This document shows, piece after piece, positions 1 through 55,527 of a DNA stretch of 55,527 nt. The stretch spans positions 1-55,527 of the forward strand of contig CANJLF010000019.1 in assembly GCA_947475295.1 (NCBI GenBank). The letters are read 5' to 3'. Origin of the DNA: Fidelibacterota bacterium (GTDB lineage Bacteria; Pseudomonadota; Alphaproteobacteria; Rhodospirillales; Rhodospirillaceae). Positions within the stretch are counted from its first letter, which is position 1. Every line of letters starts with the position of its first letter. The notes beneath the pieces were generated by a model that saw nothing but the letters and a program-made list of their open reading frames with translations, was not told the origin of the DNA and searched no databases. The translations under genes were made by a program, and so were the position numbers.

Positions 1-1
1 T

Positions 2-370
2 CGCCGCATCGGCCAAATCAAGGACAAGGAAGAAGTCGTCGGCAACCAGACCCGCGTCAAAGTGGTCAAGAACAAGGTCGCCCCGCCGTTCAAGGTGATT
101 GAGTTCGACATCATGTACGGCGAAGGCGTTTCCAAGACCGGCGAGCTGCTCGATCTCGGCGTCAAAGCCGGCATCGTCGAAAAGTCTGGTTCCTGGTTCT
201 CCTATAATTCCGAGCGCATCGGCCAGGGCCGCGAGAACGCCAAGACGTTCTTGAAGGAAAATCCCCAGGTGGCGGCGCAGATCGAGAACCAGATCCGCGT
301 CAACGCCGGCCTGCTCGCCAACGCCATGACGGCCGCGCCCGAAGAGGGCGACGACGAAGCTGCTGAATAA
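2..370 (+). CDS. recA: RecA recombinase, C-terminal part (5' end outside window)
   Basis: Only the last 122 residues are present. RecA forms ATP-dependent filaments on single-stranded DNA for homologous recombination and triggers LexA self-cleavage. The visible part holds the end of the ATPase core ([17 protein letters not shown], then [19 protein letters not shown]) and the C-terminal domain ([20 protein letters not shown]). It ends in an acidic tail (EEGDDEAAE), as is normal for RecA. The reading frame is open from base 2, so the gene is cut by the window edge and not broken. A strong terminator hairpin lies about 60 bp downstream. The recA-alaS order is common in alphaproteobacteria. Confidence 0.97.
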
Positions 371-432
371 ACCGCGTCGTAAGACGCGTTAGAGATACGC
401 CGCCGTTTCCCCTGTTCCCGCGACGGCTGTTT

Positions 433-475
433 GGGCGAGGTTGTGTGTAGACAACCTCGCCCCACTCTTTTTGGG
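433..475 (+). terminator. Rho-independent terminator of recA
   Basis: A perfect 12-bp stem (GGGCGAGGTTGT at 433-444 with ACAACCTCGCCC at 451-462) has a 6-nt loop and is followed by CACTCTTTTT. It separates recA from alaS. Confidence 0.85.
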
Positions 476-628
476 GCTAGCCTGCGCGCGGCCCCACCCT
501 TATTTCCCGCTATAATCCGGCGGTCCGGGGCTATTCTGGACACCCCTACGCCCGGCAGGGTAAAAAGCCCGCCCGGTCGGGTTTGCCCTAAGGCCGGCGA
601 AAATCCTTTTGTTTTGAGATGTGTGAAG

Positions 629-3292
629 ATGGCGACGACAACCAAAGACATACGCAACGCTTTTCTCGGCTATTTCGCCGACAACGAGCACGAGGTCGTC
701 GCCTCCAGCCCCTTGGTGCCGCGCAACGATCCGACGTTGATGTTCACCAATGCCGGCATGGTCCAGTTCAAGAACGTCTTCACCGGCAATGAGACCCGGC
801 CCTATAAGCGCGCCGCCAGTTCCCAGAAATGCGTGCGCGCGGGCGGCAAACACAACGACCTCGACAACGTCGGTTATACCGCCCGCCATCACACCTTTTT
901 CGAGATGCTGGGCAATTTCTCCTTCGGCGACTACTTCAAGGAAGAGGCGATTAAGTTCGCCTGGGACCTAGTCACCCGCGACTACGGTCTGAATAAGGAC
1001 AAGCTCACTGTCACGGTGCACTCGTCCGACGAAGAGGCTGCCGGCCTGTGGACCAAAATCGCCGGTCTGCCGCAAAACCGTATTATCCGCATCCCGACTT
1101 CCGATAACTTCTGGTCCATGGGCGATACCGGCCCCTGCGGTCCCTGCACCGAGATTTTCTACGACCACGGCGCCCATATCCCGGGCGGTCCGCCGGGTTC
1201 GCCCGACGCCGACGGCGACCGCTTTATCGAAATTTGGAATCTCGTGTTCATGCAGTTCGAGCAGATCGACGCCAACACGCGCATCAATCTGCCCAAGCCC
1301 TCGGTCGATACCGGCATGGGACTTGAGCGCATCGCCGCCGTCATGCAGGGCGTCCACGACAACTACGACATCGACCTGTTCAAGGCGCTGATCGCAGCCA
1401 TCGCCGGCGCCGCCAAGACCGATCCCAAGGGACCTCACAAAGCCTCGCACCGGGTCATTGCAGATCACTTGCGCGCCTCAGGCTTCTTGATCGCCGATGG
1501 GGTGCTGCCGTCCAATGAAGGCCGCGGTTATGTGCTGCGCCGGATCATGCGCCGCGCCATGCGACATGCCCACATGATGGGCTGCACCGATCCTCTGATG
1601 TATCGCCTTGTGCCGTCGCTTCTCGAGCAGATGGGCAGCCACTTCCCGGAACTCGAACGCGCCCAGGCGCTGATCACCGAAACCCTGATGCTGGAAGAAA
1701 CCCGCTTCAAGTCCATGCTGGACCGCGGGCTCAAGCTGCTCGACGAAGAAACCCGCAACATCTCTACCGGCGGGCGTCTGTCGGGCGAGGTGGCCTTCAA
1801 GCTCTACGACACTTACGGCTTCCCCCTTGATCTGACCCAGGACGCCCTGCGCGCGCGTGATATCAGCGTCGATCTCGACGCTTTCAACGCCGCCATGCAG
1901 CGCCAGCGCGCCGAAGCGCGCAAAGCCTGGTCAGGCTCGGGCGATGCCGCCACCGAGAAAGTCTGGTTTGAAGTCCGCGATACGGCAGGCGCCAGCGACT
2001 TCCTGGGCTATGCCACCGAAACCGCCGAAGGCCGTGTGGCCGCGCTGGTGGTCGACGGTGCGCCGGCGCAGGACGCCAAGCAGGGTCAGAAAGTGGCGCT
2101 GGTGGCCAATCAGACGCCCTTTTACGCGGAATCCGGCGGACAGGTAGGCGATACCGGCACCATCATCATCGCCGGCGGAAAAGCCGAAATCGTCGTCACG
2201 GAAACCCAAAAGAAGCTTGATGCCCTGCACGTCCATATCGGCACGGTGACCAAAGGCACGGTAAAAGTCGGCGACGAGGCGCAGTTCCTCGTTGAAGGCA
2301 AACGCCGGTCGTCGGTGCGCGGCCATCACTCGGCGACCCATCTGCTGCATGCGGCCTTGCGGCGCGTGCTTGGCGAACACGTATCGCAAAAAGGATCGTT
2401 GGTGGCGCCGGACCGCCTGCGTTTCGACATCAGCCACAATAAAGCGCTGTCGCCCGAAGAAGTGCGCGCCGTGGAAGATCAGGTCAACGCCGAAGTGCGC
2501 GCCAACGAAGCCGTTACCACGCGCCTCATGGATCCTGAGTCGGCTGTGAAAGCCGGCGCCATGGCGTTGTTTGGCGAAAAATACGGCGACGAAGTGCGTG
2601 TGGTTGCCATGGGTACGGTCGCTGGCGGTGGGCCGAATTTCTCTGTCGAGCTTTGCGGCGGCACGCACGTGCGCCGCACAGGCGATATCGGCTTGTTTAA
2701 GATCGTTGGTGATTCCGCGGTTGCCGCCGGCGTGCGCCGCATCGAAGCCGTCACGGGTGCTGCTGCTGAAGCTTTCGTGGCCGATGAAGAACGCATGTTG
2801 AAGGAAGCGGCGCAGGCCATAAAAGCGTCGCCGGCCGAACTTCCGGGCCGCATCGCCGGTCTGGTGGAAGAACGCCGCAAGCTCGAACGCGAGATCGCTG
2901 AGCTGCGCAAGAAGCTGGTGACCGGTGGCGGCGCGGCTGCTCCGCAACAGTCAAAGACCGTAGCTGGGATCGCCTATGCGGGCCGGGTTCTGGACGGCGT
3001 GCCCGCCAAGGACCTCAAAGGCATGGCCGATGAGATCAAGAAGCAGCTGGGCTCAGGGGTGGTGGCGCTGGTCACCGTGGCCGATGGCAAAGCCTCCCTG
3101 GTGGTGGCCGTCAGCGACGACCTGACCGCCAAGGTCAGCGCCGTGGACCTGGTCAAGGCCGGCGCGGCGGCTGTGGGCGGCAAAGGCGGCGGCGGGCGTT
3201 CGGACATGGCTCAGGCCGGGGGCCCGGAAGGCGACAAGGCCGGCGAAGCTTTGGCCGCCATCGAGACCCAATTGGCCAGCCTCGCGGCGTAA
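629..3292 (+). CDS. alaS: Alanine--tRNA ligase
   Basis: Charges tRNA-Ala with alanine in the cytosol and edits mischarged Ser/Gly. The start ATG at 629 ([16 protein letters not shown]) gives 887 residues, the usual AlaRS length; the frame stays open upstream to 431, but that stretch includes the recA terminator and is not coding. Visible features are the class II catalytic core ([16 protein letters not shown] near residue 90), the editing-domain HHSATHLLH zinc motif near residue 566, its partner CGGTH near 676, and a C-terminal C-Ala domain rich in Gly ([10 protein letters not shown]) close to the end. No strong SD is seen before 629. A small hairpin (about 559-590) sits in the leader, but nothing there resembles a T-box. 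Confidence 0.97.
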
Positions 3293-3344
3293 ATATTATT
3301 ATATATTAATGTCTTAACTTCATTTCGCGCGTGCGCAAATTTTC

Positions 3345-3412
3345 TGTGTGCACTGCACCATTTTTCCTTGACGGAAGCCGGCCGTCGTCTTATCTTGTGT
3401 GCATTGCAGCAT
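3345..3412 (+). promoter_or_regulatory. Phasin promoter flanked by paired TGCA-rich repeats (PhaR-type operator candidate)
   Basis: A sigma-70 type promoter is visible: TTGACG at 3368-3373, a 17-bp spacer, then TATCTT at 3391-3396. Two 17-bp direct repeats flank it: TGTGTGCACTGCACCAT at 3345-3361 and TGTGTGCATTGCAGCAT at 3396-3412, identical at 15 of 17 positions and offset by 51 bp. One lies just upstream of -35 and the other runs from -10 across the likely start site. The PHB-sensing repressor PhaR is known to bind TGC-rich sites at phasin promoters, so an operator role is inferred. No phaR gene is present in the window. Confidence 0.7.
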
Positions 3413-3525
3413 CGTTTACGAGACTGCATCAACGACAAAAAGAAAATCGGCCGCCTGGGTTGTTTTTACGGCCGCGTTGCGAAAAACGAGTCACCGTAAA
3501 CAACACCGAACAAGGATCAAATTTC

Positions 3526-3888
3526 ATGACCGCCACTTTCACCGATTTCGCCGCTTTCAATCAGGACAACATCGACACGATGGTGAAGACCAACACCGCC
3601 GCCACGAAGGGCTTCGAGACTTTGACGAAGTACTTTGTCGACCTGGCCGGTAAGTCTTTCGAAGACGCCGTCGCCGCCGGCAAGAAGCTCGCCACCGCGA
3701 AGACCGTTGTTGAGTTCGTCCAGATCCAGACCAAGCTGGCGCAAGAGTCCATCGAAGTCGTGCTCGAAGAAGGCAAGAAGGTCTCCGATCTGACCACGTC
3801 CATCGTGAAGGACGTCACTTCGCCCATGACTGAACGTTTTAAGGTCGGCGTCGCGGTTGCGACGAAGGCCGCGAAAAAGGCTGCCTAA
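3526..3888 (+). CDS. Phasin family protein (PHB granule-associated)
   Basis: Small amphipathic protein that coats polyhydroxyalkanoate granules and limits their size. The ATG at 3526 (MTATFTDFAAFNQDNIDTM) is preceded by AAGGATC at suitable spacing and gives 120 residues, normal for the phasin_2 family. The sequence is almost wholly helical, with the family pattern of a central EFVQIQTKLAQESIEVVLEEG segment and a basic C terminus (ATKAAKKAA). The open frame upstream of 3526 covers the promoter and is not coding. The gene stands alone, with its own promoter and terminator. The stop codon forms part of a hairpin stem in the 3' UTR (see the 3' UTR entry). Confidence 0.9.
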   Translation: MTATFTDFAAFNQDNIDTMVKTNTAATKGFETLTKYFVDLAGKSFEDAVAAGKKLATAKTVVEFVQIQTKLAQESIEVVLEEGKKVSDLTTSIVKDVTSPMTERFKVGVAVATKAAKKAA

Positions 3889-3965
3889 ATATCCCTCCCC
3901 CCTTCTAGATTTTAGGCAGACTCCAGAAAAGCCCGGGTGGTCCTCCCCCAACCGGGCTTTTCGCC
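3883..3965 (+). ncRNA. Phasin 3' UTR: two hairpins with anti-SD (CCTCCCC) loops, the second a terminator
   Basis: Hairpin A is a perfect 7-bp stem, GCCTAAA (3883-3889, containing the stop codon) with TTTAGGC (3911-3917); its 21-nt loop contains CCCTCCCCCC. Hairpin B has a 10-bp stem, AAAAGCCCGG (3927-3936) with CCGGGCTTTT (3952-3961); its 15-nt loop contains GGTCCTCCCCC. Hairpin B has the form of a Rho-independent terminator. The same 11-mer recurs in three hairpins at 26.5 kb. A stable 3'-UTR-derived sRNA is inferred; at the least this is the phasin terminator. Confidence 0.6.
3927..3963 (+). terminator. Rho-independent terminator of the phasin gene
   Basis: A 10-bp perfect stem ending in CTTTT, 38 bp after the stop codon. 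It is the hairpin B described in the 3' UTR entry. Confidence 0.8.
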
Positions 3966-4059
3966 TGCCTGATATCCGACGTATCTGACTGTATTTGGCC
4001 ACCGCTCCACCTTAGGATCGGTGGCCTTTACGTTTCAGGATTTGATGCCGAGGTCACCG

Positions 4060-4908
4060 ATGCGTTTCTCCAGTACCGCTACCTATATCGCCACCGAAGA
4101 CCTGCGGGTGGCCGTCAACGCCTCCATGACCCTGGAGCGGCCTTTGCTGGTGAAGGGCGAGCCCGGTACCGGCAAGACCGTCCTGGCTCATGAGATCGCG
4201 GCGTCGTTGGGCATGCCGCTGCTGACATGGCACATCAAATCCACCACCAAGGCCCAGCACGGTCTTTATGAATACGACGCAGTCTCGCGGCTCAGGGACT
4301 CCCAACTGGGCGACGCCCGCGTCAAGGATATCGCCAACTACATCAAGCCCGGTCGCCTCTGGGAAGCCTTCGCGGCAGAGAAGGGCCGCATGGTCCTCTT
4401 GATTGACGAGATCGACAAAGCCGACATCGAATTCCCCAACGACCTCTTGCTGGAACTCGACCGCATGGAGTTCCTGGTCTATGAGACCGGCCAGGTGATC
4501 CGCGCGAAAACGCGCCCCGTCGTGATCATCACCTCCAATAATGAAAAAGAGCTGCCCGACGCCTTCCTGCGCCGCTGCTTTTTCCACTACATCCGCTTCC
4601 CGGACCGCGACACCATGGAACGCATCGTCGCCGTTCACTTTCCTAATGTGAAACAGCAGTTGGTGCGCGAGGCGCTCAACGTCTTTTTCGATATGCGCGA
4701 GGTACCCGGCCTGAAAAAGCGTCCCTCGACGTCGGAGCTCTTGGATTGGATCAAGCTGCTCATGGCCGACGACGTTTCGCCCGAGGTCTTGCGCGCCAAG
4801 GACGTGAAAACCGTGCTGCCGCCGCTTCACGGCGCACTGCTGAAAAACGAGCAGGACGTCCACATGCTGGAACGCTTGGCGTTTTTGGCCAAGCGCGAAG
4901 GCCGCTAA
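4060..4908 (+). CDS. MoxR-family AAA+ ATPase
   Basis: AAA+ ATPase of the MoxR class, thought to act with a VWA-domain partner in maturation or metal insertion of enzyme complexes. The chosen ATG at 4060 (MRFSSTATYIATEDL) has GAGGTC just upstream and gives 282 residues, matching the family start; an open GTG at 4021 and an ATG at 4045 would add an unlikely leader. Walker A is GEPGTGKT at residues 33-40 and Walker B is VLLIDEID at about 112-119. Sensor 1 is IITSNNEKELPDAFLRRC. A VWA gene follows 18 bp downstream, the usual MoxR/VWA pairing. The physiological client is unknown; the CoxD-like type is the closest guess. Confidence 0.88.
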   Translation: MRFSSTATYIATEDLRVAVNASMTLERPLLVKGEPGTGKTVLAHEIAASLGMPLLTWHIKSTTKAQHGLYEYDAVSRLRDSQLGDARVKDIANYIKPGRLWEAFAAEKGRMVLLIDEIDKADIEFPNDLLLELDRMEFLVYETGQVIRAKTRPVVIITSNNEKELPDAFLRRCFFHYIRFPDRDTMERIVAVHFPNVKQQLVREALNVFFDMREVPGLKKRPSTSELLDWIKLLMADDVSPEVLRAKDVKTVLPPLHGALLKNEQDVHMLERLAFLAKREGR

Positions 4909-4926
4909 CGGGATAGCGGGAGCATC

Positions 4927-6111
4927 ATGTTCCTCAACCTGCTTGAAGGCCTGAAAAAAGCCGGGCTGCCGGTCTCGATCACCGAATACCTGTCGCTGAT
5001 CGAAGCGGTCGAGGCGGGGGTGGCTGATTGGAGCGTCGAGGATTTCTATTACCTTTCGCGCGCGGCGCTGGTGAAGGACGAACGCAATCTCAATCGCTTC
5101 GACATCGTGTTTGGCCAGGTTTTCAAGGGCCTCGAAGGGCCCGACGCGCTTGAAAGTATCGCCCTCAATGTACCCGAGGAATGGCTGCGGTCGTTGACCC
5201 AGCTAATGCTTTCGGAAGAAGACAAAGCCAAAATCGAATCCCTGGGCGGCTGGGACAAGCTCATGAACGCATTGCGGGACCGCCTGGCGGAACAGACCGG
5301 CAAACACTCCGGCGGCGCCAAGTGGATCGGCACGGCCGGCCGTTCGCCTTTCGGCGCCTACGGCTACAATCCCGAAGGCGTGCGCATCGGCCAGGACGAA
5401 AGCCGCCACCGCAGCGCCGTGAAAGTTTGGGACCGGCGCGAGTTCGCCAATCTCGACGACAGCGTCGAGTTGGGCACGCGCAACATCAAGCTGGCGCTCC
5501 GCCGTCTGCGCCGCTTCGCCCGCGAAGGCGCCGAAACCGAGCTCGACATGGACGGTACGATCCAGTCCACGGCCCATCACGGCGGTCTGTTGGATCTGAA
5601 GATGCGCCCCGAGCGGCACAATGCCGTGAAGGTCCTGCTGCTGCTCGATGCCGGCGGGTCCATGGACGACCACATCAAGTCTTGCGCTGAGCTCTTCTCG
5701 GCCTGCCGCACGGAATTCAAGCATCTCGAAAGTTATTACTTCCACAACTGCGTCTATGACTTTGTTTGGAAGGACAACCGCCGGCGTCACACCGAACGCA
5801 TTCCCATGTGGCAGGTGCTGCACAAATATCCGCCCGACTACAAACTGATCTTTGTCGGCGACGCCTCTATGAGTCCATATGAGGTGACCTATCCGGGCGG
5901 CGGCGCCGAGCATTGGAACGAGGAGGCGGGCGAGGTGTGGATGAAGCGCATGCTCGGCAACTGGCCGCGCGCGGTGTGGCTAAACCCGGTGCCTCAGCGG
6001 CAATGGGACTTTACGGAATCCATTGGCCTGATCCGCAAGATCATGGACGGCCGTATGTATCCCTTGACCTTGAGCGGCCTCGACGATGCCATCGCCGAGC
6101 TCGGCCATTAG
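4927..6111 (+). CDS. VWA domain-containing protein (CoxE-like)
   Basis: A 394-residue cytosolic protein with a long helical N-terminal region (residues 1-230) and a C-terminal von Willebrand A domain. The metal-site motif is DAGGSMDD near residue 241; the first serine of the canonical DxSxS is replaced by Gly, as often seen in this branch. It forms an apparent two-gene unit with the MoxR ATPase 18 bp upstream, so the two probably work together as a chaperone/ATPase pair. No signal peptide or membrane segment is seen. The last 4 bp overlap the 3' end of the convergent crcB gene. The start ATG at 4927 follows a GGGAG-type SD. Confidence 0.87.
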   Translation: MFLNLLEGLKKAGLPVSITEYLSLIEAVEAGVADWSVEDFYYLSRAALVKDERNLNRFDIVFGQVFKGLEGPDALESIALNVPEEWLRSLTQLMLSEEDKAKIESLGGWDKLMNALRDRLAEQTGKHSGGAKWIGTAGRSPFGAYGYNPEGVRIGQDESRHRSAVKVWDRREFANLDDSVELGTRNIKLALRRLRRFAREGAETELDMDGTIQSTAHHGGLLDLKMRPERHNAVKVLLLLDAGGSMDDHIKSCAELFSACRTEFKHLESYYFHNCVYDFVWKDNRRRHTERIPMWQVLHKYPPDYKLIFVGDASMSPYEVTYPGGGAEHWNEEAGEVWMKRMLGNWPRAVWLNPVPQRQWDFTESIGLIRKIMDGRMYPLTLSGLDDAIAELGH

Positions 6112-6497
6112 GGTTTGAGCGCCAGCCCTGCCACGTACCCTATCCAGACCGCTACCATACAGAGGCCCACGGAAAGGCCGACGTTGCCCAAGGCCGCCAG
6201 CCATTGGCCGCCTTGCAGCAGGGCGAGGGTTTGCAGACTGAAGGCTGAGAAGGTGGTGTAGCCGCCGCACAAGCCCACCATGATGAACTGGCGCGGTGTG
6301 TCGCCGGTGGGGAAGCGGCCTTCGGCGGTCATGCTGGCCGCGGCAAAGCCGATGACGAACGAGCCCAGTACGTTGATCACCAGTGTGCCCCACGGGAAAT
6401 CGACCCCGGCCAGAACGGCGATGATGCCGTTAGACCAGTGACGGGCCATGCTGCCCAGCGCTCCGCCCAAGCCGATCCAGAGATACGCCTGCATCAT
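6108..6497 (-). CDS. crcB: Fluoride efflux channel CrcB/Fluc
   Basis: Small four-helix membrane protein that forms dual-topology dimers exporting fluoride. At 129 residues it has the usual length. Family marks are GGALGSMARHW at the N terminus, FPWGTLVINVLGSFVIGF in helix 2 and GLCGGYTTFSAFSLQT in helix 3 (the Na+/F- site region). A second ATG three bases in (MQAYLW) is an equally good start. It is convergent with the VWA gene and overlaps its stop codon. The 58 bp upstream were checked for a fluoride riboswitch and none is convincing. Confidence 0.93.
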   Translation of the reverse strand: MMQAYLWIGLGGALGSMARHWSNGIIAVLAGVDFPWGTLVINVLGSFVIGFAAASMTAEGRFPTGDTPRQFIMVGLCGGYTTFSAFSLQTLALLQGGQWLAALGNVGLSVGLCMVAVWIGYVAGLALKP

Positions 6498-6675
6498 CTC
6501 ACCTGTTTGCCGCCCTCTTCATCGCCATTGGCGGCCTATGTGAGCAAAATGTGACATGGCCCGCAAGACCGCGCACTTGAATTGTGCTGATGCCGCTATG
6601 AGGCTTTGCAATCCAGCACTTGCAAGTTATATCCCTCCCGTCACGTTTCATTTCATGTTCATGTGTTGTGGTTTC

Positions 6676-7359
6676 ATGGCTCCCACGCCCAAAGATTACT
6701 CGGAAATTTACAAACGGCTTCAGGCCCCCATCTCCAAAGTCTACGATTGCGGCAAGAAGTGCGCGCCTTACAACAACGGCGAGCCGGTGTGTTGCACGAC
6801 GGGTCATGCCATTCCGATCGTCGAGCACAGCGAATATAAGCTTCTGAAAAGCCGAACGGATATGTGGTCGCCGTTCAAGCCCAAGACCGCCGTCGACCGC
6901 GCCGAAGTCGCCGATCTCAAGGGATCGGACTGCCGCGCGGTCGAGTGCAAGGGTGCGCGCCACTGCGAGCGCGACAACCGCTCTATGGCCTGTCGGACCT
7001 TTCCGTTTTTCCCCTACTTCAGCCCGGACGGGGAAATGGTCGGCCTTGCGACCTATTGGAGTTTTGAAGGCCAGTGCTGGGTGATCTCAAACCTGACCAT
7101 CGTCGAGCAGCCCTTCATCGACGACATGATGGCTAGCCATGAGTTGCTGTTTGCCGCGGACGATGACTGGCGCAGGACCTACCGCGCACAATCCGCGACC
7201 ATGCGCGGCGTGTACTCGCGCAAAGGCAAGCGCTTTCCGGTCATCGGCCGCGACGGCAAATATTTCTGGGTGCTGCCCAAGTCGGGCGGTCAGATGATTC
7301 CGGCCAAAAAAGCCGAGCTCATGGAATTGCGCAGCGGCTTTCCAAACTTCGCGGAATAG
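6676..7359 (+). CDS. Cysteine-rich conserved protein, possible zinc/iron-chelating (YkgJ-like)
   Basis: Function unknown. From the ATG at 6676 (MAPTPKDYSEIYKRLQ) it is 227 residues. Cysteines cluster in two groups, CGKKC...CC in the first 40 residues and CRAVEC...HCERDNRSMAC in the middle, with another Cys in FEGQCWVIS. This layout suggests a metal site, loosely like the YkgJ family. The C-terminal third (RKGKRFPVIGRDGKYFWVLP) lacks cysteines. The frame is open upstream to 6556 and ATG codons at 6655 and 6661 are also possible; no SD decides between them. It is divergent from crcB and convergent with the carbonic anhydrase gene. Confidence 0.65.
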   Translation: MAPTPKDYSEIYKRLQAPISKVYDCGKKCAPYNNGEPVCCTTGHAIPIVEHSEYKLLKSRTDMWSPFKPKTAVDRAEVADLKGSDCRAVECKGARHCERDNRSMACRTFPFFPYFSPDGEMVGLATYWSFEGQCWVISNLTIVEQPFIDDMMASHELLFAADDDWRRTYRAQSATMRGVYSRKGKRFPVIGRDGKYFWVLPKSGGQMIPAKKAELMELRSGFPNFAE

Positions 7360-7363
7360 TCCG

Positions 7364-7987
7364 CTACGCCGGATGAAATGCGCCGGTCGCCTTATCCAGG
7401 ATCGACAGCGTCGCCGTCTCTAGGTCGAAATACCAGCCGTGCGTCTGCAGTTTGCCTTCATCGATGGCGGACTTGACCCAGGGGAAGGTCAGCAGGTTAT
7501 CGAGCGAGATTTTCACGGCTTCATGTTCGCAGCAGCGCTGGGCCGCGGCCGGGGTCGATGTGGTCTTCAGCGCCTTTTCGCGGGCGGGCTGCGCGATCTG
7601 CATCCAGGCCGCGACGAAATCACCAGCCCCGTTTGGTTCAAGGAGGGGCTGGTTCATGAGCGCCGTAATACCGCCGCAGCGGGCATGACCCATGACGATA
7701 ATGTGCTCGACCTGCAGGTTCCGCACCGCGAATTCCAGGGCCGCGCTGGTGCCGTGAGCGTGGCCATCGGCGTCGAAGGGCGGCACCAGATTGGCGACGT
7801 TGCGCACGATGAACATCTCGCCCGGCGCGACATCGAATTTCAGCGACGGATCGATGCGGGAATCGGAACAGGCGATCATCAAGACCTTGGGCGCTTGGCC
7901 CTGGGACATCAGATCTTCGATGAACGCCTTATTCGCGCGGAAATATGTCTCGCGGAACTGCCGGTATCCGGCGATGAATTTATCCAC
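7364..7987 (-). CDS. Beta-class carbonic anhydrase
   Basis: Interconverts CO2 and bicarbonate with a catalytic zinc. The zinc site is CSDSRID (first Cys plus the Asp/Arg dyad) and GHARCGG (His and second Cys), as in beta-CAs. The start is taken as GTG at 7987 (VDKFIAGYRQFRETYF), giving 207 residues, the usual length, and lying 14 bp after the icd stop codon. The frame is open further upstream to 8065, but that would overlap icd by 64 bp. The same-strand closeness to icd suggests co-transcription with a CO2-releasing enzyme. Confidence 0.92.
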   Translation of the reverse strand: MDKFIAGYRQFRETYFRANKAFIEDLMSQGQAPKVLMIACSDSRIDPSLKFDVAPGEMFIVRNVANLVPPFDADGHAHGTSAALEFAVRNLQVEHIIVMGHARCGGITALMNQPLLEPNGAGDFVAAWMQIAQPAREKALKTTSTPAAAQRCCEHEAVKISLDNLLTFPWVKSAIDEGKLQTHGWYFDLETATLSILDKATGAFHPA

Positions 7988-8001
7988 AGCTAAAGTCGAA
8001 C

Positions 8002-9216
8002 CTATTTCATCGCCGCTTTGAGCATGTCGTCCAACTTGGTCAGGAACTGTGTCGTGGTCATCCACGGCTGTTCCGGGCCCACCAGGATGGCAAGATCCTT
8101 GGTCATGTGGCCGGCTTCGACCGCCTGAACGCAGACCTTCTCCAGCGTGTCGGCAAAGCGCACGACGTCGGGCGTATTATCGAACTGGCCGCGGTACTTG
8201 AGCCCTTGCGTCCAGGCGAAGATCGAGGCGATGGGGTTGGAGGAGGTTTCTTTGCCCTGCTGATGCAGGCGGTAGTGGCGCGTAATGGTGCCGTGAGCGG
8301 CTTCGGCCTCAACAGTTTTACCATCCGCGGTCAGCAGCACCGAGGTCATCATGCCGAGCGAACCGAAGCCTTGCGCCACGGTATCGGACTGCACGTCGCC
8401 GTCGTAATTCTTACAAGCCCAGACGAAGCCGCCGGACCACTTCAGGGCCGAGGCGACCATGTCGTCGATCAGGCGATGTTCATAGGTGATCTTTTTGGCC
8501 TCGAAGCGGCTCTTGAAATCGCGGTCGTAGATTTCTTGGAAGATGTCTTTGAAGCGGCCGTCATAGGCCTTGAGGATGGTGTTCTTGGTCGACAGATACA
8601 CCGGCCAGCCGCGCGCCAGGCCGTAGTTCAGGCACGACTGGGCGAAGTCGGAGATCGAAGCATCGAGGTTGTACATGCCCATGCCCACGCCTGAACCGGG
8701 GAAGTCGAAAATGTCATAGGTCGTGGGCGCGCCGCCGCCGTCAGGCTGGAAGGTCATGGTCAGCTTGCCCTTGCCGGGCACTTTAAAATCCGTAGCCTTG
8801 TATTGGTCGCCAAAGCCGTGACGGCCGATGACGATGGGTTGGGTCCAGCCCGGCACCAGGCGCGGCACGTTCTTGCAGATGATCGGCTCGCGGAAAATCG
8901 TGCCGCCCAGGATATTGCGGATTGTGCCGTTGGGCGACTTCCACATCTTCTTGAGATTGAATTCCTTCACCCGGGCTTCATCGGGCGTGATGGTCGCGCA
9001 CTTCACGCCGACGCCGTATTGCTTGATGGCATTGGCGGAATCGACCGTGACTTTGTCGTCGGTCTTGTCGCGGTTCTCGACGCTGAGGTCGTAGTACTTA
9101 ATGTCGATATCAAGGTAGGGCAGGATCAACTTGTCCTTGATGAACTGCCAGATAATGCGCGTCATCTCGTCGCCGTCGAGATCGACAACTGGCGTCTTTA
9201 CCTTGATTTTGGCCAT
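8002..9216 (-). CDS. icd: Isocitrate dehydrogenase, NADP-dependent (eukaryote-like type)
   Basis: TCA-cycle enzyme converting isocitrate to 2-oxoglutarate and CO2 while reducing NADP+. At 404 residues, with an N terminus [20 protein letters not shown], it belongs to the homodimeric type shared with mitochondrial IDH and many alphaproteobacteria. Substrate-binding segments [18 protein letters not shown] and the nucleotide loop [12 protein letters not shown] are present. ATG at 9216 is preceded by GGGAACG. A carbonic anhydrase gene follows 14 bp downstream on the same strand. Confidence 0.96.
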
Positions 9217-9373
9217 GAGCGTTCCCTTTGAGCGGCCGGCGGTCGCCGGACCCTGTGATGGACGTTCCTGAGTGCAGTTTGAAGATTGCCCCGGGTTGAG
9301 CGGCGAAAGTAGTGCATCCCAGGACGGTGACGCAAGCCGGGATTCGGCCGCGGCGGGGCTGCCGTTTTGACGG

Positions 9374-9976
9374 CTAAACCTTGAATAAATCAGGCGCTTT
9401 TGGCGCTTTCAGCTCGGCCTCGGCGGCCCCGATTACGGCTTCGACTTGGTCGACGACCGTTATCAAGGCATGGCGGCCGCTATAGGCGAATCCCGTGCGA
9501 ACCATCCCGTCCAGAAGGGTGATCATATCCGCCCAATAATTCGCCACATTCACCAGGATAATAGGCTTGTCATGAAGACGCAGCTGCCGCCACGTAACGA
9601 TCTCGAACATCTCATCCAAGGTGCCCATGCCGCCGGGCAGGATGCAAAAGGCGTCACTGCGCTCGAACATCAACTTCTTGCGGCTGTGCATATCGGGCAC
9701 GACCAGCATTTCGGTAGCCCCGGGATGGGCGAGTTCCTTGTCTTTCAAGAAGCCGGGAATGACGCCGATAATCTTGCCGCCGCCCGTCAAAACGGCGTCG
9801 GCGAGGGCTCCCATGAGGCCGACCCGGCCACCCCCAAAAACCAGGTCCGTTCCGTGGGCGGCCAGCGCCAGCCCCAGGGTCGTGGCCGCGGTTACATAAA
9901 CCGGATCAAACCCCGCCTGGGAGCCACAAAAGACGCATAAAGATCTCAATTTCGGGGCGGCGGACGGAGGCGACAT
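9374..9976 (-). CDS. LOG family protein (TIGR00730-type nucleoside 5'-monophosphate phosphoribohydrolase)
   Basis: At 200 residues it is of normal LOG length. The diagnostic motif [12 protein letters not shown] and the N-terminal [14 protein letters not shown] and [13 protein letters not shown] segments form the Rossmann-like nucleotide site. Family members hydrolyse the N-glycosidic bond of AMP or cytokinin ribotides; in most bacteria the true substrate is unclear. The gene stands alone between icd and the cytochrome c' genes, on the opposite strand to the latter. No regulatory signal is obvious. Confidence 0.9.
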
Positions 9977-10111
9977 GTTTTAATTGTATCTGCAATCACA
10001 AGACGAGGAGGACGGGTTAGGATGCTCTTGCCACCACGCCGGCTTCTTTGTAAAGGATTGGTCTGACAATCGCGCTTTTAACTATTTACCCATCAGTGGA
10101 GGGCTTGCCCA

Positions 10112-10558
10112 ATGACCCGTTTCTTGCAGTTTGCCGCAGGACTGGCTTTTGCCGCAGTGGCAACAATGCCGGTAGCCGTACGTGCCGAGGATCCGACCGA
10201 CGTCATTGATTATCGTAAGCTTGTCATGAAGTCCCTCGGCGCGCAGGCTGCCGCCATGAACGCGACCTTGCAGGGCAAAGCGCCCGCCGAGAATTTCGCG
10301 ACGCATGCGGAAACCCTGGCACTCGTCGCGTCGCAAGCGCTGGTCGCTTTCACGCCCAAAATCGAGGGCGGTGATTCGAAGCCGGAAGTTTGGGCGAAAT
10401 GGGACGACTTCTCGAAGAAGATGAAAGAATTCCAAGCCGCCACGGCTGAATTTGCCAAGCTCGCGCAATCCGGCGGCGCCGCCGCTGCGCAGCCGAAACT
10501 ACAGGCTACGCTGACCTGTAAGGGCTGCCATGACGCTTATCGCAAGCCGAGGGGCTAA
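10112..10558 (+). CDS. Cytochrome c' (class II c-type cytochrome), copy 1
   Basis: Periplasmic four-helix-bundle haem protein of 148 residues. A signal peptide covers residues 1-25 (LAFAAVATMPVAVRAED). The haem motif CKGCH at 136-140 lies close to the C terminus, as is diagnostic for class II cytochromes. The N-terminal helix carries VIDYRKLVMKSLGAQ, shared with copy 2 downstream. Members bind NO or CO or shuttle electrons; the role here is not shown. The SD GTGGAGG lies upstream of ATG 10112. It is one of three consecutive c-type cytochrome genes. Confidence 0.88.
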   Translation: MTRFLQFAAGLAFAAVATMPVAVRAEDPTDVIDYRKLVMKSLGAQAAAMNATLQGKAPAENFATHAETLALVASQALVAFTPKIEGGDSKPEVWAKWDDFSKKMKEFQAATAEFAKLAQSGGAAAAQPKLQATLTCKGCHDAYRKPRG

Positions 10559-10645
10559 AGTTTAGCGATAGCGACCTAACAATTTCGTGAGCTCACAGGG
10601 CTCGGCCGCAATCACTTATGTGGCTTCAATAGTGGAGGATCTAAA

Positions 10646-11095
10646 ATGACTGGTTTGGTTAAATTTGTAGGCGGATTCGCGATCGTGGCGGCGATGGCCA
10701 TGAGCGCCATGCCACTGGTCGCCCGCGCCGATGACAAGGACGTCATCGATTATCGCGAGAACATCATGAAGTCCTTGGACGCGCAGACAGCCATGCTCGG
10801 CATGATGGCGTCCACTCAGGTTGAGCCGGTCGATCTTATTTCTACGACCAGATCTTTGGCGCTGATTGCCAAACAGGCCCAGCATAGCTTTGATGCCAAA
10901 GTGCTCGGCGGCGAAGCCAAGCCCGAAATTTGGGCCAACTACGCCGACTTCAAAAAGAAGATGGACGATTTCGTCGTGAAGACCGCCGAAATGGAGCAGG
11001 ACGCTAAAACCGGTGGCTTGCCGGTGGTGATGGAAAAGATGGTCGATGTGCTGACCTGCAAAGGCTGCCACGACGCCTACCGCGCCAAAAAGTAG
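10646..11095 (+). CDS. Cytochrome c' (class II c-type cytochrome), copy 2
   Basis: Paralog of the preceding gene, 149 residues, with a signal peptide (residues 1-28, ending VARADD), the same VIDYRENIMKSLDAQ helix and CKGCHDAYR at 138-146. It diverges clearly from copy 1 in the middle, so the duplication is old. A TGGAGGAT SD precedes ATG 10646. The pair is followed by a strong terminator, so the two c' genes form one transcription unit separate from the triheme cytochrome downstream. Confidence 0.88.
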   Translation: MTGLVKFVGGFAIVAAMAMSAMPLVARADDKDVIDYRENIMKSLDAQTAMLGMMASTQVEPVDLISTTRSLALIAKQAQHSFDAKVLGGEAKPEIWANYADFKKKMDDFVVKTAEMEQDAKTGGLPVVMEKMVDVLTCKGCHDAYRAKK

Positions 11096-11118
11096 TTTTC
11101 GGTTTATCTAGCTGCGGC

Positions 11119-11152
11119 AACGCCCGTCCTTTTGTGACGGGCGTTTGCTTTT
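11119..11152 (+). terminator. Rho-independent terminator after the cytochrome c' pair
   Basis: A 10-bp perfect stem (AACGCCCGTC at 11119-11128 with GACGGGCGTT at 11136-11145) with a 7-nt loop, followed by TGCTTTT. Confidence 0.85.
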
Positions 11153-11208
11153 GTAACGTCACGTCATTAAGCATTTTGAACTGAAACTGAAACTGAAGCG
11201 GTCACGCC

Positions 11209-12540
11209 ATGACATACAGCATTAAGTCCCGCGCTCTTGCGCTTGCGATTGCAGCCGTCGGCGCCGTGCTGGTTGTTGCCGCCGCGCACTTAGCGCCGGC
11301 TCAAGATGCGGCCCCGGCTGCAGCGCCCGCAACGACAACGGACCCCGCTGCGCAGCCCGCCGAAGCGCCGGCACCGGTTGATCCGTTGGTGCAAAAGGGT
11401 GAGTACCTTGCCAGGGCCGGCAATTGCGTGAGTTGTCATACGCGCCCCGGCGGTGAACCGTTCACCGGTGGCCTTGCTTTCCAGCTGCCCTCCTATTCAT
11501 TCCTGGGCGAAATCCATTCGACCAACATCACGCCCGATCCTGAAACCGGAATCGGCACGTGGACCGAAGAGCAGTTTATTCGCGCCATGCATAGCGGCGT
11601 TGCGGCTGACGGCAGCCATCTGCTCCCGGCCTTTCCGTATACCGCCTTCACCCTGGTCGCCGACGATGACGTGAAAGCGATTTGGGCCTATCTCAAGACC
11701 GTGCCGCCGGTGAAGTACACGCCGCCATCCAACGGCATCGCCTTTGCCATGCGCTGGCCGGTGGCGTTCTGGAATGCGCTGTTCTTCAAAGAGGGCCGCT
11801 ATCAGGCCGACGCCAAGCAGTCGGACGAATGGAATCGCGGGGCTTATCTGGTTGAGGGCCTCGGGCACTGTAGCGCATGCCACACGCCGCGCAATCTTCT
11901 ACTCGCCGAACGCGCCGATATGAAATACGCCGGCGGCACGCAGCCGGACCTCGTCGCGGAAGGCAAGATCCGCACCTGGTCGGCGGCCAACCTGACCTCG
12001 GCCGCGAGCGGTCTTGGCCCGTGGCCCGTGGAGCAAATCGCCAAGTACCTGAAGCTCGGCCACAGCACCAAAGCCGGCATCTTCGGGCCCATGAACGAAG
12101 TCATCATTAACAGCCTTCAGCACCTGACTGAGGAAGATACCAAGGCCATGGCGGTCTACCTCAAGAGCCTGCCGCCGCTCGGCGAAAGCCCCACGCAGAC
12201 CATCAGCGACGAGCAGCGCACCGCCGGCGGCGCCCTCTACAAAACGCATTGCGACGAATGCCACTCCAACTCCGGCCGCGGCGCATTCCTGAAAGCGCCG
12301 CCGGTTGCGGCCAGCGCCATCGTGCAAGCCGCCAACCCGGCGTCGTTGCTCAACGTCATCCTGTACGGCGCTAAGGTCGGCGCGGGCAGCCCATCGCCCT
12401 TCGGCGCTTGGGAGGATATGCCCTCCTTCCAGAGCAAAATGACCGACGCCGAAATTGCCACGCTCGCTAATTTCCTGCGCACCAATTGGGACAATCGGGG
12501 CGGCGCGGTCAGCGCCGCCGATGTCGCCAAGCAGCGTTAA
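11209..12540 (+). CDS. Triheme cytochrome c (alcohol/gluconate dehydrogenase cytochrome subunit-like)
   Basis: Exported or membrane-anchored electron carrier of 443 residues. The N-terminal hydrophobic segment (residues 8-31) is followed by an Ala/Pro-rich linker. Three CxxCH haem sites are present: CVSCH (73-77), CSACH (221-225) and CDECH (348-352). Spacing and overall length match the cytochrome subunit of membrane-bound alcohol, gluconate or aldehyde dehydrogenases. No dehydrogenase catalytic subunit is nearby, so the electron donor is unknown. It sits just after a terminator, so it is probably transcribed separately from the c' genes. Confidence 0.88.
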   Translation: MTYSIKSRALALAIAAVGAVLVVAAAHLAPAQDAAPAAAPATTTDPAAQPAEAPAPVDPLVQKGEYLARAGNCVSCHTRPGGEPFTGGLAFQLPSYSFLGEIHSTNITPDPETGIGTWTEEQFIRAMHSGVAADGSHLLPAFPYTAFTLVADDDVKAIWAYLKTVPPVKYTPPSNGIAFAMRWPVAFWNALFFKEGRYQADAKQSDEWNRGAYLVEGLGHCSACHTPRNLLLAERADMKYAGGTQPDLVAEGKIRTWSAANLTSAASGLGPWPVEQIAKYLKLGHSTKAGIFGPMNEVIINSLQHLTEEDTKAMAVYLKSLPPLGESPTQTISDEQRTAGGALYKTHCDECHSNSGRGAFLKAPPVAASAIVQAANPASLLNVILYGAKVGAGSPSPFGAWEDMPSFQSKMTDAEIATLANFLRTNWDNRGGAVSAADVAKQR

Positions 12541-12623
12541 TTATTCCGCCCGCTGTTGTCGCGGTTGGTTTTCGCCTCCGAACCCGGCATAAAAGCGGGG
12601 CGGGGACGGCGTGATGGTGGGTC

Positions 12624-13508
12624 ATGCCCTCTGACCATCTAATCGCGCTCCTCTGGCTGCTCATGTTGAAATCCGCCTTGATGTATCTAGCGCCCTTCGT
12701 TCTCACGCTGGTTTTGGCCGGCGCGATCCGCGTTTTAGGTGGGCCTGAGCGCGGTGCGCGGGCCGCGGGCGTCGCGGTGATGCTCGGTTTTGTTCTTTCT
12801 TGGGGCTTTTTTCTTAGACCGGGCTGGGTTCAGGCCGGCTACTTCAGCCGCATCGGGCACATCGCTTTCGGCGCGGGTCTGGTGGGCTTGGCGCTCGATC
12901 TCATATCGGCGAAGCGCTACTGGGCGGCCTTGGCGGCCGCGATTGTGATTCTCGTATCCACATGGGCCAGCGTGACCGGTGGCTTGTCGCTGCCCGGGTC
13001 GCTATCAGTCCCGCTGACGGGCGGGCTCGCCCTGACCGTCGGCGGCCTGGCCGTCGTGGCTTTCCTGATCATCGCGCGGTTGGATGCGGCGCGTGGGCGC
13101 GGCGCCACAGCGCCGATCCTGCTGGGGATCGCGGCCCTAGGGGTGTCCTTCATGGCGCGCGTGGCCGGGGCGCCGGACCTTGCCGCCACCGGGCTGATGC
13201 TGGCTCTGGCCGTGGCCGGCTATGCGGTTCTACAGGGGGCGGTGGCGCTGCCGGTGGGTGACAGCATCGTCCTAGGGGCGGGCGCGACCTTGCTGGCCCT
13301 GGCCTGGGCCCTAGCCCAGGACAAGCCCGAGATCCGTTTGGCCCTGCTTCTGGTGCTGCTGATCTTCTTCGCCGAAGGCACCGCCAAGCGGGTTCCGCTA
13401 CCAGAAGCCCGCATCAGCGCGATCCTCTATCCTCTGGTCCTCGCGGGCGTCGCCGCATTGCCCTGCACCCTGGCGGTCCTGATTGCCTACGTCATGGCCC
13501 ATCCTTAG
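12624..13508 (+). CDS. Integral membrane protein of unknown function
   Basis: No family is recognised. The 294-residue protein is almost entirely hydrophobic, with roughly eight to nine predicted transmembrane segments starting at residues 7-33 (LWLLMLKSALMYLAPF). Few charged residues occur outside short loops such as GGPERGARAAG and LISAKRYW. There is no signal peptide, cysteine motif or obvious catalytic residue. It lies 83 bp after the triheme cytochrome on the same strand, but no shared role can be claimed. The SD is weak, so the start at 12624 is moderately certain. Confidence 0.6.
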   Translation: MPSDHLIALLWLLMLKSALMYLAPFVLTLVLAGAIRVLGGPERGARAAGVAVMLGFVLSWGFFLRPGWVQAGYFSRIGHIAFGAGLVGLALDLISAKRYWAALAAAIVILVSTWASVTGGLSLPGSLSVPLTGGLALTVGGLAVVAFLIIARLDAARGRGATAPILLGIAALGVSFMARVAGAPDLAATGLMLALAVAGYAVLQGAVALPVGDSIVLGAGATLLALAWALAQDKPEIRLALLLVLLIFFAEGTAKRVPLPEARISAILYPLVLAGVAALPCTLAVLIAYVMAHP

Positions 13509-13636
13509 CCCGCCAAAGGCCTTATTTTTGCCCCGGATTTCCGCCAGGGTCGGTTGCATCATCGCTCTCAATTGCGTAAACCTGAGATATCCAATCCGCG
13601 TTTTGTAATAACCGCCTCTAATATCAGCAGAATGCC

Positions 13637-14560
13637 GTGAACCGTCCGCTCATAGTCGCCATCGTCGGGGTCCTGGTTGTTGCCGCAGCCTTGGTTCTGA
13701 ATTACACGCTGCAGCGCCCGGGCGGCCTCGGTGGCGCGAGCAATGCGCCGGTTGCCACCGGACCGGGCTCGCCTAGCTTCGACGTCGTACGGATCGATCC
13801 CAAAGGCAACATGGTCATGGCCGGACGCGCTCAGCCCGGCGCGGTGGTTATCATTCTCGACGGCGACAAGGAAATCGGCCGCGTCACGGCGGATGCGCGC
13901 GGCGAGTGGGTGTTCCTGCCCAACACGCCGGTTTCGGCGGGAACGCGCCAATTCTCCCTGAAGACACCGGGGCCCGGCGGCAAGGACTTATTCTCGCAGA
14001 ACATCGTGGTGATGTCGGTGCCCGAGCGTAACGGTGAGATCCTGGTGGTCGAGCAATCGCGCAGCGGCGGAAGAAGCCGTGTACTGCAGGGGCCCAACGC
14101 GCCCGGAACCGGATCGCTGACGGTGGAGGCGATTGATTACAGCGCCGACGGCAAATTCGCGCTGAGCGGCAAGGCCGATCCCGGCAGCACCATCCAAGTC
14201 TATCTCGACAATGCTTTCATCGGCCGCGGTGTCGCCGGCGAAAAAGGCACCTGGGAAGTCGAGCCCACCAGCAAGGCCTCCGCCGGTAAGCACGCCATCC
14301 GCATCGACCAGCTTGGCGCCAACAACAACGTCATTGGCCGTCTTGAGGTGCCCTTCGTGCTCGACCCGGCGCAGGCCAATATGGCGCCTGGCGCGATCAC
14401 AGTGATCCAGGGCAACAGTTTGTGGCGCATCGCTCGGCGCACCTACGGCGAAGGCATTATGTACACCCTGATCTATGAGGCCAATAAGGACCTGATCAAG
14501 GACGCAGACCTGATCTATCCTGGCCAGGTGTTCAACCTGCCTGCGAAGAACCGGCCCTAA
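13637..14560 (+). CDS. LysM domain protein with N-terminal membrane anchor
   Basis: A 307-residue envelope protein. It starts at GTG 13637 with an anchor or signal (MNRPLIVAIVGVLVVAAALVL), followed by two Ig-like repeats: VVRIDPKGNMVMAGRAQPG...VTADARGEWVF and VEAIDYSADGKFALSGKADPG...VAGEKGTWEVE. It ends in a LysM domain (ITVIQGNSLWRIARRTYGEG ... YPGQVFNLP), which binds peptidoglycan glycan strands. The two internal repeats resemble each other clearly. The general role is cell-wall attachment; no enzymatic domain is visible. psd follows 85 bp downstream. Confidence 0.82.
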   Translation: MNRPLIVAIVGVLVVAAALVLNYTLQRPGGLGGASNAPVATGPGSPSFDVVRIDPKGNMVMAGRAQPGAVVIILDGDKEIGRVTADARGEWVFLPNTPVSAGTRQFSLKTPGPGGKDLFSQNIVVMSVPERNGEILVVEQSRSGGRSRVLQGPNAPGTGSLTVEAIDYSADGKFALSGKADPGSTIQVYLDNAFIGRGVAGEKGTWEVEPTSKASAGKHAIRIDQLGANNNVIGRLEVPFVLDPAQANMAPGAITVIQGNSLWRIARRTYGEGIMYTLIYEANKDLIKDADLIYPGQVFNLPAKNRP

Positions 14561-14645
14561 GCCTCCCCGCGCTTCCTCCTGATTTTTTTCGCCAGCAATG
14601 TTATGACTGGGGACTGTTCCCGCGTGAAAAGGAAGGATTTCTGAG

Positions 14646-15383
14646 GTGCCCACGTTTGACTCCCAGGCCGGTGAAATGAAATCCGCCACAATCACCTGGC
14701 GCGACTACCTCCTGCCCCCGCTGCACCCGGAAGGCCCCGGCTTTGTTGCCATCTTCGCCATCGCCAGCCTGGTGTTGTATTGGATCTGGACGCCGTTGGG
14801 CCTGATCGGTCTCGCGCTGACGGTTTGGTGTTTCTACTTCTTTCGCGATCCCGACCGGGTGACGCCGACGCGGGCGGGCTTGGTGGTCAGCCCCGCCGAC
14901 GGTGTCGTGCAATTGATCGGTCCGGCCGCGCCGCCGCTCGAACTTGGCATCGGCACGGAACCTCTGACGCGCGTCAGCGTTTTCATGAGTGTGTTCGATT
15001 GCCACGTGAACCGCGCGCCTATCGCCGGTGCGATCATCAAAGACGAATACACGCCGGGAAAGTTCATCAATGCGACCTTGGACAAGGCCAGCGAAGACAA
15101 CGAGCGCCAATCCTTGGTCATTCGCACCTCGGACGGCAAAGACTTCGCCGTGGTCCAGATCGCGGGGCTGGTGGCGCGCCGCATCCGCTGCGATGTGCGC
15201 GAAGGCCAGCACGTGTTGACCGGCCAGCGCTTTGGCATGATCCGCTTTGGCAGCCGGCTGGATGTTTATCTTCCGAAGGGAATCGTGCCGCTGGTTGCGG
15301 TCGGCCAGAAGGCCGTCGCCGGTGAAACCGTGCTCGCTGATATGACCGCCAGCGAAGGCCCGCGCGAAGGCGAGGTCCGCTAG
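14646..15383 (+). CDS. psd: Phosphatidylserine decarboxylase (short, pyruvoyl type)
   Basis: Membrane enzyme converting phosphatidylserine to phosphatidylethanolamine. The 245-residue proenzyme has one or two N-terminal membrane segments (about 33-65), SPADGVV near 82, [13 protein letters not shown] near 113 and the self-cleavage site FGS at 201-203, where Gly-Ser cleavage generates the pyruvoyl group on the alpha chain. GTG 14646 has an excellent SD (AAGGAAGG) 9 bp upstream; an in-frame ATG at residue 11 is an alternative. Its stop codon abuts the pssA ATG, so the two steps of PE synthesis are one operon. Confidence 0.95.
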
Positions 15384-16253
15384 ATGGGTGATGATGAACC
15401 CGACGTGAACGACGACGCCTACGATCCGTTGGATACGCCGCGGCGCAAGCGTTTTGGCCGGGGCGTTATGGGCGGCGCGGCGCGGCGGCGTCTGAAGAGC
15501 CTGTCGTTCAACCGCATCTTTCCGAATATTCTCACCCTGCTGGCGCTGTGTGCCGGCTTGACCGCCATCCGTTATGGCTTCAACGGCCAGTGGGACCGGG
15601 CGGCGGTCGCGCTGGTTCTGGCGGCCATGCTGGATGGCGTCGACGGCCGCGTGGCGCGAATGCTGCGCGCCACCACCAAGTTCGGCGCCGAGCTGGATTC
15701 CCTGGCCGACGCCGTCAGCTTCGGTGTCGCGCCGGCGATGATGATGTATTTGTGGGTCATGCACGATGCCGGCGGGATCGGCTGGGCCTTGTGCCTGTTG
15801 CACGCCGTCTGCTGCGTGCTGCGCCTCGCGCGCTTCAACACCATGGTCGGCCAGCCCGACCTGCCGTCCTGGGCTCACAACTATTTCACCGGCGTGCCGT
15901 CGCCGGGCGGCGCGGGCATCGCGATCATGCCGCTGATCCTGTGGCTCTACTCTGGCGCGGATTATTTTGCGTCACCGGTGGTCGCCGGCGCGTTTCTGTT
16001 GGCGTCTTCGCTCCTGATGGTCAGCCGGGTCCCGGTTTATTCCGGCAAGCACATGCGCTTAAAGCCGCAATGGGTCGTCCCAATCATGGTCTTCATCGGC
16101 GCCTTCGCGGCGTTCTTGGTGACCGATCCCTGGGCGAGCCTCAGTCTCATCGGGATCATGTACATCCTCACCATTCCGCTGAGCGCATGGTCCTTCCGCC
16201 GCCTGCAGCTGCGCGCGCGCGCGGAAGCAACCGCCGCAGCTCCTCCGGCTTAA
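15384..16253 (+). CDS. pssA: CDP-diacylglycerol--serine O-phosphatidyltransferase
   Basis: Makes phosphatidylserine from CDP-diacylglycerol and serine, the substrate of the Psd encoded immediately upstream. At 289 residues it has the CDP-alcohol phosphatidyltransferase signature DGRVAR followed by GAELDSLAD (residues about 88-113). There are several transmembrane segments and an unusually acidic N terminus (MGDDEPDVNDDAYDPLD). The start codon directly follows the psd TAG (TAGATG), indicating translational coupling. It is convergent with the RND pump gene, 3 bp away, with no clear terminator between them. Confidence 0.95.
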   Translation: MGDDEPDVNDDAYDPLDTPRRKRFGRGVMGGAARRRLKSLSFNRIFPNILTLLALCAGLTAIRYGFNGQWDRAAVALVLAAMLDGVDGRVARMLRATTKFGAELDSLADAVSFGVAPAMMMYLWVMHDAGGIGWALCLLHAVCCVLRLARFNTMVGQPDLPSWAHNYFTGVPSPGGAGIAIMPLILWLYSGADYFASPVVAGAFLLASSLLMVSRVPVYSGKHMRLKPQWVVPIMVFIGAFAAFLVTDPWASLSLIGIMYILTIPLSAWSFRRLQLRARAEATAAAPPA

Positions 16254-16256
16254 AGT

Positions 16257-19200
16257 TTAACTTAGGGCTTGGGCGCCTTCGGCTTCCGCGTTCACGGCGC
16301 TGTGATCACCCGCCATCAACACATAAACCGCAGGCACGACGAACAGCGTGAACAGCGTGCCGATGGATATGCCTGTCGCGATCACGAGGCCGATGGCGAA
16401 ACGCGCGGATGCGCCGGCCCCGCTGGCGATGACCAGCGGCATCACGCCGAACACCATGGCGGCGGTGGTCATCAAGATCGGGCGCAGGCGGATGCTGGCG
16501 GCCTCTTCAATGGCTTCCAGCTTGGACTTTCCGGCCTTCTGGGCTTCGTTGGCGAACTCGACCAGCAGAATGCCGTGTTTGCTGATCAGGCCCATGAGCG
16601 TGACCAGACCCACCTGAGTGTAGATGTTGAGGGTCGCGCCTCCGATGCCGAGGTTGATGAACAGCAGTGCTCCGGCGACGGACATCGGCACCGAGACCAG
16701 GATGATCACCGGGTCGCGGAAACTCTCGAACAACGCGGCAAGGGCGAGATAAATGACGATCAGCGCGAAGCCGAAGGTGGCGACGAAGCCGGTGGATTCC
16801 ATAATGAACTGACGCGATGGACCGCCGTAATCGATGTAGTAGCCCGCCGGCAGCGTGCGCGCGCCCAAATCCTGAAGGTAGGCGAGGGTCGCGCCCAGCG
16901 ACACCGCGGGCATCTGCACGCCGCTGATGGTGGCGGCCGGCAGCTGCTGGAAGTGATTGAGCGATTCCGGAACCGCCTTGGATGAGATCGTGGCGATCGT
17001 GGACAGAGGCACGGTCGAGCCGTCGGAGACTCGGATGTGGTAGTTGAGCAGCTGGTCGACATTCAGCCGCGAACTCTGCTGTACCTGGGGAATCACTTTG
17101 TAGGACCGGCCTTCGAGGCTGAAATAGTTGGTGTAGCCGCCGCCCAGCATCGCCGACATGGCGTTGCCGACATCGCTCATGGTCAGGCCCAGCTGTGCGG
17201 CCTTGTCGCGGTCGATTTCAATGTTGGACTGCGGCCGGTTGATCTTGAGATCCGAGGCTAGGAACATAAACATGCCGCTTTTCAACGCCTCGCCCAGGAA
17301 TGCCTGGCTGACGTCATTGAGTTGGGCGTAGGACTGGGTGGTGCCGATCGAGAATTGCACCGGCAGCCCGAAAGATCCCGGCAGGGTCGGCGGCACGAAG
17401 ACGGCAAGCTGCGCCCCCGGCACCGAGTTGAAGTCCGTCTGCATGCGGGCCTGCAATTCGGTGGCCGATGCATCGCGCTCACCCCAAGGCTTCAGGATCA
17501 TCCCCAGCAATGTTTGGCCCGGAAATTCCATCTGGAAAGAAGCGTCAACTTCCTTGTAGCCTTTGGCGATATCGCGCATCTGCTGGCCGTAAAGCAAACG
17601 CTGTTCCAAAGTGGCATTGGTTGGGGGCTGTCCAAAGGAAATCAGGAAGCCTTCATCTTCCACCGGCGCCAATTCCTTCTGCGCCCCGGCGTAGAGGAAA
17701 TAGATACTGCCCAAGATGACGGCGGCGAAAACCAGCGTCACGGAAACCGTGCTCAAGCTAGCGCGCAGCCAGCGCATATAACCGCGGTGCAGTTTTCCAA
17801 AGTAGTATTCGATGCCGACGACCAGTCTGTTCTCCCATCCGCTCGCGGCGGCGTCGTGGGGGCGAAGCATGCGCGCACACATCATCGGCGACAGCGTCAA
17901 GGCGACGATCGCCGAGATGGTGACGGCGCCCACCACCGTCAGCGCGAACTCGCGGAACAGCGTGCCCGTCAATCCGACCTGGAAAGCGACCGGCACATAG
18001 ACGGCCACGAGGACCACAGTCATGGCGACGATCGGTCCGCCCAATTCACGCGCGGCTTGCATCGCGGCCGAAAAGGGGTCCATGCCCTCTTCGATATGGC
18101 GGGTCACGTTCTCGACCACGATGATGGCGTCGTCGACCACAAGGCCGATGGCAAGCACCAGTGCGAGCAGGGTCAAGAGATTGATCGAGAAACCCAAAGC
18201 CAGCATGAATCCGAAAGTGCCCACCAGCGAAAGCGGGATCGCGATGGTCGGGATGAACACCGCGCGCGGCGATCCCATGAACGCGAAGACGACGAGGGTG
18301 ACGATCAACAGAGCTTCGACCAGCGTGTAGATGACCTCATGAATGGCGGCATCAACAAACCGCGAAGCGTCGTAGGCAATCTCACCCGTGAGCCCGGCAG
18401 GCAATTGCGCGCGAATCTCGGGGAATATCGCCTGCACGCCGCCGGCGACAGTAAGGAGGTTGGCGCCGGGGGCGAGGTTAATGGCGATGCCCACCGTCTT
18501 CTGACCGTTAAAATTGAAGTCGGATTCGTAGTCTTCCGCGCCGAGCGTGACCTTGGCGACGTCCTTCAAGCGTACGATGGCGTCGCCATTGTGCTTGATG
18601 GCCAGATTTTCAAACTCCTCCACCGTATGTATGCCGGTCGATGCCGTCAGCGTGGTCTGTGTCATCTGGCCTTTGGTGTTGCCAATGCCCGAGATGTAAT
18701 CGTTCTGCAGCAGCATGTTGTTGACGTCCGCACCCGTCAAACCGACCGCGGCAAGCTTGTCCGGATCGAGCCATGCGCGCAAGGCGAAGTTCTGACTACC
18801 CAGGAGTTCGGCTTTTTGCACGCCTTCTATAACCTGCAGCTTCGGCTGCACGATGCGCAGGATATAGTCGGTGATCTTGTTCACAGGCAGCACATCACTT
18901 GAGAAGCCGATGTACATCACGGCCGTTGTGTTCAAGCCAGAGCCAATGGAGATGACCGGCTGTTGCGACTGCGGCGGCAGGCTGTTGCGGACGGCGCTGA
19001 CTTTGGAGCTGATCTCCGTCAGCGCGCGGTTGGAATCGTAGTTCAGAAGCAGGTTGACGGTGATGGTGCTGAGCCCGCTGCGGCTCACCGAGGTCATGTA
19101 GTCGATGCCGTTGGCTTCGGCGATGGCGTTCTCCAGCGGCGTGCTGATAAACCCCGCGACGACATCCGGGTCGGCGCCGTAATAGGCGGTCATGACCGTG

Positions 19201-19334
19201 ATGACGCCGGTTTCAGTGTGCGGGTACTGCTGGACGGGCAAGGACATCAGCGCGCGCAGGCCGATAACCAGGATCGTCAGGCTGACGACCATCGACAGCA
19301 CCGGCCGCTTGACGAAGATATCTGTGAACTTCAT
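16257..19334 (-). CDS. RND efflux pump, inner-membrane permease (HAE1 family)
   Basis: Proton-driven tripartite efflux transporter of 1025 residues, the standard RND length. The N terminus MKFTDIFVKRPVLSMVVSLTI is typical. The two halves each hold a large periplasmic loop and six membrane segments; helix 4 carries the proton-relay acids in AIGLVVDDAIIVVENVTRH. GPSRQFIMESTGF marks the second docking/porter region. It most resembles MexI/MexW-type pumps. It is the third gene of the operon, 29 bp after the adaptor. Substrates cannot be told from sequence. Confidence 0.95.
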   Translation of the reverse strand: MKFTDIFVKRPVLSMVVSLTILVIGLRALMSLPVQQYPHTETGVITVMTAYYGADPDVVAGFISTPLENAIAEANGIDYMTSVSRSGLSTITVNLLLNYDSNRALTEISSKVSAVRNSLPPQSQQPVISIGSGLNTTAVMYIGFSSDVLPVNKITDYILRIVQPKLQVIEGVQKAELLGSQNFALRAWLDPDKLAAVGLTGADVNNMLLQNDYISGIGNTKGQMTQTTLTASTGIHTVEEFENLAIKHNGDAIVRLKDVAKVTLGAEDYESDFNFNGQKTVGIAINLAPGANLLTVAGGVQAIFPEIRAQLPAGLTGEIAYDASRFVDAAIHEVIYTLVEALLIVTLVVFAFMGSPRAVFIPTIAIPLSLVGTFGFMLALGFSINLLTLLALVLAIGLVVDDAIIVVENVTRHIEEGMDPFSAAMQAARELGGPIVAMTVVLVAVYVPVAFQVGLTGTLFREFALTVVGAVTISAIVALTLSPMMCARMLRPHDAAASGWENRLVVGIEYYFGKLHRGYMRWLRASLSTVSVTLVFAAVILGSIYFLYAGAQKELAPVEDEGFLISFGQPPTNATLEQRLLYGQQMRDIAKGYKEVDASFQMEFPGQTLLGMILKPWGERDASATELQARMQTDFNSVPGAQLAVFVPPTLPGSFGLPVQFSIGTTQSYAQLNDVSQAFLGEALKSGMFMFLASDLKINRPQSNIEIDRDKAAQLGLTMSDVGNAMSAMLGGGYTNYFSLEGRSYKVIPQVQQSSRLNVDQLLNYHIRVSDGSTVPLSTIATISSKAVPESLNHFQQLPAATISGVQMPAVSLGATLAYLQDLGARTLPAGYYIDYGGPSRQFIMESTGFVATFGFALIVIYLALAALFESFRDPVIILVSVPMSVAGALLFINLGIGGATLNIYTQVGLVTLMGLISKHGILLVEFANEAQKAGKSKLEAIEEAASIRLRPILMTTAAMVFGVMPLVIASGAGASARFAIGLVIATGISIGTLFTLFVVPAVYVLMAGDHSAVNAEAEGAQALS

Positions 19335-19363
19335 GGCCTTAACTTTCGAATCTGAGCATAGCC

Positions 19364-20503
19364 CTATTGATCGATAGGCTTGGGCTTGGGATTGTTGGTC
19401 GGCTGTACGGCATTGTTGATGATCAGCGGCGTGTCGTTCTGCAGCTTGGTGCCGCCGGCTGTGACCACCTGATCGCCTTCCTTGACGCCTTCAAAGATCG
19501 CGACCTGATCGCCGCGCGTGGGGCCGGTCACAACGAAAGTCTGCCGCGCCTTGAGTTTGGGCTCGCCCTTGTCGTCCTTGCCGTCTTGCACAGCCAAGTA
19601 CACCGTGTCGCCGTAGGGGTTATAGGTGATGGATGTCTGCGGCAGCGTGATGTAGCGCTGCGACGAGCCGGCGCCGACTTCGATGTTCACCGACGTGCCT
19701 GGCAGAAGTTTCTGCGTCGGATTTTTCAGCGTCGCGCGGACCAAAACCGTGCGGCTGGCGGCTTCGACCTTGGGATTGATAGCGCTGATCTCGCCCTCGA
19801 CACCGGCCGCGGCGCCGACATCGATCTTTACGACAGCTTTCTGGCCGACCTCGATGCGGTTGACCTGCTGCGCCGGCAGATAAAAGTCGGCATAGATCGG
19901 ATCCAGAGCTTGCAGTGTCACGATCGGCGTTCCGGGATTGAGAAACTGCCCTACATCGACCGTGCGCACGCCCAGGCGGCCGCCGAACGGCGCCCTGACG
20001 ATCTTCTTGTTGACCATGGCGCGTTGCTGCTGCACCGCTGCCTGCGCGTTCTTGAGGCCGGCGGCATCGACATCCAGCTGCGCACGGCTGATGGCTTTGG
20101 CTTCAAATTGCTTGTTGTTGCGCTCGAAGGTGCTCTGGGCGAGCTGCGCGGAAGCTTCCAGCGACCGCAGGCGGGCTTCTTCGTCCTCGGCGCGCAGGCG
20201 CAGAAGCACGGTCCCGGCTTTCACTTCGTCGCCGGAGTTGAACAGCACCTCATCGACGATGCCCGACACTTCCAGCGATAGGTCGGCGCCCTTGACGGCG
20301 CGCAAGCTGCCGACGGCCGTGATGCTGGGCTGCCACTCTTCGGTCTTGGCGGTCATGGTCGAGACCGTTTGCGGCGGGGCCCCCATCGACGCGAAGTACT
20401 TCTTCATCATCACGCCTTTGAAGGTGCCGAAGCCGAAGACCAAACCGAGCACCACGCCGACCGAAGCCAGCATAATGACCATGCGTTTTGTCGTAATATT
20501 CAT
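19364..20503 (-). CDS. RND efflux periplasmic adaptor (membrane fusion protein)
   Basis: Links the RND pump to the outer-membrane channel. The 379-residue protein has an N-terminal membrane anchor (residues 9-32). It then has a lipoyl half-motif (GSLRAVKGADLSLEVSGIV), a coiled-coil hairpin (residues about 110-160), the second lipoyl half (KIVRAPFGGRLGVR) and a beta-barrel (LDPIYADFYLPAQQ). It ends in a Pro/Lys tail. No lipobox is seen, so it is anchored by its helix. It lies 39 bp after the outer-membrane gene and 29 bp before the pump gene. Confidence 0.94.
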   Translation of the reverse strand: MNITTKRMVIMLASVGVVLGLVFGFGTFKGVMMKKYFASMGAPPQTVSTMTAKTEEWQPSITAVGSLRAVKGADLSLEVSGIVDEVLFNSGDEVKAGTVLLRLRAEDEEARLRSLEASAQLAQSTFERNNKQFEAKAISRAQLDVDAAGLKNAQAAVQQQRAMVNKKIVRAPFGGRLGVRTVDVGQFLNPGTPIVTLQALDPIYADFYLPAQQVNRIEVGQKAVVKIDVGAAAGVEGEISAINPKVEAASRTVLVRATLKNPTQKLLPGTSVNIEVGAGSSQRYITLPQTSITYNPYGDTVYLAVQDGKDDKGEPKLKARQTFVVTGPTRGDQVAIFEGVKEGDQVVTAGGTKLQNDTPLIINNAVQPTNNPKPKPIDQ

Positions 20504-20542
20504 CTCAAATCCCCATTGTGCGTCCGGCTGGACGTCACTTGT

Positions 20543-22072
20543 CTACTGGTTCGCACTGACTTTGGTTTCAGCGGTATCGTCGGAACGGTTCCACCATCCG
20601 CCGCCCAGCGCCACGAACAGCGCGGCGGTATCGGCGTAACGGCTGGCCTGGGCCTGGACCAAAGCAACACGCGCTTGCTGATAGCTGCGCTGGGCGTCGA
20701 GCAAGGTCAGGAAATTGGTGGCGCCCGTCTGGAAGCGGTTTTGAGCGATGGTGAAGTTCTCCTGCGCCGCGCGTTCGGCTTCGAGCTGGGCTCTGACCGC
20801 ATCGGCGTCCACCTGAAGGGCGGAGAGCGTGTCGGCGACATTCTGGAACGCGCCAACCACGGTGCCGCGATACTGCGCGGCGGCGCTGTCATAGGCCGCC
20901 ACGGCCGCGCGCCGGCGGTGCAAGAGCTCGCCCCCCCGGAAGATCGGCTGCGTCAGGCCGGCGCCTAAGCTCCAGACTGTCGAGCCGGGGTTTAGAAGAT
21001 CCGAGAACCGCGACGCCGAATTGCCATAGCTGGCGTTGAGCGAGACCTGGGGCAGCATCAAGGCCGTCGCCACACCGATGTCGGCGCTGGCGGCGTGCAT
21101 CATGGCTTCCGAAGCGCGAATATCCGGGCGTTGCTGTACCAGTGCGGACGGCAGGCTCACGGGCAGGTTTTCCGGCAGTCGCAGTGAGGCCAGATCGAAC
21201 GTCTCCAACGACGCGTCGTCGGGGAAGCGGCCGGCCAACGCCAGCAACTGACTGTTGATCTGCGCCAGTTGTTTCTGCAGCGCCGGCAGTTGCGCGCGGG
21301 TCTGGGCGACGGCGGCCACTTGAGTCAGTACGTCGGCTTCGGCGATGCCGCCCAGTTCCAACTGCTTCCGCAATACACCGAGCTGCTCTTCCTGGGCCCC
21401 AAGGATGGCCTGGGTGGCCTCGACCTGAGCGCGCAATGAGGCTTGCTGCACGGCCGCAACGATGACGTTGGAGGTCAATGCGAGATAAGCAGCTTCCATC
21501 TGGAAACGGGCTTGTTCGGTCTGCGCCGTGGTGCCTTCCAACGCGCGGCGCGATCCGCCCCACAGGTCGATAGCATAAGATACGGACACCGACGCTGTGG
21601 TGACGGTAAAGGCGGGGATGGTGGACGCGCCCCCCGCGCCGAAGGAGTTGTAGCTCTGCTGGCGCGCGGCATTCAGGTGTCCGTCGACCGCAGGAAACAG
21701 AATGCTCTGCTGCGCCTTCTGATTTTCCTGGGCGACGCGCAAGCTAGCTTCGGCGGCCTGCAGCGTGGGATTATTCTTGAGGGCCTGCGTGATCAGCGCA
21801 TTCAGCTGCGGCGATTGGAACAGCGTCCACCACTGTGCGGCGATGTCTTGGCCGGCCGTGAAGGATTGACTCGCTCCTGCGGGCGCGTCGGCCGAGGCCG
21901 TGGCGCCGAGCGGCGTCGGCGTATATCCGCTGACAGCGGGCGCGTCGGGGCGCTCGAAGTTAGGGCCCACGGCGCAGCTTGCCAAAATCAGGCCTGCGGC
22001 TGCGGCGCTCGCCGTACGGCGGAGCACTTTTTTGAGCGATGCGGATTTCAACGAAAAGGGCTTTGGCGACAC
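20543..22072 (-). CDS. Outer-membrane efflux lipoprotein (NodT/OprM family)
   Basis: TolC-like trimeric channel of 509 residues. The signal peptide ends in the lipobox LASC (residues about 30-33), followed by AVGPNFERPDAP, the usual NodT start. Two OEP repeats are visible, with QRPDIRASEAMMHAASADIGVA in the second. The start is GTG 22072, with AAGGA about 10 bp upstream. It is the first gene of the efflux operon: transcription runs outer-membrane protein, adaptor, pump. The upstream promoter and palindrome (22135-22190) drive all three. Confidence 0.94.
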   Translation of the reverse strand: MSPKPFSLKSASLKKVLRRTASAAAAGLILASCAVGPNFERPDAPAVSGYTPTPLGATASADAPAGASQSFTAGQDIAAQWWTLFQSPQLNALITQALKNNPTLQAAEASLRVAQENQKAQQSILFPAVDGHLNAARQQSYNSFGAGGASTIPAFTVTTASVSVSYAIDLWGGSRRALEGTTAQTEQARFQMEAAYLALTSNVIVAAVQQASLRAQVEATQAILGAQEEQLGVLRKQLELGGIAEADVLTQVAAVAQTRAQLPALQKQLAQINSQLLALAGRFPDDASLETFDLASLRLPENLPVSLPSALVQQRPDIRASEAMMHAASADIGVATALMLPQVSLNASYGNSASRFSDLLNPGSTVWSLGAGLTQPIFRGGELLHRRRAAVAAYDSAAAQYRGTVVGAFQNVADTLSALQVDADAVRAQLEAERAAQENFTIAQNRFQTGATNFLTLLDAQRSYQQARVALVQAQASRYADTAALFVALGGGWWNRSDDTAETKVSANQ

Positions 22073-22134
22073 GGGGCAAATATCCTTGCGGCTTTTTCTG
22101 CTTAGGGAGGTGTGTCTTGGGCGAAAGCTCGCTC

Positions 22135-22190
22135 TGTAAGGAACGTTACACAGGGAGGGCTTTTTATAGGAATAACAACCAGAGGGTCAA
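22135..22190 (-). promoter_or_regulatory. Promoter and palindromic operator candidate of the RND efflux operon
   Basis: On the minus strand, TTGACC (22185-22190) and TATAAA (22163-22168) are separated by 16 bp. Just downstream, at about the transcription start, is the perfect palindrome TGTAA-N6-TTACA (22135-22150). Position and symmetry fit a TetR- or MarR-type repressor site; no such regulator gene is adjacent. The promoter is a sequence match; the operator is an inference. Confidence 0.65.
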
Positions 22191-22270
22191 TAGTTTGCTG
22201 CTCTGCACTATAGTCAAATATGAGTGATACGAGTGTGAAAGATCACCCAAACTGCTCTGTTACATAAGCC

Positions 22271-24472
22271 TCAACGCCGAGCCCGTGTCCGTGTCCGGCC
22301 CTTTTTGACGGTTGGTTTGCCGGCTTTGCCGCCAGAGGAACGAGGTGCGGAGCGGGGCGCAAAACGGGCGGCGGCCTGGGGATGCGGTGCCGGGACATCG
22401 TCTTCGGCGGCCTTGTCGATGCCGCTGTCGGCGTCGCCGGCATATTCCAATTCCATCATCTCCAGACGACGGATTTCATCGCGCAGCCGGGCGGCTTCCT
22501 CGAACTCCAGATCGGCGGCGGCGGCGCGCATTTTCTTATCCAGGGCGTCGATGGTGGCCCGGAGGTTATGGCCCATCAGGCCCCCGTCCTCGCCGAAGCC
22601 GGTATCGACCGTCACGTGATCCTGCTCGTAGACGCTGCTCATGACGTCATTGATGCGCGAGCGCACGGACTCGGGCGTGATGCCGTTGGCGATATTGAAG
22701 GCCTGCTGCTTCTCGCGGCGGCGGTTGGTTTCGCGGATGGCAGCTTCGAGCGACCCGGTCATGCGGTCGGCGTAGAGAATGACCCGGCCGTCGAGATTGC
22801 GCGCGGCGCGGCCTATGGTCTGAATGAGCGACGTCTGCGAGCGCAGGAAACCTTCCTTGTCGGCATCGAGAATGGCGACCAGGCCGCACTCGGGAATATC
22901 CAGACCCTCGCGCAGCAAGTTGATGCCCACCAGTACGTCGAAGGCGCCCAACCTCAAGTCGCGGATAATCTCGATGCGCTCCAGGGTTTCGATATCCGAG
23001 TGCATGTAGCGCACGCGGATGCCGTGTTCGTGGAAATATTCGGTCAAGTCTTCGGCCATGCGCTTGGTCAGCGTCGTGACCAGCACGCGCATGCCCTTGG
23101 CGGCAACCGCTTTGCATTCCCCCAACAAGTCGTCGACCTGTTTTTCCGCCGGCCGGATGATGCAGACCGGATCGATCAACCCCGTGGGCCGGATGAGCTG
23201 TTCGGTGAACACGCCGCCGACCCGGTTCAATTCCCAAGGACCGGGCGTGGCCGAGACATAAATCGTCTCGGGACGCATGACGTCCCACTCCTCGAACTTG
23301 AGCGGGCGGTTGTCGCGGCAGGACGGCAGGCGGAAGCCATAGTCCGACAGCGTCGATTTGCGGTTGAAGTCGCCCTTATACATACCGCCGATCTGCGACA
23401 CGGCGACGTGGCTTTCATCGACGAACAGCAGCGCATCTTCGGGCAGGTATTCGAACAGCGTCGGTGGCGGCTCGCCGGCTTTGCGGCCCGTCAGAAAGCG
23501 CGAGTAGTTTTCGATGCTTTTGCAGTGGCCCGTGGTTTCCATCATTTCCAGATCGAACATGGTGCGCTGTTCCAGGCGCTGGGCCTCCAACAGCTTGCCC
23601 TGGCCGTGAAACTCTTCCAGGCGTTGCTTCAGTTCAACTTTGATGCCCTTCATGGCCTGCGACAAGGCCGGGCGTGGTGTGACGTAGTGACTGCCGGGAT
23701 AGACCACTTCCTCTTTCAAGGTCGCGGTCTTCTCGCCGGTCAGCGGATCGAACTCGTGAATAAATTCGATATCGTCGCCAAACAGCGAGACGCGCCAGGC
23801 GCGATCCTCGTAGTGAGCGGGAAATATCTCGACCACATCGCCGCGCACCCTAAAGGTGCCGCGATGGAAATTCATGTCGTTGCGTTTGTACTGCAGGGCA
23901 ACCAACTGTTTGACCAGGTCGGCGCGTGGAAACACCGCCCCTTCCTGCAGCTTGATGGTCATGCTGGCGTAAGACTCGACCGAGCCGATGCCGTAGATGC
24001 AGCTGACCGAGGCGACGATGACGGTATCGCGGCGCTCTAAAATCGCGCGGGTCGCCGCATGGCGCATGCGGTCGATCTGCTCGTTGATGCTGGAGTCTTT
24101 CTCGATATAAGTGTCGGTGCGCGGAACGTAGGCCTCCGGCTGGTAGTAGTCGTAATAGGATACGAAATACTCCACGGCGTTATCGGGAAAGAACGACTTC
24201 ATTTCCTGATAGAGCTGCGCCGCTAGGGTTTTGTTGGGCGCAAGGATCAAAGACGGCCGCCCGGTGCGGGCGATGACATGGGCCATAGTGAAAGTCTTGC
24301 CCGAACCGGTCACGCCCAAGAGCACCTGATCGCGCTCTTTGCCTTCGAGGCCTTTGACGAGATCCTCTATGGCCCGGGGTTGGTCGCCAGCGGGGGTGAA
24401 GCCACTGACCAGCTTGAAGTTCGCCCGGGGGCCGGCTGGCGGCTTGGCATAAAGGGGGACTGTGACGGACAT
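22271..24472 (-). CDS. uvrB: UvrABC excinuclease subunit B
   Basis: Damage-verifying helicase-like subunit of nucleotide excision repair. From ATG 24472 ([14 protein letters not shown]) it is 733 residues; an ATG 12 bp upstream is also possible. Walker A is GVTGSGKT, the beta-hairpin region is [20 protein letters not shown], and the Walker B-like box is LLFVDESH. The C-terminal UVR domain ([22 protein letters not shown]) contacts UvrC. A basic Ala/Arg/Lys-rich tail of about 45 residues (ending [10 protein letters not shown]) extends beyond it. It stands as a single gene. Confidence 0.97.
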
Positions 24473-24668
24473 GAGCCTATACATAGGCCAGACCCACCGC
24501 TTTCGCCATCGCGCGGTGAACGCGCGGATTTAAAAATGGCGGCCTTCCGCCGCCACTGCAATAATGCCGGTTTCCTATGCGTTTTAAGGGCATTACGGCG
24601 GTTGCGGCGAGCGCTTCCCGGCAGTATTGTCCGCGCGCTTTCAGAGAATGATCTTTGCAGGTTTTTAA

Positions 24669-25883
<1,215 letters not shown>

Positions 25884-25904
25884 GTTATCAGCCCATCGAA
25901 GAAG

Positions 25905-25936
25905 AAACGGCGCCTTAAAGGGCGCCGTTTTTCTTT
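25905..25936 (+). terminator. Rho-independent terminator of aatA
   Basis: A 10-bp perfect stem, AAACGGCGCC (25905-25914) with GGCGCCGTTT (25921-25930), 6-nt loop, followed by TTCTTT. It ends at the 3' edge of the convergent GNAT gene. Confidence 0.9.
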
Positions 25937-26409
25937 CAAAGTACCTTCGTCATTTCCACGTTTACGATGGGCGAATCCATTTCCGTGCCAGGATAGGTTC
26001 TAATCTCGATCCATCCTCTGCGCCGGTAAAAATCGCGAGCGCGTTCATTAAAAGACCGAACTTCTAACCGCGCGGTTGTATGCGTTTGCGCGATCCGGCG
26101 CTCGGCCTCTTTCAGCAGAGCCGAGCCGATACCCTTGCTCCATGACTTTGGGTCGACGTGAAGACTTTCCACACAGTCGGCGGCGACCTCTAACACGCCC
26201 ACGAGTTCATCATTCACAATAGCCACGGTGAGAGAGCGCCACGTGCGTTCAACGTACTTTCGCGCCGGATCATCAACCGCAAACCTCTGCACGGCGTCGA
26301 ACGGCAATTCTGGAGCCCAACTCACCAGCCACGAACGTCGCTCGAGACGAATCAGCCCTGCAATATCTGTTTCAAGTGCCGGCCTAAGGACGATTTCTTC
26401 GCTCGGCAT
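25936..26409 (-). CDS. GNAT family N-acetyltransferase
   Basis: A 157-residue single-domain acetyltransferase. The acetyl-CoA loop is visible in SWSKGIGSALLKEAERR (motif A, about residues 93-109), preceded by the ESLHVDPK strand and followed by ARLEVRSFNERARDFYRRRGW. The substrate is unknown. It is convergent with aatA, and the intergenic sRNA candidate lies upstream on the same strand. Base composition is slightly lower in GC than its neighbours. Confidence 0.85.
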   Translation of the reverse strand: MPSEEIVLRPALETDIAGLIRLERRSWLVSWAPELPFDAVQRFAVDDPARKYVERTWRSLTVAIVNDELVGVLEVAADCVESLHVDPKSWSKGIGSALLKEAERRIAQTHTTARLEVRSFNERARDFYRRRGWIEIRTYPGTEMDSPIVNVEMTKVL

Positions 26410-26487
26410 TTAATCCCCCACGAATCGCATGGGTGGAACGTATGTCATGACCGGTTGATAAGCGAGGAAGCGTCTACCCCGTAAAAT

Positions 26488-26522
26488 TTTCGCCCCTAGG
26501 GGGGAGGACCCTAGGGGCGAAA
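26488..26522 (-). terminator. Terminator-like perfect 14-bp hairpin (HP4)
   Basis: TTTCGCCCCTAGGG (26488-26501) is fully complementary to CCCTAGGGGCGAAA (26509-26522). On the minus strand the 3' side continues into ATTTT, a short T-run; on the plus strand there is none. This favours minus-strand transcription of the sRNA candidate. Confidence 0.6.
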
Positions 26523-26723
26523 GTCTCTCAGGGAGGCTTTGACACCTGATTAGACAATGTCCTGGGCTTTTATGCCCTTAGACGGCGGTGATGTTTGGGG
26601 GGAGGACCCTAGATCACCTTTGTCTACCCTTAGACCAAGTGATGAACGGGGGAGGACCGGCCATCACGAGTTTCTTGTTACTTCCGCACTTTCCGCGGTT
26701 TTTCCTGGGAGGGAGGGACCGCG
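26488..26723 (-). ncRNA. Candidate multi-hairpin sRNA locus with repeated anti-Shine-Dalgarno loops
   Basis: Read on the minus strand, four hairpins expose C-rich loops. HP1: stem 26694-26699/26718-26723, loop with CCCTCCCTCCC. HP2: GTGATG/CATCAC, 26639-26644/26662-26667, loop with GGTCCTCCCCC. HP3: GGTGAT/ATCACC, 26587-26592/26613-26618, loop with GGTCCTCCCCC. HP4: a 14-bp perfect stem, 26488-26501/26509-26522, loop TCCTCCC inside GGTCCTCCCCC, followed on this strand by ATTTT, so a plausible terminator. Another CCTCCC lies between HP3 and HP4. No credible ORF occupies the gap. It may be one RNA of about 240 nt or two tandem ones. The design matches anti-SD-loop sRNAs of alphaproteobacteria (cuckoo/CcsR, MmgR). 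No promoter could be placed with confidence. Confidence 0.6.
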
Positions 26724-26872
26724 TGATTGCTGCGACGCAACATCTGAGGGTGAGGCTATGCGCCAAGCCCCAGCATTTCCAATGCAATCTCGGAATGCCG
26801 CTATGCAGCATACGCATGCCCTGGCAGGTAAAAATGTCACATTCCCGGTAGGTCGAATCCGCCAAAATGGCT

Positions 26873-27832
26873 TTAGCTGGCGGTTTTGAGGACGTCGGAA
26901 GTCTGGGCGACCATGGTCAGTTGTAAGCGGGCCTTGGCGATTTCGCGCACCAGGTAATCCCGGAAGACGGCGACGCGCGCCGAATTGCGCAATTCCTCGG
27001 GGTACACGAAATAAGCCTCGATCGGCGGGCCTTCCAATTCTGGCAGCACTTGCACGATGCCGCGCCCTTCCTGGATGAAATATTCCGGCAGCGGGCCGAT
27101 GCCGATGCCGGCCTTCACGGCGCGATAGATGCCGTAGAGGCTGTTGACCCGAAGCGCCGAGCGGCTGGCGATCTTGTTCTTATGCAGGATGTCGGCGAGC
27201 CAGTGCACGCTGGCGACCGGCATGACGCCTTCGCCGAACAGCACCACGTCGTGACTCTTCAGGTCGTCCAAGGTGCGCGGCAGGCCGCGTTCCTTCAAAT
27301 ATTCCGGCGAGGCATAGAGATTGGAACGCAAGTTGCCGAGGTGGCGCTGAATCAAATCCGGCTGCCGCGGTTCGTTGAAACGGATGGCAACGTCGGCTTC
27401 GCGCATCGCCAAGTCCAACTCCTGGTCGTCGAGACGCAAGGTCACTTCGATGTCGGGATAGGTGCGGATGAATTCTTTCAGGCGTCCCGTCAGCCACACC
27501 GAGCCAAAGCCGACGGCGGTGGTCACGCGCAGGGTGCCTTCGGCATTTTCTTTGGTTTCCGTCAGCAGGCTCTCGACGTTGTTCAGCTTAGCGAACACGT
27601 CGTGCACGGTTTTGTAGAGCAGATCGCCTTGCTCGGTCGGAATCAGTCCGCGGGCATGGCGGTGGAAGAGGCTGACGCCAAGCGCCTCTTCCAGCGCGCT
27701 GATCTGACGGCTGACGGCGGACTGGCTGAGATTGAGGGTTTCGCTGGCATGGGTAAAGCTGCCGGCTTCGGCAACCGCGTGAAACACGCGCAGTTTATCC
27801 CAATCAAGACGTCCGTTGCTGCGTAATGGCAT
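26873..27832 (-). CDS. LysR family transcriptional regulator
   Basis: A 319-residue DNA-binding regulator. The N-terminal winged HTH is LDWDKLRVFHAVAEAGSFTHASETLNL... through QSAVSRQISALEEALGVSLF (residues about 9-58). The rest is a type 2 periplasmic-binding-like effector domain. It lies 74 bp after trxB on the same strand and could be co-transcribed with it. The effector is unknown. A CCGCCA/TGGCGG hairpin spans its stop codon (26859-26883), and the sRNA candidate lies beyond. Confidence 0.9.
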   Translation of the reverse strand: MPLRSNGRLDWDKLRVFHAVAEAGSFTHASETLNLSQSAVSRQISALEEALGVSLFHRHARGLIPTEQGDLLYKTVHDVFAKLNNVESLLTETKENAEGTLRVTTAVGFGSVWLTGRLKEFIRTYPDIEVTLRLDDQELDLAMREADVAIRFNEPRQPDLIQRHLGNLRSNLYASPEYLKERGLPRTLDDLKSHDVVLFGEGVMPVASVHWLADILHKNKIASRSALRVNSLYGIYRAVKAGIGIGPLPEYFIQEGRGIVQVLPELEGPPIEAYFVYPEELRNSARVAVFRDYLVREIAKARLQLTMVAQTSDVLKTAS

Positions 27833-27906
27833 GGCTCGTCCTCTTCTTCCGGCGTTCCCGCATCGCCCCCGAGGCGATCAGTGCGGGCCGATCAGTGCGC
27901 TTCGCG

Positions 27907-28851
27907 TTAAGCGCCTGCGGCAGCCAGGAAGCGGTCCGCTTCCAATGCCGCCATGCAGCCTGTTCCGGCGGCGGTCACGGCCTGCCGGTAAACGTGATCC
28001 TGAACGTCGCCCGCGGCAAACACGCCGGGGATATTGGTGCGGGTGGAATCCGCCGCGGTGACGAGATAGCCGTTCTCGTCCATGTCGAGCAGCCCCTTGA
28101 ACAGTTCGGTGTTGGGTGTATGGCCGATGGCGATGAACAGGCCGTCGGTCTTGACCTCCTGCACCGCGCCGGTCTTGACGTTCTTCAAGCGCACGCCGGT
28201 GACACCCGGCGGGCCCTGTTTACCCAGGACTTCGTCCACGGCCGAATCCCAGACCACTTGAATCTTGGGATGGTCGAACATGCGCTTTTGCAGAATTTTT
28301 TCGGCGCGCAAGAAATCGCGGCGATGCACCAGCGTCACTTTGGTGGCGTGGTTGGTCAGGTAAAGGGCTTCCTCGACGGCGGTATTGCCGCCGCCGACCA
28401 CAACGACTTCCTTGCCGCGGAAGAAGAAGCCGTCACAGGTCGCGCAAGCCGAAACGCCGAAGCCCTGAAACTTCTTTTCCGACTCTAAGCCCAGCCAGCG
28501 CGCCGAGGCGCCGGTGGTGACGATCAGGCTGTCGCCGGTGTAAACGTCGCCGGAATCGCCCGTACAGGTGAACGGGCGCTTGGACAGGTCGATTTTCACG
28601 ATGGTGTCGTGCATCACTTTCGCGCCGACATGCTCGGCCTGCTTCTGCATCTGTTCCATGAGCCAGGGGCCCTGGATGACGTCGGGGAAGCCGGGGTAGT
28701 TCTCCACGTCCGTGGTGATGGTCATCTGCCCGCCGGGCTGCATGCCGGCGACGATCACCGGCGCCAGATTGGCGCGGGCGGCATAGATGGCGGCGGTCAG
28801 GCCCGCAGGCCCCGACCCGAGAATCAGCACTTTGGTGTGAATATGAGCCAT
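27907..28851 (-). CDS. trxB: Thioredoxin reductase
   Basis: FAD enzyme passing electrons from NADPH to thioredoxin. From ATG 28851 (MAHIHTKVLILGSGPAG) it is 314 residues, the standard length; the frame is open about 46 codons further upstream but shows no homology. The FAD motif is GSGPAGLTAA, the NADPH motif GGGNTAVEEA, and the redox disulfide CATC in SACATCDGFFF. The C-terminal FAD motif is GVFAAGDVQDHVYRQ. It is divergent from an Lrp-type regulator, an arrangement conserved in alphaproteobacteria, and upstream of the LysR gene. Confidence 0.96.
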   Translation of the reverse strand: MAHIHTKVLILGSGPAGLTAAIYAARANLAPVIVAGMQPGGQMTITTDVENYPGFPDVIQGPWLMEQMQKQAEHVGAKVMHDTIVKIDLSKRPFTCTGDSGDVYTGDSLIVTTGASARWLGLESEKKFQGFGVSACATCDGFFFRGKEVVVVGGGNTAVEEALYLTNHATKVTLVHRRDFLRAEKILQKRMFDHPKIQVVWDSAVDEVLGKQGPPGVTGVRLKNVKTGAVQEVKTDGLFIAIGHTPNTELFKGLLDMDENGYLVTAADSTRTNIPGVFAAGDVQDHVYRQAVTAAGTGCMAALEADRFLAAAGA

Positions 28852-29121
28852 GACAAAAAATGGGGTAAAGGCATTGCTTTGCGATGCAACATTGAGGGGT
28901 AACATACGGTTGCTATGCGTCTGGCGCAAGGCTAGGGGGCCAAATGCCGCTTTTGTGACGTCGTGACGGAATTGCCCATTACTGGCCAAACAAATTTTTC
29001 TATTGCGTCATAGGGCAGGGGATTTGTAATAATATTTCGTAAGTTGGGGAGAGGCGGGGAAGCCGGGGGGCACACCGCTTCGTAACCCCTCGGGGGACCT
29101 ATCAATGAAACGGGCAAAGCG

Positions 29122-29637
29122 ATGCAACGGGTAAAGCTCGACCGCATCGATCGGCAAATCCTGAGCGATTTGCAGAGCGATGGCCGCATGACCAACGTGG
29201 ATCTGGCCCAGCGCGCCGGGATTTCGGCGCCGCCGTGCCTGCGCCGTGTCCGGGCCTTGGAACAGGCCGGCTACATCAAGGGCTACCATGCCCAGCTGGA
29301 CCCCGCGACGCTCGGCTATACGGTGACGGTCTTTGCCCATGTGGGCCTCAACAGCCAAGCCGAAGCCGATCTCACGGCCTTTGAAAGCCTGGTCAAGGAA
29401 TGGCCGGAAGTGCGCGAGTGCCACATGCTGGCCGGGGAAACCGATTTCCTGCTGCGCATTGTCGCCAAGGATTGGGACGCCTATCAGCGCTTCGTGACCG
29501 AAAAGCTGACGGCGGCGCCAAAGGTCGCCAACGTCAAATCGGCCCTGGCGATCCGCAGCGCCAAAAACCTGCCCGGCGTGCCCATCGCCGTGGACGGCGA
29601 CAAACCGGCCCAACCGCCGCTGACAGTGCCCGCCTAG
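29122..29637 (+). CDS. Lrp/AsnC family transcriptional regulator
   Basis: A 171-residue regulator. The N-terminal HTH is LDRIDRQILSDLQSDGRMTNVDLAQRAG then SAPPCLRRVRALEQAGYI. The C-terminal RAM (amino-acid sensing) domain includes CHMLAGETDFLLRIVAKDWDAY, followed by a short Pro-rich tail not usual in Lrp. It is divergent from trxB across 270 bp. An overlapping ATG at 29105 is out of frame. The effector amino acid is unknown. Confidence 0.92.
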   Translation: MQRVKLDRIDRQILSDLQSDGRMTNVDLAQRAGISAPPCLRRVRALEQAGYIKGYHAQLDPATLGYTVTVFAHVGLNSQAEADLTAFESLVKEWPEVRECHMLAGETDFLLRIVAKDWDAYQRFVTEKLTAAPKVANVKSALAIRSAKNLPGVPIAVDGDKPAQPPLTVPA

Positions 29638-29647
29638 CTTCAGTTAA

Positions 29648-29716
29648 AGAGCGCAGCGAGTTTACGGAAGCTGGCGCTCGCCGAAGCGGCGAAGCCGCGA
29701 AGGTGGGGAGGAGTAA
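29648..29716 (+). repeat. Dispersed repeat, copy A
   Basis: The first 30 bp (29648-29677, AGAGCGCAGCGAGTTTACGG then AAGCTGGCGC) match 40422-40451 at 25 of 30 positions. Both copies continue into a GAAGC-rich dyad and then a GGGAGG block with a nearby GTAAC/GTAAT. Both lie just after a gene's 3' end. It is non-coding. Confidence 0.6.
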
Positions 29717-29727
29717 CAAACTCCACT

Positions 29728-29824
29728 GTCATACCCGCGAAAGCGGGTATCCATTTTTCATCCTCACAATATGAGTTTGTGGAACTATGGATCCCGGCTC
29801 GCACTCCGCTTCGCCGGGATGACA
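29728..29824. repeat. REP/BIME-like pair of palindromes
   Basis: Two hairpins, ATACCCGC/GCGGGTAT (29731-29738/29743-29750) and ATCCCGGC/GCCGGGAT (29791-29798/29813-29820), are set in opposite orientation and bounded by GTCAT and ATGAC. This is the usual layout of bacterial interspersed mosaic elements, between the lrp and greA 3' ends. Confidence 0.65.
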
Positions 29825-29830
29825 AGCGAG

Positions 29831-30307
29831 TTATTTAAACTTGACCTTCAGCACTTCGTACGCTTTTCCGCCGCCCGGGGCTGTCACCTCCGCCGTGTCG
29901 CCGGGCGATTTGCCGATGAGCGCGCGGCCCAAGGGCGACTGCACGGAAATCTTGTTCTTCTTCAGATCGGCCTCGTAAGGCCCAACCAGTTGATAGGTGA
30001 TTTCCTCGTCGGTATCGACGTCTGCCACAGTGATCCACGCGCCGAAGCGTACGGTGGTTCCCGACAGCTTGGACAGGTCGATGACGTCGGCGCGGCTGAC
30101 GACGTCTTCCAACTCGATAATGCGGCCTTCGATGAAGCTCTGCTTCTCGCGCGCGGCATGATACTCGGCGTTTTCCGATAGATCGCCGTGCTCTCTCGCT
30201 TCGGCGATCTGCTTGATCACCGCATAGCGCTCGACGGCTTTCAGCTGGTGCAGCTCTTCCTTGAGCGGCGCCAAGCCTTCCGCGGTCATGGGAATTTTTT
30301 CAACCAC
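29831..30307 (-). CDS. greA: Transcription elongation factor GreA
   Basis: Stimulates RNA cleavage by backtracked RNA polymerase. The 158-residue protein has the N-terminal coiled coil with the catalytic acidic tip (AREHGDLSENAEYHAAREKQ) and the C-terminal FKBP-like domain (SPLGRALIGKSPGDTAEV). The start is GTG 30307 (VVEKIPMTAEG), with GAGG upstream at suitable spacing; the ATG six codons in is less likely. It lies downstream of carB on the same strand but 79 bp away. Confidence 0.96.
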   Translation of the reverse strand: MVEKIPMTAEGLAPLKEELHQLKAVERYAVIKQIAEAREHGDLSENAEYHAAREKQSFIEGRIIELEDVVSRADVIDLSKLSGTTVRFGAWITVADVDTDEEITYQLVGPYEADLKKNKISVQSPLGRALIGKSPGDTAEVTAPGGGKAYEVLKVKFK

Positions 30308-30386
30308 CCCAGCCTCGAGTCAGTAAAGAACAGAACTACCCACGCCGGTATGGCTTGGGTCTCTGACTTCGCGTTGTGTTCGTCTG

Positions 30387-33650
<3,264 letters not shown>

Positions 33651-33654
33651 GACT

Positions 33655-34848
33655 CTATTTAGCCTTCTGGTCAGCCATCAGCTTGGTAAAGCGATGGAAG
33701 AGGTAGTGACTGTCCTGGGGGCCGGGCGAGGCTTCCGGGTGGTACTGCACCGAGAACACCGGCTTGTCGGTTGCACGCATGCCTTCGATGATGCCGTCGA
33801 ACAGCGACTTATGGGTTTCGATCACGTTCTTCGGCAAGGTCGCGCGGTCGACGCAGAAGCCGTGGTTCTGCGAGGTGATCTCAACCTTGCCGGTCTCCAG
33901 GTCTTTCACCGGCTGATTGGCGCCGCGGTGGCCCATGGGCAGCTTGTAGGTCTTGGCGCCGAAGGCCAGCGACAACAACTGGTGGCCTAAGCAAATCCCA
34001 AAAATCGGTTTCCCCGTGGCGATCAGCTCCTTGATCACCGGCACGGCGTAAACGCCTGTGGCCGCCGGATCACCGGGACCGTTGGACAGGAACACGCCGT
34101 CGGGCTTGTGGCGCAGAATGTCTTCGGATGTGGCCGTCGCGGGCACCACGGTCACCTTGCAGCCGGCATCGGCCAGGCAGCGCAGGATATTGCGTTTGGC
34201 GCCGTAGTCGACGGCGACGACATGGAAGTCGGCTTTGCGGCCATCCTTATCGAGATCGCCGAAGTCCTGGCGCCCTTCGGTCCAGCGCGTCTGCGTCCAG
34301 GCGTAGGTCTGGGTGCAGGTGACGTCTTTGGCGAGGTCCATGCCGTTGAGGCCGGGCCAGGCTTTGGCTTCGGCCAGCAGCGCCGCCAGATCGAAATTGC
34401 CCGCAGGATCGTGGCAAATCACGCCGTTCGGCGCGCCCTTGTCGCGGATGTGGCGTGTGAGGCGCCGGGTGTCGAGGCCGGCGAGGCCGATCATGTTGTT
34501 GGCCTTCAGCCAGGTATCGAGGTGCTGAGTCGAGCGGTAATTGGACGGCTCGGTGATGTCGTCGCGGATGATCAAACCGCGCGCCGCCGGCACATTGCTT
34601 TCCAAATCCTGCGGTGTCGTTCCGACGTTGCCGATGTGCGGGAAGGTGAAAGTGATGATCTGCCCGGCGTAGGACGGATCGGTCAGGACCTCTTGATAGC
34701 CGGTGATGCTGGTATTGAAGCAGACTTCGCCGACATTCTTACCGGTGGCGCCGATGCCCTTGCCCCAAAACACCGTCCCGTCGCCCAAAACCAATACGGC
34801 CGTTGCACCGGCGGGTTTTTGTGTAGCGGGGGCAGCGGTGCTGTTCAT
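33655..34848 (-). CDS. carA: Carbamoyl-phosphate synthase small (glutaminase) subunit
   Basis: Hydrolyses glutamine and channels ammonia to CarB. The 397-residue protein has an N-terminal CPSase_sm domain ([17 protein letters not shown] ... [20 protein letters not shown]) and a class I amidotransferase domain with the nucleophile in [23 protein letters not shown] and the final [11 protein letters not shown] supply the His/Glu of the triad. A Thr/Ala/Pro-rich leader of about 15 residues precedes the domain. It is the first gene of carAB; no attenuator or clear promoter was recognised upstream. Confidence 0.97.
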
Positions 34849-35175
34849 CGTCGAGTCTGACCTCTTACTTGACTTTGCCCGCTTTGGGCTTGCATCGTCC
34901 CGCGCCGTCCCTCCAAGACCTAAGTCGTGGATTTGACAGCCTGAAACGCGGTTTTTTGTAGTGACTCTTTGCCCGGTTGTGATGTCGCCCGCAGCACCAC
35001 ATTCATGGCTGTGCCGACGTCAAAACTTGGCGGTGTTTAAGCAATCAACCGCTCTAAGTCAAATGTCATTTAAGCTCAATGATTCAAGGCATTAATGGTG
35101 CAGCGGAAGGCTTTGCCACGGTCCCGTGAATCGGCTAGTTTGACTCTTTCCACCACTGTCATTTGAGAGAATCCC
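34849..35175. other. Intergenic region between carA and the yqeY-like gene
   Basis: A 327-bp divergent gap. No ORF with coding character is seen. A TTGACA occurs on the plus strand near 34934 and a TTGACT near 35140, but neither has a convincing -10 partner. A small GCCC/GGGC hairpin lies in the carA leader. The region should hold both promoters. Confidence 0.4.
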
Positions 35176-35628
35176 ATGCTGCGGAACCGTCTCAGCGAGG
35201 CGATGAAAGACGCTATGCGCTCCAAGAACGAGCGCGTCCTCAATACCGTGCGTTTGATGATGTCGCAGCTCAAAGACCGCGATATCGCCGCGCGCCCGAA
35301 GGGCATCACCGCGATTCCCGACGACGAAATCCTGCAGATGTTCAACTCGATGATCAAGCAGCGGCGCGAGAGCATTGAGATGTTCGAGAAGGGCGGTCGT
35401 CCGGAATTGGCCAAGGCCGAGCAGGGAGAAATTGAAGTCATTCAAAGCTTCATGCCCAAGCAGATGGACGACGCCGAAGTCGCCGCCGCCGTGAATGACG
35501 CCATCGCCGCCTCGGGCGCCGCGTCGGTGAAAGACATGGGCAAGGTGATGGCGGTCTTGAAGGAAAAATACGCCGGCAAGATGGACTTCAGCCGCGTCTC
35601 CGCCGTGGTGAAGCAGAGTTTGGGCTAG
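35176..35628 (+). CDS. GatB/YqeY domain-containing protein
   Basis: A 150-residue helical protein of the YqeY family, which shares the tail domain of the GatB amidotransferase subunit and is linked to tRNA-dependent amidation. Family marks are RLSEAMKDAMRSKNERVLNTVRL at the N terminus, QRRESIEMFEKGGRPELAKAE in the middle and MGKVMAVLKEKYAGKMDFSRVS near the end. It starts at ATG 35176 after GAGAATCCC. It is located between carA and dnaG, as in many alphaproteobacteria; yqeY-dnaG-rpoD neighbours are also common in bacteria. Confidence 0.92.
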   Translation: MLRNRLSEAMKDAMRSKNERVLNTVRLMMSQLKDRDIAARPKGITAIPDDEILQMFNSMIKQRRESIEMFEKGGRPELAKAEQGEIEVIQSFMPKQMDDAEVAAAVNDAIAASGAASVKDMGKVMAVLKEKYAGKMDFSRVSAVVKQSLG

Positions 35629-35646
35629 CGGTACACACCCTGCGTC

Positions 35647-35807
35647 ACCCTGGGCCTTGTGCCCAGGGTCCAGGGTCACGATACTTTGGACGACGTAATT
35701 CCTCCCTGGCTGCCCACCGGCCAGTGCTCGGTAATCCTAGGCCCTGGGGTCGCGCGCTAGGACGCGCGCGATATATAATCGCGGCCTTCCGCCGCGGGTC
35801 CCAGGGC
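35647..35807. repeat. Palindromic repeat pair upstream of dnaG (REP-like; second part cloverleaf-shaped)
   Basis: First hairpin: ACCCTGGGC/GCCCAGGGT (35647-35655/35661-35669). The second element has an outer stem GCCCTGGG/CCCAGGGC (35741-35748/35800-35807) enclosing two inner hairpins, CGCGCG/CGCGCG (35751-35756/35764-35769) and GCGGC/GCCGC (35781-35785/35791-35795). Both share the CCCTGGG core. The second ends 17 bp before the dnaG start and may be transcribed into its leader. Confidence 0.55.
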
Positions 35808-35824
35808 GACGAAGCGGTTTTTGC

Positions 35825-37717
35825 ATGGCCTTCCCGCCGCAGTTTCTGGATGAAATCCGCACCCGCGTTTCGGTTTCCGCCGTGGTTGGGCGCCGGGCCA
35901 AGCTGATCCGGCGCGGCCGCGAGTTTGTCTGCCTTAGTCCCTTCAACAATGAAAAAACCCCGTCGTTTACCATCAACGACGACAAGGGCTTCTATCACTG
36001 CTTCTCCACCGGCGAGCACGGCGACATCTTCACGTTTCTGATGAAGACCCAGAACCTGACCTTCCCCGAGGCGGTCGAACGCCTGGCGGAAGAAGCCGGC
36101 CTGGAGATGCCGCGCCAGACGCGCGAAGAGGCGCAGCAAGCGGTCGAAGGCGCGCGCGGGCGCGAGGCTGTCGATGCCGCCTGTGTCCTCTACGAACAAG
36201 CGCTGCGCGAGCCGGCGGGCAAGCGGGCGTTGGATTATCTGCATGGCCGCGGTTTGACCGATGAGACCATCAAACGCTTCCGCCTGGGCTATGCGCCTAA
36301 TGGAAATGTTCTGAAAACCAAATTCCTCGCGCGCGGCGTGCCCGAAGATGTGCTGATGGAAACGCGCCTGTTGTCGCCCGGCAAAGACGGCCGCGAGTCC
36401 TTCGACTTCTTCCGCGACCGTGTGATGTTCCCGATCTTCGATCTGCGCGGACGGCCGGTTGCGTTTGGTGGCCGCGTCATGGGCGAGGGCGAGCCGAAGT
36501 ATTTGAACTCCCCCGACACGCCGCTATTTCACAAAGGCCAAATTTTGTATGGCCTCGCCTTAGCCCGCACCGCCGCCGCCGAGAAGCGCGAGATCATCGT
36601 CGCCGAAGGCTACATGGATGTGATCGCGCTGGCCCAGGCCGGGTTCACCCATGCCGTTGCGCCGCTCGGCACCGCCATGACCGAAAGCCAGATCGAGCTG
36701 TTGTGGCGCATGGCGCCGGAGCCGACCCTCTGTTTCGACGGCGATCGCGCGGGCCGCGCCGCGGCTCTGCGCGCCGCCGAGCGCGCCTTGCCGCTGTTGA
36801 AGCCGGGGCTGTCCTTGCGCTTTGCCATGATGCCCGCCGGCAAGGACCCCGACGACATCTGCCGCCGCGACGGCCCTGACGCCATGGCCCGGGTCCTGGC
36901 CGAGGCTTCGCCGCTCTCGGATGTAATGTGGCGGCAGATGCTGGGCGAGCATCAGACCGATACGCCCGAACGCCGCGCCGGCCTTGAAAAGGCGGTCATG
37001 GCCAAGGCCGGGCTCATCGCCGATGAAACCGTCCAGGCCCAGTACCGCCGCCTGTTCAAAGACCGCCTTTTTGAGCTGTTCCGGCCCCAATCCGGGGCTA
37101 AAACCGGCAATCGGGGTGGAAAATCTGGCGGAAAGAGCGGTTTTGGCGGCAGTTTTGGCGGTTCCCGCCCGCCTATACCGCACCGCCCACCTAGTGCTGC
37201 CTATATGCGTCGCGACTTCGGCCTGCCCCAGCCCACCCGCGAGCGGATTCTGCTGGCTACGCTCCTCAATCATCCGGGCCTCAGGGACCATGTGGAAGAG
37301 CGCCTTGGGGGCATGAGTTTTGCCGATTCGCGGCTTGACTCGTTAAGGCAAACCGCCTTAATGCACATCGCTCAAAACCCCGAGCTTGATTTTGAGGCGT
37401 TGCAGGCCCATTTAGCAAAGCTAGGATTTGCCGAGGAGCTCGGAAACCTTTTAAATTCAGACTTCTACATCCATGCGGGCTGGGCGCGCCCGGCGGCATC
37501 TATGGGCGAAGCAACGGCCGGTTGGGATCATACGTTTACCCTCTGCCAACGGGCGGAATTGGAAGCGGATCTGAAGCGGGCGCAGGACGAAATGACGGAA
37601 AATCCGTCGGACGAGACTTTTGCGGCGTATAAGGCACTACTAGAGCAGGTTCGCCCGGTCGGGGACGAGGACGGCGATGAACCTGGCTTCGAGGAAACAA
37701 GTCACCACAAGCGGTAG
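35825..37717 (+). CDS. dnaG: DNA primase
   Basis: Makes RNA primers for replication. The 630-residue protein has an N-terminal CHC2-type domain (residues about 3-100), the RNA polymerase/TOPRIM core ([13 protein letters not shown] near 260, then [17 protein letters not shown]) and a C-terminal DnaB-binding helical domain. The zinc-site positions are degenerate: [11 protein letters not shown] replaces the usual CPFH-type start and [11 protein letters not shown] replaces CFGC, leaving only Cys59 of the four ligands. A Gly/Ser-rich linker ([16 protein letters not shown]) precedes the C-terminal domain. rpoD follows on the same strand. Confidence 0.95.
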
Positions 37718-37827
37718 GACGAAAACAGCACGCGATCCAAGGGGGCCATGGACCGCGAGGGTTTGGGCGTATGTGGTGGTGGAACAAGCTGTTTGGCGAT
37801 ACGGAAGATAAAGGTACGGGGAAGAAA

Positions 37828-40353
37828 ATGGTGACCAAGACGGCCCCGAAAGCGGGCGCGAAAAGCGCGCCTCAGAAAGCGTCAAGCCCTAAGGCTGGCG
37901 CTACTAAAGCTGTGTCCGCGAAGCCCGCACCCTTGAAGCCCGCACCCTTGAAGCCCGCACCCTTGAAGCCCGCACCCTTGAAGCCCGCACCCTTGAAACC
38001 CGTTGTCTTGAAACCCGGGGTGAAGCCCGCCGCCAAAGCGGCTGCCAAGCCCGCGGCGAAAGCACCCGCTGCCAAACAACCGATTGCAAAGCCGCTCTCT
38101 AAAGCCGAAGCGGCCAAAGCCGAAGCTGCGAAAGCAAGTGCGGCGAAAGCTGTCCCGCTGAAAGCGCCGCCGGCTAAAGGCCCGCTCGTGAAAGGCCCAC
38201 TGGTAAAAGGTCTGGCGGCAAAAATTACAAAACCGATCGAGCAGGGAAAAAAGTCTCCGATGGCTGGTAAAGGTGCGGCGGCTGCGAAAAAAGACGAAAC
38301 CGGTGAAGGCGGAGCGCCGGCTCCGGCGGCGCCCGGCGATTCACCGTTATTGGATTCAACCAATGCCTCCATCAAAAAGCTCATCGCGAAAGCGAAAGAG
38401 CGCGGCTACATCACCTATGATGAGCTGAACGCGGCCCTGCCGTCGGAGGAAATGACCTCCGAGCAGATCGAAGACACCATGTCCATGCTGTCGGAGATGG
38501 GCATCAATGTCGTCGAAGGCGAAGAGGCCGAAGAGGCCGAACCCGCGGCCGAGGCTGAAGGCGCCGAGCCCAAAGCCGAAGCGTATAGCGGCGGCAATAT
38601 CGACGAGGATGACGTCGGCCGCACCGACGACCCCGTGCGCATGTACCTGCGCGAGATGGGTTCGGTCGAACTACTAAGCCGCGAAGGCGAAATCGCCATC
38701 GCCAAACGCATCGAAGCCAGCCGCGAAATGATGATCGGCGGCATCTGCGAAAGCCCCATCACCATCCGCTCGCTGTTGTCGTGGCATGACTCGCTGCAGG
38801 ACGGCAAAATGCTGCTGCGCGACATCATCGACCTCGACGCCACTTACGGCGCCGGCGCGTCCGATACCGCTTCCGATCAGGAACTTGAAGTCGATGTGGT
38901 CTCCGAGCCCGCCGACGGCGGCAATGAAGACGCCGCCCCCAAGCCCACCAACGGCCGCGCCGCCGAACATCGCGCGCCGAACCCGTCCGTTGCCGCTCCG
39001 GGCGCACCCGGACAGTCCAATGGCCAGCCCGGCCAGCCCGGCATGCCCGGCCAGTCGTCCAGCATGGACGAGAACGACGAAGCCGCCGTCTCGCTGGCGG
39101 CCATGGAAGCTTCGCTGATGCCGCAGGTGCTGGAGGCGTTTGAGAAGATCGCCGCCACCTACGGACGCCTGAAGAAATCGCAGGAATCGCGCCTGACCAC
39201 GCTGCAAGCAGGCGAAGAGATCGACAAGAGCGTGGAGCGCCGCTTCCAGAAGCTGAAGGCCGAGCTGGTCGAGCTGATGGATGCCGTGCACCTCAACAAT
39301 GCCCGCATCGAAGCGCTTGTAGAACAGCTCAACGACCTGAACAGAAAACTTCTCGGCCTCGAAGGCCAACTGCTGCGTTACGCCTTGAAGTCCCGCGTCA
39401 AACGCGAAGAGTTCCTTGAGAACTATTACGGCTCCGAGCTCGACCCCAACTGGCTGAAGCGCGTGCAGAAGCTGGTCACCAAGGGCTGGAAAGATTTCTC
39501 GACCAAATACGTCAAGGAAATCGAGACGCTCCGCGCCCAGATTTCGGCGATCTCCGACGAAGCTGGTGTGTCCATCGGCGAGTTCCGCCGCATCGTCAAC
39601 ACCGTGCAGAAAGGCGAACGCGAAGCCTCCCGCGCCAAGAAGGAAATGATCGAGGCCAACCTGCGCCTCGTCATCTCCATCGCCAAGAAATACACGAATA
39701 GAGGTCTTCAGTTCCTCGACCTCATCCAGGAAGGCAACATCGGCCTCATGAAGGCGGTCGATAAGTTCGAATACCGCCGCGGCTACAAGTTCTCGACCTA
39801 CGCCACCTGGTGGATCAGACAGGCCATCACGCGCTCCATCGCCGACCAGGCGCGCACCATCCGTATCCCGGTGCACATGATCGAGACCATCAACAAGCTG
39901 GTGCGGACTTCCCGCCAGATGCTGCACGAAATCGGCCGCGAGCCGACGCCGGAAGAGCTGGCCGAAAAGCTGCAGATGCCGCTCGAGAAAGTGCGCAAGG
40001 TTTTGAAGATCGCCAAAGAGCCGATTTCCTTGGAGACGCCCATCGGCGACGAGGAAGACAGCCACTTGGGCGATTTCATCGAGGACAAAAACGCCGTGCA
40101 GCCGCTGGACGCCGCCATCCACGGCAACCTGCGCGAAACCACCACGCGCGTTCTCGCCAGCCTCACCGCCCGCGAAGAGCGCGTGCTGCGCATGCGCTTC
40201 GGCATCGGCATGAACACCGACCACACGCTGGAAGAAGTCGGCCAGCAGTTTTCCGTCACCCGCGAGCGAATACGTCAGATCGAAGCCAAGGCCTTGCGCA
40301 AGCTCAAGCACCCAAGCCGGTCGCGAAAGCTGCGCAGCTTCCTCGACAACTGA
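37828..40353 (+). CDS. rpoD: RNA polymerase sigma-70 factor RpoD with Ala/Lys/Pro-rich N-terminal extension
   Basis: Primary sigma factor. From ATG 37828 ([15 protein letters not shown], after GGGGAAG) it is 841 residues; an in-frame ATG at 37771 with a GAGGG upstream would add 19 residues (MWWWNKLFG...). Residues 1-170 are an Ala/Lys/Pro-rich, histone-H1-like extension with five perfect KPAPL repeats (residues 32-56). Region 1.1 starts at [19 protein letters not shown], about 176. An acidic and Pro/Gly-rich non-conserved region lies at about 355-415. Regions 2-4 include [37 protein letters not shown] and the [24 protein letters not shown] strong terminator follows. Confidence 0.96.
37921..37995 (+). 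repeat. Five perfect 15-bp tandem repeats inside rpoD
   Basis: AAGCCCGCACCCTTG is repeated five times without a mismatch (starts at 37921, 37936, 37951, 37966, 37981), encoding KPAPL x5. Degenerate sixth and seventh units follow. The lack of synonymous change implies recent expansion or frequent slippage. Confidence 0.97.
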
Positions 40354-40374
40354 CGCGGATGTCGAGATAAGTTC

Positions 40375-40406
40375 AAAAGGCCGGTGATGAAACACCGGCC
40401 TTTTCG
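40375..40406 (+). terminator. Rho-independent terminator of rpoD
   Basis: A 12-bp perfect stem, AAAAGGCCGGTG (40375-40386) with CACCGGCCTTTT (40393-40404), 6-nt loop ATGAAA. Confidence 0.92.
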
Positions 40407-40421
40407 CTTAGCTTTCGTTGG

Positions 40422-40492
40422 AGAGCGAAGCGAACTTACGAAAGCTAGCGCCTCTTCGAGCTTCGCAAAGCGAAGCGCGGGAGGTTAGTAAT
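40422..40492 (+). repeat. Dispersed repeat, copy B
   Basis: Same family as the element at 29648: the first 30 bp match at 25 positions, followed by a TTCGCAAAGCGAAGC dyad and a GCGGGAGG block. It lies between the rpoD terminator and the tRNA. Confidence 0.6.
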
Positions 40493-40521
40493 TGGGGGAC
40501 TCCGTTCCCCACCGAAACGGT

Positions 40522-40599
40522 GGGCCTGTAGCTCAATTTGGTTAGAGCAGGCCGCTCATAACGGTCTGGTTGCAGGTTCAAGTCCTGCCGGGCCCACCA
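40522..40599 (+). tRNA. tRNA with CAT anticodon, probably tRNA-Ile2 (lysidine-modified)
   Basis: A full cloverleaf is seen: acceptor GGGCCTG/CGGGCCC, D stem GCTC/GAGC, anticodon stem GGCCG/CGGTC with loop CTCATAA, and T arm GCAGG-TTCAAGT-CCTGC. CCA is encoded (40597-40599). The anticodon CAT fits elongator Met or the TilS-modified Ile2. C4-G69 and C5-G68, known lysidine-synthetase determinants, are present, and the body resembles ileX-type tRNA, so Ile2 is preferred. Confidence 0.85.
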
Positions 40600-40934
40600 A
40601 TATTATTTTTCAATTACAATGACTTATGTAAAAACAAAAAAAACGAACCGACAACCAAGCCGTTTCCAGGGATTTCTGCGCATGAGCGTGAATCTCGCCT
40701 GGAGGAGAGAGCCTCGATCTGAGAGCTTGTGAGGCCGATTTTTCCGAATATCTCTGTCGGCCAAAATCCCGCCAGACCGTGCTGTGATCGGCGCGAAAAA
40801 ATCATGCGGTCTTTAGGAACTCAATCACGCGGTGTTGCGTAGCAACAAGCGTTAGAAGCTGAGCGCGCGGCGTTGCTCAACCCCCTAGGGTGTGAACCGA
40901 ACGAGCAGCCGAACAGGGCTGAAGCGCAACGCCG
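40600..40934. other. Intergenic region between tRNA and gcrA
   Basis: 335 bp with no convincing gene; a minus-strand ORF of 63 codons (40614-40805) has no SD or family likeness. The region holds GTTGC/GCAAC around 40834-40846. A long-range perfect 10-bp inverted repeat, GCGGCGTTGC (40867-40876) with GCAACGCCGC (40926-40935), reaches the gcrA stop codon and may shape its mRNA end. Confidence 0.4.
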
Positions 40935-41321
40935 CTAGGCTACCGCCTTGATCTTCGGTTTGTTGGCGACGTAGCCAATACTGCAGTGATGGGGACAATA
41001 GGGCTTGCCCTGTTCAGCCTTCCGGCCGCAGAACTGAAAGTCCGCGTGCTTGGGGTCGCCGCTGGGCCACCGGCAGGTCTGGGCTGTCAGGTCCGCCATG
41101 GTGAATATGACGGGTGCCTTCTTCTTTGTCGGGCCGGCCTTTGTGTCCCGCGGGCTTGGCGCCCGCAGGATCGGAGATTGCCGCGGGGTGAGTTCCAAGC
41201 GGTGGGCCTTGCCGATGACCGCGTTCTTCGAGATTTTCAGCACGCTGCCAATGGCCGTGGCGGTCAGGCCTTCCGACCACAGCTGCTTCAGGCGCGTGAT
41301 GCCCTCGGGCGTCCAACTCAT
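40935..41321 (-). CDS. gcrA: GcrA cell cycle regulator family protein
   Basis: Alphaproteobacterial regulator that binds sigma-70 domain 2 and activates promoters with methylated GANTC sites. The 128-residue protein starts MSWTPEGITRLKQLWSEGLTA, with the N-terminal HTH continuing ISKNAVIGKAHRLEL. A basic Pro/Lys linker follows, then the conserved C-terminal CRWPSGDPKHADFQFCG and CPHHCSIGY metal-like Cys/His pattern. It is short for GcrA (Caulobacter about 170 residues) because of a shorter linker. Same strand as the csp gene upstream, but separated from it by a terminator. Confidence 0.9.
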   Translation of the reverse strand: MSWTPEGITRLKQLWSEGLTATAIGSVLKISKNAVIGKAHRLELTPRQSPILRAPSPRDTKAGPTKKKAPVIFTMADLTAQTCRWPSGDPKHADFQFCGRKAEQGKPYCPHHCSIGYVANKPKIKAVA

Positions 41322-41349
41322 GTCGTTATGCTCCGGCGTTAGACCAAAG

Positions 41350-41380
41350 AAAAAGCTCGGAGCCGAGGCCCCGAGCTCCG
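41350..41380 (-). terminator. Rho-independent terminator of the cold-shock gene
   Basis: On the minus strand, AGCTCGG (41377-41371) pairs with CCGAGCT (41360-41354) and is followed by TTTTCTTT. It lies 26-50 bp after the csp stop. Confidence 0.85.
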
Positions 41381-41402
41381 TCTCTCGAAATTTGTTGGGT
41401 AT

Positions 41403-41606
41403 TTAAGCAACCTTCAAATTCGAGGCGGCGTCTTTGCCGCGCTCATTGACGACGTCGTAAGACACGTTCTGGCCTTCGTTGACCGTGCTGAGGCCGGCGC
41501 GTTCGACCGCGCTGATATGCAAGAACACATCCTTGCCGCCGTCGGTCGGCTGAATAAAGCCGAAGCCCTTTTGGGCGTTAAACCATTTTACTGTTCCGTT
41601 GGCCAT
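41403..41606 (-). CDS. Cold-shock domain protein (CspA family)
   Basis: A 67-residue single OB-fold RNA chaperone. RNP1 is KGFGFIQP and RNP2 is DVFLHISAVE, both intact; the start is MANGTVKWFNAQ. A strong SD (AAAGGAGG) lies 6 bp before ATG 41606. The upstream region carries two direct copies of CCCCAAGACGA on the minus strand and a possible structured leader, as is usual for csp mRNAs. It has its own terminator. Confidence 0.96.
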   Translation of the reverse strand: MANGTVKWFNAQKGFGFIQPTDGGKDVFLHISAVERAGLSTVNEGQNVSYDVVNERGKDAASNLKVA

Positions 41607-41913
41607 GTTGGCCTCCTTTAGAAAACGCAGGTATGCGCATATTCGGCCTTTGCGGATATCGCAAAGCCTTCTCTTTGAATCCGGCGTCGTCTTGGGGAGA
41701 GCCCTCCTCGTCTTGGGGGGGCCATCGTAAAGGCAAGCGTAGAACTCGCCCTCTATATGGGCGTCGCAGCGCGGTAATGCAACCCCACATGAGACAATCG
41801 CCGCGCCGTCCGGTGATCAAGCGCTCAGCGGCCCGACCACGGCTGCGCCTGAGCTATCGCCCCGCGTGTAAACTTACATAATATCTAGCATTGAGAATAG
41901 GGGAGGGGCCGTC
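41607..41913. other. Intergenic region upstream of the csp gene and of a truncated gene
   Basis: A 307-bp divergent gap. Minus-strand features for csp are a CGCCC...GGGCG hairpin near 41745 and two copies of CCCCAAGACGA (near 41690 and 41715). On the plus strand, near its right end, an SD-like GGGGAGGGG (41900-41908) precedes ATG 41914. No ORF in the gap looks coding. Confidence 0.4.
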
Positions 41914-41985
41914 ATGAAGTATCAAATCCTGCGTTTTTGTGTCACGTTCAGCCTGGTCACCAGCGTTATCACCCCAGCTTGTCGC
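41914..41985 (+). pseudogene. 5' remnant of an exported-protein gene (signal peptide only)
   Basis: A very strong SD (GGGGAGGGG, 41900-41908) precedes ATG 41914, which opens MKYQILRFCVTFSLVTSVITPA, a plausible signal peptide. The reading frame then enters sequence antisense to the PRC-barrel gene and yields an Arg-rich nonsense peptide to 42144. The coding part therefore seems to end at about 41975-41985, where the convergent PRC gene also loses its 3' end. The family cannot be named from a signal peptide. Confidence 0.45.
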
Positions 41986-42256
41986 CGACGCCCAGGAACC
42001 CGCCCACAGATACGATGGCGTAGACAACTTTGTCGGTCCGCGAGACGATCAAATCGTCGACCATTCCGATTTTTTCATTGTTTTCGTTTACGACCGGCGC
42101 GCCCACCAGCTTACTGCCGCGATAGCCGCTGGAAACGCTCGTAACGTCGACTTTGTATTTGGCGATGGTCTGCGGCACGCCCTGAGCTTGGACGCCCACG
42201 GGGATGAGCGGGATGGCAGCGATTAGTCCGAACGCAAAAAGTAGTTCCTTCGTCAT
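41969..42256 (-). pseudogene. PRC-barrel domain protein, 3'-truncated
   Basis: Exported PRC-barrel protein with a signal peptide (residues 1-24, ending VQAQG). The domain runs YKVDVTSVSSGYRGSKLVGAPVVNENNEKIGMVDDLIVSRTDKVVYAIVSVGGFLGVGDKL. It stops directly after GVGDKL, where homologues continue with about 35-50 more residues (the last strands). None of the other frames resumes the domain, so this looks like loss of the 3' end, not a frameshift. It is preceded by an EcfG-type promoter (42295-42319). It might still make a 95-residue protein. PRC-barrel proteins of this type are common general-stress genes. Confidence 0.7.
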
Positions 42257-42294
42257 AACATCACCTAAAAGGTTGTTGGAGTGATCGAAGGTAT

Positions 42295-42319
42295 AACGTT
42301 CTCCGGAACCGAGAGTTCC
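42295..42319 (-). promoter_or_regulatory. EcfG-type general stress promoter upstream of the PRC-barrel gene
   Basis: On the minus strand GGAAC (42319-42315), a 16-bp spacer and CGTT (42298-42295) match the EcfG consensus exactly. The predicted start site lies about 30 bp before the PRC ATG. Confidence 0.75.
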
Positions 42320-42330
42320 GCGGGATGGGC

Positions 42331-42492
42331 TTATTTGCCGCTTTTCTTGCCCGTGTCGTCGGGCATGTCTCGGGTCTTCTCATCGAGCGTTTCGAGGAGC
42401 TTGACTAGATTCGGCGGCAAAGGTTCGGCCGCCACAGCATCAAAGATGTTGTGGAGTTGCTTATCCAGCCATGAATCGAAGGCGGTGTTCAT
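42331..42492 (-). CDS. nepR: NepR-like anti-sigma factor (general stress response)
   Basis: NepR holds EcfG sigma inactive until phosphorylated PhyR sequesters NepR. From ATG 42492 (MNTAFDSWLDKQLHNIF) it is 53 residues, near the family length. The core LDKQLHNIFDAVAAEPLPPNLVKLLETLDEK matches the two-helix NepR pattern, with the acidic-Pro break (AEPLPPNL). The frame is open upstream to 42726, with basic, Ser/Thr-rich sequence that does not look like NepR; a longer start is possible. Neither a complete ecfG nor phyR is present in the window, but a sigma-like remnant lies upstream and two EcfG-type promoters flank the gene. Confidence 0.65.
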   Translation of the reverse strand: MNTAFDSWLDKQLHNIFDAVAAEPLPPNLVKLLETLDEKTRDMPDDTGKKSGK

Positions 42493-42709
42493 CTTTGAAG
42501 AAGACTCCGTACGGGTGGTCTTCGGGGAATTCGCGCCGGCTTTGCTTTTGAGTGGCGGTTTTTCAGTCACAACAGAATATGGCCGATCGACTATGGACCC
42601 CTTCCGGGAATCCGCGCCATGTAATATATCGTCAATTGCCGCAAGGGCAGCATTTACGACACCGATATGCATTGTAGCCCGCATTCTGCGGGGGAGCCAA
42701 TCTTTAGGT

Positions 42710-42907
42710 CTATGTCCAAGCCCCATTTTCTGACGCGTTAGCCGAGGAAGTCGAACGGGGGGTTTCGGCGGCCTCGTCGTAGCTGATCCCTTTGACAGCC
42801 AGCAGGATCAGGTCCTGGCACTCGTTGGCGGGCTCATAACGCTCGCAATGATGCGCATAGCGGAAACGCGCAAGTCCCGCCGTTAGGCGGAACCAAACCA
42901 TCCCCAC
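42710..42907 (-). pseudogene. Sigma-factor-like (EcfG/PhyR region 4) remnant
   Basis: A 65-codon frame contains ANECQDLILLAVKGISYDEAAE, which resembles the first helices of sigma region 4 in EcfG sigma factors and PhyR (pattern REALILVAVEGLSYEEAA). The HTH that should follow is missing: the sequence turns to a Ser/Asn-rich stretch and stops at 42710. Nothing sigma-like precedes it because a stop lies 5 codons upstream. It is probably a decayed copy; the match rests on about 20 residues. Confidence 0.35.
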
Positions 42908-42913
42908 AGCGTT
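42889..42913 (+). promoter_or_regulatory. EcfG-type general stress promoter upstream of the BON lipoprotein gene
   Basis: GGAAC (42889-42893), a 16-bp spacer and CGTT (42910-42913) match the alphaproteobacterial EcfG consensus exactly. The predicted start site is near 42920, about 54 bp before the ATG at 42974. Confidence 0.8.
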
Positions 42914-42973
42914 CTATGAGGAGAAATGAGGACGTCCCTATTGTGGGCGTCCATTGTCATAAGGAATGAAGCC

Positions 42974-43321
42974 ATGTCGAACACCCTGCGCCGTAATTTG
43001 ATCCTTTCGTCCGTGATGATCCCGCTGGCCTTAGGTCTCGCGGCTTGCGGCGGCGGTTATGACAACCGGCGCCACGCCGAAGCCATGTATCTCAATGATC
43101 GCGGTGAAGCTCTGGAAGATGCTGCTCTGACCTCGAAGGTCGCGGCTTTGATTACCGAAGACCGCAGCCTGCAGGGCTCTGAAATTCACGTGACAACGTC
43201 CGGGAATACGGTCCGTCTCACCGGCTATGTGGCGTCACGGAATGACGGCCTGCGCGCCGAAGACCTGGCGCACGACGTGCCGGGCGTGCGCCGCGTCCAT
43301 AACGATCTGGATATCCGCTAA
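42974..43321 (+). CDS. BON domain lipoprotein (OsmY-like)
   Basis: A 115-residue envelope lipoprotein. ATG 42974 (MSNTLRRNLILSSVM) has AAGGA 8 bp upstream; an ATG at 42926 lies nearly on the predicted transcription start and is unlikely. The lipobox is LAAC, followed by GGGYDNRR. A single BON domain follows (LTSKVAALITEDRSLQGSEI then NTVRLTGYVASRND...GVRRVHNDLDIR), a phospholipid-binding fold found in OsmY-like stress proteins. Its EcfG-type promoter and the adjacent nepR place it in the general stress response. Confidence 0.88.
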   Translation: MSNTLRRNLILSSVMIPLALGLAACGGGYDNRRHAEAMYLNDRGEALEDAALTSKVAALITEDRSLQGSEIHVTTSGNTVRLTGYVASRNDGLRAEDLAHDVPGVRRVHNDLDIR

Positions 43322-43330
43322 GCCCCCTGC

Positions 43331-45265
43331 CTAAGCCGTCGGCGTGGTGTCTTCGGGGACTCGGTAGCCCATCAGCATGCCGCGGTCCTCGAGCTGGCGC
43401 AGGATAAACGCTGCCGCTTCCTCGGCCGTCATCTTGGTGGTGTCGATGCGCACCTCGGGCTTCTCCGGCGTCTCATAGGGCGAGCTGATGCCGGTGAAGT
43501 TCTTGATCTCGCCGGCGCGCGCCTTTTTGTAAAGGCCCTTAGGATCGCGCTTCTCGGCTTCTTCCAGCGGCGTATCGACGAACACTTCCAGGAACTCGTC
43601 GTCCTCCAGCAGGTCGCGGGCTAGCCTGCGCTCGGCCCGGAACGGCGAGATGAAAGAGACGAGCGTGATCAGGCCGGCATCGACCATCAGTTTGGAGACC
43701 TCGGCGACGCGCCGGATATTCTCGACGCGGTCGGTATCGGCAAAGCCAAGGTCGCGATTGAGCCCGTGACGCACGTTGTCGCCGTCCAGCATGTAAGTGT
43801 GGCGTCCCAGGGCATAAAGCTGTTTTTCCACCAGATTGGCGATGGTCGACTTGCCGGAGCCCGAAAGGCCCGTGAACCACAGCACGCAGGCTTTCTGGCC
43901 CTTCAGCGCGGCGCGCACGCTCTTGTCCACGTCCACCGCTTGCCAATGGATGTTTTGCGAACGCCGCAGCGCGAACTGGATCATGCCCGCCGCCACGGTG
44001 GCATTGGTCATGCGGTCGATGAGAATGAAGCCGCCGGTATCCTTGTTCTCGGTGTAGGCGTCGAAGGGAATCGGCTGATCGACGCTGAGATTGACGCTCG
44101 CGATCTCGTTCAGCTCCAGCGCCTTGGCGGCCAGCTGCTCCAGTGTGTTGACGTGGATCTTATGCTTGATCTCGGTGACCGAGGCCGAGATGACGCGCGC
44201 GCCGATCTTCAGCCAATAGGGCCGGCCCGGCAGCAATGGCGCATCGCTCATCCAGACCAGCATGGCGTTGAACTGATCGGCGACACCGGCTAAGGCTTCA
44301 GCGCTCGCCAGCAGGTCGCCGCGGCTGATGTCGATTTCGTCCTTGAGTGTGATGGTGACGGATTGGCCGGCGATGGCTTCTTTCAGGTCGCCGTCCTTGG
44401 TCACGATGCGCGCGACCCGGCTTTCCCGCGCCGACGGCAACGCCCGGATGCGGTCGCCGGGGCGCACCACGCCGCTCGTGATCTGCCCGGAGAAGCCGCG
44501 GAAGTCCAGATCGGGCCGGTTGACCCACTGCACCCACATGCGGAAGGGCGCGCTGCGGACCTGTTCTTCGATCTCCACCGTTTCCAGGTGACGCATCAGC
44601 GTCGGGCCCTTGTACCAGGGCGTGTTGGTGCTGGCCTCGGTGATGTTGTCGCCTTTGAGGCCTGAGATCGGTATGGCGAGAATGTTCTCGAAACCGATTT
44701 GCTTGGCGAAGGCGCGATAGTCGGCGACGATCTTATCAAAGGTCTCTTGCGAATAGCCCACCAGATCCATCTTATTGATGGCCAGCACGACGTTCTTGAT
44801 GCCGATCAAGGAGACCAGGAAAGAATGGCGGCGGGTCTGCACCAGTACGCCCTTGCGGGCATCCATCAGGATCACCGCGAGGTCGGCGGTGGAGGCGCCG
44901 GTCACCATGTTGCGGGTGTACTGCTCGTGCCCGGGCGTGTCGGCGACGATAAATTTACGTTTGTCGGTCGAGAAGAAGCGGTAGGCAACGTCGATGGTGA
45001 TGCCCTGTTCACGCTCTGCGGCAAGCCCATCCACCAGCAGCGCGAAGTCGATCTCGCCGCCTTGGGTACCGACTTTCTTGGAATCGCTTTCAAGGGCCGC
45101 CAGCTGATCCTCGAAGATCATCTTGGAATCGTACAACAGCCGCCCGATCAGCGTGGACTTGCCGTCGTCGACGCTGCCGCAGGTAATGAAGCGCAAGAGG
45201 CCCTTTTGCTGGTGTACCTTGAGGTACTCCAGGATGTCCTTCTCGATGAGGTCCGAAACATCCAT
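43331..45265 (-). CDS. cysNC: Bifunctional sulfate adenylyltransferase subunit 1 / adenylylsulfate kinase
   Basis: The CysN part is the GTPase subunit of ATP sulfurylase; the CysC part phosphorylates APS to PAPS. Of 644 residues, 1 to about 440 are the EF-Tu-like GTPase: P-loop [34 protein letters not shown]. The C-terminal part from about 450 is APS kinase, with P-loop GLSGSGKS near 466 and [15 protein letters not shown]. Its ATG overlaps the cysD stop by one base (TGATG). The APS reductase in the window uses APS, so PAPS made here may serve other sulfation. Confidence 0.96.
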
Positions 45266-46167
45266 CAGAAGTAGCCTTCCTGCTTCTTTTTCTCCATGGA
45301 CGCCGCGGCGTCATGATCGATGACACGGCCCTGGCGCTCGGAGCTTTTGGTCAGCAGCATTTCCTGAATGATGTCGGGCAAGGTGGCGGCTTCGCTCTCG
45401 ATGGCGCCGGTCAGCGGATAGCAGCCAAGCGTGCGGAAGCGCACCTTCTTCATCATCGGCTTTTCGCCGGGCAGCAGCGGCATGCGGTCGTCGTCGACCA
45501 TGATCAGCGTGCCGCCGCGGTTCACTACGGGTCGCTCGGCCGCGTAGTACAGGGGAACAATCGGGATCTTTTCCAGATAGATGTATTGCCACACATCCAA
45601 CTCGGTCCAGTTGGAGATCGGAAACACGCGGATGCTTTCGCCCTTATGCTTCTTGGCGTTGTACAGGCGCCAAAGCTCGGGGCGCTGTTGCTTGGGGTCC
45701 CAGCGGTGCTGCGCCGAGCGGAACGAGAAAATGCGCTCCTTGGCGCGGGATTTCTCCTCGTCGCGGCGGGCCCCGCCGAAGGCGGCGTCGAATTTGTATT
45801 TGTCTAAAGCCTGCTTCAGCCCCTCGGTCTTCCACATGTCGGTATGCAGTGCCGAGCCATGGTCGAAGGGATTGATGTTCTTCGCCAGTGCTTCAGGGTT
45901 CTTATAAACCAGGAGTTCAAAACCCAGCTCCTTGGCCATGCGCTCGCGCATTTCGTACATGGCTTTGAACTTCCATGTCGTGTCCACATGCAGAAGCGGA
46001 AACGGCGGCTTGGACGGATAGAACGCTTTGGCCGCCAAATGCAGCATCACGGCGCTGTCCTTGCCGATGGAATACAGCATCACCGGGTTGTCGCACTCGG
46101 CGACAACTTCCCGCATGATGTGGATGCTCTCCGCTTCAAGGCGCTGGAGATTGTTCAAGCCCGGCAT
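45265..46167 (-). CDS. cysD: Sulfate adenylyltransferase subunit 2
   Basis: Catalytic ATP-PPi-loop subunit of ATP sulfurylase, which activates sulfate to APS. The 300-residue protein has the PP-loop [17 protein letters not shown] near residue 33 and the conserved [20 protein letters not shown] segment. The N terminus is [20 protein letters not shown]. It is the first gene of cysD-cysNC; the two genes overlap by one base, so they are translationally coupled. No terminator separates it from the 253-bp upstream gap. Confidence 0.97.
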
Positions 46168-46214
46168 CGTTCTTCACTTTTTCGATAAAGCCACGACGAG
46201 CGACCCGCGATGCG

Positions 46215-46331
46215 ACGTAGCGCCCGGGGTTCTGTCCTTCTTGCGTCGGATTGATCCCGTCTCACTGTATTATTGCCGCCTTGATGCGCTAACACGACTG
46301 GTCCCAAGGCAAAACCCGGTGTGCGCTACGT
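46215..46331. repeat. 117-bp element bounded by a 9-bp perfect inverted repeat
   Basis: ACGTAGCGC (46215-46223) and GCGCTACGT (46323-46331) are exact inverted copies. The pairing extends inward imperfectly (CCGGGGTT against AACCCGG). The interior has no ORF. It lies between cysD and the binding-protein gene. It could be a small palindromic element or a structured leader. Confidence 0.4.
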
Positions 46332-46420
46332 CTTGCATATGAATCCTTTGCCATTTTACGGCTATAGGAGAAGAAAAATCCCCAAAGCCGCGGGACAGGT
46401 ACAGAGTCTTGCGCAGGCGC

Positions 46421-47446
46421 CTAGCGTAGACGTGGGGCGTACATCAGGCCGCCCTCAGTCCAGAGCCGGTTGAGCCCGCGCTCCAGTTTGATGGGGCTGC
46501 CCCGGCCCACATTGCGGTCGAAAACCTCGCCGTAATTCCCCACCGTCTTGATGATGTTGTAGGCCCAGTTTTCGGCAAGGCCCAGGGCCGCGCCGTTGCC
46601 TGCGACCTCGCCCATAAACTGCTTGGTTTCCACATCGCGGTGGGCCGTCCCGGCGCCGTCGATATTTTGCGAGGTGATGCCGCGCTCCTCCGCCGCGATC
46701 ATGGCGAAAATGCTCCAGCGCACAATTTCAAAGAACTGGTCGTCGCCCTGGCGCACCAGAGGTGCCAGCGGTTCCTTCGAGATCAGTTCCGGCAGAATGT
46801 CGTAGGCCTCGCTGCCGCCGGCCATGGCCGCGCGCGCCGCACCCAGCCATGACACATCGGCTGAATAAGCCGCGCAGGCTCCGGATTTCAGCGCGCGCTC
46901 GGCCTGGGCGTTGTCCGGGACGGGAAGGGCGGTGAGGGAGAGGCCGCTGGCTTTGAAGTATTCGGCGACGCTGGTGGCATGGGCTTCGACGGCTTGCACG
47001 CAGACTGCTTTGCCGTTCAGCTGCTTGGCGCCGCGGATGCCGCTTTTCTTAGGCACCATGAAGCCTTGGCCGTCATAGAAGGTGATGGGCCCGAACATCA
47101 GCCCGTTGGTGGTGGCGCGGGTCAGCGACCAGGTGATCCGGCGCGCGACAATATCGATGGCGTCGGCGTCCTTCAGTTGCTGAACGTTCTGGGCGATGAC
47201 GAATTTGATTTTGTCGGGTGATCCGAAAATCGCCGCCGCGACCGCCCGGCAGGTGTCCACATCCAGGCCCTGAAAGCCGCCCTTGCCATCGTCGGCGGCA
47301 AAGCCGCCGACGGCGGGGAGAATGCCGCAGGTCAAAACCCCCCGGGCCCGGATGCCGTCCAGGCGCCCGGCCGCGGCGGGGCCGGCGCCGAGCAGCCCCA
47401 AGGCCAGGACAAGGAAGAGCATTAATCCGGTGGTTTTCGTGGACAT
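46421..47446 (-). CDS. Amino-acid ABC transporter substrate-binding protein (AapJ/BztA-like)
   Basis: Periplasmic binding protein of 341 residues, the length of the general L-amino-acid binding proteins AapJ/BztA. The signal peptide covers residues 1-26 (LMLFLVLALGLLGAGPAAAG). The SBP_bac_3 fold starts GRLDGIRARGVLTCGI, with GFQGLDVDTCRAVAAAIFG, typical of this subgroup, and ENWAYNIIKTVGNYGEVFDRN near the C terminus. No permease or ATPase genes are adjacent, so it is either an orphan that uses a transporter elsewhere or has another role. Confidence 0.88.
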   Translation of the reverse strand: MSTKTTGLMLFLVLALGLLGAGPAAAGRLDGIRARGVLTCGILPAVGGFAADDGKGGFQGLDVDTCRAVAAAIFGSPDKIKFVIAQNVQQLKDADAIDIVARRITWSLTRATTNGLMFGPITFYDGQGFMVPKKSGIRGAKQLNGKAVCVQAVEAHATSVAEYFKASGLSLTALPVPDNAQAERALKSGACAAYSADVSWLGAARAAMAGGSEAYDILPELISKEPLAPLVRQGDDQFFEIVRWSIFAMIAAEERGITSQNIDGAGTAHRDVETKQFMGEVAGNGAALGLAENWAYNIIKTVGNYGEVFDRNVGRGSPIKLERGLNRLWTEGGLMYAPRLR

Positions 47447-47765
47447 CGCTGGGACCTTAAATCCTCCGGCCGAGCCCGTCTAAGTGATTATAAAGCACCG
47501 GATTTTGTCGCTTTGCGGGCGAAAACGGGGCCTACGTTCCGGTTTCCGGCGGCAAAGCATTTCGTAATATAGAAATTTCTTCTTTTCCGGGTCGGCGGCG
47601 TAGGGAAACTTTGTTTAGAATACCCCGGGACATCAGGGAGACGGAGAAGATTGTTTCTTCGGAAGCCCTTTGGGCCTATGTGTGCCTCGCTCGCGATGGT
47701 AACCGAGCCCCGGATGAACCAGGGGCCGGATATCCCAGCGTTTATCTCAGAAATAAGGACAGAGC
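47447..47765. other. Intergenic region upstream of cobA and of the binding-protein gene
   Basis: A 319-bp divergent gap. No coding ORF is seen. An AT-richer stretch lies at 47560-47620, with TAGAAT near 47615 as a possible -10 but no clear -35. AAGGA 7 bp before GTG 47766 is the cobA SD. Nothing resembles a SAM or cobalamin riboswitch. Confidence 0.4.
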
Positions 47766-48572
47766 GTGAGCAGTTTGGATCTTCTTTTCGGCACGCAATC
47801 CAGCGCTGCCAAGGGCGGGGATATCCGCAAGGTGACGCTGGTCGGCGCAGGCCCCGGAGACCCGGGTCTTTTGACGCGCAAAGGCTTCGACGCACTGCAG
47901 TCGGCCGACGTGGTGTTTTTTGACGAACTGGTGTCGCCGGAGATCATCGATCTGCTTCAGCCCCAGACCCGCTGCATCTATGTCGGCAAGCCGTGCGGGT
48001 CGGCAGCGATGTCCCAGAGCGACATTATCGAACAATTGATCCGTGCTGCGCGCGCGGGTTTGCGCGTCGTGCGCCTCAAGGGTGGCGATCCCATGGTCTT
48101 TGGCCGCAGCGGCGAGGAAATCGAAGCTTTGCGCGCCGCCAGCATCGAAGTGGATGTGGTGCCCGGCATTACCTCGGCCAGCGGCGCGGCATCCTCGACG
48201 CGCATTTCGTTGACTCATCGCGATTACGCCGCGCATGTTTCATTTGTGACCGCCGCGCGCCGCGAAGGCGAGCTGGCCGATATCCGCGGCTTAGCGGGCA
48301 AGGGTCGCACGCTGGTTGTCTATATGGGCATCGCGCGGGCGCGGGCCTTGAGCGAAGCGCTGCAGGCCGACGGCGTCGATGCCGCGCTACCGATTGCGAT
48401 TGTCGAGAACGCCACACGCCCTGATGAACGCGTCATCATCACGACGGTCCGCGAATTGCCCAACACGGTCGCGCGCCAGAACGTGCGCAGCCCGGCGCTG
48501 TTTATCGTTGGCGATGTCGTGCGGACTTATGTTCCGGCAGACGCATCCGCCGCATCCGACGCGCGCGCCTGA
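47766..48572 (+). CDS. cobA: Uroporphyrinogen-III C-methyltransferase
   Basis: Adds two SAM-derived methyl groups to uroporphyrinogen III to give precorrin-2, the branch point to siroheme and cobalamin. The 268-residue protein has VTLVGAGPGDPGLLTRKGFDAL near residue 23, the VRLKGGDPMVFGRSGEE loop near 100 and VVPGITSASGAAS near 132. The start is GTG 47766, with an AAGGA SD. It heads a co-directional cluster ending with the precorrin-2 dehydrogenase gene, so siroheme for the adjacent sulfite reductase is its likely purpose. Confidence 0.96.
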   Translation: MSSLDLLFGTQSSAAKGGDIRKVTLVGAGPGDPGLLTRKGFDALQSADVVFFDELVSPEIIDLLQPQTRCIYVGKPCGSAAMSQSDIIEQLIRAARAGLRVVRLKGGDPMVFGRSGEEIEALRAASIEVDVVPGITSASGAASSTRISLTHRDYAAHVSFVTAARREGELADIRGLAGKGRTLVVYMGIARARALSEALQADGVDAALPIAIVENATRPDERVIITTVRELPNTVARQNVRSPALFIVGDVVRTYVPADASAASDARA

Positions 48573-48583
48573 GGAATACGCAG

Positions 48584-48901
48584 ATGGCGCAAGCCAAGTC
48601 CCAAAACAAGATTCTGACCGGCAACCGTCTGCGCAACGGCGAAACCGTCTACTACACCGCCGCCGGCGTGTGGTCGCCGTACGTGGCGGAAGCCAAGGTC
48701 GCGACGACACCGGAAGAAGCCGACGCGCTTGCCAAAATCGGCGCTGCCGCCTATGCCGCCAATCTGGTGATCGACGTCAATGTTATCGACGTCACCCCTG
48801 GCGGCGCGGCGAACCCGGCCCATATCCGGGAAGTCATCCGGGCCACCGGCCCCACCGTCCGCGCCGATCTCAACAAACCCGTCACGCCGCCGCAAAGGTA
48901 G
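48584..48901 (+). CDS. DUF2849 domain-containing protein
   Basis: A 105-residue soluble protein of the DUF2849 family, which is found almost only between cobA/cysG and cysI in alphaproteobacteria. Conserved segments are ILTGNRLRNGETVYYTAAGVWSP and VIDVNVIDVTPGG..PAHIREVIRATGPTVR. The function is unknown; position suggests a role with sulfite reductase. It lies 11 bp after cobA and 8 bp before cysI, so it is firmly inside the operon. Confidence 0.88.
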   Translation: MAQAKSQNKILTGNRLRNGETVYYTAAGVWSPYVAEAKVATTPEEADALAKIGAAAYAANLVIDVNVIDVTPGGAANPAHIREVIRATGPTVRADLNKPVTPPQR

Positions 48902-48909
48902 ACGCACCC

Positions 48910-50568
48910 GTGTATATCTACGATAAATTCGACCACACCATCACCCGTGAACGGGTCGCCGAGTTCAGCCAGCAGGTGGCGCGCCGCCTGACCGGCGAGT
49001 TGTCGGAAGACCAGTTCCGCCCCTTGCGTCTGATGAACGGGCTTTATCTGCAGCTGCACGCCTACATGCTGCGCGTGGCCATTCCTTACGGCACGCTGTC
49101 GTCGAAGCAAGTCCGCAAACTGGCCGATATCGCGAAGAAGTACGACCGCGACTACGGCCATTTCACCACCCGCCAGAATATCCAATACAATTGGATCAAG
49201 CTGGAACAGGTGCCGGAGATTCTCGCCGAACTGGCGAGCGTCGAGATGCACGCCAACCAGACGTCGGGCAACTGCATCCGCAACGTCACGGCCGATCAAT
49301 TTGCCGGCGTCGCGGGCGATGAGCTCGAAGACCCGCGCATCATTTCGGAAATCATCCGCCAATGGTCGACGTTTCACCCGGAATTCTCGTTCCTGCCGCG
49401 CAAGTTCAAGTTTGCCGTGACCGGGGCGGCCAAGGATCGCGCCGCCATCCAGTTTCACGATATCGGAATCCAAGTCGTCAAGAACGATGCCGGCGAAACC
49501 GGCTATGCGGTCTATGTCGGCGGCGGCATGGGGCGTACGCCGGTCGTCGCCCCCCTGATCAAGCCCTTTGTCGCGCGCACCGAGCTGCTGTCCTATCTTG
49601 AAGCCTGCCTGCGCGTGTACAACCTGCATGGCCGCCGCGACAATATGTATAAGGCGCGCATCAAGATTCTGGTGCGTGACTTGGGTCCGGCGGAATACGC
49701 GCGCCAGGTGGAAGAAATGTGGCCGCTGACGCGCGCGGCTGGCGTTGATATCGAACCGGCGGAAGAAGCCCGTATCCGTGCGTTCTTTGCGCCGCCTCCT
49801 TACGAAAAAATCGCTGAGCCGGTGGCTTCGTTCGTCGATGCCAGAGCCAAGACCCGCGCTTTTGCCCAATGGGTTCAAACCAACGTGCATACGCACAAAG
49901 TTGCTGGCTACGGCGCTGTGACCATTTCCCTGAAGCCCATCGGCGGTATCCCCGGCGATGCCTCCAGCGCGCAGATGCATGCCATCGCCGACCTGGCCGA
50001 CACATACAGCCTGGGCGAAGTGCGTGTGACACACGTGCAGAACCTTGTCCTGCCCAATGTCAAGCAAGCCGATCTTTTCGCCGTCTGGCAGCGCCTGGGC
50101 GAAATCGGCTTCGCCGAAGCCAATATCGGCTTGGTGACCGATATCATCGCTTGCCCGGGCCTCGATTATTGCTCGCTCGCCAACGCGCGTTCGATTCCGG
50201 TCGCGCAGCAGCTTAGCGAACGCTTCGCTGACCTCGACCGCCAGCACATCATTGGTCCGCTGCAGATCAAAATCTCGGGCTGCATCAATGCCTGCGGGCA
50301 TCATCATGCCGGACATATCGGCATCCTCGGCGTCGATAAGGCCGGCCAGGAGTTCTATCAGATCACCCTGGGCGGCGCCGGCGATGAAACCGCCAGCATC
50401 GGCACGCTCCTGGGCCCCGGTTTTGCGGGCGAGGACATTGTGGGCGCGGTCGATAAGGTCGTGAATACTTATCTTGAGCTGCGTCAAGCGCCCAGCGAGA
50501 CCTTCATTGAAGCCTATCGCCGTGTTGGTGCGACGCCCTTCAAGGAGAGCCTCTATGGCCGTCGTTGA
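48910..50568 (+). CDS. cysI: Sulfite reductase hemoprotein (beta subunit)
   Basis: Reduces sulfite to sulfide using siroheme and a 4Fe-4S cluster. From GTG 48910 (VYIYDKFDHTITRERVAEF) it is 552 residues, normal for this clade; the frame is open back to 48379 but that part is a shadow of cobA and DUF2849. Cluster/siroheme cysteines are CPGLDYC near residue 416 and CINAC near 458, followed by GHHHAGHIGILG. The ferredoxin-like halves are visible (RLMNGLYLQLHAYMLRVAIPYG; TTRQNIQYNWIKLEQVPEIL). No flavoprotein CysJ gene is present, so a ferredoxin or another donor is likely. Confidence 0.95.
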   Translation: MYIYDKFDHTITRERVAEFSQQVARRLTGELSEDQFRPLRLMNGLYLQLHAYMLRVAIPYGTLSSKQVRKLADIAKKYDRDYGHFTTRQNIQYNWIKLEQVPEILAELASVEMHANQTSGNCIRNVTADQFAGVAGDELEDPRIISEIIRQWSTFHPEFSFLPRKFKFAVTGAAKDRAAIQFHDIGIQVVKNDAGETGYAVYVGGGMGRTPVVAPLIKPFVARTELLSYLEACLRVYNLHGRRDNMYKARIKILVRDLGPAEYARQVEEMWPLTRAAGVDIEPAEEARIRAFFAPPPYEKIAEPVASFVDARAKTRAFAQWVQTNVHTHKVAGYGAVTISLKPIGGIPGDASSAQMHAIADLADTYSLGEVRVTHVQNLVLPNVKQADLFAVWQRLGEIGFAEANIGLVTDIIACPGLDYCSLANARSIPVAQQLSERFADLDRQHIIGPLQIKISGCINACGHHHAGHIGILGVDKAGQEFYQITLGGAGDETASIGTLLGPGFAGEDIVGAVDKVVNTYLELRQAPSETFIEAYRRVGATPFKESLYGRR

Positions 50569-51067
50569 TCGCAACGGGCCCATCGCCGACAAATGGACGC
50601 GGCTCGCTGACGATGCGCCGGTGCCGAGGGCCGCGTCGGTGATCGTGTCATTCGCGCGCCTTAAGAACGAACACAACAGCCTGTTCTCCACAGCGGCCGG
50701 TGTCGGCGTCGAAATCGCGGGCGATGTGAATCTGAAGGAACTGGAGCCGTTCCTGCCGCGCCTTGGCGTTATCGTCGTGCGCTTTGCGACCATGCGCGAC
50801 GGCCGTGTATTCTCCATTGGCCGTCTCTTGCGTGAACAGTACCGCTACAGCGCCGACATGCGCGCTGTCGGCGATTTCATCCCAGACCAAGCGTTGTTCC
50901 TGCTGCGTTGCGGGTTCACGTCGTTCGAAGTCGCGGAAAACTTCCCGCTCGCGTCCTTTAAGCAGTCTTTGGCGGCTTACAGTACCTGGTATCAGCGGGC
51001 TACCGACCGCGCTACTACGGTGCGGGACCTGCGGCGCGAGAACGCGCCCAGTGGGAGCAAATCATGA
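50555..51067 (+). CDS. DUF934 domain-containing protein (sulfite reductase-associated)
   Basis: A 170-residue protein of the DUF934 family, regularly placed between cysI and cysH in proteobacteria and sometimes annotated as an oxidoreductase, without proof. ATG 50555 (MAVVDRNGPIADKWTRL) has an AAGGAG SD 7 bp upstream and lies inside the last 14 bp of cysI. Conserved parts are FATMRDGRVFSIGRLLREQYRY and FIPDQALFLLRCGFTSFEV. It overlaps cysH by ATGA, so the three genes are translationally coupled. Confidence 0.9.
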   Translation: MAVVDRNGPIADKWTRLADDAPVPRAASVIVSFARLKNEHNSLFSTAAGVGVEIAGDVNLKELEPFLPRLGVIVVRFATMRDGRVFSIGRLLREQYRYSADMRAVGDFIPDQALFLLRCGFTSFEVAENFPLASFKQSLAAYSTWYQRATDRATTVRDLRRENAPSGSKS

Positions 51068-51786
51068 GCAGCGCTCTTGCCCGCCGCCTTGAACTTTTGA
51101 ATAAACGCTACGACGGCGCCGCGCCGCGCGACATTTTGCGCGGCATGATCCATGACGAGTTTCCAGGCCGCGTTGCGTTGGTGTCGTCCTTTGGCGCGGA
51201 ATCCGCTGCACTCCTGCATTTGATATCAGAGATTGATCGCAGCGCGCCGGTGGTCTTCCTCGACACCGGAAAGCTGTTCGGCGAAACCAAGAAGTACCGC
51301 GACCAGCTGATCGATCTGTTGGGCTTGACCGGCGTGCGCTCGGTCAAGCCCGATCCTGTCGCTTTGGCGGCGCGTGATCCCAAGGGAGTTTTGTGGTCGC
51401 AGAATCCCGATGCCTGCTGCGCTTTGCGCAAAGTCGAGCCGCTGGAACGGGCGTTAGCCCCGTTCGACGCGTGGTTCACGGGCCGCAAGGCTTTCCAGGC
51501 TGCTACGCGCGCGACGCTGCCGGTGTTCGAGATCGAGAACGGACGCATTAAGATCAATCCGATCGTGCGCTGGACCAAGACCGATCTGGATGCCTACTTC
51601 ACGGCGCACGACCTTCCGCACCATCCGCTTGAGGCCGATGGCTATCTCAGCATCGGGTGCATGCCCTGCACCAGCCGGGTCGAGCCCGGTGAGGATGCGC
51701 GCGCCGGCCGTTGGCGCGGCAGCGATAAGGTCGAGTGCGGGATTCATCTACCGGCCGGCCAAACGCCTGCCCGCGCCGAACCATAA
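51064..51786 (+). CDS. cysH: Adenylylsulfate (APS) reductase, assimilatory
   Basis: Reduces APS to sulfite with thioredoxin. The 240-residue protein has a PP-loop-like start (VALVSSFGAESAALLHL), the cysteine pair in DACCALRKVEPL (about 118-119) and GCMPC (about 199-202) that bind a 4Fe-4S cluster, and the catalytic Cys in ECGIH near the C terminus. The cluster cysteines mark it as APS-specific, not PAPS-specific. The start ATG overlaps the DUF934 stop. Confidence 0.95.
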   Translation: MSSALARRLELLNKRYDGAAPRDILRGMIHDEFPGRVALVSSFGAESAALLHLISEIDRSAPVVFLDTGKLFGETKKYRDQLIDLLGLTGVRSVKPDPVALAARDPKGVLWSQNPDACCALRKVEPLERALAPFDAWFTGRKAFQAATRATLPVFEIENGRIKINPIVRWTKTDLDAYFTAHDLPHHPLEADGYLSIGCMPCTSRVEPGEDARAGRWRGSDKVECGIHLPAGQTPARAEP

Positions 51787-51801
51787 TCGCAGCACCCGCC
51801 C

Positions 51802-52518
51802 ATGACCACTGGCCTGATCCTCAATACGCGCGCCCCGCTCTATCAGGAGCGCTTTCACGATGCCTTCGGCGACTTGCCCTGGGCGATTTTCGATTGCGCG
51901 GTCGCGCGGCCCGAGCCGGCGGGCGATATGCACACACCGACGCCGCGCGCTTTCGACGCGCTTATTTTTACCAGCCAGATCGCGATCATGGCTTGGGTGC
52001 CCTCAGGGGGCTGGCTGAACAAGAAGGTTTACGCGGTCGGTGAGGGTACGGCGCAGGCCGCCGTCGCGGCTGGCTACACCAACGTCATCCAAACCGGCTT
52101 AAATGTCGACGATATGCGGCGCTATCTTGCCACGGCCGATTTTGGGACCGCGTTCTATCCGTCAGCCGATGAGGTCAGCGCCGACCTGTCCCTGGAATTT
52201 CCCGGCCGCATCCGCCGCGAGGTGGCCTACAAAATGGTGCCGCGTGCCGACCTGCCGCAACAGATCATAACGCCGGCTCTCAAAGGAACACCCATCGTCG
52301 CGCCGTTGTTCTCACGCCGCGCCGCCGATATTCTGTCGGGCCTGCTTGGGAAAGCCGGTATCACGGCGGACAATGCACGGATCACGGCGATAGGCATCAG
52401 TGCCAACGTCTTCGCGTCGGATACCGGCCCGTGGCGCCATCGCGTGGCGGCCGAACAGCCGACCCTGGAGGCCCTGGTCGCCAAGACGGGTGAAATGATC
52501 GAAAGTTTGAGCGCGTAA
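51802..52518 (+). CDS. hemD: Uroporphyrinogen-III synthase family protein
   Basis: HemD closes hydroxymethylbilane to uroporphyrinogen III with inversion of ring D. The 238-residue protein shows the two-domain pattern: GLILNTRAPLYQERF at the N terminus, FDALIFTSQIAIMAWV, KVYAVGEGTAQAAVAAGYTNV, and VAPLFSRRAADILSGLL in the second domain. Overall identity in this family is low, so the call rests on motif order and context. It lies 15 bp after cysH and 12 bp before hemB. hemC is not in the window. Confidence 0.85.
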   Translation: MTTGLILNTRAPLYQERFHDAFGDLPWAIFDCAVARPEPAGDMHTPTPRAFDALIFTSQIAIMAWVPSGGWLNKKVYAVGEGTAQAAVAAGYTNVIQTGLNVDDMRRYLATADFGTAFYPSADEVSADLSLEFPGRIRREVAYKMVPRADLPQQIITPALKGTPIVAPLFSRRAADILSGLLGKAGITADNARITAIGISANVFASDTGPWRHRVAAEQPTLEALVAKTGEMIESLSA

Positions 52519-52530
52519 GGAGTTCGCCAT

Positions 52531-53541
<1,011 letters not shown>

Positions 53542-53543
53542 AT

Positions 53544-54191
53544 GTGAGCGCCTCAGGGCAAGGGGACGGAGAAACCGCGTCGCCCGCGGCTTCGCCCATG
53601 GTTTCCGATGCGAAGCCGATGTTTCCTTTGATGCTCGATATTTCGGCTATTCCTATCATGGTCATCGGCGGCGCGGGCGTGCTTCCTCGCGTCATCGCGC
53701 TCGATGAACATGCCGCCGCTAACGTTCATGTCTTCGCCGAGGCGCCCGCGCCCGAATTAGTGGCGGTGGCCGGCGCACGTATGCAAAAACGTTGGCCGGA
53801 ACCTGCCGACTTTGCGCGCATTCACCCCAAGCTGGTCTTTATCGTCGACGTGGATGACGCCCTAGCCGCATCTCTCCATGGCGGGGCCCGCGCGTCCGGG
53901 GCGCTGGTGCACGTTCAGGATCGCATCCCGTTTTGCGACTTCCATCTGCCGGCGCGTGTGCGCCGCGGCCACCTCCAGGTGACGGTGTCCACCGACGGCA
54001 CCGCCGCCGGGCTTTCACGCCATATCCGAGAATATCTCGAAACTTATATCTTTGGCCCGGAATGGGAGGCCCGTGTCGACGAAGTTGCGGCGGCGCGGCG
54101 CAAATGGAAGTTAGAAGGCCTGTCGTTCGCCGCCCTGGGCAAGGCGGTCGCCGATCTCGTGACGGCGCGCGGCTGGCTGAAGCGGCCATAA
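53544..54191 (+). CDS. Precorrin-2 dehydrogenase / siroheme synthase N-terminal-type protein (CysG-N/Met8-like)
   Basis: Oxidises precorrin-2 with NAD+ to sirohydrochlorin, and in some members inserts iron to give siroheme. The 215-residue protein lacks the methyltransferase half of CysG, which is supplied here by CobA. The NAD motif is GGAGVLPRVIAL (residues about 38-49). Typical later segments are HVQDRIPFCDFHLPARVRRG and VSTDGTAAGLSRHIREYLE. GTG 53544 is chosen; TTG 53538 overlaps the hemB stop, and ATG 53598 would remove an extra Ser/Ala-rich leader. It is the last gene of the cluster. Confidence 0.88.
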   Translation: MSASGQGDGETASPAASPMVSDAKPMFPLMLDISAIPIMVIGGAGVLPRVIALDEHAAANVHVFAEAPAPELVAVAGARMQKRWPEPADFARIHPKLVFIVDVDDALAASLHGGARASGALVHVQDRIPFCDFHLPARVRRGHLQVTVSTDGTAAGLSRHIREYLETYIFGPEWEARVDEVAAARRKWKLEGLSFAALGKAVADLVTARGWLKRP

Positions 54192-54347
54192 ATAGGCAAA
54201 TCGTCATCGCTCGGCTCTTCACCGGCGCTTGTCCTCTCGCTAGGATAACCTTCCCAGGTTGCCGATCTATTCTCGGTCCCCACTGTGGAAGCGGCGGTGT
54301 AGGAGAGGCGCGATGACCACGCAGCCCTACGTCCGGCGGTCCCCGTA

Positions 54348-55382
54348 ATGAGCGAGAGTCTCGAAACCGCACTTGCTTTTGGCGGCGTCCTGGCGGTGTT
54401 GGCGCTGGCCTTCGTTCTCATCCAGCGTCTTCGGTCAATCCGCGATATGCGCGTCCTGTCGGCCGATATGAGGTTGGCTGAAAATGTCGCGCGTATCGGC
54501 TACTGGAGCCGGCCCATCAATTCCAACCATACGGTGTGGTCCGCCGGCATGTTCGAAATCTTCGGACAGGATGCCAACCGTTTTACCCCGACGATCGAAA
54601 GTGTGAACGCGCTTTTCCTGCCGCAGGATTTGGAAGCCATACAAGCCATCACAAATACCGATGTCGCGGGTCACAAAGGCGGCGATATCGAGGCCCGCAT
54701 TCGCTGCCCGGACGGCAAGATCAAAGACGTCACGGTCGCGATCCGTTACCGCGTCTCAAAGTCCGACAAGATTCTCGGCTTATTCGGCATTGTCGCCGAT
54801 ATCACGGCGCGCAAAGCCGCGGAACGCGCGACCAGTGAGCGCGAAGACCAATTACAGCGTGCCGTATCGGCCATGGGCGCGGCGATTTGGGACTAGGACA
54901 TTGCCTCCGACCGGCTCTTCGCCGGGCCGCGCTTCGCTGAAATCCTGGGAATCGATCCTGAAAGTTTCAATCCGACGATGACCTTGCACCATCAGCTTTG
55001 TCATCCCGACGATTTGCCGTTGGTTCAGGAGTCCTTTCGCGCCCATGTCAGGACCGGCATTCCCTATTCCGTTGAATACCGCATGCGTCACAGCGCCGGG
55101 CATTACATCTGGGTTCTCAGCCGCGGCCGTGTCTCCACTTACGTTGAGCAGCGGCCGGTGCGCGTTGTTGGTACGGTCGTTGACGTCACCGAACGGCGTG
55201 AAGCGCAAAAGGAACTGCGCCGCAGCCGCGAATCCCTGGAACTTGCCATGCGGGCGTCCCAAGCCGGCCACTTCGACGTTTTAACGGATTCCGGGGATGC
55301 CTATTGGTCGCCGCGCGCGCTCGAAATTCTCGGTGTCAAAGACCCGGCGTTCCAGCCGCAGATGCAAACTTTGCCACAGCTA
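54348..55382 (+). pseudogene. Membrane-anchored multi-PAS sensor protein gene, disrupted by an amber codon and an IS insertion
   Basis: The gene opens at ATG 54348 with one membrane helix (LAFGGVLAVLALAFVLI), then PAS domain 1 (LAENVARIGYWSRPI...GLFGIVADITARK). A second PAS begins RAVSAMGAAIWD and meets TAG at 54894. The same frame continues at once with DIASDRLFAGPRFAEILGIDPESF...VVDVTERREAQKEL, and a third PAS starts ESLELAMRASQAGHF. WD-stop-D is consistent with a WDWD motif in which TGG became TAG. At 55383 the sequence changes to an IS end, removing the output domain (kinase or cyclase unknown). The gene is not functional as it stands. Confidence 0.85.
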
Positions 55383-55527
55383 GGGTCAGGACTCATTGAT
55401 CATAGCCAGAAGATGACGGTTGCGGCGATATAAATGGCTGACATGAAGGTGTGGGCGCATCGGTCGTAACGAGTGTGGATGCGTCGCCAGTCCTTGAGCC
55501 TGCCGAACATGTTCTCGATCCAGTGAC
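55383..55527. mobile_element. IS5-family insertion sequence, one end (continues outside window)
   Basis: From about 55383 (GGGTCAGGACTCATTGATC) the sequence no longer fits the PAS gene and instead carries the 3' end of an IS5-type transposase. The likely terminal repeat starts at GGGTCAGGACTC, next to CTAG, a target motif used by several IS5-group elements. The other end, and so the target duplication, is not visible. Confidence 0.8.
55400..55527 (-). CDS. IS5 family transposase, C-terminal fragment (5' part outside window)
   Basis: The minus strand encodes HWIENMFGRLKDWRRIHTRYD and ends IAATVIFWL before TGA at 55402-55400. This is the conserved C-terminal block of IS5-group DDE transposases, with the catalytic Glu in IEN and the K/R seven residues later. 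Only 42 codons including the stop are in the window. The gene is cut by the window edge and not visibly broken. Confidence 0.88.
   Translation of the reverse strand, partial: HWIENMFGRLKDWRRIHTRYDRCAHTFMSAIYIAATVIFWL

Follow-up and report, generated by a model that had tools for sequence, protein, structure and literature searches.

The minus strand of the 463-bp gap between a lysR and a GNAT gene (26410-26872, between called ORFs) probably encodes an independently transcribed, trans-acting anti-Shine-Dalgarno (anti-SD) sRNA, which would be a rebuilt multi-hairpin occupant of a slot controlled by an LsrB/VtlR-type LysR regulator; the probability of this reading is put at about 0.7. It is carried by synteny, an operator, promoter-like elements, covarying stems, conserved loops, conservation throughout the genus, and a twin hairpin behind a phasin gene, all of which are read from the sequence. 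By the family tests given below, the multi-loop element lies outside ar15, ar14, mmgR, and CcsR and would extend the LsrB/VtlR-controlled sRNA circuit by a new variant. The slot itself, located behind an LsrB/VtlR-type LysR gene and predicted to be controlled by that LysR, is found in several alphaproteobacterial orders. Herein, the window means the whole stretch of 55,527 nucleotides that was analyzed, and its features are compiled in Table 1.

Table 1. Features of the predicted sRNA, its promoter region, the lysR neighborhood, and the phasin locus in the window
Feature	Position	Strand	Basis or remark
LysR-type operator ATGC-N7-GCAT, 72 nt before the inferred start	26803..26817	-	conservation
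GCATAGCGGCATT, LsrB/VtlR box-like	26794..26806	-	-61 to -49 of the inferred start; one mismatch
-35-like TTGGAA	26777..26782	-	GCATTGGAAA kept in the genus alignment, one letter off in L008
-10-like TAGCCT (TA-N3-T)	26753..26758	-	T, A, T invariant in 9/9 genus rows
Inferred sRNA, 263 nt	26483..26745	-	start: S. meliloti comparison; end: terminal hairpin
PhaR-type palindrome, +1 to +21 of the inferred RNA	26725..26745	-	20/21 positions fit the S. meliloti PhaR motif
Hairpin A, CCCUCCCUCCC partly exposed	26695..26722	-	folds
Hairpin B, loop UCCUCCC at 26650-26656	26639..26667	-	covariation, folds
Small hairpin GUCUA-AGGG-UAGAC	26622..26635	-	genus alignment
Hairpin C, loop UCCUCCC at 26600-26606	26587..26618	-	covariation
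Hairpin D, without anti-SD loop	26559..26583	-	genus alignment
GCCUCCCU ahead of the terminal hairpin	26530..26537	-	unpaired 0.20 in the full-length fold, mostly paired
Terminal hairpin, 14 bp, loop UCCUCCC at 26502-26508, then AUUUU	26483..26522	-	
lysR, positional equivalent of lsrB/vtlR	26873..27832	-	Pfam LysR domains
trxB, thioredoxin reductase	27907..28989	-	NCBIfam TIGR01292 over cut-off
Lrp/AsnC regulator	29122..29637	+	divergent orientation to trxB, shared with S. meliloti
PhaR-type palindrome upstream of the phasin gene	3343..3363	+	sole zero-mismatch match in the window
Second anti-SD stretch CCCUCCCCCC, directly after the phasin stop	3893..3902	+	genus conservation
Twin hairpin in the phasin 3' UTR, carries GGUCCUCCCCC	3926..3962	+	covariation, 13 genus loci

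The 11-mer GGTCCTCCCCC occurs exactly on the minus strand at 26500-26510, 26598-26608, and 26648-26658 (window scan). The 2.70-Mb genome holds four copies, all of them in the window and the fourth at 3939-3949 (+), as compared with one copy of the same 11-mer read backwards as a genome-wide control. The preliminary description had reported three minus-strand hairpins with the identical 11-mer GGUCCUCCCCC, and exact copies are indeed found in 26488-26522, 26587-26618, and 26639-26667; a renewed reading of the letters also bears out the 14-bp stem followed by ATTTT in the last of them (26488-26522). The U-run after this terminal hairpin is short, and a scan of the gap yielded neither a consensus terminator nor a sigma-70 promoter. 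Folding of the array region (26484-26770, 287 nt), a check proposed along with the hairpins, gave a z of -5.25, with none of 200 shuffles equally good. The described exposure of the loops applies to the 7-mer UCCUCCC, which is unpaired with a mean probability of 0.99, 0.90, and 1.00 in the three hairpins versus a mean of 0.39 for the RNA, and not to the 11-mer as a whole, whose flanking G and C close the stems. Similarly, the fourth hairpin is present at 26695-26722, but its CCCUCCCUCCC is open just partly (unpaired 0.58-0.71). The element reaches beyond the hairpins described: promoter-like sequence, operator, and 5' end are located farther upstream, at 26725-26817.

The search with the LysR protein beside the gap covered 60 relatives and the own genome. 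From 16 of 18 same-genus relatives a LysR orthologue with its downstream gap was obtained, giving 17 gaps together with the window (the gap of L012 is cut by a contig end). Every one of the 17 contains at least one CCTCCC-type hairpin loop. An automated count, which also takes in GCCTCCC and CCCTCCC and, for L008, a loop located upstream of the operator, gives one to five per gap. In the gap of L021, two tandem short units stand in place of the array, and promoter-like sequence accompanies each of them. For covariation, the nine full-length sequences among the 17 were aligned, and the structure was named from the window fold. Of 444 cells in this alignment, 96.6% are paired; 14 of 50 pairs are changed on both sides, in 34 cells. 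These values were reached by none of 500 shuffles, and slid-partner controls gave at most 53.5% paired. Across this genus alignment, a single letter in L014 is the sole change in the loops of hairpins B, C, and the terminal hairpin. Hence, the comparison of related gaps that had been suggested turned out as the preliminary description had anticipated, with stems that vary and loops that stay constant, and its central claim of an sRNA-type element with repeated anti-SD loops under selection is sustained by the covarying stems and fixed loops.

The individual parts contribute unequally. In the outer stems of hairpins B and C, four of six pairs each are changed on both sides, around an invariant loop in hairpin B. 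An isolated fold of hairpin C that omits the outermost pair does not surpass shuffles (z = +0.36); this hairpin is supported by covariation. The terminal hairpin has two pairs changed on both sides and a z of -6.44 when folded in isolation. The small hairpin between B and C is almost unchanged in the genus and therefore provides no covariation evidence. Hairpin A varies between rows, and TCCTCCCCC stands at its position in six of the eight other rows of the alignment. By position and by eye, hairpin D may be the equivalent of the GGGUCUUCGGACCC hairpin of an RNA conserved at order level (described below), and GCCUCCCU is possibly a remnant of AAGCCUCCCUGUU from the core of that RNA.

As the 11-mer is identical and repeated, GGGGGAGGACC might be taken for a DNA site bound by a protein rather than for an RNA loop. 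The flanking arms, however, show base-pair covariation at two loci, here and behind the phasin gene, which a DNA site does not need and which contradicts this explanation; we regard it as very unlikely. A cis-acting leader or attenuator of the GNAT gene (25936-26409) was considered as well, the array being situated directly upstream of this gene and on the same strand. GNAT follows the array in just two of 20 loci (window and L006), whereas a convergent aspC is near by in 18 of 20; arrays thus persist without GNAT, and the leader explanation, to which we give next to no credence, was rejected.

The neighborhood argues for the reading as an occupant of a LysR-controlled sRNA slot. Sinorhizobium-type order is seen in S. 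meliloti CP090106.1 (L254), where Lrp, trxB, and LysR are followed by a gap with two ar15 RNAs (matches at 110 and 107 bits) and by ArsR. The window LysR is 50.7% identical to the S. meliloti LysR located between trxB and the two ar15 RNAs, and greA was identified by eye beyond the divergent Lrp gene of the window. In passages of PMC7486931 and PMC3712013, this Lrp-trxB-LysR locus of S. meliloti is named vtlR/lsrB-abcR1-abcR2. The location behind trxB and lsrB/vtlR-type genes, a hallmark of AbcR/ar15 RNAs, is thus shared by the window, and the predicted RNA looks like a rebuilt multi-loop occupant of the LsrB-controlled slot. Since it does not match the ar15 model, it is not filed as AbcR.

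The operator palindrome ATGC-N7-GCAT was first noticed in the genus gaps, of which it is present in 17/17; it also occurs in 29 of 49 gaps with the order-level core. Controls contained it in 0/46 lysR-internal stretches and 0.3 of 49 shuffled gaps. It is found with the same geometry in the S. meliloti abcR1 promoter (L254) and in L256. The published LsrB/VtlR box is GCAT-N3-TG-N3-T at -61 to -49 of the start, according to portions of PMC8844928 and PMC7486931. In the S. meliloti gap, ATGCGCAAACGGCATGGCTGTCAT consists of the ATGC-N7-GCAT palindrome running into this published box, and in the window, ATGCGTATGCTGCATAGCGGCATT consists of the identical palindrome running into the box with one mismatch to GCAT-N3-TG-N3-T, at a position that leans on the inferred start and hence is not independent. 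The window box region matches the reverse complement of the published Brucella abortus VtlR motif at 12 of 15 positions, and none of 100 shuffles was as good. The exact LsrB box occurs in 0/22 genus and family gaps, and the resemblance to the Brucella motif is clear just in some of them. L255 has the exact box without the palindrome; L257-L259 contain neither. Operator start and RNA start are 72 nt apart in both S. meliloti and the window, an equality that is not fully independent because the window start was chosen by comparison with S. meliloti (CTCAG in both), where the RNA start is the start of the ar15 match.

A weight matrix was trained on 31 loci from other genera, the operator palindrome being masked at its eight bases. 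It ranks the window site 9th of 110,850 window positions; one window position scores above the S. meliloti site. The matrix performs unevenly: other genus sites are exceeded by one to 375 window positions, with four ranking 31-375. Taken by parts, the promoter half of the window site ranks 353rd and the RNA 5' end 7,558th. The best-scoring position in the window is the region upstream of the phasin gene.

These promoter-like sequences bear on the possibility that the RNA derives solely from 3'-UTR processing of the lysR mRNA and has no promoter of its own. The array is located downstream of lysR on the same strand, the scan of the gap found no sigma-70 consensus promoter, and SorX and CcsR are 3'-UTR-derived RNAs in the account given in parts of PMC8625941. 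On the other side, a start conserved in the genus is preceded at near-constant spacing by the operator, TTGGAA, and TA-N3-T, whose register agrees with that of the abcR1 promoter in S. meliloti. We therefore consider a processed lysR 3' UTR unlikely and predict independent transcription of the anti-SD sRNA, with LysR binding at the operator.

The preliminary description had proposed the array as a candidate member of the cuckoo/CcsR/MmgR type. The proposed search with Infernal and Rfam models gave 19.4 bits for ar14 against a cut-off of 58.8 and 17.1 bits for suhB/mmgR against 41, and the membership was not upheld: these scores are below threshold, and neighborhood and promoter match the LsrB/VtlR-AbcR locus instead. 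No Rfam family reaches its gathering score in the gap. For ar14/NfeR1 (RF02344), where at least 58.8 bits are required, L010 scores 26.6; the 17.1 bits for MmgR/suhB (RF00519), where at least 41 are required, were obtained in the gap. The ar15 model (RF02345) gave no match at E up to 10 in 26400-26880, as compared with 97-114 bits for the positive controls L254, L255, and L256. Searches of class samples, with 0/142 for RF02343 (ar9) and 0/190 for RF02345, are uninformative since their controls were silent as well. The sole RF00519 match of the own genome, located elsewhere, is below threshold (32.1 bits) in a stretch without CCTCCC and was set aside.

Cuckoo/CcsR RNAs have CCUCCUCCC-type loops and a repeated anti-SD motif. 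In the window the loop is GGUCCUCCCCC and the upstream gene encodes LysR. CcsR1-4 resemble the window RNA in the repeated motif and differ in neighborhood, CcsR being the 3' UTR of ccaF1 as stated in sections of PMC8625941. With ar14/NfeR1 and SmelA075/SmelA099, the window RNA shares several anti-SD-loop hairpins, variable stems, and a varying hairpin number (PMC3927594), and NfeR1 has three motifs according to an excerpt of PMC8844928; in contrast, loop sequence and locus differ, and the covariance score is far under the cut-off. True membership in cuckoo/CcsR or ar14/NfeR1 by descent would accord with the hairpin architecture of SmelA075/SmelA099 (PMC3927594) and with the weak ar14 matches in the window and L010. 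All ar14 scores, however, remain under the gathering score, the loop is UCCUCCCCC instead of CCUCCUCCC, and location and promoter are those of the LsrB slot, which makes such descent quite improbable. MmgR/SisA-D (ar8, RF00519) contain a similar CCUCCCU-type core (PMC12559287). A PhaR-type site is located near the start of mmgR (PMC12542648), and the palindrome at the predicted RNA start of the window may correspond to it; the preliminary description had not mentioned this MmgR-like trait. The window differs from MmgR in having no adjoining N-formylglutamate amidohydrolase gene, a sub-threshold score, and several loops. SorX/SorY (RF02784, RF02651) have CCUCCCUGUU and a terminator in common with the order-level core; no SorX match is present in the window.

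Among the closest known systems is AbcR1/AbcR2 of Rhizobiaceae (RF02345, ar15), which shares with the window the slot Lrp-trxB-LysR-sRNA, the operator before abcR1, and anti-SD seeds. AbcR seeds consist of one loop and one linker, whereas those of the window are repeated hairpin loops, and AbcR is a pair of sibling RNAs as opposed to one RNA with several loops. Furthermore, the window has a PhaR-type box at the start, of which none was seen at the three Rhizobiaceae loci, and, unlike AbcR, it fails the ar15 model.

One genome scan gave 80 loci of named relatives, and 46 of these contain a different and highly conserved RNA, CGTCTCCCAGACGTGAAGCCTCCCTGTT, within 600 nt after lysR; these 46 and L029-L031 make up the 49 core gaps. 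The core is mostly followed by a terminator-like hairpin. Scanned against Rfam 15, six core-bearing loci (L030, L031, L046, L058, L068, and L108) gave no gap match at gathering score, so that one alignment could annotate this RNA in many genera, which include Azospirillum, Kiloniella, and Nisaea. At a permissive threshold, L058 gives SorX at 27.8 bits, below the cut-off. In the literature on AbcR/LsrB, on alphaproteobacterial anti-SD sRNAs, and on CUCCCUGUU, the order-level RNA was absent among the matches listed. A covariance model of 39 sequences, termed R1 (E-values are rough), found the RNA in 116 of 289 class genomes, some of which are training genomes. This LysR gene lies upstream on the same strand in 22 of the best 30 R1 loci, one of which, L137, is a partial match. 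Other genera of the window's family carry R1 at 84 bits (L029) and 78 bits (L034), with L025 intermediate at 31.5 bits. R1 gave 3 bits on the window gap, which is no match, and nothing in the own genome at E <= 0.001. L025 also scores for suhB/mmgR (31.4 bits) and SorX (24.2 bits), both below cut-off. Bridge forms are seen in L025 and L040, in which TTTAAAGCTTCCCTGTAGAACTTTGCCCCGG stands between GTGAAGCCTCCCTGTTCAACTTGCC and the CAAAGCCTCCCTGAGAGACTTTCGCCCC of the window. We infer a conserved regulatory slot in which the RNA body diverged or was replaced and sometimes lost; the descent of this RNA body is argued from position, promoter, and intermediates such as L025. No ar15 or R1 RNA was found after the LysR relatives of L258 (Methylobacterium) and L259 (Tistrella).

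Two further observations concern occupants of related positions. In Paracoccus denitrificans (L257:4037-4125), SorX matches over its gathering score with 52.6 bits, and R1 gives 23 bits; the LysR upstream of this match is 47.7% identical to the window LysR. For R. sphaeroides, SorX is given as a 3'-UTR product of ompR-1 in a portion of PMC8625941. In the lsrB-like gaps of L042-L114, a hairpin of the order-level RNA contains CUCCCA, which is the M1 motif of Brucella AbcR as published in PMC5461406.

The predicted RNA start of the window coincides with a PhaR-type palindrome. The core of the PhaR motif is present in 14/17 genus, 3/3 family, and 12/31 order rows, where shuffles expect 0.18, 0.06, and 0.29; equal-length control stretches contain it in 0/17, 0/3, and 4/31, respectively. 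Its usual distance to the operator start is 77-82 nt; three genus rows have 69 nt and one order row has 88 nt. The core is absent from the three Rhizobiaceae loci examined. Alone, the motif is weak, with seven window matches at <=1 mismatch versus 7.5 expected. Equally, 26728-26742 within the palindrome could be a 5' RNA hairpin; the paired letters hardly vary, so that the alignment accommodates either a PhaR site or a hairpin. For S. meliloti, PMC12542648 places a PhaR-type site in the mmgR promoter.

The fourth copy of the 11-mer is located behind a phasin gene (Pfam Phasin_2), in its 3' UTR. A phasin match was obtained in 14 of 19 genus genomes, 13 of them with usable downstream sequence. 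All 13 loci carry the hairpin with a UCCUCCC loop; 99.4% of cells are paired, and six of 14 pairs are changed on both sides. The exact 11-mer is kept in 12 of 13, L174 having one extra A. Directly after the stop codon, a C-rich CCTCC stretch is present in 13/13 loci. With its two anti-SD stretches, 3886-3962 is a candidate 3'-UTR-derived sRNA. Downstream of phasin in L178, which belongs to a different genus of this family, the anti-SD hairpins GUGUCCUCCCACAC and GGCGUCCUCCCACGCC follow one upon the other, so that hairpin multiplication may occur there too. In the literature on phasin UTR sRNAs and on MmgR and phasin, a phasin 3'-UTR anti-SD RNA was absent among the matches listed.

All targets of the loops are predictions from ribosome-binding sites. 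GGGGAGGA at SD distance from ATG is found eight times in the genome versus zero times for the backwards control, and GGGAGGA at SD spacing 31 times versus five. Judged by eye from the N terminus, seven of the eight GGGGAGGA genes encode exported-looking or membrane-bound proteins; Pfam assigned hydrolases, an M61 peptidase, a MacB/FtsX permease, a tannase, and others, with nothing for one. The first control pattern, AAGGAGGA, has six sites, with one clearly exported-looking protein and two only short ORFs. For hydropathy, 30 GGGAGGA ORFs of at least 60 aa, paralogues included (L224-L226; L206 and L219), were compared with ten AGGAGGA ORFs and with 42 window ORFs whose starts were set by a crude rule. 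At a cut-off of 1.6, which was set first, 17/30 GGGAGGA ORFs are exported-like, against 3/10 AGGAGGA ORFs (p = 0.27) and 14/42 ORFs of the window (one-sided p = 0.042). A cut-off of 1.3, adopted later on the ground that scores of Tat-type signals are low, gives 24/30 against 4/10 (one-sided p = 0.026) and 18/42 (one-sided p = 0.0015). The enrichment depends on the cut-off, and a bias of GGGAGGA ribosome-site genes to exported proteins is suggestive. Known AbcR targets are mostly transport and metabolic mRNAs, as summarized in part of PMC8844928.

From these elements a mechanism can be outlined. In this genus, the RNA body would have been remodeled to carry several hairpins that share an unchanging 7-nt seed, UCCUCCC. 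The LysR protein would activate from ATGC-N7-GCAT, and a PhaR-type repressor would probably sit on the palindrome at the RNA start and leave as PHB accumulates. Base pairing of the loops with GGGAGGA ribosome sites, with Hfq as a putative partner of the RNA, would then prevent translation, chiefly of proteins that are exported or related to uptake. The same regulon would be fed by the phasin mRNA, whose 3' UTR carries the identical loop. The wider picture, which we advance tentatively and with odds somewhat short of even, is that of a carbon-storage regulon: PHB buildup would release the LsrB/PhaR-controlled sRNA and the phasin 3' UTR, which would silence GGGAGGA mRNAs, mostly of exported hydrolases and transport proteins. 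Herein, the loop GGUCCUCCCCC would be maintained independently in two RNAs, and an ancient slot would have had its RNA body repeatedly replaced or rebuilt, with ar15, a SorX-like RNA, the R1 core, and the multi-loop array as occupants and with the operator kept in most cases. The occurrence of one fixed loop in two transcripts, each with covarying stems, points to a common seed by which carbon storage and uptake may be connected. It is further suggested that the LsrB/VtlR-sRNA circuit known from rhizobia, agrobacteria, and brucellae has a greater age and a broader distribution than the members described so far, and that a regulatory slot can persist after the RNA filling it has gone.

The own genome contains ten TCCTCCCCC sites, four within the window and six elsewhere. 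In short folds, three of the latter show no such loop, and the site at C16:24609 is the complement of an SD. At C8:72226 (about 72,205-72,265; L119:1480-1540), TCCTCCCCC is predicted in a hairpin loop inside a longer stem, and at C3:127629 (about 127,600-127,660; L116:1470-1535), a terminator-type hairpin with the long anti-SD loop ATCCTCCCCCCCCTCCTAA is located between two reverse-strand ORFs.
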